From: Stenotrophomonas sp. 24(2023)
Lineage (GTDB): Bacteria > Pseudomonadota > Gammaproteobacteria > Xanthomonadales > Xanthomonadaceae
Direction of reading: 5' to 3'
Length of the DNA stretch: 64,000 bases
NCBI RefSeq assembly: GCF_030913365.1
Contig: NZ_CP133160.1
Coordinates: 1,116,001-1,180,000, forward strand
Position 1 is the first letter of the stretch; the number at the start of each line of letters is the position of its first letter. Below are positions 1 to 64,000 of this stretch, piece after piece. The position numbers were made by a program, and so were the translations under genes. Below the pieces are notes generated by a model. It was given only the letters and a program-made list of their open reading frames with translations. It had not been told where the DNA came from and did no database searches.

Positions 1-1053
1 CTGGATTTCGCCACGTTCCACAACGATGACCGCGGCACCCCGAACAAGAACGACACCGAGATCCGCCGTGCCTGGTTTGATGTCTCGGGCAAGTTCTTCC
101 TGGTCGACTACAAGCTGGAAGCCGATTTTTCCGGCGACCGCGTCGAAGCCAAGGATGTCTACCTCAGCCACACCTTCGGCAAGGCCGGCAAGCTGACGGT
201 GGGCCAGTTCAAGCAGTTCTACTCGCTCGATGACCGCACCAGCTCCAACTACGGCACGTTCCTGGAGCGCGGCAATGCCGGTACCACGCTGGCCCCGCTG
301 TACCGCTGGGGCGCGTCCTGGCAGGCCAATCCGGGTGATTTCACCTGGGCGGCCAGCGTCTACAGCCTGGAAAGCATCGATGCCTGGCAGGTGAAGGGCC
401 GTGCGGCCGGTGGCCGGGTTACCTGGGCGCCCTCCCCGCGCGATGGCGACGTGCTGCACCTGGGGCTGTCGCTGGCCCGTGAGGCGTACGACAACCCGGG
501 CGCCAGCGGCGTACCGGGCCTGAAGATCCGCCCGCGCCCGGCCGGCCACCTGTCCGACAACAGCCGCCTGACCCTGGTCGATTTCTCCAACGGCCGCGAT
601 ACCGACGTCAACAAATGGTCCCTGGAATACGCGCAGGTCCGCGGCCCGTGGTCGTGGCAGGGCGAGTACAGCGGTGCCACCTTCGATGACGGCGCCCAGC
701 GCGGCACGGTCATGGCCACCTACGGCATGGTCAGCTGGTTCCTCACCGGTGAATCGCGCGCCTATGACCGCAAGACCGGCCGTTTCGCGCGCATCAAGGA
801 CATCCGCCACAAGGCCGGTGCCTTCGAACTGGCGCTGCGCTATGACCGCATGTGGGGCGACCAGCACCTGGTTGGCCAGCCGGACCTGCGCCGCGGCAGC
901 ACGCAGTCCTGGACGCTGGGCGGCAACTGGTACCTGCGCGACAACCTGCGCTTCATGCTCAACGTCATCGAAAGCCGCAACCGCGACCGCCTGGCCGGGC
1001 TGACCGTGGACCGCACCCGCGCAGTGACCGGGCGCCTGCAGTACGACTTCTGA
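1..1053 (+). CDS. Phosphate-selective porin O/P family, 5' end missing
   Basis: Partial gene: the reading frame is open from the first base, so the N-terminus lies outside the window. The visible 350 residues look like the C-terminal part of an OprO/OprP-type trimeric outer-membrane porin: alternating polar/aromatic beta-strand segments, a conserved region around GKLTVGQFKQFYSLDDRTS and a C-terminal Phe, as expected for BAM-assembled barrels. The family forms anion-selective channels. In xanthomonads such porins are often found beside carboxylate transporters. The next two genes follow on the same strand with short gaps, which suggests the porin supplies the outer-membrane step for the CitMHS-type transporter. 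Substrate specificity cannot be read from the sequence. Confidence 0.85.
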   Translation: MDFATFHNDDRGTPNKNDTEIRRAWFDVSGKFFLVDYKLEADFSGDRVEAKDVYLSHTFGKAGKLTVGQFKQFYSLDDRTSSNYGTFLERGNAGTTLAPLYRWGASWQANPGDFTWAASVYSLESIDAWQVKGRAAGGRVTWAPSPRDGDVLHLGLSLAREAYDNPGASGVPGLKIRPRPAGHLSDNSRLTLVDFSNGRDTDVNKWSLEYAQVRGPWSWQGEYSGATFDDGAQRGTVMATYGMVSWFLTGESRAYDRKTGRFARIKDIRHKAGAFELALRYDRMWGDQHLVGQPDLRRGSTQSWTLGGNWYLRDNLRFMLNVIESRNRDRLAGLTVDRTRAVTGRLQYDF

Positions 1054-1123
1054 TCCTCCGTTGCAGCCGGGTGCCTGCACCCGGCATTCCTTCACCACAC
1101 CCTACGTTTCAAGGAGTCCGCAG

Positions 1124-2455
1124 ATGATGCTGAGCATCCTCGGCTTTGGCATGGTCATTACGTTCATGTACTTGATCATGAGCAAACGGCTGTCGCCACT
1201 GGTGGCGCTGATCACCATTCCGATCATCTTCGCCCTGCTCGGCGGCTTCGGTGCGGGCATCGACGAAATGATGCTGGAGGGCATCAAGAAGATCGCGCCG
1301 ACCGGCGTGATGCTGATGTTCGCCATCCTCTACTTCGGGGTGATGATCGATGCGGGCCTGTTCGATCCGCTGGTGCGGGTGATCCTGCGCTTCGTCAAGG
1401 GCGACCCGATGAAGATCGTGCTCGGCACCGCCGTGCTGGCGATGCTGATCTCGCTCGACGGCGATGGTTCGACCACCTACATGATCACCGTCTCGGCAAT
1501 GCTGCCGCTGTACCAGCGGCTGGGCATGAACGCGCTGAACATGACCTGCGTGACCATCCTGGCCGGCGGCGTGATGAACCTGACGCCGTGGGGTGGCCCC
1601 ACCGCGCGCGCCGCCACCGCCCTGCACGTGGACCCGGCCGACGTGTTCGTGCCGCTGATCCCGGCGATGGTGATGGCCTGTGCCGGCGTGCTGCTGCTGG
1701 CCTGGTACCTGGGCCTGAAGGAGCGCCGCCGCCTGGGCGTGGTGGCGCTGCCCACCGGCGGCAGCTGGATGGACAGCACCGTGTCCGACGATGGCAACAC
1801 GCTGCCCACCGTCGAGGACGCCGAGGACATCAAGCGGCCCAAGCTGCTGTGGGTGAACCTGGCGCTGACCCTGGCCCTGATGACCGCGCTGGTGATCGGC
1901 GTGCTGCCGATGCCGGTGCTGTTCATGGTCGGCTTCGCGATCGCGCTGGTGATCAACTACCCGAACCTGGCCGAACAGCGCCGCCGCGTGGTCAACCACG
2001 CCGGCAACGTGCTGTCGGTGGTCTCGCTGATCTTCGCCGCCGGCATCTTCACCGGCATCCTCAACAACACCGGCATGGTCGAGGCGATGTCGCACAGCTT
2101 CCTGGCGGTCATCCCCGAATCGTGGGGGCCGTACCTGGCGGTCATCACCGCCATCGCCTCGATGCCGTTCACCTTCTTCATGTCCAACGATGCGTTCTAC
2201 TTCGGTGTGCTGCCGATCCTGTCCGAGGCCGCCGGCAACTACGGCATCACCCCGGTGGAAATGGCACGCGCCTCGCTGGCAGGCCAGCCGGTGCACCTGC
2301 TCAGCCCGCTGGTGCCGTCCACCTACCTGCTGGTGGGCCTGGCCAAGGTCGAATTCGCCGACCACCAGAAGTTCACCCTGAAATGGGCCATCGCCATCTC
2401 GATGCTGCTGATGGTCGGCAGCCTGCTGTTCGCCCTGTATCCCTTCGCCGCCTGA
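1124..2455 (+). CDS. CitMHS-family citrate/carboxylate:cation transporter
   Basis: An inner-membrane secondary transporter of 443 residues with about 11-12 hydrophobic segments. The loop DGDGSTTYM near residue 115, the motif GGVMNLTPWGGPTARAAT and the later FMSNDAFYFGVLP are typical of the CitMHS family, which takes up citrate complexed with a divalent metal or related carboxylates. A start at 1124 is chosen because AAGGAG lies 7 bases upstream; longer in-frame extensions run back into the porin's 3' flank. A cytosolic loop of about 40 polar residues in the middle separates two homologous halves. It lies 70 bp after the porin and 25 bp before the dehydrogenase, so the three probably form one transcript. 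Confidence 0.9.
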   Translation: MMLSILGFGMVITFMYLIMSKRLSPLVALITIPIIFALLGGFGAGIDEMMLEGIKKIAPTGVMLMFAILYFGVMIDAGLFDPLVRVILRFVKGDPMKIVLGTAVLAMLISLDGDGSTTYMITVSAMLPLYQRLGMNALNMTCVTILAGGVMNLTPWGGPTARAATALHVDPADVFVPLIPAMVMACAGVLLLAWYLGLKERRRLGVVALPTGGSWMDSTVSDDGNTLPTVEDAEDIKRPKLLWVNLALTLALMTALVIGVLPMPVLFMVGFAIALVINYPNLAEQRRRVVNHAGNVLSVVSLIFAAGIFTGILNNTGMVEAMSHSFLAVIPESWGPYLAVITAIASMPFTFFMSNDAFYFGVLPILSEAAGNYGITPVEMARASLAGQPVHLLSPLVPSTYLLVGLAKVEFADHQKFTLKWAIAISMLLMVGSLLFALYPFAA

Positions 2456-2480
2456 TCCGGTCACCAAGGAGCGTTCTGCC

Positions 2481-3221
2481 ATGACTCTTCGCATCGCCTA
2501 TGTCACCAGCGGGATGGGCAGTGTCGGCACTGCCATCTGCCAGGCCCTGGCCCGTGCCGGCCACACCGTCGTCGCCGGCTGCGCGCCAAACTCCCCGCGC
2601 AAGGCCAACTGGTTGCGCGAGCAGCGCGAACAGGGCTTTGATTTCATCGCCTCCGAAGGCAACGCCACCGACTGGGCCTCCACCAGTGCTGCCTTCGCCA
2701 AGGTGCGCGCCGAGGTCGGCGAGATCGACGTGCTGGTCAACAACGCCGGTGGCAGCCGCGACCTGCTGTTCCGGCAGATGACCCCGGACGACTGGAACGC
2801 GGTGATCAATTCCAACGTCAATTCGCTGTTCAACATCACCAAGCAGGTGGTGGACGGCATGGCCACACGGGGCTGGGGCCGCATCATCAACATCGGTTCG
2901 GTCAGCGCGCACAAGGGCCAGATCGGCCAGGTGAACTTCGCCACCGCCAAGGCCGCCATGCACGGTTTCACCCGTGCGCTGGCCGCCGAAGTGGCCGCGC
3001 GCGGAGTGACGGTGAACACCATCTCGCCCGGCTACATCGCCAGCCAGTCGATCAGCAGCTTCCCGCCGGACGTGCTGGACCGGCTGGCGGCCTCGGTGCC
3101 GATCCGCCGCCTGGGCCGGCCGGAGGAAGTGGCCGGGCTGTGCGCCTGGCTGGCCTCGGACGACGCCTCGTACGTGACCGGCGCCGACTATCCGGTCAAT
3201 GGCGGGCTGTACATGGGGTGA
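2481..3221 (+). CDS. PhaB-like short-chain dehydrogenase (acetoacetyl-CoA reductase type) with Tyr-to-Phe active site
   Basis: A 246-residue classical SDR. The N-terminal VTSGMGSVGTAIC (residues 8-20) is a Rossmann dinucleotide motif and NNAG is at 87-90. The region GRIINIGSVSAHKGQIGQ and the SPGYIASQ loop closely follow PhaB, the NADPH-dependent acetoacetyl-CoA reductase of polyhydroxybutyrate synthesis. The catalytic Ser140 and Lys157 are present, but the normally invariant Tyr of YxxxK is Phe153 (codon TTC in NFATAK). The enzyme may therefore have weak or altered chemistry. No phaA or phaC gene is adjacent; it follows a carboxylate transporter, so a 3-hydroxyacid or carboxylate substrate is possible. 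Length is normal for the family. Confidence 0.8.
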   Translation: MTLRIAYVTSGMGSVGTAICQALARAGHTVVAGCAPNSPRKANWLREQREQGFDFIASEGNATDWASTSAAFAKVRAEVGEIDVLVNNAGGSRDLLFRQMTPDDWNAVINSNVNSLFNITKQVVDGMATRGWGRIINIGSVSAHKGQIGQVNFATAKAAMHGFTRALAAEVAARGVTVNTISPGYIASQSISSFPPDVLDRLAASVPIRRLGRPEEVAGLCAWLASDDASYVTGADYPVNGGLYMG

Positions 3222-3255
3222 TGCCCTGCCATGCCGCATGGCAGGCGTGCTCCCT

Positions 3256-3301
3256 CCGCGCATGGCGTGGATCTACGCTCCTCCCCCGGTGGATCCACGT
3301 C
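3256..3301. repeat. SMAG-like GTAG hairpin pair (degenerate second copy)
   Basis: The segment 3256-3276 is a palindromic unit ending in CTAC, which is GTAG on the minus strand. It is followed about 10 bases later by an opposing degenerate unit around GGTGGATCCACG. The same unit recurs at four other intergenic sites here. It matches the GTAG-tipped SMAG repeats known from Stenotrophomonas. Confidence 0.65.
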
Positions 3302-3302
3302 C

Positions 3303-3342
3303 TGCAGGGCCGCGTTCCGGCCCTGCATTTTCGTTGTTTTTT
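3303..3342 (+). terminator. Intrinsic terminator after the SDR gene
   Basis: A perfect 9-bp stem (3303-3311 pairing with 3319-3327) encloses a 7-base loop and is followed by a T-rich tract at 3328-3342. It would end the porin-transporter-dehydrogenase transcript before the downstream receptor gene. Confidence 0.8.
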
Positions 3343-3423
3343 CGTAAAGAAGGTTTCATGTTGCGTTCGCATAGTGGGGGTACACCGGCGTGCCGGTGAC
3401 CTTCCCCCACGCAACGGACCACC

Positions 3424-5724
3424 ATGCAGACCCGACACCTGACGATCGCCGTGGCGATCGCCCTGGCCGCCGCCGTGCAGGCCAACGCCGCCGACATCGC
3501 CGCTTCCACCGCCGACGCCAGTGCCGCCACGCCGAGCGCGCAGACGCTGGATACCGTGTCCGTCATCGGCCAGGGCGAGACCCGCCAGGTGCAGCGCATC
3601 ACTGCGGTGGACAAGGAAGTGTTGCCGCCGGGCACCAGCGGCCAGAAGATCCTCGACCGCCTGCCGGGCGTGTCGGTGCAGTCCAACGATGCCTTCGGCG
3701 CCAACGAGGAATCGCAGTCGATCAGCCTGCGCGGCTTCGACAAGAGCCGCCTGGGCTACACGCTCGACGGCATTCCGCTGGGCGACAACAGCTACGGCAA
3801 CTACAACGGCCTGAGCATCGCCCGCGCGGTGATCGCCGAGAACCTGGCCGGTGCCGAGCTGTCGCAGGGCATCGGTTCGCTGGGCGTGGCATCCACCAGC
3901 AACCTGGGTGGCACCATCCAGTACTTCTCGGCCGACCCGTCCACCGAATTCGGTGGCCGTGCCAGTGTCACCGTCGGCGACAACAACCAGCGCCGCGGCT
4001 TCCTGCGCGTGGATACCGGCGACATCAACGGCTTCTCGGCCTATGTCTCCGGCGTGCACCAGGACCAGGACATGTGGGCCGCGCCGTACCAGAACCAGAC
4101 CACCCGCCAGTTCAACGCCAAGGCGGTGTGGAACGTGGGCGACAACCGCTTCGGTGCCTATGTGGCGACCTCACGGGTCAGCCAGGCCAACTATGCCTAC
4201 CTGTCCAAGAGCATGCTGGCCCGGGGCCTGGGCTGGGACTGGAACATCTACGCGCCGGACTGGGACCGCGCCGTGGCCGCCGCGTACTGTGCCCCGGGCA
4301 CCTACAACAAGGCACGCTGCGCGTTCAGCGGCGGCGTCAACAGCATCGACGATGCGTACTACCAGAGCCGTGCGCTGCGCGATGACAACCTGTACTCGGT
4401 CAACGCCGACCTGCACCTGACCGACCAGAGCCGCCTGAAGCTGCTGGCCTACCACCACGAAAACCGTGGACAGGGCCACTGGTGGGCACCGGGCCAGCCG
4501 TCCTACCCGGGCACCGACCGCATGCTGCCCATCTCCATCCGCAGCACCAACTACACCATCAACCGCACCGGCCTGACCGCCGCGCTGAGCTGGCAGGTGG
4601 GCATCCACGAACTGGAAGCCGGCCTGTGGTACGAGCAGAACGACCATAACGTTTCGCGCAACTTCTACTACATCAGCGGCCCGTTCCTGGACGACCTGTA
4701 CCTGCAGAACCCGGACCGCCGCCTGTTCAACCAGGACTTCGACATCCGCACGCGCCAGTTCTACGTGCAGGACCGCATGCGCTTCATCGATGACCGCCTG
4801 ACCGTGGACGTGGGCATCAAGAGCCCCAACACGCGCATGCGTGCCACCGCGCAGCCGGGCGGCGAAACCAGCATCGCCTCGGGCACGCTGACGGCCAAGG
4901 AATCGGTGCTGCCGCAGCTGGGGGTGGGCTTCAAGCTGAACCCGAACAACGAAGTGTTCGCTTCGTACGCCGAGAACATCGCCGCCTTCGTCGGTGGCGG
5001 CAGCGGTGGCCCGCTGCAGGTGTCGCCGGAATCGTTCGCCGCCAGCGCCGGCCTGGAGCCGGAAAAGTCGAAGACGCTGGAAGCCGGCTTCCGCACCTTC
5101 GGTGAGAAGTACCAGGCCTCGATCGCCGCCTACACGGTGACCTTCGACAACCGCCTGCTCTCGCTCAACCCATGCTCGAGCATCGAAGTCGGCACCCGTC
5201 CGGAGTGCGTGACCCGCTTCATCAACGTGGGTTCGGTGAAGAGCCACGGCGCGGAGTTGACCTTCATCCTCAAGCCGATGGAGGGCCTGCAGTGGTACAA
5301 CGCGCTGTCCTGGAACAAGACCACCTACGAGGACAACTACACCTCCGGTGGCGCGATCGTGCCGGTGGCCGGCAAGATCACCGTTGATACCCCGCAGCAG
5401 ATGGCCTCCAGCGAACTGAGCTGGAACCACGACGGTTTCTTCGCCAGCCTGCGTGCCAAGTACACCGGCAAGCGCTACTACACCTATACCAACGACCAGT
5501 CGGTGCCGGGCGTGACCACCTTCGATGCCGGCGTAGGCTATTCGTTCGGCCCGGCGATGGGCGTGCGTGACGTGAAGGTGTCACTGAACGCGACCAACCT
5601 GACCAACAAGCGCTATGCCGGCCAGCTCAGCGCGTTCTCGCCGACCGACCCGACCGGTACCAAGTACGCAATCCATGCCAGCGCACCGCGCCAGCTGTTC
5701 ATGACGGTGGGCGTGGAGTTCTGA
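3424..5724 (+). CDS. TonB-dependent outer-membrane receptor
   Basis: A 766-residue protein with a Sec signal peptide (cleavage near NAA-DIAAS), a TonB-box-like LDTVSVIG at about residues 42-49, an N-terminal plug (GQKILDRLPGVSVQS to SNLGGTIQYFSADP) and a long beta-barrel ending in GVEF with terminal Phe. The role is energy-dependent uptake of a large or scarce nutrient powered by TonB-ExbBD. The C-terminal domain has the usual NLTNKRYAGQ turn. The ligand is unknown, and no dedicated inner-membrane partner lies next to it. The start is the ATG at 3424, followed by an obvious signal peptide. It is separated from the upstream operon by an intrinsic terminator and so probably has its own promoter. 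Confidence 0.88.
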   Translation: MQTRHLTIAVAIALAAAVQANAADIAASTADASAATPSAQTLDTVSVIGQGETRQVQRITAVDKEVLPPGTSGQKILDRLPGVSVQSNDAFGANEESQSISLRGFDKSRLGYTLDGIPLGDNSYGNYNGLSIARAVIAENLAGAELSQGIGSLGVASTSNLGGTIQYFSADPSTEFGGRASVTVGDNNQRRGFLRVDTGDINGFSAYVSGVHQDQDMWAAPYQNQTTRQFNAKAVWNVGDNRFGAYVATSRVSQANYAYLSKSMLARGLGWDWNIYAPDWDRAVAAAYCAPGTYNKARCAFSGGVNSIDDAYYQSRALRDDNLYSVNADLHLTDQSRLKLLAYHHENRGQGHWWAPGQPSYPGTDRMLPISIRSTNYTINRTGLTAALSWQVGIHELEAGLWYEQNDHNVSRNFYYISGPFLDDLYLQNPDRRLFNQDFDIRTRQFYVQDRMRFIDDRLTVDVGIKSPNTRMRATAQPGGETSIASGTLTAKESVLPQLGVGFKLNPNNEVFASYAENIAAFVGGGSGGPLQVSPESFAASAGLEPEKSKTLEAGFRTFGEKYQASIAAYTVTFDNRLLSLNPCSSIEVGTRPECVTRFINVGSVKSHGAELTFILKPMEGLQWYNALSWNKTTYEDNYTSGGAIVPVAGKITVDTPQQMASSELSWNHDGFFASLRAKYTGKRYYTYTNDQSVPGVTTFDAGVGYSFGPAMGVRDVKVSLNATNLTNKRYAGQLSAFSPTDPTGTKYAIHASAPRQLFMTVGVEF

Positions 5725-5742
5725 TCAGGTGATGCAGCACCT

Positions 5743-5792
5743 CCACGCATGGCGTGGATCTACTGAAGAACGGGTAGATCCACGCTGCGCGG
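5743..5792. repeat. SMAG repeat pair between convergent genes
   Basis: Unit one (5743-5763) is a hairpin of CCACGC/GCGTGG with a CAT-like loop ending in CTAC. Unit two (from 5774) begins GTAGATCCACG in the opposite orientation. The head-to-head pair can fold into a long cruciform and lies between the convergent receptor and DUF1704 genes, where it could act as a transcription or mRNA-stability boundary. Confidence 0.75.
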
Positions 5793-5808
5793 GGAGGGCG
5801 CGGGCCCT

Positions 5809-7062
5809 TCATTCCGGTGCCAGCTGGTCCATGCGGATGCGGTTGGCGAACAGCGAGAACGCCAGCATGCCGGCCAGGCCATTGGCCCGGCTCACCCAGT
5901 GCGGCAGCCAGCGCGGCGGTGCCAGTACGCCGGCCTCGAACAGCGGGGCGAACGCGATCGCATCGTCCAGCCGCATCTTGCCGGCAAACAACCAGCGGCA
6001 GACCTGCAGGCGGTCTTCGGCCAGCATGTGGCGGAAGAAAGTATGCACCGAGACCAGCCCGCGCAGGTACACCGTGTCCTTGGTGAAGGCCAGGCCGCCG
6101 CTCGGCGGCACGCCGCGGAATACGCGCTGCGCCGAGGCGAAGCTCTCTTCCGGGTTCTGCCCGGCCTCGCAGAAATAGCGGTAGACCTCGATGAAATCCG
6201 CGCCCTCGCGGGCCATCGCAATGGCCTCGGTACGCAGGCTGATGCGCTTGAGCCGCTCAATGTCGATGCTGCCGGTGATCTGCTCGGCAAACGTGGCCAA
6301 CCCCTCCTGCGTGGCCGTCACCCGCGGCGAGGACAGCGCCAGGCTGGGCAGCACATGCTGCTCACGCCCGTTAAGCGCGGTCAGTGAATGCACCAGTGCT
6401 TCATGGTGGAACAGCTGCGCGCGGTCGTAAGCACTGAAGCGTGCGCTGGTGCGCAGGCGGATGCGGGTCGGGCCGGCCGCGGCCTTCGATACCAGGTCCG
6501 GGTCGAGCTGCACCTGGATGATGCGCGATTCAAAGAACGCGTCCAGGTCGTTCTGCAGCTGCAGTTGCAGCGCGGTGGCCGACACCGGCACCTGCTCCTC
6601 CGGTGCCAGCAGTTCACTGTCCAGCTCGGAGGCGATCTGGATGAAATGCCGTGCCGCCTCACGCGTGCTGGGGCCGTTGCCGGGCAGCGGCTGCTCGGGT
6701 GCACCGAACAACTGCACCGCGCAGGCATCCACGGTCGCCGTTCCCAGCCCTTCCAGCAGCTGCGCGGCCACATCCCAGCTCTGTGCGGATTCGCGCACAT
6801 AGCGCCCCAGGGGATGGCCTTCATCGCAGTCGGCCATGATCGCGGCCAGCGCGCGACGCTCCTGGCTGAAGTCGAGACGGGGGTAGTCCACCTGCGGCAG
6901 CTGCGGCTGCCCGCGCGCCACGCTGTCCAGGAAAGGGGCCTGCACTGCGGCCGGCCAGCTGGTCAGCCCCAGCAGCTTGATGCCCCCTACGGCCTGCACC
7001 AGCTGCGCATCGAGCACGGCGTGGTGGGCAATGTCACGGTCCAGCGTCGCAGTCGGTTCCAT
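5809..7062 (-). CDS. DUF1704/QEGLA-motif protein, MATCAP-like metallopeptidase fold
   Basis: A 417-residue cytosolic protein of the family annotated as 'flavohemoglobin expression-modulating QEGLA motif protein'. Residues 219-230 contain HHEALVHSLTAL, an HExxxH metal motif (His220, Glu221, His225), and 251-255 contain TQEGLA with Glu253 as the likely third zinc ligand. The same arrangement is found in the eukaryotic tyrosine carboxypeptidases of the MATCAP/KIAA0895 group. The role in bacteria is not established; the family name comes from an effect on flavohaemoglobin expression. It stands alone, convergent with the upstream receptor and divergent from gor across about 200 bp. Family assignment is strong; peptidase function is inference. 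Confidence 0.82.
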   Translation of the reverse strand: MEPTATLDRDIAHHAVLDAQLVQAVGGIKLLGLTSWPAAVQAPFLDSVARGQPQLPQVDYPRLDFSQERRALAAIMADCDEGHPLGRYVRESAQSWDVAAQLLEGLGTATVDACAVQLFGAPEQPLPGNGPSTREAARHFIQIASELDSELLAPEEQVPVSATALQLQLQNDLDAFFESRIIQVQLDPDLVSKAAAGPTRIRLRTSARFSAYDRAQLFHHEALVHSLTALNGREQHVLPSLALSSPRVTATQEGLATFAEQITGSIDIERLKRISLRTEAIAMAREGADFIEVYRYFCEAGQNPEESFASAQRVFRGVPPSGGLAFTKDTVYLRGLVSVHTFFRHMLAEDRLQVCRWLFAGKMRLDDAIAFAPLFEAGVLAPPRWLPHWVSRANGLAGMLAFSLFANRIRMDQLAPE

Positions 7063-7269
7063 GGGCCGACTATAACGCCCCGGCAGGCCGCCGGCTGCCC
7101 TGCACGGAAGCCAGGGCCGTATTGTTCGGCCGCCTGAACAGTTCGTTCGCCGCCGGGCGCTTTATCTGCGGCCCGGCAACGCCCACCCTACGCGGAGCGG
7201 GCGCCCACGCCCTTCCCCCCTGTTCGCCGCCGCTTGCCGTGGCAACCCTTCTCAACAAGGAACTTCACC

Positions 7270-8658
7270 GTGGCTGCGTATGACTATGACCTGTTCGTGA
7301 TCGGTGGCGGCTCCGGTGGCGTGCGCGCCGCACGCATGGCGGCCTCGCTGGGCAAGCGTGTGGCCATCGCCGAGGAGTCGCGCTGGGGAGGCACCTGCGT
7401 GATCCGCGGCTGCGTGCCCAAGAAGCTGTTCGTGTATGCCTCGCAGTTCCACGAGCACTTCAAGGATGCGGCCGGCTATGGCTGGAACGTGGGCGAAACC
7501 CGTTTTGACTGGCAGACGCTGAAAGCCGCCAAGGACACGGAAATCGCGCGCCTGGAGGGGCTCTACCGTAGTGGCCTGGACAACCACGGTGCGCAGATCA
7601 TCGACGACCGTGCCATCCTGGTTGGGCCGCACACGGTGCAACGGGTGGGCAGCGGCGTTACCTGCACCGCCGAACGCATCGTCATTGCCACCGGTGCACT
7701 GCCCAACCCGCATGCGGCCCTGCCCGGCCACGAGTTGTGCATTTCCTCCAACGAGGCCTTCGACCTGAAGACCCTGCCGCGCTCGATCCTGATTGCCGGC
7801 GGCGGCTACATCGCCGTGGAGTTCGCCAACATCTTCCATGGCCTGGGGGTGGAGGTGACGCTGATCTACCGCGGGCAGGAAATCCTCTCGCGCTTCGACC
7901 ACGACCTGCGCCAGGGCCTGCACGCGGCGATGGAAGAGAAAGGCATCCGCATTCTGCTGACCGATGTCATCGAACAGGTACAACGCGCCGATGGTGGCGG
8001 CCTGGTGGCCACGACGTTGAGCGGCCAGTCGCTGGCGGCCGATGCGGTGATGCTGGCGCTCGGCCGCGAGCCGAATACGCGCGGGCTGGGACTGGAGGCG
8101 GTGGGCGTGGATACCGATGAACGCGGCGCGATCATCGTCGATGCCTACTCGCGCACCTCGGTGCCGGGCATTTACGCACTGGGCGATGTCACCAACCGCG
8201 TGCAGCTGACCCCGGTCGCGATCCATGAGGCGATGTGCTTCATCGACACCGAGTACCGCAACCAGCCCACCGCGCCGGACCACGAACTGATCGCCACCGC
8301 CGTGTTCTCGCAGCCGGAAATCGGCACGGTCGGCCTGTCCGAAGAGGAGGCCGCCAGGTGCCACGAGGACGTCGAGGTCTACCTGGCCCGCTTCCGCCCG
8401 ATGAAGGCCACGCTGTCCGGGCGCACCGACCGCATGGTGATGAAGCTGGTGGTCGATGCGGCCAGCCGCACCGTGGTGGGGGCCCACATCCTGGGCCACG
8501 ATGCCGGCGAGATGGCGCAGTTGCTGGCCATTCCACTCAAGGCCGGGCTCAGCAAGGAAGCGTTCGGCCGCACCATGGCCGTGCACCCCACGGCCGCCGA
8601 GGAACTGGTCACGATGTACACTCCGAGCTACCGCATCCACAAGGGTGAACGCACCTGA
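7270..8658 (+). CDS. gor: Glutathione-disulfide reductase
   Basis: A flavoenzyme that reduces GSSG to GSH with NADPH in the cytosol. The N-terminal FAD motif is GGGSGGVRAAR (residues 12-22). The redox disulfide is in GGTCVIRGCVPKK with Cys43 and Cys48; the R-G spacing distinguishes glutathione reductase from lipoamide dehydrogenase. A second nucleotide-binding GGGYIAVEFA follows, and the C-terminal dimerisation motif HPTAAEE supplies the active-site His. The GTG start at 7270 is chosen because AAGGA lies 8 bases upstream and the protein then begins just before the FAD fold; an in-frame TTG at 7234 lacks such support. 462 residues is the normal length. Several glutathione-using genes lie within 25 kb. 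Confidence 0.95.
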   Translation: MAAYDYDLFVIGGGSGGVRAARMAASLGKRVAIAEESRWGGTCVIRGCVPKKLFVYASQFHEHFKDAAGYGWNVGETRFDWQTLKAAKDTEIARLEGLYRSGLDNHGAQIIDDRAILVGPHTVQRVGSGVTCTAERIVIATGALPNPHAALPGHELCISSNEAFDLKTLPRSILIAGGGYIAVEFANIFHGLGVEVTLIYRGQEILSRFDHDLRQGLHAAMEEKGIRILLTDVIEQVQRADGGGLVATTLSGQSLAADAVMLALGREPNTRGLGLEAVGVDTDERGAIIVDAYSRTSVPGIYALGDVTNRVQLTPVAIHEAMCFIDTEYRNQPTAPDHELIATAVFSQPEIGTVGLSEEEAARCHEDVEVYLARFRPMKATLSGRTDRMVMKLVVDAASRTVVGAHILGHDAGEMAQLLAIPLKAGLSKEAFGRTMAVHPTAAEELVTMYTPSYRIHKGERT

Positions 8659-8719
8659 GGCAAAGCAGGCGCGTCTGCGATGCGCCCCTGCGTGATGTCC
8701 GCCAGCGACGGAGACCGGG

Positions 8720-9628
8720 ATGAACAAGCTGCAGGCGATGGAAGTCTTCGTGCAGGTGGTGGATGCGGGGGGCTTCACCCGCGCCGCCGAGACCCTGAAG
8801 CTGCCCAAGGCCACGGTGTCCACGCTGATACAGGCGCTGGAGACCTCGCTGGCAGCCACGCTGCTGAACCGCACCACGCGCCGGGTCAGTGTCACCGCCG
8901 AAGGGGCCGCCTACTACGAACGCTGCGTGCGCATCCTGGCGGACGTGCGTGATGCCGACGACAGCCTGTTCCACACGCGCCTTCGCCCCAGCGGGCGGCT
9001 GCGCGTGGATGCCCCCACCGGGCTGGCCAACGATGTACTGGTGCCGGCGCTGCCGGATTTCCTGGCGCGCTACCCGGAGATCCAGCTGGAACTGGGCTGC
9101 AGCGACCGGCAGGTGGACCTGGTGGAGGAAGGCGTTGACTGCGCCATCCGCGGTGGCCGCCGGCTGGCGGATTCGAATCTGGTCGCACGCCGCATCGGGA
9201 CCATGCACTACGCCACCTGTGCTTCGCCGGGCTACCTGCAGAAACACGGGCGGCCCCTGCACCCGCACGATCTGGTGCAGCACCGCTGCATCAACTATTT
9301 TTCGGTGCGCAGTGGCAGGGCTTTTGACTGGTACTTCGCCCGTGGTGGCGAACAGCTGCAGTTCGCCCTGCCCAGCCAGATGGCACTGAGTGACAGCCAT
9401 GCCTATACCGCCGCCGGTGCCGCCGGACTGGGCATCGTGCAGATGGCACGCTTCCTGATGGCCGCCATGATCGATGACGGCCGCCTGCTGCCGGTGCTGG
9501 AAGACTGGACCAACGAGCCGCTGCCGATCCACGTGGTGTACCCGCAGAACCGGCACCTGCCGGCCAAGGTGCGCGTGTTCGTGGACTGGGCGGCGGCCCT
9601 GTTCGCCGCACACCCGACCCTGCGCTGA
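8720..9628 (+). CDS. LysR-family transcriptional regulator
   Basis: A 302-residue regulator with an N-terminal winged helix-turn-helix (MNKLQAMEVFVQVVDAGGF to TAEGAAYYERC, residues 1-68) and a C-terminal periplasmic-binding-like effector domain (PSGRLRVDAPTGLAND onwards). It belongs to the large AaeR/DmlR-like LysR branch that often controls nearby oxidoreductases or efflux genes. It follows gor by 61 bp in the same direction and is convergent with the GstA-like gene, so it may control glutathione-related genes, but no operator could be assigned. Codon use is like its neighbours. Confidence 0.9.
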   Translation: MNKLQAMEVFVQVVDAGGFTRAAETLKLPKATVSTLIQALETSLAATLLNRTTRRVSVTAEGAAYYERCVRILADVRDADDSLFHTRLRPSGRLRVDAPTGLANDVLVPALPDFLARYPEIQLELGCSDRQVDLVEEGVDCAIRGGRRLADSNLVARRIGTMHYATCASPGYLQKHGRPLHPHDLVQHRCINYFSVRSGRAFDWYFARGGEQLQFALPSQMALSDSHAYTAAGAAGLGIVQMARFLMAAMIDDGRLLPVLEDWTNEPLPIHVVYPQNRHLPAKVRVFVDWAAALFAAHPTLR

Positions 9629-9651
9629 GGCACGCCGGGACGCTGCTGCGC

Positions 9652-10263
9652 TCAGTCGTTGGGCAGGCCTTCGGCCTGTCGCGCGGCTTGCACGCTGGGC
9701 CGCTGCGCCATGCGCGCCATGTACGCGGCGATGGCGGTGTAGGCGGACAGGTCGATGCCCACCCGCGGCGGCCAGCACAGCACGTTGTACAGGTAAGCAT
9801 CGGCCAGGCTGAAGGAATCGCCCAGCAGGTAATCGTTGCTGTGCAGGTGCGCGTCTACATGTGCGAAACGGCTGGCCAGGTTGCCCTCGGCAAAGCGGGC
9901 CTTCGACGCAGCCCCGACCAGCGGCGAGAACATCACCGCCATGCCCTTGTGCAGGTCGGTGGCCACGAAGTTCAGCCATTCCAGTGCGGTGTAGCGTTCA
10001 CGGCTGCCCGGTGGCGGCAGCAGCGCGTGCTGCGGGTGCTGGTCGGCGATCCACTGCAGGATCACTGCGCCTTCAGTCAGTACATCACCATCCTCCAGCG
10101 CGAGTGCGGGCACGAAGCCCTTCGGTGTCACCGCCAGGTAATCACCTTCGTCGGTCTGCTTGGTCGCGAAATCGACCTTGACCAGTTCGAAGGCCAGGCC
10201 GGCCTCGCGCAGCGCGATCTGCGGCGACAGGCCACAGGAGCCAAGGGCGTAATAGAGTTTCAT
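9652..10263 (-). CDS. Beta-class glutathione S-transferase (GstA-like)
   Basis: A 203-residue protein with an N-terminal thioredoxin-like glutathione-binding domain (residues 1-80) and an alpha-helical C-terminal domain. The start MKLYYALGSCGLSP puts Cys10 where bacterial beta-class enzymes carry the cysteine that interacts with glutathione; VPAL and EGAVILQW follow the usual cis-Pro and Ser/Glu positions. The expected function is glutathione conjugation or thiol exchange in detoxification. It lies 43 bp downstream of the YghU-like gene on the same strand, so the two glutathione-dependent enzymes are probably co-transcribed. Confidence 0.9.
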   Translation of the reverse strand: MKLYYALGSCGLSPQIALREAGLAFELVKVDFATKQTDEGDYLAVTPKGFVPALALEDGDVLTEGAVILQWIADQHPQHALLPPPGSRERYTALEWLNFVATDLHKGMAVMFSPLVGAASKARFAEGNLASRFAHVDAHLHSNDYLLGDSFSLADAYLYNVLCWPPRVGIDLSAYTAIAAYMARMAQRPSVQAARQAEGLPND

Positions 10264-10305
10264 GCAGGTTCCAGGGTGGGGACAAGCGGGATGCTGCGGC
10301 AGCGG

Positions 10306-11175
10306 TCAGCGCTGCAGTGCATCGAAATCGGAAGCATCATGGCGTTCGCGCAGGAACTGGCCGGGTGCGCCGTTGCTGCGGTTCACGCGGCGGCCGCGAT
10401 CGACCGCCGGGCGCGCGCCCACCGCCGTGTACCAGCGCAGCAGATGGGTGTACTGCTCCACCTGCAGGAACGCATGGGCGTTGTATACGCCGTACAGGCT
10501 GCCCGGGTACCACGGCCACACCGCCATGTCGGCGATGGTGTACTGGTCACCGGCCAGGAACTCGTGGCGGGCCAGATGGGTATCCAGTACGTGCAGCTGG
10601 CGCTTGGTTTCCATGGCGTAGCGATCGATCGCATATTCGATCTTCATCGGCGCATATGCGTAGAAATGCCCCAACCCACCGCCCACGAACGGCGCCGCGC
10701 CCATCTGCCACATCAGCCAGTTCAAGGTCTGCGCCCGTGCGCGCGGTTCGATGGGCAGGAACGCACCGAAGCGCTCGGCCAGGTAGACCATGATCGAACC
10801 GCTTTCAAACAACCGGATGCCCGGCGTGGCACTCTGATCCACCAGTGCGGGAATCTTCGAGTTGGGGTTCACCTCGACAAAACCACTGCCGAACTGCTCG
10901 CCCTGGAAGATATCGATCAGCCAGGCATCGTACTCCGCGCCATCGTGGCCGGCTGCCAGCAGCTCTTCCAGCAGAATGGTGATCTTCTGGCCGTTGGGCG
11001 TGCCCTGCGAATACAGCTGCAGGGGATGCCGGCCGACCGGCAGCGGCCGTTCGAAGCGCGCCCCGGATTCGGGGCGGTTGAGGGCCGCGAACTGGCCACC
11101 GTGATTGGATTTCGGCGACCAGACCGCGTCCGGCACATAGCCGGCCGGCTGGTTGGGCAAGGGGGAGGCGTGCAT
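10306..11175 (-). CDS. yghU: Glutathione-dependent disulfide-bond oxidoreductase, YghU/Nu-class GST
   Basis: A 289-residue GST-fold enzyme. Features of the YghU group include LYSQGTPNGQKITILLEELL, IFQGEQFGSGFVEVNPNSKIPALVD and ESGSIMVYLAERFG, which form the site that holds two glutathione molecules; E. coli YghU reduces small disulfides with GSH. The start at 11175 is preceded by AGGAG at 6 bases; longer readings extend into non-conserved Arg/Pro-rich sequence. The C-terminal part has the all-helical GST domain (LNWLMWQMGAAPFVGGGLGHF). It sits upstream of the GstA-like gene in the same direction and downstream of rsgA across a 219-bp gap with no recognisable gene. Confidence 0.88.
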   Translation of the reverse strand: MHASPLPNQPAGYVPDAVWSPKSNHGGQFAALNRPESGARFERPLPVGRHPLQLYSQGTPNGQKITILLEELLAAGHDGAEYDAWLIDIFQGEQFGSGFVEVNPNSKIPALVDQSATPGIRLFESGSIMVYLAERFGAFLPIEPRARAQTLNWLMWQMGAAPFVGGGLGHFYAYAPMKIEYAIDRYAMETKRQLHVLDTHLARHEFLAGDQYTIADMAVWPWYPGSLYGVYNAHAFLQVEQYTHLLRWYTAVGARPAVDRGRRVNRSNGAPGQFLRERHDASDFDALQR

Positions 11176-11394
11176 GCGGAGCTCCTGGGCATACGCCCGC
11201 GGAATGACAGGTCGTGGCCAGGGCGCAACGCGCCAGGCCGTCGGCGCGGTCGTGCGCACAGGCCGCGACCGCTGCGCAGAAGTCTAGGAATGCACGGCCG
11301 GCCGATCTACGCGGCGCGCGCGAATTCAGTGCTCAGCCCGCTGAACAATGCACCGGGCAGGGCCCCGCGCTGCCGCATGGGTGAAGCGCCGGGG

Positions 11395-12501
11395 TCAGCG
11401 CCGGCGTGGCTTTCCGGCCGGGCGGAACTGCTGTCCCTTGCCCTTGCGGCCGCGCTCCTGCGCGGTCTCGGCCTGGCGTACGGCCAGCTTGGCGGCAGCG
11501 GCAGCCACCTCTTCCTTCAGCTTGAAGTAGTTCTGCAGGCGGCTCTCTTCGATCTCACCGGCATCGATGGCCGCGCGCACGGCGCAGCCCGGTTCCTGCT
11601 GGTGCATGCAATCGTTGAAGCGGCACTGGGCGGCCAGCGCTTCAATATCGGCAAAACCGCCTTCGGACAGGGTTTCCTCACCGGTCGGCTTCAGCTCGCG
11701 CATGCCCGGGGTGTCGATCAGGCACGCCCCCATCGGCAGCGGCATCAGCGCGCGGTGGGTGGTGGTATGGCGGCCACGCGAATCGTTGGCGCGCACCGCG
11801 TTGGTCTTCATCCGCTGCTCGCCCAGCAGGGTATTGGTCAGCGTGGATTTGCCGGCACCGGACGAGCCCACCAGCACCACCGTGCGGCCCGGGCCCAGCC
11901 AGGGCTCCAGCACGGACACGCTGCCGGCATCCAGGCCGTTGATTGCGTGCAGGGCGATCCCCTGCATCTCCAGCTCCTCCAGCACCGCCAGCGCGTCTTC
12001 GCTGTACTCGGTCTGGTCGGCCTTGGTCAGCACCACCACCGGCTCGGCGCCACCACCGCCGACCAGCAGCAGGTAGCGTTCGATCCGGCGCGGGTTGAAG
12101 TCCGCATCCAGGCCGCAGACGATGAAGACGGTATCGATGTTGGCCGCGATCACCTGCTGGTGGTAATGCTCGCCGGCCGCGCCGCGCTTGATCGCGGTAC
12201 GACGCGGCAGCAGCGCGACGATGCGGATGCCCTCCAGCAGCACCCAGTCACCCACCGCCGGGCGCTCATGGCTGGGGAAGCGCGGACGCTGCCATTCCGG
12301 CAGCGACTCGGCCTTGATCGAAGCCTCCGGGCCATCGGCCACGACATAATGGGTGCGGTGCTGTTCGATCACCCGTGCCGGGCGGGCATCCGGGTGGGCA
12401 GCCATCAAGGCCTGCCAGTCAGACTGCTCGGCCGGGCCAGGCCAGGGCCAGCCGATGGACTGCAGGGCGGTGAAATCGGGGGTCGGGGTCATCGCCGCCA
12501 T
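11395..12501 (-). CDS. rsgA: Ribosome small subunit-dependent GTPase A
   Basis: A circularly permuted GTPase that helps mature the 30S subunit and releases late assembly factors. The motif order is G4 TKAD, then G1 VGSSGAGKSTL, then G3 DTPGMREL, the permuted order diagnostic of RsgA/YjeQ. An N-terminal OB-fold region (RPAVGDWVLL) precedes the GTPase, and a C-terminal zinc site follows (CRFNDCMHQQEPGC: three Cys and one His). The last 30 residues are rich in Lys/Arg and probably bind rRNA. Two starts are possible, 12501 (MAAM) or 12492; neither has a clear ribosome-binding site. Length of about 365 residues is normal. Confidence 0.95.
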   Translation of the reverse strand: MAAMTPTPDFTALQSIGWPWPGPAEQSDWQALMAAHPDARPARVIEQHRTHYVVADGPEASIKAESLPEWQRPRFPSHERPAVGDWVLLEGIRIVALLPRRTAIKRGAAGEHYHQQVIAANIDTVFIVCGLDADFNPRRIERYLLLVGGGGAEPVVVLTKADQTEYSEDALAVLEELEMQGIALHAINGLDAGSVSVLEPWLGPGRTVVLVGSSGAGKSTLTNTLLGEQRMKTNAVRANDSRGRHTTTHRALMPLPMGACLIDTPGMRELKPTGEETLSEGGFADIEALAAQCRFNDCMHQQEPGCAVRAAIDAGEIEESRLQNYFKLKEEVAAAAAKLAVRQAETAQERGRKGKGQQFRPAGKPRRR

Positions 12502-12615
12502 TCTACCCGGCCCGGCCGCCCCTCAGCCCAGCACCGGCGGGCCCTGCGCGGCCTTGCCATGCACTGCAACAATTCCGCTACCATGGGTTTCCACGCCACT
12601 GACGGCCCACTGCCC

Positions 12616-13890
12616 ATGTCCACCACGTCGCCCAAGCCCCTGGCCACCCGCGAGCGCCTGTCCGAAGTGCGCTATGAAATCCGGGGTGAACTGGCCCGGC
12701 GAGCGCGTGAACTGGAGGCCCAGGGCCGCAAGCTGATCAAGCTCAACATCGGCAACCCGGGCAACTTCGGCTTCCGTGCGCCCGAGCACCTGCAGCATGC
12801 CATCGCCGATGACATGGGCCGCACCGATCCCTACACCCACCAGCAGGGGCTGCCGGTGGCCCGTGAAGCCGTCGCCGCCGCCTATGCGCGCCGTGGCGCC
12901 CCCGATGCCCACCCGGACCGGGTGTTCATCGGCAACGGCGTGAGCGAGCTGATCGACCTGTCCCTGCGTGCCCTGCTCAACCCGGGCGACGAAGTGCTGG
13001 TGCCCTCGCCGGACTATCCGCTGTGGTCGGCGGCGACCATCCTCAACGATGGCCGCCCGGTGTACTACCGCTGCGCGCCGGAGAACGGCTTCCAGCCCGA
13101 CCCGAGCGAGATCGAGACGCTGGTGTCCTCGCGCACCCGCGCCATCGTGCTGATCAACCCGAACAACCCCAGTGGCGCCAGCTACCCGCGCGAACTGCTC
13201 GAGCGCGTGGTGGACATCGCGCGACGGCACAACCTGCTGCTGCTGGTCGATGAGATCTACGACCAGATCCTGTACGACGATGCGGTGTTCCAGCCGGTCG
13301 CGCCGCTGGCCGGCGACCAGCCCTGCCTGACCTTCAGCGGCCTGAGCAAGGTGCACCGCGCCTGCGGCTGGCGCGTGGGCTGGGCCCACCTGAGCGGCGA
13401 CGAGGCCCGCCTGGGCGAGTTCCGCGCCGCGCTGGACCTGCTCAGCGCCCTGCGCCTGTGCGCCAACGTGCCCGGCCAGTACGCCATCGATGCCGCGGTG
13501 AACGGGCCGGACACCATTTCCGCGCTGTGTGCCCCCGGTGGCCGCCTGTACGAAACCCGGCGCGCGGTGATCGAGGCCTGCAACGCCAGCGAGCACCTGT
13601 CGCTGGTGGCCCCGGCCGGTGCGCTGTACGCCTTCCCGGCGGTCGTCGGCCCGGCCGCCAAGGCATTCGACGACCACGCATTCGCCCTGCAGCTGATGAA
13701 CGACGAAGGCGTGCTGGTGGTGCCCGGTTCCAGCTTCAACGTGCCCTACCGCCACCATTTCCGCGTGACCCTGCTGCCGGAAGCCACGGTGATGCGCGAT
13801 GTGTTCGCGCGCATCGACCGCGTGCTGGCCCGCCGTGCCGAAGCGGCCACCAAGGTGGTGCCGCTGAAGCCGCGGCGTTCGGTCGCCTGA
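12616..13890 (+). CDS. alaA: PLP-dependent aminotransferase, AlaA-like (alanine transaminase)
   Basis: A class I/II fold-type I aminotransferase of 424 residues. The sequence follows E. coli AlaA closely: LNIGNPGNFGF near the N-terminus, IGNGVSELIDL, PSPDYPLWSAA, INPNNPSGA, VDEIYDQILYDD, and the PLP lysine in FSGLSKVHRACGWRVGW. It is expected to convert pyruvate and glutamate to alanine and 2-oxoglutarate. An in-frame ATG at 12583 is an alternative start; 12616 is preferred because it gives the usual N-terminal length. It is followed after only 2 bases by the SGNH hydrolase gene, so the two are probably translationally coupled. Confidence 0.88.
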   Translation: MSTTSPKPLATRERLSEVRYEIRGELARRARELEAQGRKLIKLNIGNPGNFGFRAPEHLQHAIADDMGRTDPYTHQQGLPVAREAVAAAYARRGAPDAHPDRVFIGNGVSELIDLSLRALLNPGDEVLVPSPDYPLWSAATILNDGRPVYYRCAPENGFQPDPSEIETLVSSRTRAIVLINPNNPSGASYPRELLERVVDIARRHNLLLLVDEIYDQILYDDAVFQPVAPLAGDQPCLTFSGLSKVHRACGWRVGWAHLSGDEARLGEFRAALDLLSALRLCANVPGQYAIDAAVNGPDTISALCAPGGRLYETRRAVIEACNASEHLSLVAPAGALYAFPAVVGPAAKAFDDHAFALQLMNDEGVLVVPGSSFNVPYRHHFRVTLLPEATVMRDVFARIDRVLARRAEAATKVVPLKPRRSVA

Positions 13891-13892
13891 GC

Positions 13893-14504
13893 GTGGCACT
13901 GCGCTACCTGGCCCTGGGCGACTCCTACACCATCGGCGAAGCGGTCGCGGTGGAAGGCCGCTGGCCGCACCAGCTGGCCGCAGCACTGCGCGGCACCGGC
14001 ATCGCGCTGGACGATCCGCACACCATCGCCACCACCGGCTGGACCACCGATGAGCTTGATGCCGGCATCGACCGCGACGGCCCACAGGGGCCGTTTGATT
14101 TCGTCAGCCTGCTGATCGGCGTCAACAACCAGTACCGTGGCCGCCCACTGGGTGAATACGACGGCCAGTTCCAGGCCCTGCTGGAACGGGCGATCGGTTT
14201 TGCCGGTGGCCGCGCCGACCGCGTGCTGGTGCTGTCCTTCCCCGACTGGGGCGTGACCCCGTTCGGTGCCGGCAGTGGTCGCGACCTGGCCCGGATCGCC
14301 GCTGAGACCGATGCCTTCAATGCCGCTGCAGCCGCGACCAGTGCCCGCCACGGCGTGGCGTTCGTGGACATCACCGGCATCAGCCGCGACCACGGCCATG
14401 ACCCGGCGATGATCGCCAGCGACGGCCTGCACCCCTCGGCCGCGATGTATGCACTGTGGGCCCGGCGCGCCGAACCGGTGGCACGGGGCCTGCTGGCGGG
14501 CTGA
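13893..14504 (+). CDS. SGNH/GDSL-family hydrolase
   Basis: A 203-residue enzyme of the SGNH hydrolase fold. Block I is YLALGDSYTIGE with the nucleophile Ser, block III is LIGVNNQYRG with the oxyanion Asn, and block V is SDGLHPSAAMY with the Asp-His pair. The family includes esterases, lipases and acyl-thioesterases; the substrate here cannot be named. There is no signal peptide, so it probably acts in the cytosol. The start is a GTG at 13893, two bases after the stop of the aminotransferase, which supports coupling. An upstream open frame through the aminotransferase gene is a shadow. Confidence 0.85.
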   Translation: MALRYLALGDSYTIGEAVAVEGRWPHQLAAALRGTGIALDDPHTIATTGWTTDELDAGIDRDGPQGPFDFVSLLIGVNNQYRGRPLGEYDGQFQALLERAIGFAGGRADRVLVLSFPDWGVTPFGAGSGRDLARIAAETDAFNAAAAATSARHGVAFVDITGISRDHGHDPAMIASDGLHPSAAMYALWARRAEPVARGLLAG

Positions 14505-14571
14505 CCGCCGCTGAATGGCCGTGCCTGTGCCGGGCGGCCATACTCGGCCCCTGCCCGCTCCGGCCACCGTG

Positions 14572-14937
14572 ATGACCCCAGCCTCCCCACCCCCGCCGCG
14601 CCTGCGCCATTCCGCGCTGGGCATCGCCGCGCTGGGGGTCAGCCTGCTGGGCCTGGTGCTGTTCCTGATCGCCAGCGGCCTGGGCCTGCTGCTGGTGCAG
14701 CGTCACGTCGCCGCCGAGGGCCTGGTGATGGCCCCCACCCTGGGCGTGCTGGGGCTGGTCAGCACCGGCCTGCAGGGCCTGGCCCTGCTGCTGGCGCTGG
14801 GCAGCCTGCTGCAGGCCCGCCGCAGGCGCCTGCCGGGCGTGGTCGCCCTGCTGCTGGCCCTGGTGCTGCTGGGCAGCCATATCGCCGCCGTGCAGTGGGC
14901 GGGCCAGCACTGGGCACAACCGGCCCCCGCTGGCTGA
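14572..14937 (+). CDS. Small membrane protein of unknown function
   Basis: About 121 residues with a proline-rich N-terminus (PASPPPPRLRHS) and three hydrophobic helices: ALGIAALGVSLLGLVLFLIA, then a segment around LGVLGLVSTGLQGLALLLAL, then VVALLLALVLLGSHIAAV. The layout resembles DUF4190-type small membrane proteins, but no specific motif is present. An upstream in-frame ATG at 14515 would add 19 residues; the ATG at 14572 is preferred because the proline-rich leader before the first helix is typical. It follows the SGNH hydrolase in the same direction and may share its transcript. Confidence 0.6.
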   Translation: MTPASPPPPRLRHSALGIAALGVSLLGLVLFLIASGLGLLLVQRHVAAEGLVMAPTLGVLGLVSTGLQGLALLLALGSLLQARRRRLPGVVALLLALVLLGSHIAAVQWAGQHWAQPAPAG

Positions 14938-15041
14938 GGGCAGCCTCGGCAACGCCGCACGAATGCATTGTTCCCCTGTCGGTCATGCCCGCACCGGTGG
15001 TCAGGGGTAAAATGCCGGGTTCAACCGTCCGGATCACGACC

Positions 15042-15968
15042 ATGTCCCTCGACCCCGCCCTGCGCTCGCGCATCGAATCCATCCTCAACGCCAACCGCGT
15101 CGTGCTGTTCATGAAGGGCCAGCCGTCGATGCCGCAGTGCGGCTTCTCGGCCAAGGCCGTGGGCGCACTGCAGGACCTGGGCGTGGAGTTCGCCCACGTC
15201 AACGTGCTGGCCGACCAGGAAATCCGCGAAGGCATCAAGGCCTATGGCGACTGGCCGACCATCCCGCAGCTGTACATCGACCAGGAACTGGTCGGCGGCA
15301 GCGACATCATCCTGCAGATGGCCGCCAGCGGTGAGCTGAGCAGCGTGCTGGGCCTGGCCGCGCCGGACCGCACCCCGCCGTCGATCACCGTCACCCCGGC
15401 CGCCGTGGAAATGCTCAAGGGCGCGCTGGCCGATGCCCCGGGCGCCGCCCTGCAGCTGAGCATCGATGCGCGCTTCCAGCCGAACTTCCAGCTGGCCCCG
15501 CACGATGACGCCGCCATCGCCGCCGAATCCAACGGCCTGCGCGTGCAGTTCGACCTGGCCAGCGCGCGCCGCGCCGACGGCATCACCATCGACTGGGTGG
15601 ACGACATCCGCGGCAAGGGCCTGGCCATCGACAACCCGAACGCACCCAAGGCCGTGCAGGAACTGGACGTGCGCGAGGCCGACGACCGCGTGCGCGCCGG
15701 TGCCGTGCTGCTGGTGGACGTGCGTCCGGCCGACGAGCGCGCCATCGCCGCCGTCGGCGTGCCGTTCAAGACCTTCGACGGCAACGGCCGCGCCGAACTG
15801 GAAGCGCTGCCCAAGGACACCGCGCTGGCCTTCCTGTGCCACCACGGTGGCCGCAGCGCCCAGGCCGCCGAGCAGTTCCGCGCCCTGGGCTTCACCCAGG
15901 TCTACAACGTGACCGGCGGTATCCATGCCTGGTCGGAGAACGTCGACAACGGCGTGCCGCAGTACTGA
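15042..15968 (+). CDS. grxD: Three-domain Grx4-type glutaredoxin / A-type-carrier-like / rhodanese fusion
   Basis: A 308-residue cytosolic protein. Residues 1-105 are a monothiol glutaredoxin with the CGFS motif (Cys33-Ser36) plus WPTIPQLYI and VGGSDII, which bind glutathione and a bridging [2Fe-2S] cluster. Residues about 113-200 resemble the IscA/HesB A-type carrier fold (ITVTPAAVEMLK, DDIRGKGLAIDNPN) but have no cysteine, so this part cannot ligate a cluster in the usual way. Residues about 205-305 are a rhodanese domain with the active-site loop CHHGGRS (Cys266). The combination points to iron-sulfur and sulfur trafficking. E. coli GrxD has only the first domain. An intrinsic terminator follows. 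Confidence 0.85.
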   Translation: MSLDPALRSRIESILNANRVVLFMKGQPSMPQCGFSAKAVGALQDLGVEFAHVNVLADQEIREGIKAYGDWPTIPQLYIDQELVGGSDIILQMAASGELSSVLGLAAPDRTPPSITVTPAAVEMLKGALADAPGAALQLSIDARFQPNFQLAPHDDAAIAAESNGLRVQFDLASARRADGITIDWVDDIRGKGLAIDNPNAPKAVQELDVREADDRVRAGAVLLVDVRPADERAIAAVGVPFKTFDGNGRAELEALPKDTALAFLCHHGGRSAQAAEQFRALGFTQVYNVTGGIHAWSENVDNGVPQY

Positions 15969-16022
15969 TCCGCCCTGCCGGGGCCGGCAGCCTTCCCATC
16001 GGGAAGGGGCTGGCCCGACAAT

Positions 16023-16052
16023 GAAAACGCCGGCGACTGCCGGCGTTTTTTT
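16023..16052 (+). terminator. Intrinsic terminator after the glutaredoxin fusion gene
   Basis: An 8-bp perfect stem (16026-16033 with 16040-16047), extendable by one C-G pair at the loop, is followed by a run of seven T (16046-16052). It also has an A-rich 5' flank, so it may work in both directions between the convergent genes. Confidence 0.85.
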
Positions 16053-16074
16053 GTCCGTGGTTCACGGGAAAAGC

Positions 16075-16126
16075 GATCCACGCATGGCGTGGATCTACGC
16101 GGCGCGGCTTCCGGTAGATCCACCGC
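16075..16126. repeat. SMAG repeat pair
   Basis: A complete unit at 16075-16098 (GATCCACGC-loop-GCGTGGATC then CTAC) is followed 15 bases later by an opposed truncated unit starting GTAGATCCACC at 16114. It sits directly beyond the stop codon of the DUF924 gene. Confidence 0.75.
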
Positions 16127-16666
16127 TCAGCCGGCGAAGCCGCCCTCGGCCAGGTAGTCCAGTTCTTCCGGGGTCGGAATGCGGCCCAGCACTGCATTGC
16201 GGTGCGGGAAGCGGCCGAAGCGGCGGATGATCTCGCGGTGCAGTTCGGCGTAGCCCAGGTACTCCTTGTCCCCCAGCACATCGAACATCGCCACCGAGCG
16301 GTCCTGGTCCAGCGGGTCTTCCGAATGCTCGAAGGGCAGGTAGATGAAGGCCCGCAGCTTGGGTACCAGCTGCAGGTCCAGGCCTTCCTCGATGGCGCGC
16401 ATGGCGTAGTGCCGGGCCAGGCCGTCGGTGGCATAGGAATGGGCGGTACCGCGGAAGCAGTTGCGCGGGAACTGGTCCAGCAGCAGCATCAGCGCCAGCG
16501 CGCCTTCGGCAGTGGACAGCCAGTGCTCGCGCCCGCGTGCGGCGGCGGCATGGTGTTCATCCTGGAACAGCTCGCGGAAGCGTGCGTCGAACGCATCGTC
16601 GCGGACGAACCATTTGTCCGGGCCCGCGTCTTTCCAGAATTCAACCACCTGCGTGGCAACGTCCAT
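16127..16666 (-). CDS. DUF924-family protein
   Basis: A 179-residue protein of the DUF924 family, an all-helical TPR-like fold of unknown function. Family hallmarks are VVEFWKDAGPDKWF near the start, ALALMLLLDQFPRNCFRGT in the middle, IYLPFEHSED and the C-terminal RFPHRNAVLGR. The ATG at 16666 is chosen over the GTG directly before it; GGAG lies 6 bases upstream. It is followed on the same strand, 43 bp upstream in transcription order, by the AMP nucleosidase gene, so the two may be co-transcribed. No catalytic residues can be proposed. Confidence 0.85.
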   Translation of the reverse strand: MDVATQVVEFWKDAGPDKWFVRDDAFDARFRELFQDEHHAAAARGREHWLSTAEGALALMLLLDQFPRNCFRGTAHSYATDGLARHYAMRAIEEGLDLQLVPKLRAFIYLPFEHSEDPLDQDRSVAMFDVLGDKEYLGYAELHREIIRRFGRFPHRNAVLGRIPTPEELDYLAEGGFAG

Positions 16667-16709
16667 CACCTACTCCCGGGCCCGGGTGCCTGGCACCCTG
16701 CCGCCGTCA

Positions 16710-17486
16710 TCATTCATCGAAGCGCAGGTGGCGGACCGACTTGCCGTTGCGCCGGATAAGCTTAAGCGCCTCGATGCCGATCTGGATATGGTTTTCCACG
16801 AACTGGGAGCTGACCTTGGCATCGGAGGCCTCGGTCTTGACCCCGTCCGGGACCATCGGCTGGTCCGATACCAGCAGCAGGGCACCGCTGGGAATGTGGT
16901 TGGCGAAGCCGGCGGCGAACACGGTGGCCGTTTCCATGTCGATGGCCATGCAGCGCATGGCCCGCAGGCGCTCCTTGAAGGCCTCGTCGTGTTCCCAGAC
17001 CCGGCGGTTGGTGGTGTAGACGGTGCCGGTCCAGTAGTCATGGCCCAGGTCGCGGATCATCGTGGACACCGCGCGCTGCAGGGCGAACGCCGGCAGCGCC
17101 GGCACCTCCGGCGGCAGGTAATCGCTGGACGTGCCCTCGCCGCGGATGGCGGCGATCGGCAGGATCAGGTCGCCCAGCTGGTTCTTGCGCTTGAGGCCAC
17201 CGCACTTGCCCAGGAACAGCACCGCCTTGGGCATCACCGCCGAGAGCAGGTCCATGATGATCGCCGCGTTCGGGCTGCCCATGCCGAAGTTGATCAGGGT
17301 GATGCCATCGGCGGTGGCACTGGCCATCGGGCGGTCCAGGCCGACGATGGGGGCACCGGTCAGCTCGGAAAAGGTATGCAGGTAGCCGCCGAAGTTGGTC
17401 AGCAGGATGTGTTCGCCGAACTGGTCCAGCGGCACGCCGGTGTAGCGTGGCAGCCAGTTGTCGACAATGTCCTTCTTGCTTTTCAT
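16710..17486 (-). CDS. amn: AMP nucleosidase, short form (catalytic domain only)
   Basis: A 258-residue protein of the PNP/UDP phosphorylase superfamily. Motifs include HILLTNFGGY, LINFGMGSPNAAI, LFLGKCGGLK and AIDMETATVFAAGF, the last matching the E-M-E-type ribose-binding segment, then VSDQPMVPDG with the catalytic Asp. The expected reaction is AMP to adenine plus ribose-5-phosphate. E. coli Amn is about 480 residues because of an extra N-terminal regulatory domain; this gene encodes only the catalytic part, as seen in related xanthomonads. The start at 17486 has GGAG 9 bases upstream. It precedes the DUF924 gene on the same strand. Confidence 0.85.
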   Translation of the reverse strand: MKSKKDIVDNWLPRYTGVPLDQFGEHILLTNFGGYLHTFSELTGAPIVGLDRPMASATADGITLINFGMGSPNAAIIMDLLSAVMPKAVLFLGKCGGLKRKNQLGDLILPIAAIRGEGTSSDYLPPEVPALPAFALQRAVSTMIRDLGHDYWTGTVYTTNRRVWEHDEAFKERLRAMRCMAIDMETATVFAAGFANHIPSGALLLVSDQPMVPDGVKTEASDAKVSSQFVENHIQIGIEALKLIRRNGKSVRHLRFDE

Positions 17487-17644
17487 GGGGGTGCTCCGGT
17501 ACGGCCGATGGCCTGTATTTTCCGGCAGCGGGCCGCCCGCCGTCGAGGCATGGACGGCCCGGGCAGTGAAAAAGGGCACTTGGCAATGCGCCTGTCCCCC
17601 GGCTAGCGTCGTCCCCTTCGAGGATTCCGCCGAGAGGGAGCTGC

Positions 17645-19051
17645 ATGTCTTCGTTGTTGCGCGCCGGCCTGGGGCTGGCCCTGCTGTCATTCACCGCCGC
17701 CACGGCCACCGGGGCCTCGCGCTTCGTACAGGACCCCTACCCCAGCACCTACCGTGCCCAGCCCGGCGCACCGGTGCTGATCCACAACGCCACCGTGCTG
17801 ACCGGTACCGGCCAGCGCCTGGACGATGCCGACGTGCTGCTGCGCGATGGCCGCATCGAAGCGGTCGGCCGTGGCCTGCAGGCCGGTGCCGACGTGCAGC
17901 GCATCGACGCGCACGGCAAGTGGATCACCCCCGGCCTGATCGACGTGCACTCGCATCTGGGCGTGTACCCCAGCCCCGGCGTGGGCGCGCACAGCGACGG
18001 CAACGAGATGACCGCACCGGTCACCGCCAACGTCTGGGCCGAGCATTCGGTCTGGCCGCAGGACCCCGGCTTCGCCGCGGCGCTGGCCGGCGGCGTGACC
18101 GCCATGCAGGTGCTGCCGGGCTCGGCCAACCTGGTCGGTGGCCGCGGGGTCACCCTGAAGAACGTGCCGGCCACCACCTACCAGGCCATGAAGTTCCCCG
18201 GCGCACCGTGGGGCCTGAAGATGGCCTGCGGTGAAAACCCCAAGCGCGTCTACGGCGGGGGCAAGGGCGTGGCACCCGGCACGCGCATGGGCAACGTGGC
18301 CGGCTACCGCGCCGCCTTCATCGATGCCAGCGAATACATCGCCAAGAACAGCCCGAAGCCGGCCAAGCGCAAGGGCTGGTTCGGCAGCGACAAGGGCGAC
18401 AGCGCCGGCGATGCCGGTGGCAAGCGCGATCTGAAGCTGGACACGCTGGCCGGCGCGATCCAGGGCGACATCCGCGTGCACATCCACTGCTACCGCGCCG
18501 ATGAAATGGCCACCATGCTCGACCTGGCCAAGGAATTCGGCTTCAGGATCGCGGCCTTCCACCACGGCGTGGAAGCCTACAAGCTGGCCGACCGGCTGGC
18601 CGCCGAAGGCGTATGCGGTGCGCTGTGGGCCGACTGGTGGGGCTTCAAGATGGAAGCCTTCGACGGCATTCCGGAAAACATCGCGCTGGTGGACCGCCCG
18701 GCCAACAGCTGCGCCATCGTCCATTCCGATTCGCCCGAAGGCATCCAGCGCCTGAACCAGGAAGCGGCCAAGGTGATCGCCGCGGCCCGGCGCGCCAACA
18801 TGCCGGCCATCACCCCCGAGCACGCCATTGCCTGGATGACCGCCAACGCCGCCCGCTCGCTGGGCATCGAAGGCCAGACCGGCACGCTGGAAGCGGGCAA
18901 GATGGCCGACGTGGTGGTGTGGAACGGCAATCCCTTCAGCAGCTACGCGCACGCCGAGCAGGTGTTCATCGACGGGCGCATGCAGTACGACCGCAACCAC
19001 CCCGCGGCCACGCCGCGGTCCGATTTCCAGCTGGGCCAGGAGGTGCTGTGA
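17645..19051 (+). CDS. Secreted metal-dependent amidohydrolase (imidazolonepropionase-like)
   Basis: A 468-residue member of the amidohydrolase superfamily with an N-terminal signal peptide (hydrophobic to about residue 23, ATATGAS). The composite beta-sandwich and TIM-barrel layout is shown by VLIHNATVLTGTGQRLDDADVLL, the metal motif GLIDVHSHLG (His102 and His104), HIHCYRADE, AAFHHGVEAYK, IVHSDSPEG (fourth ligand Asp) and the C-terminal GTLEAGKMADVVVWNGNPF. It probably hydrolyses an amide or peptide-like bond in the periplasm; the substrate is unknown. GGAG precedes the ATG. A Lys-rich insertion around residues 235-260 is unusual. The next gene overlaps by one base, indicating coupled translation. 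Confidence 0.87.
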   Translation: MSSLLRAGLGLALLSFTAATATGASRFVQDPYPSTYRAQPGAPVLIHNATVLTGTGQRLDDADVLLRDGRIEAVGRGLQAGADVQRIDAHGKWITPGLIDVHSHLGVYPSPGVGAHSDGNEMTAPVTANVWAEHSVWPQDPGFAAALAGGVTAMQVLPGSANLVGGRGVTLKNVPATTYQAMKFPGAPWGLKMACGENPKRVYGGGKGVAPGTRMGNVAGYRAAFIDASEYIAKNSPKPAKRKGWFGSDKGDSAGDAGGKRDLKLDTLAGAIQGDIRVHIHCYRADEMATMLDLAKEFGFRIAAFHHGVEAYKLADRLAAEGVCGALWADWWGFKMEAFDGIPENIALVDRPANSCAIVHSDSPEGIQRLNQEAAKVIAAARRANMPAITPEHAIAWMTANAARSLGIEGQTGTLEAGKMADVVVWNGNPFSSYAHAEQVFIDGRMQYDRNHPAATPRSDFQLGQEVL

Positions 19052-20313
19052 TGGCGATGACCCGCAAGCAACGCCGGGCATGGCCCGGCGCTACCGTGGT
19101 GGCGCTGCTGCTGTTGGCGGCCACCGCATCGGCGCAGGACCTGCTGGTGCGCAATGCCACCGTGCATACGGCCAGCGCGCGCGGCAGCCTGCAGGGCAGC
19201 GATGTGCTGGTGCAGGGCGGCATCATCCGCGCCATCGGCAGCGGCCTGGCCGCCCCGGCCGGCACGCCGGTGGTGGACGCCAATGGCCGCCCGCTGACAC
19301 CGGCCCTGTTTGCCGGCATCACCGAGATCGGCGTGGAGGAGGTCAGCGGTGAATCGAGCACCGTGGACAGCACGCTGAAACTGGGCGAGCAGCCGTTGCG
19401 GCCGGAATTCGATGTCACCCTGGCGTACAACCCGGCCTCGGTACTGCTGCCGGTGACGCGCCTGGAAGGCTTCGGCTTCACCCTGCTGGGCGCCAGTACC
19501 GGCGGTGGCTTCGTGGCAGGCCAGGGCGGCGTGCTGCGCCTGGACGGCAGCGCCGACCCGATCGGCCCGCACGCGCTGTTCCTGCGCCTGGGTTCGGCCG
19601 CGGCCGAACTGACCGGGCAATCGCGCGCGGCACAGTGGATGCTGCTGCAGCAGATGGTGGACGAAGCCCGCGGCAAGGTCGCTGCCGATTCGCCGCATGC
19701 CCTGCTGACACCGGCCGGGCGCCGCACCCTGGCCCAGTACCTGGCCGGCCAGGGCCGCATCGTGGTGGCCCTGGACCGCGCCGCGGACATCCGCCAGCTG
19801 CTGCGCTGGGCCGCCCGCGAAAAGGTGCGCATCGCCATTGCCGGGGGCGCCGAAGCCTGGCAGCTGGCCCCGGAACTGGCGCGTGCGCAGGTACCGGTGT
19901 TCGTCGATGCCCTGGGCAACCTGCCCGACAGCTTCGACCAGATCGGCGCCACCCTGGAAAACGCCGCCCGCCTGCAGCGTGCCGGCGTGCCGGTCAGCTT
20001 CGCCCAGCGCGGCGACAACTCGCACAATGCCCGCAAGATGCGCCAGCTGGCCGGCAATGCGGTGGCCAATGGGCTGCCCTGGGCCGATGGCCTGGCCGGC
20101 CTGACCCGGGTGCCGGCGCAGGTGCTGGGCGTGGGCGACCAGATCGGCACGCTGGACGTCGGCAAGCGCGCCGACCTGGTGCTGTGGGAAGGTGACCCGC
20201 TGGACGTGGCGCACTATGCCGAACAGGTCTGGCTGGACGGCCGCGCGCAGCCGATGCGCTCGCGCCAGAGCGACCTGCGCGACCGCTACCTGCAACGCAC
20301 CGCCACTCCCTGA
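19051..20313 (+). CDS. Amidohydrolase-like secreted protein lacking the HxH metal motif
   Basis: A 420-residue paralogue-like partner of the preceding gene, starting at an ATG that overlaps its stop by one base. It has a signal peptide (VVALLLLAATASAQD, cleavage about residue 29). The N- and C-terminal sandwich parts are conserved (LLVRNATVHTASARGSLQGSDVLVQ; GTLDVGKRADLVLWEGDPL), but where an active amidohydrolase has DxHxH this protein reads PALFAGITEIGVEE, with no histidine. The later metal-ligand motifs are also absent or altered. It is probably catalytically inactive alone and may pair with the upstream active protein as a structural or regulatory subunit. The function is inferred only. 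Confidence 0.8.
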   Translation: MAMTRKQRRAWPGATVVALLLLAATASAQDLLVRNATVHTASARGSLQGSDVLVQGGIIRAIGSGLAAPAGTPVVDANGRPLTPALFAGITEIGVEEVSGESSTVDSTLKLGEQPLRPEFDVTLAYNPASVLLPVTRLEGFGFTLLGASTGGGFVAGQGGVLRLDGSADPIGPHALFLRLGSAAAELTGQSRAAQWMLLQQMVDEARGKVAADSPHALLTPAGRRTLAQYLAGQGRIVVALDRAADIRQLLRWAAREKVRIAIAGGAEAWQLAPELARAQVPVFVDALGNLPDSFDQIGATLENAARLQRAGVPVSFAQRGDNSHNARKMRQLAGNAVANGLPWADGLAGLTRVPAQVLGVGDQIGTLDVGKRADLVLWEGDPLDVAHYAEQVWLDGRAQPMRSRQSDLRDRYLQRTATP

Positions 20314-20329
20314 TCCTGCAGGCCCTGCC

Positions 20330-20962
20330 ATGACCCCGCTGCGCTGGTACTTCGACTTCGTTTCGCCCTATTCCTACCTGCACTGGCAGAAGCTCAAGCG
20401 GCTGCCGCAGTTCGGCCAGATCGTGCCGGTACCGATCGCCTTCGGCGCGGTGCTGCACCACCTGGGCAACCTGGGGCCGGCGGAGATACCGGCCAAGCGG
20501 CGCTTCATGTACCGGCAGCTGGCCTGGACGGCCGAGCAGGAAGGCGTGCCGCTGCGCTTCCCGCCCGGCCATCCGTTCAACCCGCTGGCCGCGTTGCGGC
20601 TGTGCCTGGCGGCCGGTGCCGGCAGCGCGGCGGTGGATGCCCTGTTCAACTGGATCTGGCGCGATGGCAATGCCGGTGACAGCGCACAGGCGCTGGCGCC
20701 GGTGGCCGAAGCGCTGGGCATCAGCGATGTCCAGGCCGCCACCGCCGATGCGGCGGTCAAGGAGCAGCTGCGCCGCAACACCGAAGCCGCCATCGCCGCC
20801 GGCGTGTTCGGCGTGCCGACGCTGGCTGTCGGCAGCGAGCTGTTCTGGGGCAACGATGCGCACCCGCTGATGGCCGCCGTGCTGGCCGACCCCACCCTGC
20901 TGCAACGCCCGGACTGGCAGGCACTGGAAACGCTTCCGGTGTCCATCCACCGCAACCGCTGA
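20330..20962 (+). CDS. 2-hydroxychromene-2-carboxylate isomerase-family (DsbA-like, GST-kappa) protein
   Basis: A 210-residue protein with the DsbA/GST-kappa fold: N-terminal WYFDFVSPYSYLHW, where Ser at the SPYSY position replaces a CxxC and can contact glutathione; central helical insertion; C-terminal GVFGVPTLAVGSELFWGNDA with the cis-Pro loop and WGxD typical of 2-hydroxychromene-2-carboxylate isomerases. The family catalyses glutathione-dependent isomerisations in aromatic degradation, but many members occur without such pathways, as here. It starts 16 bp after the amidohydrolase pair and is probably part of the same transcript. Confidence 0.82.
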   Translation: MTPLRWYFDFVSPYSYLHWQKLKRLPQFGQIVPVPIAFGAVLHHLGNLGPAEIPAKRRFMYRQLAWTAEQEGVPLRFPPGHPFNPLAALRLCLAAGAGSAAVDALFNWIWRDGNAGDSAQALAPVAEALGISDVQAATADAAVKEQLRRNTEAAIAAGVFGVPTLAVGSELFWGNDAHPLMAAVLADPTLLQRPDWQALETLPVSIHRNR

Positions 20963-21055
20963 CACCCCGCCGTCGCGTATACCTCGCGCGGCGGCCTCAG
21001 TTCTGCGATAGTTTTCACGTTTCCGACACTACTACCGGCCGGAGGGGGCCCGCAG

Positions 21056-21997
21056 ATGCGCATCGGAATCGTCGTCGACTCTGCCTGTGACCTGCCGCAG
21101 GACTTCATCGCCCAGCACAACATCGTGCTGCTGCCCATCACCGTGCGCATCGGCGAGGCCGTACTGGCCGACCACCGCGACGAACAGGCCACGCTGGGGT
21201 TCCTGCATGCGCATGTGGCCGAACATGGCGCCGAAGCGGAAACCATTCCCTTCACCGTCAACCAGATCCGCGACCTGTTCCTGCAACGCCTGGTGATCGA
21301 CTACGACCACGTGTTCTGCATGACGATCACGCGCACGCGCAGCCCGATCCACGACAACGCGATGCAGGCCAGCTTCGCCATCCTCAACGACTACAAGCCG
21401 GTGCGCCAGGCGGCAGGGTACAACTCGCCCTTCGCCCTGCGCGTGCTCGACACCCAGAACCTGTTCGCCGCCCAGGCGGTGACCGCAGTGGAAGCGGTGC
21501 GCCTGCGCGACAGTGGTGCCAGCGTGCAGCAGATCCGCGAGCGGCTGGAAGAACTGGCCGGCAACGTGCACGGCTACATGATCACCCGCGACCTGTACTA
21601 CATGCGCGCCCGCGCCCGCCACAAGGGCGACCGCAGCGTGGGCCTGCTCAGCGCCGCGCTGGGCAGTGCGCTGGACATCAAGCCGGTGCTGCACGGCTAC
21701 CGCGGTGAAACCGGCCCGGTGGCCAAGATCAAGGGCTTCGACAACGCCGTGCAGAAGCTGTTCGGCGTGGTCGGCCAGCGCGTGCGTGCCGGCCTGATGA
21801 CCCCCAGCGTCTGTGTCAGCTATGGCGGTGAACTGGAGGACCTGCGCGCCCTGCCCGGCTATGCGCAGATGAAGGAGGTCTGCGCCGCGCACGGGGTGAC
21901 GGTGTACGAATCGGTGATGAGCCTGACCGGCATGGTCAACGTCGGCAAGGGCGCGGTGACCGTGGGCTTCGCCGACGGGCCGCACCGCTTCGAATGA
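21056..21997 (+). CDS. DegV-family fatty-acid-binding protein
   Basis: A 313-residue DegV-family protein. The start MRIGIVVDSACDLPQDFI is the family N-terminal signature with the conserved DSACDLP loop. Further motifs are VFCMTITRTRSPIHDNAM (ligand-carboxylate contact), DTQNLFAAQ and GSALDIKPVL. In Firmicutes related proteins present fatty acids to fatty acid kinase; in gammaproteobacteria the role is unclear. A GGAGGGGG stretch immediately upstream is a strong ribosome-binding site. It stands alone, about 90 bp from its upstream neighbour, so it likely has its own promoter. Confidence 0.88.
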   Translation: MRIGIVVDSACDLPQDFIAQHNIVLLPITVRIGEAVLADHRDEQATLGFLHAHVAEHGAEAETIPFTVNQIRDLFLQRLVIDYDHVFCMTITRTRSPIHDNAMQASFAILNDYKPVRQAAGYNSPFALRVLDTQNLFAAQAVTAVEAVRLRDSGASVQQIRERLEELAGNVHGYMITRDLYYMRARARHKGDRSVGLLSAALGSALDIKPVLHGYRGETGPVAKIKGFDNAVQKLFGVVGQRVRAGLMTPSVCVSYGGELEDLRALPGYAQMKEVCAAHGVTVYESVMSLTGMVNVGKGAVTVGFADGPHRFE

Positions 21998-22075
21998 CCG
22001 TGGGCTGCACGGCCACCTCTGCACGCCGATTCCACCGCGCCTGTGCCAGCCTTGCCGTACCAGAAGGAGATCACC

Positions 22076-22414
22076 ATGCCTGCGCAGTACCACATCAGCC
22101 TGCCCGACCCGTCCAAGGCCCGCGGCAACGACCCTGACCTGTCCTTCCGTTCGCAGGGCGCCGCCGGCTTCGCCGAGGAACTGCAGGACGCACTGCGCAG
22201 CGGCACCCTGTTCGAGCGCTGGCGTGCCAAGCAGCCCGATCCGGATGCGGTGGAGCCGCAGTGGGGGGTCACCGATCCGGACGCCACCGTGACCGGCGAA
22301 CAGAAGGACCTGCGCATCAACCTGGTCGCCACCACCCGCATCGACAGTGACGTGTTCAAGCAGCGCCTGCGCCTGCTGGCCGGCCACCACTGGGAACTGC
22401 GCGACGTGCGCTGA
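22076..22414 (+). CDS. Conserved hypothetical protein
   Basis: A 112-residue soluble acidic protein without signal peptide or membrane segment. The ATG at 22076 is well supported by AAGGAGA 7 bases upstream. Visible features are the N-terminal YHISLPDPSKARG, FRSQGAAGFAEELQDALR, and a C-terminal half that reads as a regular alpha/beta segment (DLRINLVATTRIDSDVFKQRLRLLAGHHWELRDV). I do not recognise a family. It sits between the DegV gene and the convergent diguanylate cyclase. Confidence 0.7.
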   Translation: MPAQYHISLPDPSKARGNDPDLSFRSQGAAGFAEELQDALRSGTLFERWRAKQPDPDAVEPQWGVTDPDATVTGEQKDLRINLVATTRIDSDVFKQRLRLLAGHHWELRDVR

Positions 22415-22454
22415 GGGGTGTCCCCGGGCCGTACTCCCCCCGGCGCTACCGCGG

Positions 22455-23900
22455 TCAACAATCGATCACGCCTTCCCCGCTGCTCCCATCGTCAAGCACC
22501 CGCGCATGCAGGACCACCTGGTTGCGTCCGGCACGCTTGGCCGCGTACAGGCCGGCATCGGCATCGGCCAGCAACTGGTCGGCACTGGCCATCGCCGGGG
22601 GATGCAGGTATCCCACGCCGATGCTGATGCTGACCGGGCCTTCGGGCAGGGTCAGCGCTTCCACCGCCAGGCGCAGGCGCTCGGCCAGCGCCAGCACCCC
22701 TGACAGCGTGCTGGCCGGCACGATCACTGCAAATTCCTCCCCGCCATAACGCGCCACGCTGTCGGCAGCCCGCCCGGCGGTGGACTGCAGTACGGCAGCG
22801 ACCGCGCGCAGGCAGCGATCGCCGGCGGGGTGGCCATGTGCGTCGTTGAACGCTTTGAAATGATCGATGTCAACCAGCAGCAGCGCCAGCGCCGCGCCGC
22901 TGCGGCGTGCGCGGTTCCATTCGGCCTGCAGCAGGGTATCGAACTGGCGACGGTTGGCGACCCCGGTCAGGCCATCCTGATGGGCCAGGCGGTCCAGCGC
23001 GGCCTGGCGGGCCAGCAGGTCGCTCTGCAGCAGCGTGCTGCGCAGGCCGAAGCCCAGCGTGGCCACGACGAAGCCGGCCAGCGCCAGGGCGCGCGCATGG
23101 TCCACCACCAGCGTGCCCACCACCAGCAGCAGCAACGGCAGGATGATCGGGCCTCCGGCCTGGACCAGCCGCGACAGCTGCGGGTGCAGCACCCCGCCGG
23201 GTACCGGTGCCCGCCGCAGCGCCAGCAGGGCCAGCAGCAGGAACGGCACGTCGATCAGCAGGTCGTTGTAGGCGCCGAAGGACTGCTCGGCGGTGTAATG
23301 GTTGATGTAGAACGCGACCCCCAGGTAGGCCAGTGCATACAGCGCCAGCGCGCGGAAGAAGACCCGGCGCTCGGGTACATCGCCGGCCAGCCAGCGCACC
23401 ACCGCGAATGCGGCGATGCACAGGTTCTGGATGTCGAACATGCGCTGCATGAGCGCCAGGGCATGGCTGTCGACGTCGATGCGGTCGGCGAAGGAGCGGG
23501 TGTGCACGAAGAACAGCACGCCCAGCAGGGCGGCCATTCCCCCGTCGATGAGGCTGATGCTCCAGCGCTCGCGCCGCGCCCGGGCCAGGATGAACACCAG
23601 CGGCACGCCATACAGCACGTACAGCAGCAGGCTGGCCGTGGGCGTGATGTTGGCCCGGCCGGCGCCCAGCGCATCGATCATGTTGACGCCCATGCCCCCG
23701 GCCCACAGCAGCAGCGCCAGTGCGGTGGCGCGCCAGCCCAGCGCGGCGCGGTCGCGGCGGGCGCGCAGCAGACAAGCCGCCGCCGCCAGCAACGGCGCGG
23801 CGACCAGGAACACGAACGATCCCCCGCCGGCCGTCCCCGGCCAGAACGCCACGACCATGCCGTGGCAGAGCACGTACAGCAGCGCCAGCAGTACCGGCAT
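22455..23900 (-). CDS. Membrane-bound GGDEF diguanylate cyclase
   Basis: A 481-residue protein with about eight hydrophobic helices in the first 300 residues, an unclassified membrane sensor region, followed by a GGDEF domain. The domain begins at LDRLAHQDGLTGVANRRQF and carries VDIDHFKAFND and the active-site signature YGGEEFAV, so it should make cyclic-di-GMP from two GTP. Five residues before GGEEF is RAAD, a canonical RxxD inhibitory site, so product feedback inhibition is expected. The start at 23900 gives a hydrophobic first helix; an upstream in-frame start at 24011 would add 37 Pro/Arg-rich residues. It is not linked to other signalling genes. Confidence 0.88.
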   Translation of the reverse strand: MPVLLALLYVLCHGMVVAFWPGTAGGGSFVFLVAAPLLAAAACLLRARRDRAALGWRATALALLLWAGGMGVNMIDALGAGRANITPTASLLLYVLYGVPLVFILARARRERWSISLIDGGMAALLGVLFFVHTRSFADRIDVDSHALALMQRMFDIQNLCIAAFAVVRWLAGDVPERRVFFRALALYALAYLGVAFYINHYTAEQSFGAYNDLLIDVPFLLLALLALRRAPVPGGVLHPQLSRLVQAGGPIILPLLLLVVGTLVVDHARALALAGFVVATLGFGLRSTLLQSDLLARQAALDRLAHQDGLTGVANRRQFDTLLQAEWNRARRSGAALALLLVDIDHFKAFNDAHGHPAGDRCLRAVAAVLQSTAGRAADSVARYGGEEFAVIVPASTLSGVLALAERLRLAVEALTLPEGPVSISIGVGYLHPPAMASADQLLADADAGLYAAKRAGRNQVVLHARVLDDGSSGEGVIDC

Positions 23901-24043
23901 GCCTGTTCCCTGTCGCAGGCCCGTCTGCACCCACCATAGCGTGCCGTACCGCCACGGCGGCGTGATCCAGCGCCCCCGTGCGGCGATGCCGGGCCCCGGC
24001 ACGCCGGGCATCGGCCCGGCGCCCAGGCCATGCGCGGCCCGTG

Positions 24044-24874
24044 TCAGCCGTGCAGTGCGCCGGCGTGGTGGGCGATGTGCTCGCCGATGAAGCTGGCGAT
24101 GAAGTAGTAGCTGTGGTCGTAGCCCGGCTGCAGGCGCAGGGTCAGCGGGTGCCCGGCAGCCGCGCAGGCCTGCTGCAGGTGCTGCGGCTGCAGCTGGACC
24201 TGCAGGAACTCATCGGCATCGCCCTGGTCCACCAGCAACGGCAGCCGTTCCTGCGCGCCGGCCACCAGTGCGCTGGCATCCCAGGCTGCCCAGGTGCTGC
24301 GGTCCGGGCCCAGATAGGCGGTGAACGCCTTCTGGCCCCACGGGACCTGGCTGGGCGCCACGATCGGCGAGAACGCCGACACGCTGCGGTAGCGCCCCGG
24401 GTTGCGCAGCGCGATCACCAGCGCGCCATGGCCGCCCATCGAATGGCCGCTGATGCCACGCGCGCCGGTCACCGGGAAATTGGCCTCGATCAGCGCGGGC
24501 AGTTCGTGGGCCACGTAGTCGTGCATGCGGTAGTGCCTGGCCCACGGCTGCTCGGTGGCATTGAGGTAGAAGCCCGCCCCCTTGCCCAGGTCGTAGCCCT
24601 CGGCGTCGGCCACGGCGTCACCGCGCGGGCTGGTATCGGGCGCAACGACGATCACCCCGTGTTCGGCGGCGTAGCGCTGCGCACCGGCCTTGGTGATGAC
24701 GTTCTGCTCGGTGCAGGTCAGGCCGCTGAGCCAGTACAGCACCGGCAACGGTCCGTCCGCCACCTGCGGCGGCAGGTAGATCGCAAACTGCATGTCGCAG
24801 CCCAGCGTGGACGAATGATGGCGGTAGACATCCTGCCAGCCGCCGAAGCAGGCGCGGTGTTCGATGCGTTCCAT
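24044..24874 (-). CDS. fghA: S-formylglutathione hydrolase
   Basis: A 276-residue alpha/beta hydrolase (esterase D family). The nucleophile elbow is [12 protein letters not shown] with Ser145; the Asp and His of the triad lie in DQGDADEF and [12 protein letters not shown]. The N-terminal [18 protein letters not shown] and [18 protein letters not shown] are specific to this enzyme. It hydrolyses S-formylglutathione to formate and glutathione, the last step of the glutathione-dependent formaldehyde pathway. It lies 50 bp downstream of adhC on the same strand and is the third gene of the frmR operon. The start at 24874 is preceded by an AGGAA-type site. Confidence 0.95.
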
Positions 24875-24924
24875 GGGGTTCCTCCCGGGGGCGGCAGGCA
24901 CGATGGCCCGCCACCCGGCGTGGT

Positions 24925-26091
<1,167 letters not shown>

Positions 26092-26367
26092 TTATTTCAG
26101 GTAGGAGCGGATCAAGGCGCTCATGTCACGCACGCGTTCGGCACGTTGTTCGGCAGATGCGGCCGGCTGGCCGAATTCCTCGCGCAGGTGGGCTTCCATC
26201 ACTTCGGACATCAACCCGTTCACGGCGCCACGGATGGCCGCGATCTGCTGCAGCACCGGTCCGCAGTCGGCGCCCGCCTCCAGGGCCCGGTCCAGCGCAT
26301 CGCACTGGCCACGGATGCGGCGCACCCGGGCCAGGACCTTCTTCTTCTCTTCAGGGGAGTGCGGCAT
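26092..26367 (-). CDS. frmR: Formaldehyde-responsive repressor FrmR (CsoR/RcnR family)
   Basis: A 91-residue all-helical repressor. The residues known to distinguish the formaldehyde sensor FrmR from its metal-sensing relatives are present: Pro2 at the mature N-terminus, Cys35 (GADCGPVLQQ) and His60 (VMEAHLREEFG). Formaldehyde crosslinks Pro2 and Cys35 and releases DNA. The start at 26367 makes Pro residue 2, which supports it strongly. It is first in the operon frmR-adhC-fghA, and an inverted repeat with a G-rich centre lies about 20 bp upstream, so autoregulation is expected. Confidence 0.93.
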   Translation of the reverse strand: MPHSPEEKKKVLARVRRIRGQCDALDRALEAGADCGPVLQQIAAIRGAVNGLMSEVMEAHLREEFGQPAASAEQRAERVRDMSALIRSYLK

Positions 26368-26385
26368 GGCAGGCTCACGGCGGGA

Positions 26386-26413
26386 ACTATACTGGGGGAC
26401 AGTATAATGAAAA
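26386..26413 (-). promoter_or_regulatory. FrmR operator overlapping the frmR promoter
   Basis: A perfect 7-bp inverted repeat, TATACTG (26388-26394) and CAGTATA (26400-26406), flanks the G-rich spacer GGGGA. This matches the AT-arms and G-tract layout of known FrmR/RcnR operators. On the minus strand a plausible -10 TATAGT (26391-26386) and -35 TTTTCA (26413-26408) with a 16-bp spacer bracket the repeat, so repressor binding would block RNA polymerase. A TATAAT on the plus strand at 26403-26408 lacks a good -35. Confidence 0.8.
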
Positions 26414-26634
26414 GGGCGCCGGATGGCAGCGGCGCCCCTGCACCGGGGCCCGCACGGCCGGTGGCCACGGGATGGCCACGGGCACATCATCCTTGGAAGT
26501 CCGCACGACCACCGGTTACCATGCGGCGATGGCCACGCCATGACACCGCCTTGTGGGGGCATGTCTTTTGGAGAGCCCGGTTTTCCGGGAGAGAGAGGGT
26601 TCGATGCCCTCCTTGCCCACCCATCCGGACACGC

Positions 26635-28368
26635 ATGAAATTTCACGTCACCCTGCTGTGGAAAACGGTTCTCCCGCTTGGCGCAGCATTGCATGAGCTC
26701 TGCCGTCCCCATGGTCTGTTCAACCGCGCAGGCGGCAGGACCTTCGTCCGTTCGCTGGGCGGGGATTTCCATCTGCAGGACGCACCGGTGGTGCTGGCCC
26801 CCACCGACAGGTTCCACCACGCGCTGCGCGACGTCCGGGCGGCCCTGGGCATTGCGGAAAACCGCTTTCCCTACCGCCATGCGTTCGTATTGCCCGGCCA
26901 GTCCACCGGCGTCAACTATGCCTTCCACGTGCATGGCCAGGTGCTGTGCACGACCGTGCAGCTGTCGATGCTGGACATCGATGAGCAGACCGACTGGGGC
27001 GGGCTGCAGAAGCTGGCGTCGCTGCACGACCTGTGGGAACTGAGCCGGCAGATCCTGGCCATCACGGCATCGGGCAGCATGACCCCGGCATTGGCCCCGT
27101 CGCCGCAGATACTGCCGGCACTGCATGTCCAGGCCTCGGGCATTCCCTGCGAACCGGTCAACGAGCGCCTGGCAAGTGCACTGACCGGGCATCCCGGCCT
27201 GAACGCTGGCATCGTGCGCACCGTGCTGGAGAAGAACCAGGCACACCAGCTGGATGACACGTTGCTGCTGGCCGACAAGCAAGGGCTTGCCGCCTATGTG
27301 CCGGCGCATGCCCCCCCCGATGCGGCACGGATGAACCTCAAGCGGTTCCACAATGCTGCGGCAATGCTGGAACTGGCCGCCGTGACGCGCTACCAGCTGC
27401 GCGGGCGCCAGCCTGTCAGCGCCGATCTGGCCGCCGCCATCGGTGACCCCGCCGCGTCCATCACCGGCAGCATCTCCGGCCAGAAAATCTGGTCCCTGCT
27501 CACCCGGGAATTCGCATTGCCGGCACTGCTGGCACGGTTGAACACCGCCGCCGCAGCGCCCACCGCCCACGCCCCGCCTTCCACGCTTCCGCTCCCCTCC
27601 AGGCCGCCCACCATGACGACCCCTTCCACCCGCCTGCTCATCATCACGGTTACCGACGTGGAATCACGGGCGTTGCGCGATGCGCTTGTCCAGGCCACCG
27701 GGCAGGAGGCAGTCCCCCTCCGCATCGACAACTTCACCTACCGCGATTTCGGCATGCTGGGGGATTTCCAGGTCTTCCACCAGATCTCGGGCATGGGTTC
27801 GGGCGGGCTGGACGGATCGCAGGAGTCCATCCGCCGCAGCATCGAGGCGATCAAGCCCGATGCCGTGCTGATGGTGGGCATCGCCTTTGGTACCGACCGG
27901 AAGAAGCAGCCCATCGGCACCCTGCTGGTCTCCGGACAGATCCAGTCCTACGAGCTGCAGCGGATCAACAACGATGGTTCGATCAGGCTGCGCGGGGACA
28001 AGGCCACCGCTTCCCCGGCCATGTTGAACTGGGTCCAGCATGCACAACTGTGCTGGCCGCAGGAGGCTGCCAAGCTCAAGATCGGCCTCATCCTCAGCGG
28101 CGAAAAGCTGATCGACAACCTCGACTACCGGGATGCGATCCTGGCCATGGCACCCGAAGCCATCGGCGGGGAGATGGAAGGCGCCGGGCTGTACGTCGCC
28201 GGACGGAACGCCAATGTCCAATGGCTGCTGGTCAAGGCGGTCTGTGACTGGGCGGATGGAAAGAAATCAACGAACAAGACGCAGAACCAGCAACAGGCGG
28301 CGGAGTCCGCAGCGGCGTTCACGGTACACCTGCTGCGGGAAAACACGGTGCCCCGCACCCGGTCGTGA
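26635..28368 (+). CDS. Two-domain orphan: unknown N-terminal region fused to a nucleoside phosphorylase/nucleosidase domain
   Basis: A 577-residue soluble protein. Residues 1-305 match no family I recognise; they contain an aromatic/His-rich patch (YRHAFVLPGQSTGVNYAFHVH, residues 80-100) and a helical segment near 232-255 (MNLKRFHNAAAMLELAAVT). A Pro/Ala-rich linker (about 306-328) leads to a PNP/MTA-nucleosidase-fold domain from residue 333 (LLIITVTDVESRAL) with MVGIAFG (413-419), LSGEKLIDN, the ribose-binding GGEMEGAG (511-518) and the catalytic-Asp loop CDWAD (537-541), so an active N-glycosidase or phosphorylase is likely. An internal ATG at 27613 could make the domain alone. It is an accessory-looking gene between the frm operon and a convergent LysR gene; anti-phage ATP nucleosidases share this fold. 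Confidence 0.75.
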   Translation: MKFHVTLLWKTVLPLGAALHELCRPHGLFNRAGGRTFVRSLGGDFHLQDAPVVLAPTDRFHHALRDVRAALGIAENRFPYRHAFVLPGQSTGVNYAFHVHGQVLCTTVQLSMLDIDEQTDWGGLQKLASLHDLWELSRQILAITASGSMTPALAPSPQILPALHVQASGIPCEPVNERLASALTGHPGLNAGIVRTVLEKNQAHQLDDTLLLADKQGLAAYVPAHAPPDAARMNLKRFHNAAAMLELAAVTRYQLRGRQPVSADLAAAIGDPAASITGSISGQKIWSLLTREFALPALLARLNTAAAAPTAHAPPSTLPLPSRPPTMTTPSTRLLIITVTDVESRALRDALVQATGQEAVPLRIDNFTYRDFGMLGDFQVFHQISGMGSGGLDGSQESIRRSIEAIKPDAVLMVGIAFGTDRKKQPIGTLLVSGQIQSYELQRINNDGSIRLRGDKATASPAMLNWVQHAQLCWPQEAAKLKIGLILSGEKLIDNLDYRDAILAMAPEAIGGEMEGAGLYVAGRNANVQWLLVKAVCDWADGKKSTNKTQNQQQAAESAAAFTVHLLRENTVPRTRS

Positions 28369-28384
28369 CTCCCCGCAGGCCGCG

Positions 28385-29269
28385 CTACTCGCGCAGCATG
28401 TCCACGAACGCCCGCAGGGCAGCGGTCATCTGCCGCTGCTTGGGGTAGTACAGCGCAAAGCCCGGGAACACATCGCACCAGTCTTCCAGCACCGCCACCA
28501 TGCGGCCATCGTCCAGATAAGGCCGCGCAGCGTCCTCCAGCACGTAGGACAGGCCGATGCCATCAAGCACCGCACCGATGATGCTGCTCTGGTTGCCCAG
28601 GGTCAGCCGCCCGGGCACGTCCACCTCCAGCGCCTGGCCGTCGCGCTCGAACTGCCACTTGTAGACGCGGCCGCTCACGAAGCGGAAACGGATGCACTCA
28701 TGCTGGACCAGCTCGCGCGGGTGCCGGGGCGCCGGCCGGCGCTGCAGGTAGGCCGGCGAGGCCACGATCAGGCCACGCAGCGGCGGCCCCAACGGCACCG
28801 CCACCATGTCTTCCGGTACCGATTCATGCAGGCGCACGCCTGCGTCGTACCCATCGGCCACGATGTCCACCAGGTCCTCGTCTTCGGTCAGCTCGACCCG
28901 CACGTCCGGGTGCAGCTGCAGGAAACGCACCAGCCGCGGCCGCAGCTGGGTGCCCACCGCCGCACGCGTGGCGTTGATGCGCAGCAGGCCGGCCGGCGCG
29001 GCGCGGAAGCGGTTCATCTCTTCCAACGCCTCGTTCACCTGCTCCAGTGCAGGCTGCAGGCGTTCCAGCAGGCGCTGGCCGGCTTCAGTGGGGGCCACGC
29101 TGCGCGTGGTGCGGTGGAACAGGCCCACCCCCAGCCGTTCCTCCAGCGCGCGGATGGCATAACTGACCGCCGAGGTCGACAAGCCCAGCTCAGCCCCCGC
29201 ACGACGGAAGTTGCGGTGGCGGGCGACGGCGGCGAAGGCGGCCAGATGGGTGAGGTTGTCCGAAGCCAC
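28385..29269 (-). CDS. LysR-family transcriptional regulator
   Basis: A 294-residue LysR regulator: winged helix-turn-helix at residues 5-63 (LAAFAAVARHRNFRRAGAELGLSTSAVSYAIRALEERLG), then a substrate-binding domain (LLRINATRAAVGTQLRPRLV onward). The start is a GTG at 29269 with AGGA 5 bases upstream. It is divergent from the alcohol dehydrogenase gene across 107 bp, the classical arrangement in which a LysR protein controls its divergent neighbour. The gap contains AT-rich interrupted inverted sequences but no unambiguous T-N11-A site. Confidence 0.9.
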   Translation of the reverse strand: MASDNLTHLAAFAAVARHRNFRRAGAELGLSTSAVSYAIRALEERLGVGLFHRTTRSVAPTEAGQRLLERLQPALEQVNEALEEMNRFRAAPAGLLRINATRAAVGTQLRPRLVRFLQLHPDVRVELTEDEDLVDIVADGYDAGVRLHESVPEDMVAVPLGPPLRGLIVASPAYLQRRPAPRHPRELVQHECIRFRFVSGRVYKWQFERDGQALEVDVPGRLTLGNQSSIIGAVLDGIGLSYVLEDAARPYLDDGRMVAVLEDWCDVFPGFALYYPKQRQMTAALRAFVDMLRE

Positions 29270-29376
29270 GATTATCCTGCCAGACTTGATGAATCATGCC
29301 GATATCCGGGCTTCTTGGGCCCGATCCCGGGGCGTATTGTAAAGCGCTTTCCCACAAACCCTGCCAAGGATTCCCC

Positions 29377-30435
29377 ATGTCCCTCGCCCGTGGTTACGCC
29401 GTCACCGACAACACCGCCCCGCTCAAGCCCTTCAGCTTCGAGCGCCGCGCGGTGGGTCCGGACGACATCCGCATCGACATCCTCTACAGCGGCATCTGCC
29501 ATTCGGACCTGCACCAGGCCCGCGACGACTGGGGCGGCGCCCAGTTCCCGATGGTGCCGGGCCACGAGATCATCGGCCGGGTGGTCGAGGTCGGCGCCAA
29601 CGTCACCCGCCTGAAGGTGGGCGACATTGCCGGCGTGGGCTGCATGGTCGATTCCTGCCGCACCTGCGACGCCTGCGAACACGACCTGGAGCAGTACTGC
29701 GAACAGGGCCCGACCTGGACCTACAATTCGCGCGAACGCGTCAGCGGCGAACTCACCCAGGGCGGCTACTCCGACCACGTTGTGGTCGAGCAGCGCTTCG
29801 TGGTCAAGGTCTCCGAAACGCTGGACCTGAAGGCCGCCGCGCCGCTGCTGTGCGCCGGCATCACCACCTATTCGCCGCTGCGCCACTGGAAGGTCGGCCC
29901 CGGCCAGAAGGTCGGCGTGATCGGCCTAGGTGGCCTGGGCCACATGGGCGTGAAGTTCGCCAAGGCGATGGGCGCCACCGTGGTGATGATCACCACCAGC
30001 CCGGAGAAGGGTGCCGATGCCAAGCGCCTGGGCGCCGATGACGTGCTGGTCTCGCGTGACCCGGCACAGATGAAGGCCCACGCCAACAGCTTCGACTTCC
30101 TGCTCAACACCGTGCCGGTCGGCCATGACACCAACCCGTACATGAGCCTGCTCAAGCGCGACAGCACCATGTGCATGGTCGGCGTGATCACCGAGATGGA
30201 CCCGCCGCTGACCGGTGGCAACCTGATCTTCGGCCGCAAGAGCGTGGCCGGCTCGGGCATCGGCGGCATGGCCGAAACGCAGGAAATGCTGGACTTCTGC
30301 GCCAAGCACAACATCGTCAGCGACGTTGAAGTGATCGACATCAAGGACGTCAACGAAGCCTGGGACCGCATGCAGAAGAACGACGTGCGCTACCGCTTCG
30401 TGATCGACATGGCCACGCTGAAGAACGCGGCCTGA
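29377..30435 (+). CDS. NAD(P)-dependent zinc alcohol dehydrogenase, YahK/CAD type
   Basis: A 352-residue medium-chain dehydrogenase of the cinnamyl-alcohol-dehydrogenase branch. The catalytic zinc ligands sit in YSGICHSDLH and PGHEIIGRVVEVG, and the structural zinc loop is CRTCDACEHDLEQYC. The coenzyme motif is GLGGLGHMGVKFA, followed by TTSPEKGADAKRLGADD, consistent with NADPH preference as in YahK. It reduces a broad range of aldehydes. AAGGA lies 6 bases before the ATG at 29377. It is divergent from a LysR gene and ends at a strong bidirectional terminator before the convergent gshA. Confidence 0.9.
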   Translation: MSLARGYAVTDNTAPLKPFSFERRAVGPDDIRIDILYSGICHSDLHQARDDWGGAQFPMVPGHEIIGRVVEVGANVTRLKVGDIAGVGCMVDSCRTCDACEHDLEQYCEQGPTWTYNSRERVSGELTQGGYSDHVVVEQRFVVKVSETLDLKAAAPLLCAGITTYSPLRHWKVGPGQKVGVIGLGGLGHMGVKFAKAMGATVVMITTSPEKGADAKRLGADDVLVSRDPAQMKAHANSFDFLLNTVPVGHDTNPYMSLLKRDSTMCMVGVITEMDPPLTGGNLIFGRKSVAGSGIGGMAETQEMLDFCAKHNIVSDVEVIDIKDVNEAWDRMQKNDVRYRFVIDMATLKNAA

Positions 30436-30456
30436 TCCAACCGCTGCGTGAAACGC

Positions 30457-30483
30457 AAAAACCCCGGCAATGCCGGGGTTTTT
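30457..30483. terminator. Bidirectional intrinsic terminator between alcohol dehydrogenase and gshA
   Basis: A 12-bp perfect stem (30457-30468 with 30472-30483) and a 3-base loop, with five A at one end and five T at the other. It can serve both convergent transcripts. Confidence 0.9.
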
Positions 30484-30526
30484 CATGTCCGCCGTGCGCG
30501 CACCGGGCCAGGCCCGGCACCACGCC

Positions 30527-31891
30527 TCAATAGGCGAACTCGCGGAACACCTGGTCGATGTCGCCATGCCAGCGGCCATGGAACAGGGCCAGCTTGCGCT
30601 CGGCCGGGGTCAGGCCGGATTCGACGATTTCCTGCAGCACGTCCAGGAACTTGCTCTCGTCCTGGCCATCGGCATTGCGCGCCGCACGCCGCTGCAGGCC
30701 GGCCACGGCGATCTTCAGCGCCTCGCGGGCCAGGTCGCGCACGGTGCCGTTGCGGAACGGCAGGCCCATGGCGTACTTCGGCACGCCGTCGCGCAGGGCA
30801 TGGCGTTCGGCCAGGGTGAAATCACGCACCAGGTCCCAGGCGGCATCCAGCGCGGTGTCGTCATACAGCAGGCCCACCCAGAACGCCGGCAGCGCGCACA
30901 GGCGGCTCCACGGGCCACCGTCGGCGCCGCGCATTTCCAGGTACTTCTTCAGGCGCACTTCCGGGAAGGCGGTGGTCATGTGGTCGGACCAGTCGCGCAG
31001 CGTCGGCAGCGCGCCCGGCAGCACCGGCAGCCTGCCCTGCATGAAATCGCGGAAGCTCTGCCCGCTGGCATCGTGGTAGGTGCCATCGCGGTAGGAGAAG
31101 TACATCGGCACATCGAGCAGGTAATCGACATAGCGCTCGTAACCGAAGCCCTCCTCGAACACGAAGTCGAGCATGCCGGTGCGGTCGGCGTCGGTGTCGG
31201 TCCAGATATGCGAGCGGTAGCTCAGGTAGCCGTTGGGCTGGCCTTCGGTGAACGGCGAATCGGCGAACAGCGCGGTGGCGATCGGCTGCAGCGCCAGCGA
31301 CACGCGGAACTTCTTCACCATGTCCGCTTCGGTGGCGTAATCCAGGTTCACCTGCACGGTGGACGTGCGGGTCATCATGTCCAGGCCCAGCGAACCGACC
31401 TTGGGCATGTACGAACGCATGATCCTGTAGCGGCCCTTGGGCATCCACGGCATTTCATCGCGGCGCCACTTCGGCTGGAAGCCCATGCCGAGGAAGCCCA
31501 GCTGCAGTTCGCCGGCCACCTGTGCCACTTCATTCAAGTGGGTGCCGGTTTCCACGCAGGTCTGGTGGATGGTTTCCAGCGCCGCGCCGGACAGTTCCAG
31601 TTGGCCGGCCGGCTCCAGCGTCACCGAGGCGTTGTCACGCAGCAGGGCGATGGTGTGGCCGTTCTCCTGCACCGGCTCCCAGCCGAAGCGGGTCAGGCCG
31701 TTGAGCAGGGCTTCGATGCCACGCTCGCCGTCGAAGGTGGGCGGGCGCAGGTCATCCAGGCGGAAACCGAACTTCTCGTGCTCGGTGCCGATGCGCCACT
31801 GCGCACGGGGCTTTTCTCCGGAAGCAAGCACCTCCACCAGTTGCGAACGGTCGGTGATGGGCGTCTCGGCGACGTGGCTGGGGCTCGACAA
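30527..31891 (-). CDS. gshA: Glutamate-cysteine ligase (plant/alphaproteobacterial type)
   Basis: Catalyses ATP-dependent formation of gamma-glutamylcysteine, the first step of glutathione synthesis. About 454 residues with [60 protein letters not shown] and [20 protein letters not shown], all typical of the class found in plants and xanthomonads rather than E. coli GshA. The start is uncertain: the TTG at 31891 gives the N-terminus [11 protein letters not shown] seen in related proteins, while an upstream GTG at 31939 would add 16 unusual residues. gshB is not in the window. The gene is convergent with the alcohol dehydrogenase. Confidence 0.9.
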
Positions 31892-32042
31892 GGGACAGAC
31901 TCGCTGGGCAGAGGTGGGGAGGTGGGGATCGGAGCCCACCGTCGCAAGGGCGCACTATAGCGTGACGCCCTGCAGCAGCAGGCGACCGTGACGGGTTTCA
32001 GCATCCTACCGGCGGCGTCTTGACCCCCGTACACTCAGCGCA

Positions 32043-32747
32043 ATGAGCCGCCATTCGCGACACCCCGAGCTGCATCGTGCCGACCGCGTCGGCTGGCTGC
32101 GCGCCGCCGTGCTGGGTGCCAATGACGGCATCGTCTCGGTCGCGGGCCTGGTCGTGGGCGTGGCGGCCAGCGGCGCGCCGGCCGGCACCGTCCTGGCCAC
32201 CGGCGTGGCCGGCACCGTGGCCGGGGCGATGTCCATGGCCGCCGGCGAGTATGTGTCGGTGCAGACCCAGGCGGACACCGAGGACGCCGATCTGGCCGTG
32301 GAGCGCCGTGAACTGCGCGAGGACCCGCACAGCGAGCTGGAGGAACTGGCGGCCATCTACCGCCACCGCGGGCTGGCGCCGGCCCTGGCGCGGCAGGTGG
32401 CCGAACAGCTGACCGCCCACGATGCGCTGGGGGCGCATGCGCGCGATGAACTGGGCATCACCGATACCCTGCGCGCACGCCCGTTGCAGGCCGCGCTGGC
32501 CTCGGCCGGTGCATTCACCTGTGGTGCGGCGCTGCCGGTACTCACGGCCCTGTTCGCCAGCCCCGGGCAGGCGGTGCTGGCCACCACGGCCAGCACGCTG
32601 CTGGGCCTGTGCCTGACCGGAGCGCTGGCCGCCCGGGCCGGCGGCGCCTCGCCCTGGCGCGGTGCGGTGCGGGTGATGTTCTGGGGCGCGCTGGCCATGG
32701 CCGCCGCTGGCGGCGTGGGCCGGCTGCTGGGCACGCACATCACCTGA
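32043..32747 (+). CDS. VIT/CCC1-family iron/manganese transporter
   Basis: A 234-residue inner-membrane protein with five hydrophobic helices. The first, RAAVLGANDGIVSVAGLVVGVAASG, and the second, GTVAGAMSMAAGEYVSVQTQADTE, carry the conserved Asp, Met and Glu residues of the metal path of the VIT1/CCC1 family. A polar helical metal-binding loop of about 60 residues rich in Glu follows (AVERRELREDPHSELEELAAIYRHRG), as in VIT1. It probably exports Fe(II) or Mn(II) from the cytosol. It is divergent from gshA and convergent with engB; a 28-bp palindrome lies beyond its stop. Confidence 0.9.
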   Translation: MSRHSRHPELHRADRVGWLRAAVLGANDGIVSVAGLVVGVAASGAPAGTVLATGVAGTVAGAMSMAAGEYVSVQTQADTEDADLAVERRELREDPHSELEELAAIYRHRGLAPALARQVAEQLTAHDALGAHARDELGITDTLRARPLQAALASAGAFTCGAALPVLTALFASPGQAVLATTASTLLGLCLTGALAARAGGASPWRGAVRVMFWGALAMAAAGGVGRLLGTHIT

Positions 32748-32775
32748 CAGGCCGGCCCAGTGCCGGCGGCTCATC

Positions 32776-32803
32776 CCGCAGTTGCCGGGCCCGGCAACTG
32801 CGG
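32776..32803. terminator. 28-bp perfect palindrome between convergent genes
   Basis: Bases 32776-32789 are exactly complementary to 32790-32803, with no loop. It lies 28 bp after the VIT gene and 11 bp after the engB stop. There is no T tract, so it may act as a hairpin protecting 3' ends or as a protein site rather than a classical terminator. Confidence 0.6.
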
Positions 32804-32814
32804 CGACGGCAGGG

Positions 32815-33417
32815 TTACGCCAGCCCCAGCCAGCCGCCGATGACGGCACGGGCCTCGTCCACGCCGGTGCGGTCCTCGCCGGAGAACACCTGGACACTGA
32901 CGCTGTCGCCGTAGGCCGAGTGCAGTTCCTTGCGCACCTTCTGCAGAGTCTGCATCTGCTGGCTGCGGCTCAGCTTGTCGGCCTTGGTCAGCAGCGCATG
33001 CGCCGGCATGCCCCGCTGCACGGCATAGGACAGCATCTGGCGGTCGTAGTCCTTCAGCGGGTGGCGGATGTCCATCACCACGACCAGACCCTTGAGGGCT
33101 TCGCGGGTGCGGAAATACCTGTCGATGAAGGCCTGCCAGTGCGCCTGCAGTTCCAGCGGCACCTTGGCGTAGCCGTAACCGGGCAGGTCGACCAGGCTGG
33201 CTTCGGGGGTGACCTGGAAGAACACCAGCTGCTGGGTGCGGCCGGGGGTCTTGGACACGCGGGCCAGCGCGTTCTGGCGGGTCAGCGCGTTGAGGGCACT
33301 GGACTTGCCGGCATTGGAGCGGCCGGCAAAGGCCACTTCGGCCCCTTCATCGGGCGGCAGCTGCCGCGCGTTGTGGGCCGAGAGGTGGTAACGGGCGCGT
33401 TCGAGGAGCAATGACAT
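32815..33417 (-). CDS. engB: Ribosome biogenesis GTP-binding protein EngB/YsxC
   Basis: A 200-residue small GTPase needed for 50S ribosomal subunit assembly. G1 is FAGRSNAGKSSALNAL, the switch region is VSKTPGRTQQLVFF, G3 is LVDLPGYGYAKVP, and G4 is LLTKADKLSR. The start at 33417 gives the common SLLLERARYHLSAHN terminus; an ATG two codons upstream (33423) is equally possible. It is divergent from the cytochrome c4 gene, an arrangement common in xanthomonads and pseudomonads. Confidence 0.94.
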   Translation of the reverse strand: MSLLLERARYHLSAHNARQLPPDEGAEVAFAGRSNAGKSSALNALTRQNALARVSKTPGRTQQLVFFQVTPEASLVDLPGYGYAKVPLELQAHWQAFIDRYFRTREALKGLVVVMDIRHPLKDYDRQMLSYAVQRGMPAHALLTKADKLSRSQQMQTLQKVRKELHSAYGDSVSVQVFSGEDRTGVDEARAVIGGWLGLA

Positions 33418-33573
33418 GCCCATAGGATCGCATGTTGCGGCGCCGCGCGCCCGATCCGGGGGCCCGGGGCCGGAAAATGCTGCGCTGCTTCGTTGACCGT
33501 GCGCGGAAACGGCGTTGATAATCCGGGCGATGCCGGTCGCCGCCGCCCGGCCCGGTCCAAACGGAGCTTCAGC

Positions 33574-34362
33574 ATGCGCCACGCTCGCGTTCTTGCCGTA
33601 TCCGCCCTTGCCACTGCCGTTGTCGTTGCCGCCGCTGCCTTTGCGCAGACCACGCTCACCCCGCTTCCCGACACCGGCCCGATCCAGACCGCGTCGCTGG
33701 AAGTGGACTTCAAGAAGACCACCTGGGGCGATGCCAAGGCCGGCCAGGGCAAGGCGGCCGCCTGCGCGGCCTGCCACGGCGCCGACGGCAATTCCACGCT
33801 GGACATGTACCCGTCCATCGCCGGCCAGAGCGAACGCTACGTGGCCCAGCAGATGGCGCTCATCGCCAACGGCCAGCGCACGTCCGGCGCATCGGCGGCG
33901 ATGGTGCCCTTCGTGCAGAACCTCACACCACAGGACATGCGCGATATCGGCGCGTTCTTCGCCACGCAGAAGGCCGGTGCCGGCATCGCCGATGACACGG
34001 CCGTGGCCGAGGGCCCCTACAAGGGCATGAAGTTCTACGAGATCGGCCAGCAGCTGTACCGCGGTGGCGATGCCAAGCGCGGCCTGCCGGCCTGCATGGC
34101 CTGCCACGGCCCGGCCGGCGCGGGCAACCCGGGCCCGGCCTACCCGCACGTGGGCGGCCAGCACGCCAGTTATGTCGCCCGCCGCCTGCAGGAATACCAG
34201 GCCGGCCACACCAGCGAGACCGACAAGGCGCACTTCCAGATCATGGCCACGGTGGCGTCCAAGCTGACCGAACAGGAAGTGCAGGCGCTGTCGAGCTACC
34301 TGCAGGGCCTGCACAACCGCGCCGACGACGCCGTTCCGGCGCAACCGGCTGCCGCCCCCTGA
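33574..34362 (+). CDS. Cytochrome c4 (dihaem, periplasmic)
   Basis: A 262-residue exported dihaem cytochrome. A Sec signal peptide ends near AAFAQ. Haem motifs are CAACH (residues 64-68) and CMACH (174-178); the second halves of both domains contain the Met axial-ligand regions. The tandem monohaem layout and the spacing fit cytochrome c4, which carries electrons from the bc1 complex to cbb3-type oxidases. The position beside engB and dsbA is conserved in related bacteria. The C-terminal tail is Pro/Ala-rich. A terminator-like hairpin follows before dsbA. Confidence 0.9.
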   Translation: MRHARVLAVSALATAVVVAAAAFAQTTLTPLPDTGPIQTASLEVDFKKTTWGDAKAGQGKAAACAACHGADGNSTLDMYPSIAGQSERYVAQQMALIANGQRTSGASAAMVPFVQNLTPQDMRDIGAFFATQKAGAGIADDTAVAEGPYKGMKFYEIGQQLYRGGDAKRGLPACMACHGPAGAGNPGPAYPHVGGQHASYVARRLQEYQAGHTSETDKAHFQIMATVASKLTEQEVQALSSYLQGLHNRADDAVPAQPAAAP

Positions 34363-34419
34363 CCACCACTGGTCGGCACGGGCCGCCACGGCGGCCCGCA
34401 GCTGCGGTATGTTCCCTTC

Positions 34420-34450
34420 ACGCCGGCGGTTGCGCCGGCGTTGTTTTTTT
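34420..34450 (+). terminator. Intrinsic terminator between cytochrome c4 and dsbA
   Basis: An 8-9 bp GC-rich stem (34420-34428 with 34433-34441), a 4-base loop and a T-rich tail ending with seven T at 34444-34450. It ends 18 bp before the dsbA start, so dsbA must use read-through or a promoter upstream of or within the hairpin region. Confidence 0.8.
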
Positions 34451-34467
34451 CACGGAGACGCGTGTCG

Positions 34468-35115
34468 ATGAAGCTGTTCCCCCGCTTGCTGCTGTCCCTG
34501 CTGGTCCTGCTGCCGCTGGCGGCCATGGCAGCCCCCGCCGCCGTACCGCTGGTCGAGGGCCGCGATTACGAACGCATCGCCCAGGCCGGTCCGTTCCAGC
34601 CGCTGGCCGGCAAGATCGAAGTGGTGGAAGTCTTCGGCTATACCTGCCCGCACTGTGCCCACTTCGAGCCGCAGCTGGCGGCCTGGGCCGCCAAGCTGCC
34701 GGCCGACGTGCGCTTCACCCCGGTGCCGGCCGCCTTCGGTGGCCACTGGGATGCCTGGGCCCGCGCCTATTACGCCGCCGACCAGCTGGGTGTGGCCAAG
34801 CGCAGCCACGCCGCCGTGTTCAAGGCCCTGCACGAGGCCGGCACGCTGCCGATGCAGAACGTTTCCCCCGATGAGCTGGCCACCTTCTACAAGGACTATG
34901 GGGTCGCACCGGCACGCTACATCGAGGCGCTCAGGAGCGATGCCGTGCAGCAGAAGTTCGATGCCGCGCGCGCTTTCGCCCTGCGCACCAAAGTGCCCGG
35001 CACCCCGGCACTGATCATCAACGGCCAGTACCTGGTGCGCGGCAACAGCTTCGATGAACAGCTGCGCATCGCCTCGGCCCTGATCGAGCAGGCGCGCAGC
35101 GGCAAGGCCCGCTGA
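34468..35115 (+). CDS. dsbA: Thiol:disulfide interchange protein DsbA
   Basis: A 215-residue periplasmic oxidase that introduces disulfide bonds into exported proteins. The signal peptide covers about residues 1-21 (LLLSLLVLLPLAAMA). The thioredoxin-fold active site is FGYTCPHCAHFEP with Cys60 and Cys63, the canonical CPHC of DsbA. The cis-Pro loop is VPGTPALIING. The ATG at 34468 has GGAG about 10 bases upstream; an in-frame start at 34441 falls inside the terminator stem. It is followed by a second DsbA-like gene, so the cell has two periplasmic disulfide enzymes encoded side by side. Confidence 0.92.
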   Translation: MKLFPRLLLSLLVLLPLAAMAAPAAVPLVEGRDYERIAQAGPFQPLAGKIEVVEVFGYTCPHCAHFEPQLAAWAAKLPADVRFTPVPAAFGGHWDAWARAYYAADQLGVAKRSHAAVFKALHEAGTLPMQNVSPDELATFYKDYGVAPARYIEALRSDAVQQKFDAARAFALRTKVPGTPALIINGQYLVRGNSFDEQLRIASALIEQARSGKAR

Positions 35116-35244
35116 GCCCGCCTCCGTCCCCGGGTTCGCTGAACCGGGGCCGACCCTTTGACACGGCACCGTCGCCGGTGCATGTCATCATTTCCCCCTG
35201 GCCGACGCCTGCGCCGGCCCCACCATGATGCTGGAGACGCTTCA

Positions 35245-36060
35245 ATGAAGACCCGTTACGCCCTCGCGCTCATGGCGCTGCTGCCGATCCTGGCTGCCTG
35301 CAAGGCCCAGGACGGCACCGCCAACACCGCTGCACCGGCCGAACCGGCCACCACGCCGGCCCCGGCGGAAACCGCACCGGCCAGCCCGGCTGAAGGTGCT
35401 GCGCCGGCCAGCGAAGGCGACAAGGCACCGGCCGAGGCCGCCACGCCGGCACCGGCCAGCACCACCCTGACCGGTCCGGCCCCGGTGGAAGGCAGCGATT
35501 ACCAGACCATCCCCAACGGCCAGCCGTTCCAGCCGGTGGCGGGCAAGGTCGAAGTGGTCGAGATCTTCGGTTACGTCTGCCCGGCCTGCGCGGCGTTCCA
35601 GCCGCTGGTCGGCCCGTGGAAGGCCGGCCTGCCCGGTGACGTGAACTTCGTCTACGTCCCGGCCATGTTCGGCGGCACCTGGGACAACTACGCCCGTGCC
35701 TTCTATGCCGCGCAGACCCTGGGCGTGCAGGAAAAGACCCACGAAGCCCTGTACCTGGCCATCCACGAACAGAAGACCCTCAAGGGCGAGCGTGGCGCTG
35801 ACAGCGTCGATGACATCGCCAAGTTCTACGCCGGCTACGGCGTGGACCCGAAGCAGTTTGCCGCCACCATGGGCAGCTTCGCGGTGAACGCCAAGACCAA
35901 TTCGGCCAAGCAGTTCGCCCAGCGCAGCCAGATCAGCGGCACCCCGTCGCTCATCGTCAATGGCAAGTATCTGGTCAAGGGCAAGAGCTTCGGCGACATG
36001 CTGCGCATCACCGACCACCTGATTGCCCGTGAGCGTGCCGCCGCCCAGGGCGCCCACTAA
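35245..36060 (+). CDS. DsbA-family lipoprotein with Pro/Ala-rich linker
   Basis: A 271-residue exported protein. The lipobox ILAAC puts the lipidated Cys at residue 19. A low-complexity Ala/Pro/Glu/Thr linker follows to about residue 80, and then a DsbA-like thioredoxin domain with FGYVCPACAAF (Cys112, Cys115) and cis-Pro loop SGTPSLIVNGKYLV. The dipeptide between the cysteines is Pro-Ala rather than Pro-His, which should make it less oxidising than the neighbouring DsbA. It is probably membrane-tethered in the periplasm by the lipid anchor, with the linker spanning space. It is collinear with dsbA and the EEP gene. Confidence 0.88.
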   Translation: MKTRYALALMALLPILAACKAQDGTANTAAPAEPATTPAPAETAPASPAEGAAPASEGDKAPAEAATPAPASTTLTGPAPVEGSDYQTIPNGQPFQPVAGKVEVVEIFGYVCPACAAFQPLVGPWKAGLPGDVNFVYVPAMFGGTWDNYARAFYAAQTLGVQEKTHEALYLAIHEQKTLKGERGADSVDDIAKFYAGYGVDPKQFAATMGSFAVNAKTNSAKQFAQRSQISGTPSLIVNGKYLVKGKSFGDMLRITDHLIARERAAAQGAH

Positions 36061-36079
36061 GCAGCGACGCAGCCCGGCC

Positions 36080-36847
36080 GTGAGTTCCCCCCACACACGG
36101 ACCCTGCGCCTGCTGACGGCCAACATCCAGGCCGGCTCCAGCACCCGCCGGTACAGCGACTACGTGACCCGCAGCTGGTCACATGCGCTGCCGGCGGGCC
36201 GCAAGCGCAGCAGCCTGGATGCCATTGCCACGCTGGCCCGGGGCCACGATATCGTCGGCCTGCAGGAAGCCGACCCGGGCAGCCTGCGCTCGGGCTTCAC
36301 CAACCAGACCCATTACCTGGCCCAGCGCGCCGGCTTCAATTACTGGAGCCACCAGCCGAACCGGCGCATGGGTGGGGTCGCCTCCAGCGCCAACGGGCTG
36401 CTGAGCCGGCTCGAACCGGTGGAAGTACAGGACCATGCCCTGCCTGGCCGCATCGGCGGGCGCGGCGTGCTGCTGGCCCGGTTCGGTGATGGCGACGAAG
36501 GCCTGGCCGTCGCGGTGGCCCACCTGTCGCTGGGTACCTCCTCGCGCATGGCCCAGTTGTCGTTCATCGCCGACCTGCTCTCCGACCACCCGAACGCGGT
36601 GCTGATGGGCGACTTCAACTGCCTGGCCGAACGCCCGGAAATGCAGGTGCTGTACCAGAAGACCTCCCTGCAGCCCCCCGGCAGCAACGTGCCGACCTTC
36701 CCCAGCTGGCGGCCGGACCGCGCCATCGACCACATCCTGGTCAGCAGCGCCCTGCAGCCCCGTTCGGTGGAAGCCGTGCCGGCCGCGTTTTCCGATCACC
36801 TGGCCCTGGCGATGGCGATCGACGTGCCGGCCAGTGCATTGCGTTGA
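36080..36847 (+). CDS. Endonuclease/exonuclease/phosphatase (EEP) family protein
   Basis: A 255-residue metal-dependent phosphodiesterase-fold protein. Motifs: LRLLTANIQAGS (Asn of block I), IVGLQEADPGS (Glu metal ligand), VAVAHLSLGTSSRMAQL, LMGDFNCLAE (Asp and Asn), and DHILVSSAL plus FSDHLALAM (catalytic Asp-His). The family includes DNases, phosphatases and sphingomyelinases; this member has no signal peptide and its substrate is unknown. The GTG at 36080 follows the previous stop by 19 bases. Upstream in-frame TTG at 36023 would overlap the DsbA-like gene and is less likely. A double SMAG repeat follows the stop. Confidence 0.85.
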   Translation: MSSPHTRTLRLLTANIQAGSSTRRYSDYVTRSWSHALPAGRKRSSLDAIATLARGHDIVGLQEADPGSLRSGFTNQTHYLAQRAGFNYWSHQPNRRMGGVASSANGLLSRLEPVEVQDHALPGRIGGRGVLLARFGDGDEGLAVAVAHLSLGTSSRMAQLSFIADLLSDHPNAVLMGDFNCLAERPEMQVLYQKTSLQPPGSNVPTFPSWRPDRAIDHILVSSALQPRSVEAVPAAFSDHLALAMAIDVPASALR

Positions 36848-36856
36848 AAAGCACCT

Positions 36857-36908
36857 CCACGCATGGCGTGGATCTACAAAGACCCATCCACGCATGGCGT
36901 GGATCTAC
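36857..36908. repeat. Tandem pair of SMAG repeats overlapping the rhtA stop codon
   Basis: Two units in the same orientation (36857-36877 and 36886-36908), each with the CCACGC/GCGTGG hairpin ending in CTAC. The CTA of the second unit's CTAC is the reverse complement of the TAG stop codon of the minus-strand transporter gene, so the repeat supplies the end of that reading frame. Confidence 0.8.
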
Positions 36909-37786
36909 AGGGCGGCCACCACCGGGGTCTTCAGGCGTCGCGCGGTCAGCGTGCTGCCCACCGAGGCCAGCACCGTGCAGCCGATCGCCAGCCACTGCAG
37001 GCCATGCAGGTGCTCATGCAGCAGCAGCATCGCCCACAGCGCGGCCACCGCCGGTTCCATGCTGATCAGGATGCCGAAGGTTTCCTTGGGCAGGCGCTTG
37101 AGCGCCATCATCTCCAGCGACATCGGGATGGCGCTGGACACCAGCGCCACCAGCAGGCCGGCGGCAAGGAGCTTCGGATCGAGCAGCGCCGCACCGGCAT
37201 GGGCCACGCCCACCGGCACCACCACCAGCGAGGCCGCCAGCAGGCCCAGCGATACCGTGTGGCCGGCATGCAGGTGGCTGGCCCGCTTGCCGAACACGAT
37301 GTACAGCGCCCAGCACGCCGCCGCCCCCAGTGCATACAGCACGCCGGTGGGGTCCAGCGCCGGGCCGCCGGCCAGCGGCAGCAACAGCAGCAGCCCCAGG
37401 GCAGCACAGCCCACCCAGAGGAAATCGATCATCCGTCGCGAGGACAGCATGGCCACCGCCAGCGGCCCGGTGAATTCGATGGCCACCGCGATCCCGAACG
37501 GGATCGTGCGCAGGGCCATGTAGAACAGCAGGTTCATCAGCCCCAGGGTGAGGCCATAGCGCAGGATGGTGGCGGCATCGGCACGCCCGGTACGCCAGCG
37601 CCAGGGCCGCCAGAACAGCAGCAGCAACAGTGCGGAAAACCCCACGCGCAGCGCGCTGGTGCCCTGTGCGCCGATGGCCGGGAACAGCTGCTTGGCGAAG
37701 GAGGTGCCAATGGCCAGGGAGGTGACGGAGCCAAGCACCGCCAGCGCCGGCAACAGCGGCGCGATTCGAGAGGTCTGCATACGCAC
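36905..37786 (-). CDS. rhtA: DMT-superfamily exporter, RhtA-like (EamA)
   Basis: A 293-residue inner-membrane protein with ten hydrophobic helices in two EamA repeats. The sequence resembles the E. coli threonine/homoserine exporter RhtA: LAIGTSFAKQLFPAIGAQGTSALR, IPFGIAVAIEFTGPLAVA and the second-half SSAIPMSLEMMALKRLPKETFGILISMEPAVAALWA, which is the most conserved RhtA segment. It probably exports amino acids. The start is at 37786 or two codons later. The TAG stop is provided by a SMAG repeat. It is divergent from an Lrp-type regulator, which likely controls it. Confidence 0.85.
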   Translation of the reverse strand: MRMQTSRIAPLLPALAVLGSVTSLAIGTSFAKQLFPAIGAQGTSALRVGFSALLLLLFWRPWRWRTGRADAATILRYGLTLGLMNLLFYMALRTIPFGIAVAIEFTGPLAVAMLSSRRMIDFLWVGCAALGLLLLLPLAGGPALDPTGVLYALGAAACWALYIVFGKRASHLHAGHTVSLGLLAASLVVVPVGVAHAGAALLDPKLLAAGLLVALVSSAIPMSLEMMALKRLPKETFGILISMEPAVAALWAMLLLHEHLHGLQWLAIGCTVLASVGSTLTARRLKTPVVAAL

Positions 37787-37852
37787 AGTCTATTGCGCCG
37801 GCGGCGAGCACTTGGCTCAATTGACAGCCCGTCCGTGCAATTTCTGCTCGCC

Positions 37853-38326
37853 ATGGCCACGCCCCCTGTGCTGGACAGTTTCGACCGCGCCATCCTGGCC
37901 CTGCTGCAACAGGACAACACCTTGCCGCAGCGGCAGATCGCCGAAGCCGTGAACCTGTCCACGCCGGCCGTGCAGCGCCGCATCAAGCGCCTGCAGGACA
38001 GCGGCGTGATCGCCGCCAACGTGGCGGTGGTCGCCGCGGCCCAGGTCGGGCGGCCGCTGACCATCATCGTCGAGGTGCGCGTGGTCAGCGAACAGCGCGC
38101 GCGGGTAGCGCCGTTCAAGCGCCGCGTGCAGGACGACCCGGCCGTGCAGCAGTGCTATTCGATCACCGGCGATGGCGATTTCCTGCTGCTGCTTTCGGCG
38201 GCGTCGATGGAAGAATACGAGGCGATCACCGAGCGGCTGTTCGGCGGCGATGACAACATCGAGCGCTTCCGCACCTCGGTGGCGCTGGGCACATTGAAGC
38301 GGAGTTTCCAAGTGCCGCTGGATTGA
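37853..38326 (+). CDS. Lrp/AsnC-family transcriptional regulator
   Basis: A 157-residue amino-acid-responsive regulator. The N-terminal helix-turn-helix is FDRAILALLQQDNTLPQRQIAEAVNLSTPAVQRRIKRLQDSGVI (residues 10-53) and the C-terminal RAM ligand-binding domain runs from about 68 to 150 (PLTIIVEVRVVSEQRARV; CYSITGDGDFLLLLSA). It is divergent from the RhtA-like exporter over 66 bp, the usual layout of an Lrp-type sensor and an amino-acid exporter. The intergenic AT-rich stretch around 37812-37828 is the best candidate site, but no strong consensus is seen. Confidence 0.9.
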   Translation: MATPPVLDSFDRAILALLQQDNTLPQRQIAEAVNLSTPAVQRRIKRLQDSGVIAANVAVVAAAQVGRPLTIIVEVRVVSEQRARVAPFKRRVQDDPAVQQCYSITGDGDFLLLLSAASMEEYEAITERLFGGDDNIERFRTSVALGTLKRSFQVPLD

Positions 38327-38385
38327 AACCGGCTTGGCCGGGCCACCGACCCGCCTCCGGCTTCATCCCGATTGCAACGTTTCGT

Positions 38386-38976
38386 ATGGAATCCCGGGGC
38401 GGAAACCGGGAAGGTACTGTATCGAGCCTCCACCGGAACGCCCCCATCAACACCTTCCTCAGCGGGAAGCATCGACACTCCCGGATCGCGCTTGTGCTTG
38501 CGCTCGCATGGTCACCCTGTGCTCCCGCCAACGACCCTGCACAGAAGCGCGCGGCCGCAAGTGTCGCATCCACCTACGCATCCCTGTGGCTGGTCGCGTC
38601 CCCCGCGTTGGCGATCAGCGCGGCGGTTGACGCTGTCGGCACGTCGTCCGGCAACCCGAAGCGCCCTGGCCCCGCAGCGCGGCAGAAGGCGCAGGCACGG
38701 CCCCCCCTGCGGATTCAGGAAATCCGACAGCAGGCCAATGGCGACTATCACATCGATGTCGAAACCCTGGGGCACCCCGATCAACACGGCACGATGCTGT
38801 GGGCAGCGAGACCGGATAATCCCGCCACCGCGCTGAAGGCCGGAGACCTCCTGGCACTCACGCCGACGGCGGCAGGGTCCGGATGGTGGATTCATGCCGG
38901 CGGCGACCACGCTGTGGCTTTCATGCCCACGGCGGACAGCGCGCAGCACATCCTGAGCGAGTCCCTGCCGCCTTGA
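38386..38976 (+). CDS. Secreted protein of unknown function
   Basis: About 196 residues with a hydrophobic export segment (SRIALVLALAWSPCAPAND) that begins only about 35 residues in, after a basic leader, so the true start may be later than the ATG at 38386; no clear ribosome-binding site decides it. The mature part contains a hydrophobic stretch (STYASLWLVASPALAISAAVDAVGTSS), a basic region (KRPGPAARQKAQARPPLR) and a compact C-terminal domain (IQEIRQQANGDYHIDVETL to GGDHAVAFMPTADSAQHI). I recognise no family. It stands alone between the Lrp gene and an M23 peptidase gene on the same strand; codon use is somewhat less GC-biased than its neighbours. Confidence 0.6.
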   Translation: MESRGGNREGTVSSLHRNAPINTFLSGKHRHSRIALVLALAWSPCAPANDPAQKRAAASVASTYASLWLVASPALAISAAVDAVGTSSGNPKRPGPAARQKAQARPPLRIQEIRQQANGDYHIDVETLGHPDQHGTMLWAARPDNPATALKAGDLLALTPTAAGSGWWIHAGGDHAVAFMPTADSAQHILSESLPP

Positions 38977-39078
38977 GGGGCGCACGGCCCACACTGCGCC
39001 CATCAGGCCGCACTGCCCGTTCCTGCGGATCCCGCCCTCCCGGGAGGTGCGGGCATCGCTCGACTACACTTCACTGCC

Positions 39079-39627
39079 ATGGACATGCAAAGCAACGCCC
39101 GTCGCCTGCGCCGCTGGCTGCTGCGCGGCCTGTGCCTGGCCATTGCCAGCGTTGCGGCGTTGGCGCTGTGGAACAGCCCATGGGCCACCACCGCGAAGAT
39201 GCTGTGGTCACTGTCGCGGATGCCGCCGGCCACGGCACTGCCTGTACCGGTGGACGGTGTCCGGTGGCGGCAGATCGCCGATACGTTCGGCGCCCCACGC
39301 GGGCGCGACCGCCACCACGCCGGCATCGACATCTTCGCCCGCCGTGGCACCCCGGTCCGCAGCGCCACGCCCGGGGTCGTTGCCAGCATCCGTGAGGGCG
39401 GGCTGGGCGGCCGCCAGGTCTGGGTCATCGGCCCGGGCCGCGAGCGCTACTACTACGCGCACCTGGAGCGCTGGGCGGAAAATCTGGCGCAGGGGCAGGT
39501 CGTGCAGGCCGGCGATCTGCTCGGCCATGTCGGCGACAGCGGCAACGCCCAGGGCACGCCCCCCCACCTGCACTTCGGGCTCTACGGACCGGCCGGGGCA
39601 CGCGATCCGCTGCCACTGATGCGCTGA
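39079..39627 (+). CDS. M23/LytM-family metallopeptidase
   Basis: A 182-residue membrane-anchored peptidoglycan endopeptidase. Residues 11-30 form an N-terminal membrane helix (LLRGLCLAIASVAALALW). The catalytic domain has RHHAGIDIFARRG with zinc ligands His80 and Asp84, YYYAHLERW, and TPPHLHFGLYG with His163 and His165. The four key residues are present, so it should be an active enzyme rather than a NlpD/EnvC-like activator. It likely cleaves peptide cross-links in the periplasm. The start at 39079 is the first ATG before the helix. Confidence 0.88.
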   Translation: MDMQSNARRLRRWLLRGLCLAIASVAALALWNSPWATTAKMLWSLSRMPPATALPVPVDGVRWRQIADTFGAPRGRDRHHAGIDIFARRGTPVRSATPGVVASIREGGLGGRQVWVIGPGRERYYYAHLERWAENLAQGQVVQAGDLLGHVGDSGNAQGTPPHLHFGLYGPAGARDPLPLMR

Positions 39628-39682
39628 TGCCGCCGGGGCAGCAGCCCACCGCGCCACGCCGCACGGCGGATTCACGATTTGT

Positions 39683-39703
39683 AAATAGAAATAATTCCCA
39701 TTA
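39683..39703. promoter_or_regulatory. Fur-box-like site upstream of siderophore receptor
   Basis: An AT-rich 21-base stretch, reading AAATAGAAATAATTCCCATT from 39683, fits the overlapping-hexamer Fur consensus with a few mismatches and is conspicuous in otherwise GC-rich DNA. It lies about 170 bp before the siderophore receptor start, where an iron-repressed promoter would be expected. Confidence 0.6.
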
Positions 39704-39869
39704 CCATGCCCGGGTTTCCGGCGCCGCCAGGACGGCGCGCCACCGTTCGCCCTGCCCAGCCACCGCCCTGACGCCAGGGCCCGCTACGGCGCGACATCCC
39801 CCCAGCCGCGGCGCCAGACCACCCGGGAAGCCGGTCGGGCGCACGCACGTGCCCGACCAGGAACCCCCG

Positions 39870-42002
39870 ATGACCCGCCCCGCCTCTCCCCTGCCGCACC
39901 GCCTGTCCGCCGCCGTGCTCGCGGCCCTGTGCATGGCCACCGCCGCGTCCGCTTTCGCCGCCGATGCGGCTGATCCGACCACGCTGGACAAGGTCGTGGT
40001 GAAGGGCGAGCGCGCCGAAGGCTATTCGGTGCGCCGCACCTCGGCCGGCACCCGCTTCGACCTGGCACCGCGCGAGATTCCGCAGTCGGTCAGCATCATC
40101 AGCCACCAGCGCATCGAGGACCAGAACCTCGACGACATCATCGACGTGCTGGCCAACACCACCGGCGTCACCAGCACCCAGTCCGACAGCGAGCGCACCG
40201 AGTTCTACGCGCGCGGGTTCTACATCGACAACTACCAGTTCGATGGCCTGCCCACCACCATGGTGCAGAACTGGAGCTACGGCGATTCCGGCCTGGACCT
40301 GGCGCTGTATGACCGCGTGGAAGTGGTGCGCGGTGCGACCGGCCTGCTCACCGGTGCCGGCAACCCGTCCGCTTCGGTGAACCTGATCCGCAAGCACGCC
40401 GACAGCGCCGAACTGACCGGCAGCGTGTCGGTGAACGTGGGCAGCTGGGGCCGCACCCGCAGCACGGTGGATGTGACCACCCCGCTCAACGCCAGCGGCT
40501 CGGTGCGCGGCCGCGTGATCGGCAGCTACCTGGACACCGATGGCCAGATGGACCGCTACCACCAGCGCAAGACGCTGGGCTATGCGGTCATCGATGCCGA
40601 CCTGACCCCGGACACGCAGCTGAGCGTGGGCTACGACTACCAGCAGAAGCGCGCCACCGGCGTGACCTGGGGCGGCTTCCCGATGTGGTATGCCGACGGC
40701 AGCCGCACGAACTACAACGAAGCCTTCAACCCGGCCACTGACTGGACCTACTGGGACACCACCACCAAGCGCGCCTTCGCCACGCTGCAGCACAGCTTCG
40801 CCAACGGCTGGAAGTTCAAGATCGGCGCCACGCATGACAAGACCGACTCGGACGACAAGCTGTTCTACCCGTATTACACGATCTACGGTTTCGACAAGAC
40901 CACCGGTGCCGGCGTGGTGCCCTATTCGGGCTACTACCAGACCGAGCGCAAGGTCAACGGCGTGGATGGCTACATCGACGGGCCGTTCCAGCTGTTCGGC
41001 CGCGAGCACCAGTTCATGGCCGGGCTGAGCTACAACAAGCGCCAGTACGTCAACAACGGGGCATTCGACTTCCCCCTCCCGATGCCCAGCTACCTGGGCT
41101 GGACCGGCCGGTTCCCGGAGCCGAACTGGGCACCCATGCAGCAGTTCAGCCGCGGCACCATTACCCAGAAGGCCGGTTACGCAGCGACCCGCCTGTCGCT
41201 GGCCGATCCGCTGAAGCTGATCCTCGGTGCGCGCTACACCGACTACAGCCTTGATGCCACCGAAGGCACGGTGGTCATGCAGTTCAGCCACAAGGTGACC
41301 ACGCCGTATGCGGGCCTGGTGTTCGACATCAATGACACCTGGTCCACCTACGCCAGCTACACCGAGATCTTCCAGCCGCAGACCACCCGCAACCGCCAGG
41401 GCAGCTACCTGGACCCGGTGGACGGCAAGAGCTACGAAGTGGGCGTGAAGGGGGCCTGGTTCGACAACCGCCTCAACGCTTCGCTGTCGGTGTTCCGCAT
41501 CGAGCAGGACAACGTCGCCCAGGCCACCCCGGACAAGGTTCCCGGCACGGGCGACACCGCCTACATCGCCGCACGCGGCACCGTCAGCCGCGGCGTCGAG
41601 TTCGAACTGAACGGTGAACTGGCCCAGGGCTGGAACGCCACCTTCGGTGCGTCGCGCTACGTGGCCAAGGACATCAACGGCAAGGACATCAACAGCCAGC
41701 TGCCGCAGACCTCGCTCAAGGCCTACACCAGCTACACGCCGCAGTCGCTGGCCGAACTGACCTTCGGCGGCGGCGTGAACTGGCAGAACCGCATCTACTA
41801 CGCCGATGCCACCTACGGCCGCTTCGAGCAGGATGCCTATGCGCTGGTCAGTGCGTTCGCGCGCTACCGCATCGCCCCGCAGTTCGCGGTGCAGGTGAAC
41901 CTCAACAACCTGCTGGACAAGAAGTACTACTCGCAGATCTATGGCTACGGTGCGTTCGGCGATGGCCGCAACGGCTCGATCACCTTCACCTGGTCGTTCT
42001 GA
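39870..42002 (+). CDS. TonB-dependent siderophore receptor
   Basis: A 710-residue outer-membrane receptor with a signal peptide (cleavage near SAFAADAAD), TonB box region TTLDKVVVKG, a plug with REIPQSVSIISHQRIEDQNLDDIIDVLANTTGV and RVEVVRGATGLLTGAGNPSASVNLIRK, and a barrel ending in FTWSF. The plug motifs are those of the FpvA/FhuE siderophore class, so the ligand is probably a ferric hydroxamate or similar chelate, possibly a xenosiderophore, since no synthesis genes are nearby. The ATG at 39870 begins a normal signal sequence. A Fur-box-like site upstream suggests iron repression. Confidence 0.9.
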   Translation: MTRPASPLPHRLSAAVLAALCMATAASAFAADAADPTTLDKVVVKGERAEGYSVRRTSAGTRFDLAPREIPQSVSIISHQRIEDQNLDDIIDVLANTTGVTSTQSDSERTEFYARGFYIDNYQFDGLPTTMVQNWSYGDSGLDLALYDRVEVVRGATGLLTGAGNPSASVNLIRKHADSAELTGSVSVNVGSWGRTRSTVDVTTPLNASGSVRGRVIGSYLDTDGQMDRYHQRKTLGYAVIDADLTPDTQLSVGYDYQQKRATGVTWGGFPMWYADGSRTNYNEAFNPATDWTYWDTTTKRAFATLQHSFANGWKFKIGATHDKTDSDDKLFYPYYTIYGFDKTTGAGVVPYSGYYQTERKVNGVDGYIDGPFQLFGREHQFMAGLSYNKRQYVNNGAFDFPLPMPSYLGWTGRFPEPNWAPMQQFSRGTITQKAGYAATRLSLADPLKLILGARYTDYSLDATEGTVVMQFSHKVTTPYAGLVFDINDTWSTYASYTEIFQPQTTRNRQGSYLDPVDGKSYEVGVKGAWFDNRLNASLSVFRIEQDNVAQATPDKVPGTGDTAYIAARGTVSRGVEFELNGELAQGWNATFGASRYVAKDINGKDINSQLPQTSLKAYTSYTPQSLAELTFGGGVNWQNRIYYADATYGRFEQDAYALVSAFARYRIAPQFAVQVNLNNLLDKKYYSQIYGYGAFGDGRNGSITFTWSF

Positions 42003-42014
42003 TCCGCGCCGGTG

Positions 42015-42037
42015 GGCGCCGGGCCCTGCCCGGCGCC
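42015..42037. terminator. GC-rich hairpin between convergent receptor and methyltransferase genes
   Basis: A perfect 10-bp stem (42015-42024 with 42028-42037) and 3-base loop just past the receptor stop and before the methyltransferase stop. No T tract, so strength as an intrinsic terminator is uncertain. Confidence 0.6.
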
Positions 42038-42056
42038 TGCTGCCAGGCGGGTGCGC

Positions 42057-42713
42057 TCAACCAACCCGCATCGATACTTCCACCTCCTCGCCCACGGCCA
42101 CGGAAAGGTAACCGCGTCCCGGCGCACGCACGTGGGCCAGGTAATCCGGCGCGTAGTCGGCATTGTCGGCCACGATCACCGCCGTCGGCGCAAGGCGGTC
42201 TTCCAGCAGCAACAGGATGTCGCTGTACAGCGGCTTGGCGCCATCGAGCAGGACCATATCGATGCGCTCAGGCAGGTCTTGGCGCAGCGTCTGCAGCGCG
42301 TCGCCCTGGCGGATGTCCACCAGGTCATCCAGCCCCGCCGCCGCCAGGTGCGCGCGGGCACGCTGCACCTTGCCCGGCTCGAATTCGCTGCTGACCAGCG
42401 TGCCACCGCCGTTGTCACGCAGCGCCGCTGCCAGGTGCAGGGTCGAAATGCCGAACGACGTGCCGAACTCGACTATCGTGCGTGCGCCGCTGCTGCGCGC
42501 CAGCAGGTAGAGCAGCCGCCCGGTATCACGCGACACCGGCAGCCACAGGTTCTTCAGGCGCCCATACAGGGCCAGGTAGTCGGTGCGGCTGTGCATCAGG
42601 CGCGCCTGCTCGTCGGCGCTCAGGCCGTCGAAGCTGCTGTCGTGGGCAGCATCGGCCTGGTCGAACAGGTCCTCCAGCAGCGTGGCCAGGGGTTCGGAGG
42701 TAAGGGTTGTCAT
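42057..42713 (-). CDS. Class I SAM-dependent O-methyltransferase
   Basis: A 218-residue Rossmann-fold methyltransferase. The SAM-binding motif I is TIVEFGTSFGISTLHLAAAL; the acidic loop SSEFEPGK binds the ribose; IRQGDALQTL and IDMVLLDGAKPLYSDIL supply the metal-binding and catalytic acid region of the catechol-O-methyltransferase-like group. The substrate is unknown. It is divergent from a TetR regulator across 125 bp that contains a perfect inverted repeat, so it is probably the regulator's target and may act in detoxification of a small phenolic or thiol. Confidence 0.85.
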   Translation of the reverse strand: MTTLTSEPLATLLEDLFDQADAAHDSSFDGLSADEQARLMHSRTDYLALYGRLKNLWLPVSRDTGRLLYLLARSSGARTIVEFGTSFGISTLHLAAALRDNGGGTLVSSEFEPGKVQRARAHLAAAGLDDLVDIRQGDALQTLRQDLPERIDMVLLDGAKPLYSDILLLLEDRLAPTAVIVADNADYAPDYLAHVRAPGRGYLSVAVGEEVEVSMRVG

Positions 42714-42754
42714 CGGGGGAACGTCCGGCAGTAGGGAGGCGGCGGGCCGCCTGG

Positions 42755-42776
42755 AATGCGATTGATTCGTCGCATT
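42755..42776. promoter_or_regulatory. Candidate TetR operator between methyltransferase and regulator genes
   Basis: A perfect inverted repeat, AATGCGA (42755-42761) and TCGCATT (42770-42776) separated by eight bases, in the divergent intergenic region. The size (22 bp) and position fit a dimeric TetR-family site that would control both genes. Confidence 0.65.
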
Positions 42777-42838
42777 TACAGCCTACGTGCGATCATCGCG
42801 GCCCACCATTCGCATTCCCCGGACCGCCCGGGCCTTCC

Positions 42839-43471
42839 ATGAGCACTCCCGCAACCCCGCAGATTTCCTCGAGAAAACAGCCCCGGCAGGCCCGCTCGAA
42901 CGAGCTGGTGGCGGTGATCCTGGAGGCAGCGGCTCAGGTTCTGGCCCAGCAGGGCGCGGCCCGCTTCACCACCGCACGGGTGGCCGAGCGTGCCGGGGTC
43001 AGCATCGGCTCGCTGTACCAGTACTTCCCGAACAAGGCGGCGATCCTGTTCCGCCTGCAGGCCGACGAATGGGCGCAGAACACCGCCGTGCTGCGGCGCA
43101 CGCTGCAGGAAGGCCACGCACCACCGCTGCAGCGGTTGCGCGCGCTGGTGCATGCGTTCATCCGTTCCGAATGCGAGGAAGTGGAAATGCGCGTGGCACT
43201 CAGCGATGCCGCCCCGCTCTACCGCGATGCCCCCGAAGCACGCCAGGTGCGCAGCGCCGGCGAAGGCATGATGGAAGCCTTCATGCGCGAGGCACTGCCT
43301 GCCGCCACGCCGCAGCAGCAGGCGCTGGCCAGCGAGCTGATCGCCACCACGCTGAGCAGCGTGGGCAAGCGTTTTTCCAGCACGCGTCCAACCCGCGCCG
43401 ACATCACCGCCTACGCCGACGCGGTAGCGGACATGTTCTGCGCTTACCTGCAGTCGCTGGATGCGCGCTAG
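42839..43471 (+). CDS. TetR-family transcriptional regulator
   Basis: A 210-residue repressor. The N-terminal helix-turn-helix covers VAVILEAAAQVLAQQGAARFTTARVAERAGVSIGSLYQYFPNKAAILFRL, residues about 24-73, and ends in the SLYQYFPNK signature. The remaining 130 residues form the ligand-binding dimerisation domain, which is not diagnostic of a ligand. The Pro/Ser/Arg-rich first 20 residues are a disordered leader. It is divergent from the O-methyltransferase and convergent with the LysE-type gene. Confidence 0.9.
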   Translation: MSTPATPQISSRKQPRQARSNELVAVILEAAAQVLAQQGAARFTTARVAERAGVSIGSLYQYFPNKAAILFRLQADEWAQNTAVLRRTLQEGHAPPLQRLRALVHAFIRSECEEVEMRVALSDAAPLYRDAPEARQVRSAGEGMMEAFMREALPAATPQQQALASELIATTLSSVGKRFSSTRPTRADITAYADAVADMFCAYLQSLDAR

Positions 43472-43483
43472 CGCTACCCGGCT

Positions 43484-44107
43484 TCAGGCCAGTGCGGACG
43501 CAGCCAGCAGCACGATGGCCACGCTGCTGGCCCGCTGCAGCGGCAACCGCCAGTGGGCACGCACGGCCTTGTCCCCACCGCGCACGGCAAACAGGGCGTA
43601 GGCGAGGTTGCACAGCGCCGCCACGGCAACGAAGGTCACCGCGTGTACCAGCAGCTGCCATTGCAGCTGCAGGCCGGAACCGGCGTCGATGAACTGTGGC
43701 AGGAAGGCCAGCAGCAGCAACAGCAGGCGCGGGCTGCTGGCACCGGCCAGTACCCCTTCCAGGAACCGCAGGGTACGGGCCGGGCGCAGCCAGCCGGCCG
43801 CATCGCCGACATCGAGCACCGCCTCATGGCGCCGCCAGCCGCGTACGCAGGCAAACGCCAGCCACGCCACGCCGGCCACGCGCAGGCTGGCCAGCGCCGA
43901 AGGCGCCAGCCACAGCACGGCCCCCAGCAGCAGCACCGCCAGCACCAGCAGCAGCGCCGCCCCCAGCAGGCACCCCAGGCGCGCGGCGCGGCTGCAGTGC
44001 AGGCCCAGCTCGCTGGAACGGTCCAGTACCTGGCGGAGATTGTGGCCAGGCAGCGCGCACAACGCGAAGCAGGCGGCGGCGAACAGCAACCAGGTCGATA
44101 TCTGCAT
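43484..44107 (-). CDS. LysE-family translocator
   Basis: A 207-residue inner-membrane protein with about six hydrophobic helices. The first helix ends in LCALPGHNLRQVLDRSSELGLHCSRAARLGCLLGAALL, the LysE/RhtB signature region with Pro-Gly-His-Asn in place of the more common PGPN. FLEGVLAGASSPRLLLLLLAFLPQFIDAG is the second conserved block. The family exports amino acids and small metabolites. The PGHN variation and the lack of a linked LysG/Lrp regulator leave the substrate open. Confidence 0.82.
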   Translation of the reverse strand: MQISTWLLFAAACFALCALPGHNLRQVLDRSSELGLHCSRAARLGCLLGAALLLVLAVLLLGAVLWLAPSALASLRVAGVAWLAFACVRGWRRHEAVLDVGDAAGWLRPARTLRFLEGVLAGASSPRLLLLLLAFLPQFIDAGSGLQLQWQLLVHAVTFVAVAALCNLAYALFAVRGGDKAVRAHWRLPLQRASSVAIVLLAASALA

Positions 44108-44254
44108 GGAAAGCCTTGATGTTGGAAGGAGCGGCAGTATTCCTGCCGCCCCTCCCTGTCATCCGCGACACACTTTGCAGATCACGACAAAAAACAACGT
44201 TTGCAACTAGTCCTAGACCACCGGTGCGGGGCGTCCCGGCACCGGTGCCCACCG

Positions 44255-47128
44255 TCAGAACCGCAGGTCGGCGCGCAGGTACCAGTAGCGGCCCCGCGGG
44301 ATGTCGTAGGTCGATGCGTCGTAACCGTTCAACGAGCACGACAGGCAGATCGGCGGATCCTTGTCGAACACGTTGTTCAACCCGGCCGTCAGCTGCAGGC
44401 CCTTCATCCAGTCGATCCGGTACCCCACCTGCAGGTCATGGAAGGTGGTGGCAGACAGCGTGTTGGTGCCGGCTGCCTGGTTGCTGCACACCGGGAAGGC
44501 CACCGCGTCACCGCAGTCCTCGGTCAACTCGGAAATGTGGCGCACCGTCCACGTTGCGCTCCAGTTGGCCAGCGACCAGTTCAGCGTGGCATTGCTGGTC
44601 CATTCGGGAATGGCGCTGTCGGCCACCTCGATGCCCGGCCCCTGCGGCTGCTTCTGCCCGGCCGCACCCAGCGCCTCGTAGCGGCCGACGAAGGTGTTCT
44701 GCCAGCCCAGCTTGAACTGGCCGATGCTCGACTGCGGCAGGGTCCAGAACAGATCCACGTCCCAGCCATCGGTCTTGATCGAGCCCAGGTTGGTCAGGCG
44801 GTTGTTGAAGCTGCTGACCGCACCGGTGCTGGCCCGGGTGATGCCGCCGCAGTACAGCGGGTCCAGCGTATCCACGCACAGGTCCAGCTGGGTCTGCGCG
44901 TTGATGGCCTGGATGGCGCCGTCGATCTGGTGGCGGTAGAAGGTCACCTCCACATCGAAGCGTTCCGACCAGGAGGCGTTGCTGCCGAACCAGGGGCTCC
45001 ACACGAAGCCGGCACTGAAGCTGCGCGAGCGTTCCGGGTCCAGTTCGCGGTTGCCGCCGGTGGTCACCGAGATCTGCGAATTGGCCTGCTGGAAGCCGGC
45101 CGGCACGCCCAGCGTGGCGCAGTTGGCGGCGCTGCCGCGCGGCGGTGTACCGCCCAGGCCGACCGAGCACGGATCGAACAGCTGCAGGTCGGCACGTGCG
45201 GCCGACCCGTACAGTTCGCCGATGGACGGTGCGCGGAAGCCTTCGGCATAACTGGTGCGCAGCACGAAATCATTGGTCACCTGCCAGCGCAGGCCATACT
45301 TGGGGGTGAACTCGCCACCGAAGGTGGAGTAATCCGAGTAGCGCCCGGCCAGGCTCAGTTCCAGCTTCTCGCCGATGGCACTCTTGGCGAACAGCGGAAT
45401 GCTCAGCTCCAGGTAGGCTTCGTTGACATCATAGGAGCCGGAGGTGGGCTGCGAGGGCACGCCGTTGTAGTGGCCGATCACCGTCAGCGGATCGGGCTGG
45501 TAGGCGCCCTTGTACTTGCGGTATTCGAAACCGGTGGCGAAGGCCACCGGGCCGGCCGGCAGCGCGAACAGTTCGCTGGACAGGTTGGCGGTGAACAGGC
45601 TCAGTTCGTTCTGGCTGCGGTCACGCACCACCGGCTGGATCCACTTCAGCATGTCCGGGGTGATCGAGCCGGCACCGCCGAAGATGTTCAGCGGCACGCA
45701 GCCGGGCGTGGCCGCGCAGACCGCCGGATCACCCAGCGCCATGTTCACCTTGTAGATGTCATAGCTGCCGTAGTTGGTCTGCTCGGCCTTGTTCTTGCTG
45801 TACATGCCGTTGACGTCCCAATCCCACGTGCGGTCGGCCGCATGGAAATTGCCGACCAGGCCGGTGGCCACATACGTGGTATCGACCTTCTGCTCGAACA
45901 CGCGCGGGCCCCCTTCCACCGGGCGCCGGCCGATCAGGCTCATGTTGCCGCCGGACACCAGGTCGAAGCCGAACGGGTTGTACGGGTTCAACCGCGAGAC
46001 CACGATGTTGTCGGCCAGCGGGTTGCCGGTGGCGCCATCGGGGCCGAAGAACAGCGGTTCCGGGCCGGCCTGGTTGGTCGACTTGCGCTGGTTGCCCAGT
46101 GCCTTGACGTACCACTGCACGTTGTCGGTGATGTCGAAGCGGAACTGGCCGAACACGCCTTTGCGTTCGGACGGGGTCAGCACCATGTTGTATTCGGCGA
46201 AGTTGAAGCGATCGGCCGTGGTGAAGCAGTGGTAATCGTCGGTGCGGCTGCACCCGGCACTGCCGTCATAGCGCGGGTTGCTCACCCCGGTGTTGGGCAC
46301 GATGTTCTGCACCGCGCCGGTATTGGGGTCGGTGAACATGAAACGCCCCTGCGGAATGCCACCGCTGCCGAACGCCAGGCCGGTGCCGGGAATCGGGAAA
46401 CGCGACTGTTCGCGGTCACGCGCGAACACCGGGTCCTGCTTGGTCCAGCTGGCGCCCAGGAACAGGCTGTAGCGGTCACCGCGCGTGCCCCAGGCCAGGT
46501 CCACGCCCTTCTGCGTGCCATCGCCCTTGCTGTATTCGCCATAGTTGAGCGTCACCTGCCCGCCATCGAAATCGCGGCGGGTGATGATGTTGACCACGCC
46601 GGCGATCGCATCGGAGCCGTACAGCGACGACGCGCCATCTTCCAGCACTTCGATGCGCTCGACGATGGCCAGCGGAATGGTGTTCAGATCGGTGGCCGCG
46701 CCAACGCCGGACGCGGACGATTCATTGACCCAGCGGATGCCATCGACCAGCACCAGCACGCGCTTGGCGCCCAGATGGCGCAGGTTCACCTGCGCCGAAC
46801 CGGCGCCCACACCACTGCCATCGGGCGGGAAGCCGAAGTTGCCGGACGAATTGAACTTGGCGTTGAGCGCCGAGCCGGCACCGGTGAGTTGCTGCAGGAC
46901 CTCGCCGATGGAATTCAGGCCGGTCTTTTCGATGTCGCCACGGGTCAGCGTATGGATGGGTGTCTGGCCTTCCACTTCGGCGCGCTTGATGCGCGATCCG
47001 GTGACCTCCACGCGGTCCAGGTCCGTGGTGCTGCGGCTGCTGTCCTGGGCCCATGCCGACAGCGGCATGAATGTGGCCAGGCACAGCGTGACCGCGACCG
47101 CCAAGGGGCGGTGGTGCAGATGGTTCAT
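44255..47128 (-). CDS. Large TonB-dependent receptor
   Basis: A 957-residue outer-membrane receptor with a signal peptide ending near SAWAQ, a TonB box within [14 protein letters not shown], and a plug with [24 protein letters not shown] and [61 protein letters not shown]. The length and the VTGSRIKR start are typical of the xanthomonad group related to peptide/carbohydrate TonB receptors. The barrel ends in RADLRF. Two Cys (ICLSCSLNG) lie in a C-terminal loop. GGAG lies about 9 bases before the ATG. The next upstream gene on the same strand is exbD, suggesting a dedicated energising subunit. Confidence 0.88.
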
Positions 47129-47244
47129 TCGCTCTCTCTCCAAAGGAATGTCGGGACGGTGGCTGCCGCATCCCCTGCACCGCGGCAACGTCTCCTTTGT
47201 AAACAAGAGGTAAATCCGGCGACGTGACGCCCGACACCTTTTCA

Positions 47245-47281
47245 CGTCAATTTGACGAATCTGAAAGCAGATAACGTCAAA
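47245..47281. promoter_or_regulatory. Palindromic operator-like cluster upstream of the large TonB-dependent receptor
   Basis: CGTCAATTTGACG (47245-47257) is a perfect palindrome about a central T, and a further half-site ACGTCAAAT begins 47274. These repeats fall about 117-153 bp upstream of the receptor start in AT-richer DNA, where a regulator would bind. Confidence 0.6.
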
Positions 47282-47386
47282 TGGCCGCAGATCTAACACC
47301 AAAGTACTAGACGCTTCCTCCACAACGACGAACGCCGGGCAGCACCCGGCGTCGTCGGTGTCATTCCCTGCTGGCCCCGGATGCGG

Positions 47387-47794
47387 TCAGCGCACGAACG
47401 CGATGCGTTCCATGCCGGTGGCTTCGGCAGCGGCCAGGATCTTGGCCATGCCGTCGTACTCGGCCGCCGGGTCGGTGGCGATGCGCAGTTCCGGCAGGTT
47501 GCCGGCATTGGCACCGGCCTCGGCCTGCAGGCGTGCGCGCAGGTCGCCGATGGCCAGGGCCTGGCCATTCCAGCTGAGCTGGTTGGCCGCATCCAGTCGC
47601 AGCTCGATCGGCGGCGGCGGGTCCGGGCGCGCGATGGCCCGGTCGGTGGCCTGCGGCAACTGCACCGCGATGGGGCGGGAAATCATCGGTGCGGTCACGA
47701 TGAAGATGATCAGCAGTACCAGCATCACGTCCACCAGCGGCGTGACGTTGATCTCTGCCAGGGGTCCTTGTCCTTCCACGCGATTGAACGCCAT
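47387..47794 (-). CDS. exbD: ExbD/TolR-family energy-transducing protein
   Basis: A 135-residue protein with one N-terminal membrane helix (INVTPLVDVMLVLLIIFIVTAP) that carries the proton-relay Asp in LVDVMLVL, then a periplasmic domain. ExbD works with ExbB and TonB to energise outer-membrane receptors. No exbB or tonB lies beside it, so it must join components encoded elsewhere; the adjacent large receptor is a plausible client. It lies about 260 bp upstream of that receptor on the same strand, with palindromic regulatory DNA between. Confidence 0.88.
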   Translation of the reverse strand: MAFNRVEGQGPLAEINVTPLVDVMLVLLIIFIVTAPMISRPIAVQLPQATDRAIARPDPPPPIELRLDAANQLSWNGQALAIGDLRARLQAEAGANAGNLPELRIATDPAAEYDGMAKILAAAEATGMERIAFVR

Positions 47795-47958
47795 GTGCCG
47801 CTCCCTGCAGCCGGGCCGATTGCCCTGTTGCCGACACTACGCTGCCGCCCGCCCTGCCCGGAATGCACGCCTGAACGCTGATTCAGCCAGCGTTCTGGCG
47901 GCGCCTGCGGTTACGTTCTGCGACGTTGAATTCAGCCGGTTGCCGCTATGCTGCCAGC

Positions 47959-49938
47959 ATGACCCGACACTTCCGCCCTGTCCTGCCATTGATGGCGCTG
48001 GCCACGACCCTGCTGGGGACGGTTGCCTGCGCATCCGCCCAATCCCTCGATGCCCAGCGCGCGCAGATGCGCGCCGCGCTGGACGCCGCCGAACGCGGCC
48101 AGCTCGATCCGGCCCAGGCCGCCGCGCTGCGCAACCACCCGCTGTATGGCTGGCTGGAACTGGCCGGCCTGCGCCGCAACATCGACACCGTGACCAACGT
48201 GCAGGCGCAGGATTTCCTCAAGCGCTATGACGGCCAGCCGGTGGCCAGCAATTTCCGCGGCGTGTGGCTGCCGGCCGTGGCCCGCCGCCAGGACTGGCCG
48301 ACCCTGCTGGCCAACTGGGTACCCACCGACAATGTCGGCCTGCGCTGCGCGCAGCTGACCGCGCGCCAGGCCACCGGCAAGGCCGATGCGCAGTGGACCA
48401 CCGAAGCACAGGATCTGTGGCGCAGGAACGGCAAGGCCCTGCCCGATGGCTGCGATGCCGTGTTTGCCGTGCTGCAGGCACAGGGCGGCCTGACCGATGC
48501 CCTGCGCTGGGAACGCGTGGATGCCGCCGCCGATGCGCAGCAGCCGGCGGTGATGCGCGCCGCGGCGCGTGGCCTGCCCGCTGCCGATCTGGCGATGGCC
48601 AACGACTACGCGGCCTTCGTCGATGCCCCCAGCGCCAAGGCACTGAACTGGCCGCGCAGCGAACGCAGCCGACGCATCGCCACCGATGGCCTGCTGAAAC
48701 TGGCCAAGGCCAACCCGGATGCGACCGAACAGCAGCTGCCGCAGTACGCGCAGGCCCTGGGCCTGAGTGCGGCGCAGCAGGGCCAGGTGCGTTACCAGAT
48801 CGCGCTGTGGACCGTGGCTTCGTACCTGCCCGATTCCGCACGCCGCCTCAACGCCGTGCCCGAATCGGCCTATGACGAGCGCCTGCACGAATGGCGTGCG
48901 CGCGAAGCCATGGCCCGCGGTGACTGGCCCGCCGCGCTGGCGGCCATCCGCAAGATGGGCCCGACCCAGCGCAACGACTCGCGCTGGCGCTACTTCGAAG
49001 GCCGCATGCTGGAAAAGACCGGCCAGGCGGCACAGGCACAACCGCTGTTCCGCGACGCCGCACGCGCCTCCACCTTCCACGGCTTCCTGGCTGCCGACAA
49101 GCTGCAGCAGGCCTATACGCTGTGCCCGTGGAAGCCCAACGACAGCGCCCAGGCCCGCGCCACCGTCGCACGCGATCCGGCCATCGTGCGCGCCATGGAA
49201 CTGTTCCAGATCGACCGCAACAGCTGGGCCGTGGCCGAATGGAACAATGCACTGGGCCGCTTCGATGACACCCAGCGCCGCCTGGCCGTGGAAGTCGCCC
49301 AGGACAACGGCTGGTTCGACCGCGCCGTGTTCTCGCTGGGCCGCAAGCCGGACGAGCAGCGCCTGTACGAACTGCGCTTCCCGCTGCACCACGATGACAC
49401 CATCCGCCGCGAAGCCGCCCGCAATGCGCTGGACCCGGCCTGGGTGGCGGCGGAAATCCGCGCGGAAAGCACCTTCACCCCGCGCGCACGCTCCACGGCC
49501 AACGCCATGGGGCTGATGCAGGTAGTGCCGGCCACCGGTGCGGCGGTGGCCAAATCGATCGGGCTGACCGGGTATGGCGGTGCCGCCAGCCTGTATGACC
49601 CGGACACCAACATCGCCATCGGCAGCGCCTACCTGCGCCAACTGCTGAACAAGTACAACGGCCAGCCCTACGTCACCATCGCCGCTTACAACGCCGGGCC
49701 GACCCCTACCGCGCGCTGGCTGGGCCAGCGCCCGGATTTCGACCCGGACGTGTGGATCGAAACGATCAGCTACAAGGAAACGCGTGAATATGTCGCGCGC
49801 GTGCTGGCTTTCAGCGTGATCTACGATTGGCGCCTGAACGGCGATGCGCTGCCCTTGGGCGACCGCATGCTGGGCAAGCTGCAGGACCGTCGCAAGGCCT
49901 TCACCTGCGCGGCCAACGCCGACCAGGGCGGGGACTGA
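47959..49938 (+). CDS. slt: Soluble lytic murein transglycosylase
   Basis: A 659-residue periplasmic enzyme that cleaves peptidoglycan to anhydromuropeptides. A signal peptide (to about residue 28, CASAQ) precedes a long alpha-superhelical U-domain, then the linker and the GH23 catalytic domain: [33 protein letters not shown] with the catalytic Glu in AES, then [17 protein letters not shown] and [17 protein letters not shown]. The arrangement and length match Slt70. The ATG at 47959 begins the signal sequence; an earlier in-frame start at 47926 is less suitable. It is divergent from exbD and is followed by SMAG-type repeats. Confidence 0.93.
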
Positions 49939-49987
49939 TCGCCCCGGGCGTGAGCGCACGGTAGCGCCAGGCCATGCCTGGCTGCGG

Positions 49988-50085
49988 CCCCCACCGCGTG
50001 ATGATGGATTCAATCCACGCATGGCGTGGATCTACGGCACGGCCCCCACCGGCGTGGTGAGGGATTCGATCCACGCACGGTGTGG
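49988..50085. repeat. SMAG repeat within a duplicated ~42-bp segment
   Basis: A complete SMAG unit at 50013-50035 is embedded in a 42-base segment (49988-50029) that recurs imperfectly at 50044-50085. The second copy keeps the CCACGC stem but has lost the GTAG end and matching arm, so it looks like a decayed duplicate. Confidence 0.7.
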
Positions 50086-50134
50086 GGCCGCGTGGCCCGG
50101 CGCCGGGCGCGCCCACCATGCGATCATGCCCGGC

Positions 50135-51361
50135 ATGAAGATCTATCTTGTCGGCGGCGCCGTGCGCGACCGCCTGCTGCAGCGCCCTGCCGGCGACCGT
50201 GACTGGGTCGTGGTCGGTGCCACGCCCGCACAGATGGAGGCGCAGGGCTATCGTGCCGTGGGCCGCGATTTCCCGGTGTTCCTGCACCCGGATACCGGCG
50301 AGGAATACGCCCTGGCCCGTACCGAACGCAAATCCGGCCGAGGCTACCGCGGCTTCGTGGTCGACGCCGACCCGTCGGTGACGCTGGAACAGGACCTGCT
50401 GCGCCGCGACTTCACCATCAACGCCATCGCCTGCGATGAAGCCACCGGCACCCTGGTGGACCCGTATGCAGGCGTGCGCGATATCGAACGGAAGATCCTG
50501 CGCCACGTCGGCCCGGCGTTCGTGGAAGATCCCCTGCGCGTACTGCGCGCGGCGCGCTTCATGGCCCGCTTTGCGCCGCTGGGCTTCACCGTGGCGCCGG
50601 AGACGATGGACCTGATGCGCCAGGTCGCCGCCAGCGGCGAACTGGATGCCCTGGTACCCGAGCGGGTGTGGCAGGAACTGCGCAAGGCCCTGGCCAGTGC
50701 ACGCCCTTCCGCCTTCCTGCGCACGCTGCACGACGCGCAGGCGCTGGGCCCGATCCTGCCCGAACTGGAAGCCCTGTACGGCGTGCCGCAGCGTGCCCAG
50801 TTCCACCCGGAAATCGATACCGGCCTGCACCAGGAAATGGTCAGCGACATGGCCGCGCGCCTGGCACCGGGTGACGACCTGGTCGGGTTCGCCGCGCTCA
50901 CCCACGATCTGGGCAAAGGGCTGACGCCCCGGGAGGAATGGCCGCGCCACATCATGCACGAGCAGCGCGGGGTGAAACCGCTCAAGGCACTGTGCGCTCG
51001 CCTGAAGGTGCCGACCGAACACCTGCAGCTGGCCGAAACGGTCTGCCGCGAACACCTCAACGTGCACCGCATCGATGAACTGCGCGATGCCACGGTGCTG
51101 GAGATGCTGGGCCGCATGGATGCCTTCCGGCGCCCGGAGCGCATCGCCCGCATCGCGCTGTGTTGCGACGCGGACAACCGGGGCCGGCTCGGCTTTGAGG
51201 ACAGCGCCTATCCGCAGGGGGACACCCTGGTGCGCCTGCACCGGGCGGCGCTGTCGGTACAGGCACGTGATATCGACACCACGCACCTGCAGGGCCCGGC
51301 CATCGGCCAGGCGCTGGCCAAGGCACGTACGGCCGCCATCGCCGCCGCACGCGCGGGCTGA
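50135..51361 (+). CDS. cca: CCA-adding enzyme (multifunctional, with HD domain)
   Basis: A 408-residue tRNA nucleotidyltransferase that builds or repairs the 3' CCA end. The start [15 protein letters not shown] is the class II signature; the catalytic DxD is in [20 protein letters not shown] gives the metal and base-pairing region, and [16 protein letters not shown] the next block. The C-terminal HD phosphohydrolase domain has LTHDLGKG and the HxHxxxG region ([12 protein letters not shown]), so this is the gammaproteobacterial three-activity form. An ATG three codons upstream (50126) is possible. It is convergent with the SseB-like gene. Confidence 0.95.
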
Positions 51362-51372
51362 AACCGGCCCGC

Positions 51373-51804
51373 TTACTGCGCCGCGCGGGTGATCGCCGCT
51401 GCGCGCTGCTTCAGGTGCACCACCGCGTCGGGAATCATCTCCATGCCCAGGTCGAAGCCCGGGTTGAGCACGATGCCCACGCCGTCGGACATGGCGCCCA
51501 GCAGCCACAGCACGTCCACCGGCAGGGCGTTGTCGAACTGCGGCAGCTGCTCGCTCCACGGCAACGCCCGTTCCACGGCAGAGAACACCGCGAACATCGG
51601 CTCGCCGCTTTCGGCGGTCAGCACCAGCGGGGTGATCGATTCATCCCATTCCGAATCGGCTTCCACCGGCGAATCCAGCAGCACGAAGACCTGGTCGGCC
51701 AGCAGGCTGTCCAGGAAATCCTGTGCGGCCAGCGAGCCGTCCTGGGCCTGTACCAGGCGTGCTTCCAGGTCGTTGAGGGGTTCGAAGGGGGTGTCGTGTT
51801 CCAT
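51373..51804 (-). CDS. SseB-family protein
   Basis: A 143-residue acidic soluble protein resembling the SseB N-terminal domain (ARLVQAQDGSLAAQDFLDSLLADQVFVLLDSP, PLVLTAESGEPMFAVFSAVERALPW, DVLWLLGAMSDGVGIVLNPGFDLGMEMIPDAV). The family is named after a protein once linked to serine sensitivity; the biochemical role is unknown. It contains no catalytic motif. It is convergent with cca, with stop codons 11 bp apart. Confidence 0.8.
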   Translation of the reverse strand: MEHDTPFEPLNDLEARLVQAQDGSLAAQDFLDSLLADQVFVLLDSPVEADSEWDESITPLVLTAESGEPMFAVFSAVERALPWSEQLPQFDNALPVDVLWLLGAMSDGVGIVLNPGFDLGMEMIPDAVVHLKQRAAAITRAAQ

Positions 51805-51852
51805 GTTGCGTCCGAGGGTGGTTAACGGGTGCGACTTTACCAGCCCCGGGCT

Positions 51853-52191
51853 TCAGGCGATGTGTCCGTACCGCCACAGCCAGCCCAGCAACGCCAGCCC
51901 TGCCACCACCACCAGCATCAGCGGCAAGCCGAAGCGGTGACGCCACGGGATCGGCACGCCACCCAGCTGCTGGTCCATGGCCACGGTGTCCAGCACCCAG
52001 CCGTGCTGGCAGCGGGTGCAGGCCAGTTCGTAGCGGCGCTGGTAGGCGAAGCCGAACAACAGGTCGATGCGCGCCATTCTGTAGCGCAGCTGCGGGGCGA
52101 AGTCGGTTTCCGTCTGGCAGCGCAGGCAGTGATGGGCCTCGGTCGGGCCGACCACCACGACGCGCTCCTGCTGGCCGATCAGCATCATCAT
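51853..52191 (-). CDS. Small zinc-ribbon membrane protein
   Basis: A 112-residue protein with two CxxC pairs, HCLRCQTETDF and LACTRCQHGW, forming a probable four-cysteine zinc ribbon, followed by one C-terminal membrane helix (FGLPLMLVVVAGLALLGWLW). Three ATG codons in a row begin the reading frame, 3 bases after the stop of the upstream S41 peptidase gene, so translation is probably coupled. It may be an adapter or assembly factor for that enzyme, but nothing in the sequence proves this. Confidence 0.72.
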   Translation of the reverse strand: MMMLIGQQERVVVVGPTEAHHCLRCQTETDFAPQLRYRMARIDLLFGFAYQRRYELACTRCQHGWVLDTVAMDQQLGGVPIPWRHRFGLPLMLVVVAGLALLGWLWRYGHIA

Positions 52192-52194
52192 CGG

Positions 52195-53235
52195 TCAGCC
52201 ACCGCTGCAGGCAGGCTGTGCCAGCAGCCACGCCTGGGCGGCGGCGACGGTCGCCGCATCGCCGCCGGTGTACTGGTCCGGCTCGATCTTCAGCCCATCG
52301 CCGTGGCCGTTGCGGTCCTGCATCACGCTGGTGGTCAGCACCAGCGAACTGCCATCGACCAATCGACGCACCACATTGGCGGTAGACACGCCGCGGGTCG
52401 GCTCGCCGAAACTGCGCGTGTCCGGACGACCACGGAAGGCCAGCACCGTCGCCTCGCCGGAGCTGGCGGTGCGCGGCCCGGTCAGCACAGCCACAGGCGC
52501 GCCTCCGCGCTTCAATGTGAAACCGGGCGCACCGAGATCGACGATCACGCGCGTACCGAGGCGCACGCCGGACGCGGTCAATTGCCAGAGCGAGGGGCCT
52601 TCGGTGGTGACGAACCCACCCACGGTCTGGTCATCGCCCTCAGCGGTCCTCAACAGCGGCGCGGCGCCCAGCAGCATCGGCCACATGTTGCCACCGGTGT
52701 TGCCGCGCAGATCCACGATCCAACCGCAGCGGGTGTCATTGTCCTGCTCTCGGATCTCAGCCTGCCAGCGCGATGCGCGTTCCCGCATCTGTTGCTGCCC
52801 GGTCGGACCGGGCACGACGGCGAATCCGCCGATGCCGACCCGGCCGATACGCGGATCAAGACGAGGCGCATCAACGGCTGTGGCAGGTGCACCCGCCGCC
52901 GCTGCAGCGGCGGCGTTGACACGGCCAATGCGCTGTCCCCGCGCATGCATCTGCTCCGCGCTCATCCAGGCACCATGCCCACCCGAGCTGCGGTCGATGG
53001 CGTCCTTCAGCACATCGCGGATCTTTTCCGGATCATCCTGTGCGGCACTCATGTGCGCACGGATTTCCGGCCAATCCACACGGTCGCGGTAGAGCGCTTC
53101 GCGTTCGAGCATGTCCACCAGTTCGATCTGTGCCTGCCGTGTGGGCAGTTCGATGGCTGCGGCGGGGGCCGCCAGCGCGCTCATCGCAACGGCTGCGGCC
53201 AAGGCCAGCGTCGTGACGCGGACATCAACGGGCAT
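52195..53235 (-). CDS. S41-family peptidase (C-terminal processing type)
   Basis: A 346-residue secreted serine protease. The signal peptide ends near APAAAIE. The catalytic core has DTRCGWIVDLRGNTGGNMWPMLLG, VAVLTGPRTASSGEATVLAFRGRPDTRSFGEPTRGVS with the probable nucleophile in ASSGEA, and the family's VMQDRNGH and IEPD segments. No PDZ domain is visible; the N-terminal ~100 residues are helical. AAGGAG lies 7 bases before the ATG at 53235. The zinc-ribbon membrane protein gene follows 3 bases after its stop. Confidence 0.85.
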   Translation of the reverse strand: MPVDVRVTTLALAAAVAMSALAAPAAAIELPTRQAQIELVDMLEREALYRDRVDWPEIRAHMSAAQDDPEKIRDVLKDAIDRSSGGHGAWMSAEQMHARGQRIGRVNAAAAAAAGAPATAVDAPRLDPRIGRVGIGGFAVVPGPTGQQQMRERASRWQAEIREQDNDTRCGWIVDLRGNTGGNMWPMLLGAAPLLRTAEGDDQTVGGFVTTEGPSLWQLTASGVRLGTRVIVDLGAPGFTLKRGGAPVAVLTGPRTASSGEATVLAFRGRPDTRSFGEPTRGVSTANVVRRLVDGSSLVLTTSVMQDRNGHGDGLKIEPDQYTGGDAATVAAAQAWLLAQPACSGG

Positions 53236-53466
53236 TCGACGCTCCTTCGTCGGAAGAGAGAAACAGCAGCATACGCTGTTGGAAATCGCGCGGTGTGTCG
53301 GGATTGAAACTCCTGCGCCCCGGCGCGATTTACACCTTTACTGATGCAGCAGCGCAGCGTCCGCCACAGGAGGAGGAAGGCTTGCTGCATGCGGTGGTGG
53401 TGCTGGCCGATCATGCGGGAGCGCTGGTGGCACCGGCTGCGTGGGTGGGATGATGTAACGTCGGCG

Positions 53467-56400
53467 CTACCAGTCCGCGCGCAGGCCGAGGGTGGCTTCC
53501 AGCGTGCGCCGCCGTGCATCGCGGCCACCGCCGATATCGGCCGTGTAGTCAGCCACGGCGTACGCACTGATCGTGCGGTTGAAGCGCCCGACCATGCCCA
53601 CGCCGGCCTGCCACGCGCGGGCCCGTTGTTCACTGCGGATCGGTTCGCCATCGAAGCGCACGCGATGCTCACCGCTGGCCGCCTGCCAGTAATCCAGCTT
53701 GAAATAGGGCTGCCAGCCATTGTCGGCCAGGCCACGGTCGGCGGCCAGACGCAGGCCGATGCGCCCGCTCCAGGCGGTGTCGCTGTCGAACTGCAGCGCG
53801 GCGAACGCATCACGTGCATCGTCCAGCGACTGCCGCTGCCACAGCACCTGCACCTGCGGTTCCAGCGACCAGCCTGACGCCCCCAGTGGCCACGGACGGC
53901 CGGCTTCCAGCGAGGCGGCCGTGCCATCGCCCCGCACATTGATGCCCAGCCCGCGCGTGGACCACGCCTCCCCGCGGAAGCGGCTGCGCAGCAGCACCAC
54001 ATCGATGTAGCCGCCGGCGTTGCCTACCCCGGTCCAGTACAGGCCCGCATGACGGTCATCCAGCCGCAACTGCCCGACCTGCACGTTTTCCCACGCCAGT
54101 GCCAGGCCGCTAACCGTGCCGGTGGCGCGGGTGCGGCCCACCAGCACGCCCACCTGCTGGTGCCAGCCATCGCCGTCACTGGCGTACAGATCCGCCCCTG
54201 CCTGCAGGCCGAGCAGATCACCATCGAAACCGGCCAGCGCGTCGCCCTTCCAGTGCTGTTCGCTGCTCTGCCCGACCATGCGTATCCATCCGCCCTGCAC
54301 GGCCCCCTGCCCGACCAGCAGCCGCTGTTCGCCCTGCCGTTCGTGGAAGGTGCCCAGGCTGGCCTGCTGCAGGCCCTGCAGCACCGGTGGCACGGCGGCA
54401 TAGGCGGCGGTTTCCAGGCGGTAGATCGGCACGAGGGCCGCGCGTGGCCGCCGCGCACCGGGCGTGGGCGGCGGGCCCATGCCGGGCAGGCTGCCGCCGG
54501 CCACCGGCACGTCCGGTACCGGCGGATCGCTGGGCGGTGCCACCGGTGCCGGTTCCGGCGGCGGCGGCGGCGGTGTGGCTTCACCGGCGGTCAGGTCCGG
54601 GTCGGCGGCGCCTTCCACCGGGGGTGGCGGCGCCGGTGCGATGGGCGGCGGGGGCGTGCCCGGCGGCGTGGGCGGAGGCGGCAGCGCGGTGTTGCCTCCA
54701 TTGGGCGCAGGTACCGGCCCGGCCACCAGGGTCGAGCGCAGGTACCAGTTCTCGCCGGTACCGGCGCTCACACCGCCCTTGAACAGGAAGTACTCGTAGG
54801 CACCGGCGGCCACGGGCGCGAACAGCGCGAACGCCCCGGGTGCGGTATGGGCGCCATTCAAGGCCTGCACCACCAGGATGCCATCGGCCAGGGTGGCCGC
54901 ACCGCTGCCGCCGGCATTGAGGACACCAATACCGGTCGTGCCGGTGGCGGTTCCGCCATCGATCACCAGGCGATCGCTGATGGCGTTGTCCGCCCCCAGC
55001 ACCGTGCGCAGGTACAGGCCGCCCCCGTCGCCGCGATAGTTTCCGCGCACGGTGAACACATCACCGGCACCCGTCCCGGTCAGATCGATGCGCCCGGCAT
55101 TGACCATCTCCACCAGGGCCGCCCCGTTGAAGGGGCGGATGGCATGGCCGCCACTGCCCGCATAGAGGGTGCTGGTGTCATCCACGGTGAGCGTACCGGT
55201 GCCGGTTGCGCTGTCACCGAGCACCAGATCGCCATCGAAGGTCAGCTCGGTGCTGTTGGCCAGGCTGATGGCCTCCCAGTTCTGCAAGCGGCCGACGCCA
55301 CCGGTCTTGACGTTGCTGACGTTGAGCCGGTCATTGCCGCTGCCACCGTCCAGCCGCGGCAGCGCGCCCAGGTGGGACTGGTTGAGGTTGGCCAGCGTGG
55401 CCACATCGTCATCCGGCCCAAGATCGATGGCACCGTAGATGATGCCGCCGCCATTCCAGTTGAAGGTATCGTTGCCGGTACTCATCAGCACCTGGCCACG
55501 CACCGTGCCATCGGTGAGGGTCAGGCTGTCATCGCCACCGCTGACACTGATGTTGCCGCCGATGTAGGCCGTACCGGAAATGAGCACGGTATCGGTGTCG
55601 AAGCCGGTCACCACGTTGCCATCCACCGTGCCACCGGACATGTCGAACAGGTTCTTGTCCAGTTTCATGTTGACCCGGCCGATGCGCCCGCCGGTCATCC
55701 AGGCCTGGTCGCCATCTTCGAAGGCCCCGATGATGCGCCCGCCGCTCATGCGGAAGGTATCGATGTTGTCACCCTGCTGCAGCGCACCGACGGTACCACC
55801 GGTCATGACGAAATCGTCGCGGCCACTGCCCTGCTGCACCAGCCCGGTGATGGTGCCGCCGGTCACCTGCAGGCGGTCATCCCCGGCGCCCTGTTCCACC
55901 GTGGACACCGTGCCATCGTGCATCTCCATGTAGTCATTGCCGCTGCCGAACTGCACGCCGCCACTGCCGCCGTTGATGGCGCCACGGTTGATGAGCGTAC
56001 TGTCACCGGCGCCCTTGAATGCCACCCCGTAACCAGCCGGTGCGCTGATGCTGCCTGCATTGGTCAGCGTGCTGCCGCCCAGCAGATACAGCGCATAGCC
56101 CTGTGCGGAGGTGATGCTGCCGCTGGCTGCGTTGTTCACCGTCACCACGGCATCGGCGTTGATGCCCGCTGCGGTGCCACTGCCCACCGTGCCGCTGGCG
56201 GCGATGCTGCCCTGGTTGTTGATGACCGCACCACCGGCCGGATCGATGTACACCGCGTTGGCATTGCTGGTGGCCAGTTGTGCGCCCGCAAGCACCGTGA
56301 TGGTGACGCCGGTGGCACCTGGGCCGACCTGCACCGGGACCGTCTGCGGGTTCGGGGTTGCCGGACTGCAGGTGACGGCCTGCCCCGCCACCGGCGCGCT

Positions 56401-56523
56401 GGAATCACAGCCGGCGCGGGCCACGGGGGCCACCGCCACCAGCACGACGGGGACGCACAGCAACGGCAGCAGGGCGACAACCAGGCGGCGCAGGCGCGGT
56501 GGGCGGCAGAGGGCACGGGACAT
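53467..56523 (-). CDS. Autotransporter with beta-helical passenger and C-terminal barrel
   Basis: A 1018-residue type V secreted protein. The signal peptide covers about residues 1-37 (ending ARAG). The passenger consists of repeated short segments, many with a D-x-F-x-M-x-G-G-T/R pattern spaced about 23 residues apart, as expected of right-handed beta-helix turns. A Pro-rich linker (PPPPTPPGTPPPPIAPAPPPP region) separates it from an autotransporter beta-domain of about 280 residues ending GLRADW with terminal Trp. The ATG at 56523 has AGGAG just upstream. No protease or lectin motif is visible, so the function (adhesion, biofilm) is unassigned. It stands alone. Confidence 0.87.
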   Translation of the reverse strand: MSRALCRPPRLRRLVVALLPLLCVPVVLVAVAPVARAGCDSSAPVAGQAVTCSPATPNPQTVPVQVGPGATGVTITVLAGAQLATSNANAVYIDPAGGAVINNQGSIAASGTVGSGTAAGINADAVVTVNNAASGSITSAQGYALYLLGGSTLTNAGSISAPAGYGVAFKGAGDSTLINRGAINGGSGGVQFGSGNDYMEMHDGTVSTVEQGAGDDRLQVTGGTITGLVQQGSGRDDFVMTGGTVGALQQGDNIDTFRMSGGRIIGAFEDGDQAWMTGGRIGRVNMKLDKNLFDMSGGTVDGNVVTGFDTDTVLISGTAYIGGNISVSGGDDSLTLTDGTVRGQVLMSTGNDTFNWNGGGIIYGAIDLGPDDDVATLANLNQSHLGALPRLDGGSGNDRLNVSNVKTGGVGRLQNWEAISLANSTELTFDGDLVLGDSATGTGTLTVDDTSTLYAGSGGHAIRPFNGAALVEMVNAGRIDLTGTGAGDVFTVRGNYRGDGGGLYLRTVLGADNAISDRLVIDGGTATGTTGIGVLNAGGSGAATLADGILVVQALNGAHTAPGAFALFAPVAAGAYEYFLFKGGVSAGTGENWYLRSTLVAGPVPAPNGGNTALPPPPTPPGTPPPPIAPAPPPPVEGAADPDLTAGEATPPPPPPEPAPVAPPSDPPVPDVPVAGGSLPGMGPPPTPGARRPRAALVPIYRLETAAYAAVPPVLQGLQQASLGTFHERQGEQRLLVGQGAVQGGWIRMVGQSSEQHWKGDALAGFDGDLLGLQAGADLYASDGDGWHQQVGVLVGRTRATGTVSGLALAWENVQVGQLRLDDRHAGLYWTGVGNAGGYIDVVLLRSRFRGEAWSTRGLGINVRGDGTAASLEAGRPWPLGASGWSLEPQVQVLWQRQSLDDARDAFAALQFDSDTAWSGRIGLRLAADRGLADNGWQPYFKLDYWQAASGEHRVRFDGEPIRSEQRARAWQAGVGMVGRFNRTISAYAVADYTADIGGGRDARRRTLEATLGLRADW

Positions 56524-56703
56524 GCGGCACTCCTGGAACCGGGGGCGGGAACAGCCGTACATGACGCTGCGGCATCCCATCCGGCGCCGTAGGCGGTTGT
56601 ACCTGCGCCGATGTGAGTGCCCGATCAAGCACGGCCGGCCCACGCCACGCCTGCGCCCGTATTCATCCGCCGCGGTGTGGCCCGCCATCGGCAGGCCGGA
56701 GGG

Positions 56704-57771
56704 TCAGATCTTCAGGTAGATGCGGCGCGCATCCAGCCACCACGCCACACCCCACCAGAGCGCAACGAAGGCCAGGGCCTGCAGCAGGGAGGCCAGTTCC
56801 AGCGCATGGGGCATCGCGGTGGCCAGCTGCTCCCAGCCCCACGCCCAGGCACCGCTGCCCAGCAGCCCGACCGCCATCACGCTGCTGCCCAGGTAGGCGG
56901 TGATGGCATTGACGCCGAACCGGCGGCCGAGGGCCGGCCAGCCACGCCGGTCGACCAGCACGTGGGCCAGCCACAGCGCCAGCGCCGCCAGTCCACCGGT
57001 CCACAGCACATAGCTGGGCGTCCACAGCTGCTTGTTCATCGGCAGTGCGGCCGCCAGCAGCGCGCCCAGCACGGCCACACCCACGCCGGTCCCCACCAGC
57101 AGTGCGGTGCGCCCCTGCCGCAGCAGCTGCCCGGCCAGCAGGCCGAACACGGTGCTGGCCAGCGCGCCAGCGGTGCTGAGCAGACCTTCCGGGTCGTGGC
57201 CCAGGCCGGTGTCGGGGTGCCACTGGTACAGGAACGGCGCGAACAGGGTGGTATCCAGACGGCTGGCCGGGTTGGTCCACGGGGCCAGGCCACCGCCCTC
57301 CAGCAATACCAGCGAATAGGCCACCAGCAGCACCACCAGCACGGCGGCCTGCGCGCGCGGGCGCAGGTACACCGCCATCATTCCGACCAGTGCCGCACAC
57401 AGCGCAATGCGTTGCAGCACGCCCCATATGCGGAAGTTGGCGGTGTGCAGCCCCCACCAGATCAGCAGGTGCAGCAGCACCCCGGCCACGGCGATGCGCA
57501 GGGCGCGTTCGAGCACGCCCCGTGCCAGCGCCGGCCGCGCGGTGGGGGCGGCCGCGCGTGGCATCACGCTGAAGGCCATCGATACACCCACCAGGAACAG
57601 GAAGAACGGGAACACCAGATCGGTGGGCGTGCAGCCGTGCCATTCCGAATGGCGCAACGGTGCGAACACCGCGCTCCAGTCACCGGGGTTGTTGACCAGC
57701 AGCATGGCGGCCACGGTGATGCCACGCAGGGCATCGATGGAACCCAGGCGAGCGGAGGGCACGGCGTTCAT
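56704..57771 (-). CDS. nagX: NagX-like HGSNAT-family membrane acetyltransferase/transporter
   Basis: A 355-residue protein with about ten hydrophobic helices. The N-terminal SIDALRGITVAAMLLVNNPGDWSAVFAPLRHSEWHGCTPTDLVFPFFLFLVGVSMAF is the conserved region of the heparan-alpha-glucosaminide N-acetyltransferase (DUF5009) family, including the conserved His in HSEWHG. In Xanthomonas and Shewanella GlcNAc clusters this gene is called nagX and lies beside nagA, nagB-II, nagP and nagK. It probably acts at the inner membrane on an amino sugar, possibly in sensing or acetylation. Its ATG overlaps the nagA stop by 4 bases. Confidence 0.85.
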   Translation of the reverse strand: MNAVPSARLGSIDALRGITVAAMLLVNNPGDWSAVFAPLRHSEWHGCTPTDLVFPFFLFLVGVSMAFSVMPRAAAPTARPALARGVLERALRIAVAGVLLHLLIWWGLHTANFRIWGVLQRIALCAALVGMMAVYLRPRAQAAVLVVLLVAYSLVLLEGGGLAPWTNPASRLDTTLFAPFLYQWHPDTGLGHDPEGLLSTAGALASTVFGLLAGQLLRQGRTALLVGTGVGVAVLGALLAAALPMNKQLWTPSYVLWTGGLAALALWLAHVLVDRRGWPALGRRFGVNAITAYLGSSVMAVGLLGSGAWAWGWEQLATAMPHALELASLLQALAFVALWWGVAWWLDARRIYLKI

Positions 57772-58916
57772 GCGGCTTGATAATCCCCGGCAATCCAGGT
57801 GCCACGTACCTGCAGTGCATCGTCCAGCAGCACCAGATCGGCCTGGTAGCCTTCGGCGATGTGGCCCAGGCGGTCATCCACGTTGAGGAACTGCGCCGGG
57901 TAGGTCGAGGCCATGCGCGCCGCTTCGGCCAGCGGCTGGCCCAGCAGCTGCACGGTGTTGCGCACGGCGGTGGCCATGTCCAGCGCCGAGCCGGCCAGCG
58001 CACCGGCGGCATTGCGCACCACGCCATCGACGGCGGTGATGGTTTCCCCGTACAGCACGTAGCTGGGATCGTCGGCCCCGACCGGCGGCATCGCATCGGT
58101 CACCAGCAGCAGGCGTCCACGCGGCTTGGCGGCCAGCGCCACCCGCAGGCTGCCCGGGTGCACGTGCACGCCATCTACGATGATGCCGATCCAGCTGTCG
58201 CGGTCCTCCAGCGCGGCACCGACCGCCCCGGGCTCGCGGCCCTGCAGCGGCGACATCGCGTTGTACAGGTGGGTGAAGCCGCGGATGCCCGCATCCAATC
58301 CGGCACGGACCTCTTCGTAGGTGCCGGCGGTATGCCCGGCCGCCACGATCACCCCGCGCTCGACCAGCGCACGGATGCTTTCCAGCGGCACCCGCTCGGG
58401 CGCCAGGGTCAGCAGGGTCACGCCGTTGTCCAGCGACGCGGCCAGCGCGATCTCCTCGGCATCGGGCACGCGGAACTTGCTGGCATCGTGCGTGCCCTTG
58501 CGCGCCGGGGCGATGTACGGGCCTTCCAGGTGGATGCCGATGACACCGGGCACGCCCTGCGCGATGGCTTCGCGCATCGCGGCCATGGCGGTGCGCATCA
58601 CGCCGACGTCGTCGCTGATCAGCGTTGGCAGCATCGCGGTGGTGCCGAAGCGCCGGTGCGCCTGGGCAATGGTGCGCAGCGCGGCCACATCGGGCGTGTT
58701 GTTGAACAGCGCGCCGCCACCGCCATTGACCTGCACATCGATGAAACCGGGCAGCAGCCAGCCGCCGCCCAGATCCACCTGTTCACCGGCCTGGCCCAGT
58801 TGCGGGGCCGCATCGGGCAGCAGCGCGGTGATGCGCCCCTGCTCGATGACCACGGCCAGGTCGTCGCGGAAGTCATCGCCCGCCAGGATGCGGGCATTGC
58901 GCAGCACCGTTGCCAT
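57768..58916 (-). CDS. nagA: N-acetylglucosamine-6-phosphate deacetylase
   Basis: A 382-residue enzyme that converts GlcNAc-6-P to glucosamine-6-P and acetate. Motifs: FIDVQVNGGGG (the Q in place of a canonical first H-x-H, as in many NagA), IGIHLEGPYIAPARKGTHD with the metal Glu, AAGHTAGTYEEV, FTHLYNAMSPLQGREPG, and LVTDAMPPVG with the catalytic Asp. It overlaps nagB-II by one base at its start (58916) and nagX by four bases at its end, so translation of the cluster is tightly coupled. Confidence 0.94.
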   Translation of the reverse strand: MATVLRNARILAGDDFRDDLAVVIEQGRITALLPDAAPQLGQAGEQVDLGGGWLLPGFIDVQVNGGGGALFNNTPDVAALRTIAQAHRRFGTTAMLPTLISDDVGVMRTAMAAMREAIAQGVPGVIGIHLEGPYIAPARKGTHDASKFRVPDAEEIALAASLDNGVTLLTLAPERVPLESIRALVERGVIVAAGHTAGTYEEVRAGLDAGIRGFTHLYNAMSPLQGREPGAVGAALEDRDSWIGIIVDGVHVHPGSLRVALAAKPRGRLLLVTDAMPPVGADDPSYVLYGETITAVDGVVRNAAGALAGSALDMATAVRNTVQLLGQPLAEAARMASTYPAQFLNVDDRLGHIAEGYQADLVLLDDALQVRGTWIAGDYQAA

Positions 58917-59944
58917 CACACCGTCTCCGTGACCTTGTTCAGGTGCGGCGGCAGGTCGGGATTGAAGCCACGGGCGATGGCCAGCGCATTGTTGGCGCGG
59001 TAGAAGCTCTGCACGGTCAGCAGCGGTGCGCACAGCGGGTGCGGCGCAGCGGCCACCGGCAGGTTGCCACCGGCCCCGGCCATCCACACCTGCGCGCCAC
59101 GGGCGGTGAATTCCTCCACCACGGCACGGGTACCGGCGCCGGTTTCATCCGGCTGGGCGAACGCCAGCACCGGGAAGCCACGGTCCACCAGCGCCATCGG
59201 GCCGTGCTTGACCTCGGCCGAACTGTAGGCTTCGGCATGCAGGCTGCAGGTTTCCTTGCACTTGAGCGCCGCTTCCTGCGCCGCCCCCAAGCCCAGGCCA
59301 CGGCCGAGCACGAACAGGTTGTGCGCATCCACCAGGCCTTCGGTGAGCGCGCTCCAGTCGCACTGCCAGGCCTGGTGCATGGCCGCCGGCAGCAGGTCCA
59401 GCGCCGAGCGCAGGCCGCTGTCCTGCTTCCAGTACGCAGCCAGCTGCAGCAGTGCCGACAGCGATGCCAGGTAGCTCTTGGTGGCGGCCACGCTCTTTTC
59501 CGCACCCGCATGCAGCGGAATGACCGTGTCGGCCAGCTGCGCCAGCGGCGAATCCTCCACGTTCACCAGCGCCACCACGCGCGCACCGGCGGCCTTGGCC
59601 GCTTCGGCATTGCGCAGCAGGTCCGGGCTCTTGCCGGACTGGGAAATGACGATGAACAGCGCGCCGCGCAGCTGCAGCGGCGCGGCGTACACCGAACCGA
59701 CCGACGGCGACGCCGAGGCCACTACGCGGCCCAGCTGGGTTTCCAGCAGGTACTTGCCGTAGGTGGCGGCATGGTCGGAACTGCCGCGTGCACAGGTCAC
59801 CACGAACGGCGGCGGTGCCGCGCGCAGCGAGGCGGCCAGGGTTTCCATCGTGGCGTGGTTGCGGGCGAACTGGCGGGCGATGACGTCGGCCGCTTCGGCG
59901 GCTTCACTGAACATCATCGTGGCGGAGGCATCAGGCAACGGCAT
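58916..59944 (-). CDS. nagB-II: Glucosamine-6-phosphate deaminase, SIS-domain type (NagB-II)
   Basis: A 342-residue protein with two SIS (sugar isomerase) domains. The first has VVTCARGSSDHAATYGKYLLE and FIVISQSGKSPDLLRN; the second has FVLGRGLGLGAAQEAALKCKETCSLHAEAYSSAEVKHGPMAL, the conserved catalytic segment of the GlmS-like SIS fold. In xanthomonads and Shewanella this non-homologous replacement of E. coli NagB converts glucosamine-6-P to fructose-6-P plus ammonia. It lies between nagQ (8-bp gap) and nagA (1-base overlap). Confidence 0.92.
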   Translation of the reverse strand: MPLPDASATMMFSEAAEAADVIARQFARNHATMETLAASLRAAPPPFVVTCARGSSDHAATYGKYLLETQLGRVVASASPSVGSVYAAPLQLRGALFIVISQSGKSPDLLRNAEAAKAAGARVVALVNVEDSPLAQLADTVIPLHAGAEKSVAATKSYLASLSALLQLAAYWKQDSGLRSALDLLPAAMHQAWQCDWSALTEGLVDAHNLFVLGRGLGLGAAQEAALKCKETCSLHAEAYSSAEVKHGPMALVDRGFPVLAFAQPDETGAGTRAVVEEFTARGAQVWMAGAGGNLPVAAAPHPLCAPLLTVQSFYRANNALAIARGFNPDLPPHLNKVTETV

Positions 59945-59952
59945 GGGCAGGC

Positions 59953-61020
59953 TCAGGCAGGTTCGGGAGGGAGGGGACGGGCGCCGGCCGGGCGCATCGG
60001 CGCGGTGGAGCCGCGCACCACCAGCTGGGGCACGAAGCCCTGGTTGTGCAGCGGCGCCGGCGCATCGTCATAGGCATCGTTGCGCAGCTGCGCGATCAGC
60101 AGCCGCGCGGCATGGCGGGCGATGTCTTCGGTGGCCTGCTTGGCGGTGGTCAGCGGCGGCCACGACTGGCGCGAGAACGGGCTGTCCTCGAAGCCGGCGA
60201 TGGACAGGTCATAGGGCACGTTCATGCCGGCCGACTTGGCCGCCGCCAGCACGCCGGCGGCGATTTCGTCATTGGAACCGAAGATGGCGGTCGGCGGCTC
60301 GCGCAGCGCCAGCAGGCGGCGTGCACCGCGGAAGCCATCATCGAAGGTGTAGTCGCCCTGCACCACCAGGTGCTTGTCCACGGTCATGCCGTAGTCCTTC
60401 AGCGCTGCTTCGTAGCCGGCATAACGTTCGCCGGAGGAACGGTGCGAGGTGCCGCCCCAGAGGAAGCCGATGCGCTGGTGGCCGAGCTGGATCAGGTGTT
60501 CGGTGATCTCGTAGGCGGCCTCGCGGTCATCCACGTAGACACAGGCGCCATCGGCCGGGTCTTCGGTGGCCGCGATGATGCGCACCAGCTTGATGCCGCG
60601 CGCGGTCAGCGCCTGCACCAGATCGCGGCGCTCGGACATCGGCGCGGTCAGCACCAGCCCGGCCAGGCGCGAGCGCTGCACCCAGTCGGCCAGTTCATCG
60701 GCCAGCAGCGGCGAGCTGGAATCGCACGGGTGGATCTGCAGGCCGAAGCCGGTCTCCCGGCACGCCGCCAGCACACCGTTCTGCACGCCGATGATGTGGT
60801 ACGGGTTCGGGTTGTCATACACCAGCCCGATCACGAAGGTGGTGCCACTGCGCAGGTTGCGCGCGGACGGATCAGGCTCGTAATCCAGCTCGGCGATGGC
60901 ACGCAGCACCCGTGCACGGGTGGCCTGCATCACCGATGGTTCGTTGTTGATGACCCGGGAGACCGTCTTCAGGGAGACTTTGGCCTTCTCGGCAACGTCC
61001 TTGATGGTGGCTCTGCGCAT
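59953..61020 (-). CDS. nagQ: LacI-family repressor of the GlcNAc regulon (NagQ-like)
   Basis: A 355-residue LacI-family regulator. The helix-turn-helix with hinge is MRRATIKDVAEKAKVSLKTVSRVINNEPSVMQATRARVLRAIAELDYEPD (residues 1-50); the rest is a periplasmic-binding-like ligand domain. The start at 61020 is preferred to 61050 because AGGA lies 8 bases before it and the protein then begins at the DNA-binding domain. The gene lies within the nag operon, and two nag-box-like palindromes in the nagP-nagK gap fit the sites known for this regulator group. Confidence 0.88.
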   Translation of the reverse strand: MRRATIKDVAEKAKVSLKTVSRVINNEPSVMQATRARVLRAIAELDYEPDPSARNLRSGTTFVIGLVYDNPNPYHIIGVQNGVLAACRETGFGLQIHPCDSSSPLLADELADWVQRSRLAGLVLTAPMSERRDLVQALTARGIKLVRIIAATEDPADGACVYVDDREAAYEITEHLIQLGHQRIGFLWGGTSHRSSGERYAGYEAALKDYGMTVDKHLVVQGDYTFDDGFRGARRLLALREPPTAIFGSNDEIAAGVLAAAKSAGMNVPYDLSIAGFEDSPFSRQSWPPLTTAKQATEDIARHAARLLIAQLRNDAYDDAPAPLHNQGFVPQLVVRGSTAPMRPAGARPLPPEPA

Positions 61021-61059
61021 GGGCGTTTCCTGGGCGGTAGGCGCGTCCATGATCGCCGA

Positions 61060-62349
61060 TCAGGCCGCGTCGCGCGGCAGGCCGGCGCGATGGCCGACGA
61101 CCGAGTAGAACAGGATGTACAGGTAGCACGGCACCATCAGCAGCACGAACACCAGCTGGAAATCGATGTGCTGCTTGAGCACGGCGAACAGCTGCGGAAT
61201 GATCGCGCCACCGGCGATGCCCATCACCAGCAGGGCCGAACCGGTTTCGGTGAAGCGCCCCAGGCCGCGGATGGCCAGCGGGAAGATGGCCGGCCACATC
61301 ATGGCATTGGCAAAGCCCAGGGCCGCCACGAAGCCCACCGACACGTAGCCATGGGTGGCCCAGGCGCCCAGGCAGAACACCACGCCCAGCACGGCCGACA
61401 CGGTCAGGTAACGCGACTGCGAGACCACGCGCGGGATCAGCAGCAGGCCGACCACGTAGCCGACCAGCATGGCGAACAGGGTCAGCGAGGTGAACATCTT
61501 GGTCTGGTCCAGCGGCAGGTCGAAGCCGTGACCGTAGGTACCGATGGCATCGCCGGCCATCACCTCCACGCCCACGTAGACGAACAGGCACAGCACGCCC
61601 AGCCACAGGTGCGGGAACTGGAAGATGCTGCGGCGTTCACTGGCGCCGGCACCGGCCGGGGTGGCATTGGCCTCGGACGGCTTGATTTCCGGCAGCGGCG
61701 AGAACAGCACGGCGACCGCCAGCACCACCAGCACGCCGGCCATGGCCAGGTACGGGGTGTGGATCTTGGCGGCAAATTCGTTGAGCAGGCTGGCCTTGGT
61801 GGCTTCATCGGCCGCTTCCACCGCGCTGGCCAGGTCACCGATGCCGTGCAGCACCAGCGTGCCGATCAGCACCGGGGCCAGCATGCCGGCGATCTTGTTG
61901 CAGATGCCCATCAGCGCGATGCGGCGCGCAGCGGTCTCGATCGGGCCAAGGATGGAGATGTAAGGGTTGATGGCCGTCTGCAGCAGGGCCAGGCCGCTGC
62001 CGATCACGAACAGGCCCCCCAGTGCGCCCGGGTACCAGCGCTGGGTGGCGAATTCGCCGAACAGGGCCGCGCCACCGGCCATCACCAGCAGGCTCAGGCT
62101 CAGGCCCTTCTTCATGCCCGTGCGGCGCAGGATCCACGAGGCAGGCAGGGCCAGGAAGAAGTAGGACAGGTAGAACACCATCAGCACCAGGAAGGCGCCG
62201 ACCTCATCCAGCTCGAAGGCGAGCTTGACGAAGGTGATCAAAGGGCCGTTGAGCCAGGTGAAGAAGCCGATCAGGAAGAACAGCACGCCGACGATGGCGA
62301 TGGAGGTGGCCACGTTCGGGCGCGCGCTTGCAGCTGAGACAGCGGACAT
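61060..62349 (-). CDS. nagP: N-acetylglucosamine transporter, MFS (NagP)
   Basis: A 429-residue inner-membrane transporter of the major facilitator superfamily with 12 hydrophobic helices. It is of the FucP/NagP group: GVLFFLIGFFTWLNGPLITFVKLAFELDE at helix 1 and FYLSYFFLALPASWILRRTGMKKG after helix 2 are hallmarks. Expected function is GlcNAc-proton symport. The ATG at 62349 has AGGAG 8 bases upstream; an in-frame start at 62415 is unlikely. It is the first gene of the nagP-nagQ-nagB-nagA-nagX transcript. Confidence 0.92.
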   Translation of the reverse strand: MSAVSAASARPNVATSIAIVGVLFFLIGFFTWLNGPLITFVKLAFELDEVGAFLVLMVFYLSYFFLALPASWILRRTGMKKGLSLSLLVMAGGAALFGEFATQRWYPGALGGLFVIGSGLALLQTAINPYISILGPIETAARRIALMGICNKIAGMLAPVLIGTLVLHGIGDLASAVEAADEATKASLLNEFAAKIHTPYLAMAGVLVVLAVAVLFSPLPEIKPSEANATPAGAGASERRSIFQFPHLWLGVLCLFVYVGVEVMAGDAIGTYGHGFDLPLDQTKMFTSLTLFAMLVGYVVGLLLIPRVVSQSRYLTVSAVLGVVFCLGAWATHGYVSVGFVAALGFANAMMWPAIFPLAIRGLGRFTETGSALLVMGIAGGAIIPQLFAVLKQHIDFQLVFVLLMVPCYLYILFYSVVGHRAGLPRDAA

Positions 62350-62402
62350 CGGGAAGGCTCCTGCGGCGACGGCCGCGGCGCGGCGTCGGAGAGTGGCTGG
62401 GA

Positions 62403-62412
62403 ACAACGTTGT
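62403..62412. promoter_or_regulatory. Nag-box-like palindrome near nagP
   Basis: ACAACGTTGT (62403-62412) is a perfect palindrome, extended at one side to GTCAC, 53 bp upstream of the nagP start. It matches the core of the nag-box consensus reported for NagQ/NagR-type LacI repressors. Confidence 0.7.
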
Positions 62413-62637
62413 CACATTCTTTCGATGGACAGGCGCGGTTTGTCAACTTCGCATCGCGATGCCGTGAACGCGATGTTGCGGAGCAGCACAGGACATCCGG
62501 GGTCGTACTGAATACGCGGGAACCCCAAGCGCCAAGCGGCACAACGGATTGCACGGCAAAAGCGGATTCACGCCGTGTAAACGTTTCCGGGCCACCGCAA
62601 TCGTTGCGGCGCAGCAACGAAAGTGTCACGAACTCGT

Positions 62638-62651
62638 TGACATCGTTGTCA
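62638..62651. promoter_or_regulatory. Nag-box-like palindrome near nagK
   Basis: TGACATCGTTGTCA (62638-62651), with TGACA/TGTCA arms and a central CG step, lies 70 bp upstream of the nagK start. Together with the site near nagP it would allow one repressor to control both directions. Confidence 0.7.
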
Positions 62652-62721
62652 GCACCACGACAGACTCCGGCCCAACAGCCCCCCTGTGACGGGGTGGCCT
62701 CCCTCATCCGCAGGAGCCCGC

Positions 62722-63738
62722 GTGACCGCCAGCCACCCCGCCCCGGCCCATGTCCTGTCCCTCGCCGCGCCGGTGTTCCTGGCTGCCGATGTGGGTGGCA
62801 CCCATGTGCGGGTGGCCCGCGTGCAGGCCAGCGGCGATGACACCCACCCGGTGCAGCTGCTGGATTACCGCAAGTACCGCAATGCCGACCATGCCGGCCT
62901 GAGCGCGATCCTGGCCGACTTCATCGGCACCGGCCCGCGCCCGGCGCACTGCGTGGTGGCCACGGCCGGGTACGCCCGCGAGGATGGCACGGTCATCACC
63001 GCCAACGTGCCGTGGCCGCTGTCGGCCCGCCAGATCGAAGCCGACCTGGACCTGGAGCGCGTGTACATCGTCAACGACTTCGAAGCGGTGGCCCATGCCG
63101 CCGCGCAGGTGGACGCCAGCGGCGTGCTGCACCTGTGCGGGCCGGACAGCGCGCCGCGCGGCCCGACCCTGGTGGTCGGCCCCGGCACCGGTCTGGGCGC
63201 CGCGCTGTGGATTCCCACCGCGCACGGCCCGGTGGTGCTGCCCACCGAAGCCGGCCAGCCCACCCTGGCGGCCACCACCGAACTGGAAATGGCCATCGTC
63301 CGCCACATGCAGCGCAGCCGCGCGCATGTGTCGATCGAGCATGCCCTGTCCGGCCCCGGCCTGATGAACCTGTATACGGCGGTGTGCGCCCTGCAGGACC
63401 AGCCGGCCACGCTGGCCAGCCCGGACGCAGTGACCGCCGCGGCCATCGCCGGCGAGGATGCCCTCGCCCGCCAGGCCCTGGATGTGTTCTGCGGCCTGCT
63501 CGGCAGCACCATCGGCGACATGGCCCTGTTCTACGGGGCGCAGGGCGGTGTCTACCTGGCCGGCGGCATCCTCACCCAGATCCGCGATTACCTGAAGAAC
63601 AGCACCTTCATCAGCCGCTACCTGGAAAAGGGACCGATGCGCGAGCAGCTCGAGCGCATCCCGGTGAAGGTGGTCGAACACGGCCAGCTGGGCGTCATCG
63701 GCGCCGCCAGCTGGTACCTGGGCCACCAGGACTCCTGA
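62722..63738 (+). CDS. nagK: Glucokinase-family sugar kinase, probable GlcNAc kinase
   Basis: A 338-residue ATP-dependent hexose kinase of the bacterial glucokinase family. The phosphate loop is FLAADVGGTHVRVARV; the catalytic base region is VNDFEAVAHAA (Asn-Asp); the nucleotide-binding VVGPGTGLGAALW and the sugar-binding LPTEAGQ and GGVYLAGGI follow. In the nag context it would phosphorylate GlcNAc to GlcNAc-6-P, the substrate of NagA. The GTG at 62722 has AGGAG 5 bases upstream. It is divergent from the nagP operon and is followed by a TonB-dependent receptor gene. Confidence 0.88.
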   Translation: MTASHPAPAHVLSLAAPVFLAADVGGTHVRVARVQASGDDTHPVQLLDYRKYRNADHAGLSAILADFIGTGPRPAHCVVATAGYAREDGTVITANVPWPLSARQIEADLDLERVYIVNDFEAVAHAAAQVDASGVLHLCGPDSAPRGPTLVVGPGTGLGAALWIPTAHGPVVLPTEAGQPTLAATTELEMAIVRHMQRSRAHVSIEHALSGPGLMNLYTAVCALQDQPATLASPDAVTAAAIAGEDALARQALDVFCGLLGSTIGDMALFYGAQGGVYLAGGILTQIRDYLKNSTFISRYLEKGPMREQLERIPVKVVEHGQLGVIGAASWYLGHQDS

Positions 63739-63890
63739 GATCCATCCACGCGCTACCGCTTCAGCAGCACCGAAAACGCAGTACGCACCACGTGGCAGAC
63801 ACCGCCGGGATGCCCCACACCCGCGCAGGCCAACGCAACCGTAAATCGAACGCCGCAGCCGGCAACCATCGAGTGATGAGGAGAGACATC

Positions 63891-64000
63891 ATGAACACCC
63901 GCAAGACTTTGCTTTCTGCAGCCATCGTCAGCTGCCTTGCCTTCAGCGCGCACGCGCAGCAGGCGCCGCAGACCGCCACGGACCTGGACACCGTGCAGGT
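63891..64000 (+). CDS. TonB-dependent receptor, 3' end cut by window
   Basis: Only the first 36 codons are visible. They encode a signal peptide (TLLSAAIVSCLAFSAHAQ) and the start of a TonB-box-like sequence (TDLDTVQV), as in the N-termini of the other TonB-dependent receptors here. GAGGAG precedes the ATG by about 9 bases. In xanthomonad nag loci a TonB-dependent receptor for GlcNAc oligomers lies next to nagK, so this is probably the chito-oligosaccharide receptor; that is inference from position. Confidence 0.75.
   Translation, partial: MNTRKTLLSAAIVSCLAFSAHAQQAPQTATDLDTVQ

Follow-up and report, generated by a model that had tools for sequence, protein, structure and literature searches.

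What is made by a gene that joins about 300 residues of no recognisable family to a nucleosidase domain and that lies between formaldehyde genes and a LysR gene? We examined this question in a stretch of 64,000 nucleotides from Stenotrophomonas sp. 24(2023) (contig NZ_CP133160.1), referred to here as the window, with coordinates counted from its first letter. An earlier note, made from the letters alone, had proposed a single-gene immune or stress effector whose N-terminal part senses infection or stress. This interpretation is partly supported, and its main line, a conflict effector, is plausible. The "single-gene" label has to be given up, because a tRNA-like RNA element at 26557-26621, missed in that note, goes with the gene. 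A better description of the locus pairs the gene with a tRNA-like RNA, of which the N-terminal domain (N-domain) is the probable reader. The features are as follows.

26557..26621, plus strand: tRNA-like RNA element, 3' end 13 nt ahead of the start codon
26557..26563, plus strand: 5' strand of the acceptor-like stem, pairing with 26612-26618 (6 of 7 pairs)
26595..26611, plus strand: T-arm GAGGG-TTCGATG-CCCTC, 23 bases ahead of the start codon
26635..28368, plus strand: gene of the two-domain protein, 577 aa, stop included; homologues span the frame
26635..27555, plus strand: N-domain, residues 1-307, mixed alpha/beta, without a family
27556..27624, plus strand: Pro/Ala-rich linker, residues 308-330, pLDDT <50 over 310-330
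27625..28347, plus strand: nucleosidase domain, residues 331-571, PNP/MTAN fold
27661..27663, plus strand: E343 codon, aligned to the catalytic Glu of MTA/SAH nucleosidase, the mutant in PDB title 1z5n
27961..27963, plus strand: R443 codon, Arg throughout the clade (11/11 rows) but Ala in the row of MTA/SAH nucleosidase
28105..28107, plus strand: K491 codon, Lys throughout the clade (11/11 rows) but Gln in the row of MTA/SAH nucleosidase
28174..28179, plus strand: M514-E515 codons, invariant Met-Glu pair
28246..28248, plus strand: D538 codon, invariant catalytic Asp, the mutant in PDB title 1z5o

Protein architecture and the nucleosidase domain

The 577-aa frame is coding, since full-length homologues in Duganella aceris (42% identity) and Luteibacter rhizovicinus (41% identity) cover it, and the ATG at 26635 is the same start as in three homologues; the frame called in the earlier note is thereby confirmed. 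In the whole protein Pfam recognises PF01048 alone (residues 399-568, E = 6.4e-12, 45.8 bits versus a gathering score of 25.1), and the first 300 residues give no match at E ≤ 10, in keeping with the note's description of this part as family-less. A PHROGs search with the protein gave nothing below E = 0.14. AlphaFold2, run with a 10-row alignment, predicts that a disordered linker connects two folded parts (mean pLDDT 79.6, pTM 0.53), and the N-domain modelled alone from 3 rows reaches a pTM of 0.85 and a pLDDT of 80.5. The N-domain contains a conserved stretch, [KR]NxxHxxDxxxLLxDxQGxxxYxP, at residues 200-223. The Pro/Ala-rich linker previously described is present, but in its long form it is a trait of the window protein, three relatives having a version shorter by some 20 residues.

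Profile score, fold, and catalytic residues all place the C-terminal part in the PNP superfamily (PF01048). The motifs MVGIAFG, GGEMEGAG, and CDWAD are intact, as the first reading had it, and E343, M514-E515, and D538 are conserved. In an alignment of 19 rows, these four residues match those of MTA/SAH nucleosidase (MTAN); we take Glu12 and Asp197 of the Escherichia coli enzyme to be the equivalents of E343 and D538. MTA/SAH nucleosidases are also the nearest solved structures to the C-terminal part (best E = 2.1e-16, MTAN fold). Two basic residues, R443 and K491, placed by the alignment and not by a ligand model, are invariant in the 11 rows of the clade described below. Position 443 is also Arg in Paraburkholderia caribensis and is Lys in domains L094, L097, and L116, while position 491 is Lys in the same three domains and Val in P. 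caribensis. L094 and L097 both come from a single Leptolyngbya protein, as its two PNP domains, and the ATPase part of that protein falls short of the Pfam cut-offs; L116 is a 1195-aa frame. The stretch around residue 443 presumably lies over the sugar on its 5' side, where a charge would suit phosphate, and the clade's basic residues may favor a phosphorylated substrate such as ATP or dATP.

The evidence of NCBIfam cut-offs, trees, and distribution (see below for the last) led us to reject a housekeeping nucleosidase. At E ≤ 10 NCBIfam gives 11 families, each of which scores below its cut-off; for the MTA/SAH nucleosidase equivalogs the scores are 44.2 versus 169 (NF004079) and 18.4 versus 73.8 (TIGR01704). 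We inferred trees from 33 and 31 PF01048 domains (28 from a PF01048 search plus five loci), the smaller one leaving out the long-branched L115 and also L109, which duplicates L004. In these trees, which contain several long rows and leave the deep branching order without resolution, the window domain forms a group with those of Luteibacter and Duganella (100/99). This group is nested in a clade that counts 12 rows (95/99) or 11 rows (99/99) and consists of the window domain plus 10 further distinct ones. The single MTAN row (L099), the DeoD row, and those rows that bear a phosphorylase or AMP nucleosidase name fall outside this clade in both trees, as do L094, L097, and L116, which lie in a part without resolution. 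The grouping with MTA/SAH nucleosidases for which the earlier note had allowed thus did not occur, either by the cut-offs or in the two trees. The CBASS "PN-superfamily" effector model of PADLOC, which has no curated cut-off, matches the protein at 4.7e-13, with a best stretch of residues 482-567 on profile positions 416-498 of 506; this match is limited to the nucleosidase part.

Besides this gene, the PF01048 search of the same genome found an S-methyl-5'-thioinosine phosphorylase and an AMP nucleosidase and no separate MTA/SAH nucleosidase. The window itself holds a second PF01048 gene (16770-17312, minus strand), an AMP nucleosidase over the NF005500 cut-off and an ordinary metabolic gene.

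Sporadic distribution and genomic neighbors

The setting is as the earlier note gave it. To the left of the gene lie frmR/adhC/fghA-like formaldehyde genes on the minus strand (names from reading of the sequences and not from a profile search), and to the right a convergent LysR gene (28385-29269, minus strand; likewise named from its sequence), the 3' end of which is 16 bases past the nucleosidase gene stop. The gene has a codon score of 0.25 and a GC3 of 0.828, versus 0.32-0.51 and 0.866-0.911 in eight neighbors (an fghA-like row read out of frame is excluded), the codon model having been trained on the window's own long frames, which include the neighbors and probably the gene itself.

The gene is present in 1 of 91 genomes of the genus (one genome per species), which rules out the universal core gene also considered in the first reading. 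All 91 genomes match some part of the flanking stretch; among the matches listed, at least 68 genomes have both flanks on one contig, and 60 of these intervals were fetched and 8 left out. The segment from the formaldehyde repressor to LysR (window 26407-28386) is a variable insertion site in the genus, with intervals of 387-14206 bases (median 5051). No relative of the protein is encoded in the 60 intervals at E ≤ 1, with the window and Duganella serving as positive controls. We scanned 37 of 51 cluster representatives (the 14 left out include a 2,938-aa frame); PADLOC recognised 0 of the 37, and the best 25 of 51 Pfam families are metabolic and regulatory, with one Imm70 and one integrase core. 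A defence hotspot at this position was rejected on these grounds: the intervals hold ordinary genes, and the site is a variable metabolic one and no defence island.

The N-domain was found at four loci in all (the window, Duganella, Luteibacter, and P. caribensis), with 30-36% identity in all six pairs. A four-row profile detected it in 2 of 398 genomes of the order (the source genome and Luteibacter), 1 of 398 of the phylum and 1 of 369 of the class (the source genome in both cases), and 1 of 343 of the Duganella family (Duganella), these genome samples overlapping. A single record among 72,556 plasmids, that of P. caribensis, carries it. The N-domain is absent from IMG/VR viral contigs, and the full protein matched no phage record, so that a phage origin was discarded. 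Neither PDB sequences (E ≤ 10) nor a Foldseek search of PDB and viral models (E ≤ 0.001) yielded a relative. Chains of short-Argonaute systems make up 4 of the 12 best Foldseek rows, but they are no evidence of kinship because their E values are 0.23-0.61, their TM scores reach 0.16 at most, and the entries are related. No Piwi gene was detected at E ≤ 0.01 in any of the four genomes or records, a threshold that a very divergent one could escape, and Argonaute kinship was rejected. The class search concerned with APAZ proteins gave just two long frames in 258 genomes.

Mobile or candidate-defence genes occur beside the three homologues. Upstream of the Duganella gene there are integrase, PIN-domain, relaxase, and ParA-like genes, and the next gene downstream encodes an AAA_13 ATPase that matches PDC-S06 (1044 bits). 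In Luteibacter, the next called upstream gene, on the other strand, is a RelA/SpoT gene matching PDC-S33 (5.5e-85); PDC-M30A-like and DUF5131 genes are present as well, and filamentous-phage genes lie downstream. The P. caribensis gene is flanked on both sides by transposase genes. PDC labels denote candidates, the abbreviation standing for phage defence candidate (PMC11514479). By eye or among those neighbors that were scanned, no adjacent nucleotidyltransferase, kinase, or response regulator was recognised. The immune or stress effector of the earlier note therefore holds up as far as the gene is non-housekeeping and non-core and its homologues adjoin such genes, but its own site speaks against it. 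A 63-aa frame comes after the Luteibacter gene.

Other members of the nucleosidase clade are joined to further domains. L011 has TPRs, and L013, a close relative cut by a contig end and too short for the trees, has NB-ARC and TPRs. L005 (2115-6230, from a Nitrospirae MAG) combines the nucleosidase with an HsdR-type part, like a type I restriction R subunit, in one frame that could be an assembly error, and has a TRADD-like_N match under the cut-off (22.9 versus 23.7). L009 has a SLOG-like stretch that is also under its cut-off (22.4 versus 26.3). No other domain exceeds its cut-off in L004, L006, L007, L010, or L016, and the gene adjoining that of L010 matches PDC-M65B (3.9e-30). One clade member (L090, 1-735, minus strand) lies on an IMG/VR viral contig with an integrase-like gene. 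Such domains are given as conflict effectors in two papers (PMC7159879, PMC8195603).

A tRNA-like RNA ahead of each N-domain gene

All four N-domain genes are preceded by a tRNA-like element of 65-70 nt with an acceptor arm and a T arm with a TTCGANN loop, a new observation. The homologous elements are located as follows.

L002 9919-9987: Duganella element, 13 nt to the start codon
L003 9906-9975: Luteibacter element, 19 nt to the start codon
L015 9919-9985: P. caribensis element, 15 nt to the start codon

The common design consists of a 7-base stem with halves about 50 bases apart, a middle of 31-36 bases, the T-arm, and a final ACC or GCC. In the window, a scan for the T-arm returned this match alone, with 0 mismatches; 2 of 100 shuffles matched at ≤ 2 mismatches. 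The acceptor stems differ in sequence (GGGCAUG in the window, GGAUAGG in Duganella, CGACAGG in Luteibacter, and GGACGGG in P. caribensis), and their partners co-change, so that 6, 7, 6, and 7 of 7 pairs, respectively, are formed. When the four elements are aligned, 39 of 40 cells pair (97.5%), and 4 of 10 pairs have changes on both sides, a number reached in 0 of 500 shuffles (mean 0.9); stem pairs 6 and 7 were excluded from this count because gaps displace them. In a sliding control, which is biased toward the structure because the structure was drawn from the same four sequences, pairing falls to 47.5-67.5%. The covariation evidence consists of four sequences because the N-domain loci number only four here.

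In minimum-energy folds, the Duganella, Luteibacter, and P. caribensis elements are cloverleaf-like with short middle arms, and the middle loop has 4 nt in the folds of Duganella and P. caribensis. The fold of the window element is less clean, retaining the outer stem and merging the two middle arms into one hairpin. The elements have the acceptor stem and the T-arm with TTCRANN loop of a tRNA-like RNA, and they lack the 7-nt anticodon loop, full length, and CCA-ready end of a functional tRNA, being 65-70 nt long and ending in ACC or GCC. From the fold shapes and short middle arms, the element is tRNA-like yet shorter than a tRNA. At gathering scores Rfam leaves it unmatched; at a relaxed threshold, it matches mascRNA-menRNA (19.6 bits versus a cut-off of 42.5), which we take to be a tRNA-like RNA. 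The source genome contains the element once; at E ≤ 1 the search returned a single further match, of 26 bases at 85% identity (E = 0.3). The interval from frmR to the gene contains short frames only, and one of these, of 71 aa, covers the RNA element and overlaps the start codon by four bases; as a small partner protein it was taken for chance.

A motif scan of 860,411 bases, duplicates included, found the four N-domain elements and three other places. One of these is in L016 (3904-3971), where the nucleosidase gene lies more than 3 kb away, while L049 and L061 each carry a similar stretch. Shuffled sequence gave 0 matches in 2,564,000 bases on both strands. A covariance model, which recovers the four by construction, detected no further element at E ≤ 0.01 in 18 sources. 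A weak match of 21 bits (E = 0.043) lies in the Verrucomicrobia locus L010 (4118-4176, minus strand), nearly 6 kb from the nucleosidase domain. No element was found upstream of other clade members; for L013, L014, and L007 the sequence ahead of the gene is short or missing, and part of L008 is masked. The nucleosidase domains of the window, Duganella, and Luteibacter are 51-55% identical, whereas that of P. caribensis is only 21-22% identical to the others. Because P. caribensis keeps both the RNA and the N-domain despite its divergent nucleosidase, and no element was found ahead of the clade's other fusions for which upstream sequence was present, the RNA tracks the N-domain. These identities also suggest an effector swap in P. 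caribensis; this enzyme exchange remains a suggestion, since an AU test does not reject a single nucleosidase clade (p = 0.124).

A proposed mechanism, its rivals, and known systems

By a narrow measure, we favor a conflict effector that was acquired horizontally and is most likely directed against phage. It would consist of one gene and one RNA, and its N-domain would read a tRNA-like RNA and gate base release from a nucleotide. The N-domain would bind the RNA encoded ahead of its own gene, either as part of the leader or after it has been cut free. In the RNA-bound state, the nucleosidase domain would be kept inactive or its translation held down. Attack on tRNA is a common theme of phage-host conflict, and an infection that attacks or alters tRNA, or brings a competing RNA, might change the RNA or the grip of the N-domain on it. 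The nucleosidase domain would then release the base from an adenine nucleotide, for example ATP or dATP, by hydrolysis of the N-glycosidic bond, and loss of the nucleotide pool would stop both phage and cell. More tentatively, the locus may be a new immune system of two parts, in which the tRNA mimic is a bait watched by the N-domain and its damage or displacement during infection frees an ATP-class nucleosidase, with the N-domain and RNA forming a unit that became joined to two nucleosidase lineages.

The same effector could instead carry the element as a leader for feedback control of its own translation, sensing being left to something else. The E. coli thrS mRNA has such a tRNA-like leader just ahead of the start codon, which the protein binds, lowering its own translation, and the elements described here end 13-19 nt ahead of the start codon in all four cases, where the ribosome would bind. 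Unlike thrS, which encodes a tRNA synthetase, the gene here encodes a nucleosidase effector. The present observations fit the leader reading and the favored one alike, both needing the N-domain to know the RNA; we regard the leader reading as unlikely. A module for maintenance of, or competition between, mobile elements, not specifically anti-phage, in which RNA checks a toxic nucleosidase, would fit the mobile neighbors of the homologues, the viral contig that carries a clade member close to an integrase, and the position of the RNA immediately ahead of the gene. Type III toxin-antitoxin systems likewise encode an RNA directly ahead of a harmful enzyme gene. The type III antitoxins known to us are repeat arrays, though, and the locus has one tRNA-like element and an enzyme that is no RNase; the HsdR and NB-ARC/TPR architectures of other clade members, moreover, are defence-like, which leaves this explanation improbable.

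We hold it similarly improbable that the protein was acquired by chance and serves metabolism, as a nucleosidase for MTA/SAH or some other nucleoside to which a regulatory domain is attached. It has the fold and catalytic Glu, Met-Glu, and Asp of MtnN/Pfs, its nearest solved structures are MTA/SAH nucleosidases, and its genome has just two other PF01048 genes. Unlike MtnN/Pfs, the protein scores far under the family cut-offs (44.2 bits versus 169), stands apart from the single MTAN row in both trees, has an extra domain of 307 residues, and is sporadic, being missing from 90 of 91 genomes of the genus; the neighbors of its homologues are non-metabolic. Still less credible is an element that is integration-site scrap, with the gene as the first cargo at the junction. 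The 3' ends of tRNA genes are usual integration sites, and the Duganella homologue sits in an integrase-bearing element. The 5' half of the stem is present too and co-changes with the 3' half, however, the genome of the window lacks a second copy of the element, and the Duganella integrase gene is more than 6 kb away.

The closest known systems are the PNP/ATP-nucleosidase immune effectors (Cap17 of CBASS, Detocs, and those associated with pAgo, DRT8, and NLRs; Rousset et al. 2023, as cited in PMC10952713, PMC11249213, and PMC9966839). The window protein resembles them in its PF01048 domain, which has intact catalytic residues and is fused to another domain, and it gives the match to the PADLOC "PN-superfamily" model described above. 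A table in PMC10952713 lists PNP effectors as degrading (d)ATP. Basic residues at positions 443 and 491 are common to the window protein, the Leptolyngbya PNP domains L094 and L097, and L116 (Lys at both). The window protein differs from the PNP immune effectors in its new-family N-domain, the tRNA-like RNA ahead of the gene, and its surroundings, where no nucleotidyltransferase, kinase, NTPase, or Argonaute was recognised. The known immune effectors with this fold respond to second messengers, phosphorelay partners, Argonautes, or NLR-type ATPases; if a tRNA-like RNA took the place of these switches, it would tie nucleotide depletion to tRNA attack with one gene and one small RNA. APAZ/short Argonautes are the source of the four non-significant Foldseek rows of the N-domain, and the search at E ≤ 0.01 detected no Piwi gene. 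In a literature search whose reach mostly excluded subscription papers and bioRxiv, none of the titles listed mentioned either this architecture or a nucleosidase with a tRNA-like RNA next to it.

Two plasmid loci show further arrangements of the enzyme. On plasmid pA of Rhizobium etli (L016, 7182-12465), a nucleosidase of the clade is joined to another N-terminal part without a family, and the genes after it comprise one with a weak match to an oxidoreductase, an HD gene, and one for a DNA methyltransferase. On a Leptolyngbya boryana plasmid (L017, 6933-9830), two PNP domains are combined with an ATPase part under Pfam cut-offs, and TPR genes come next.
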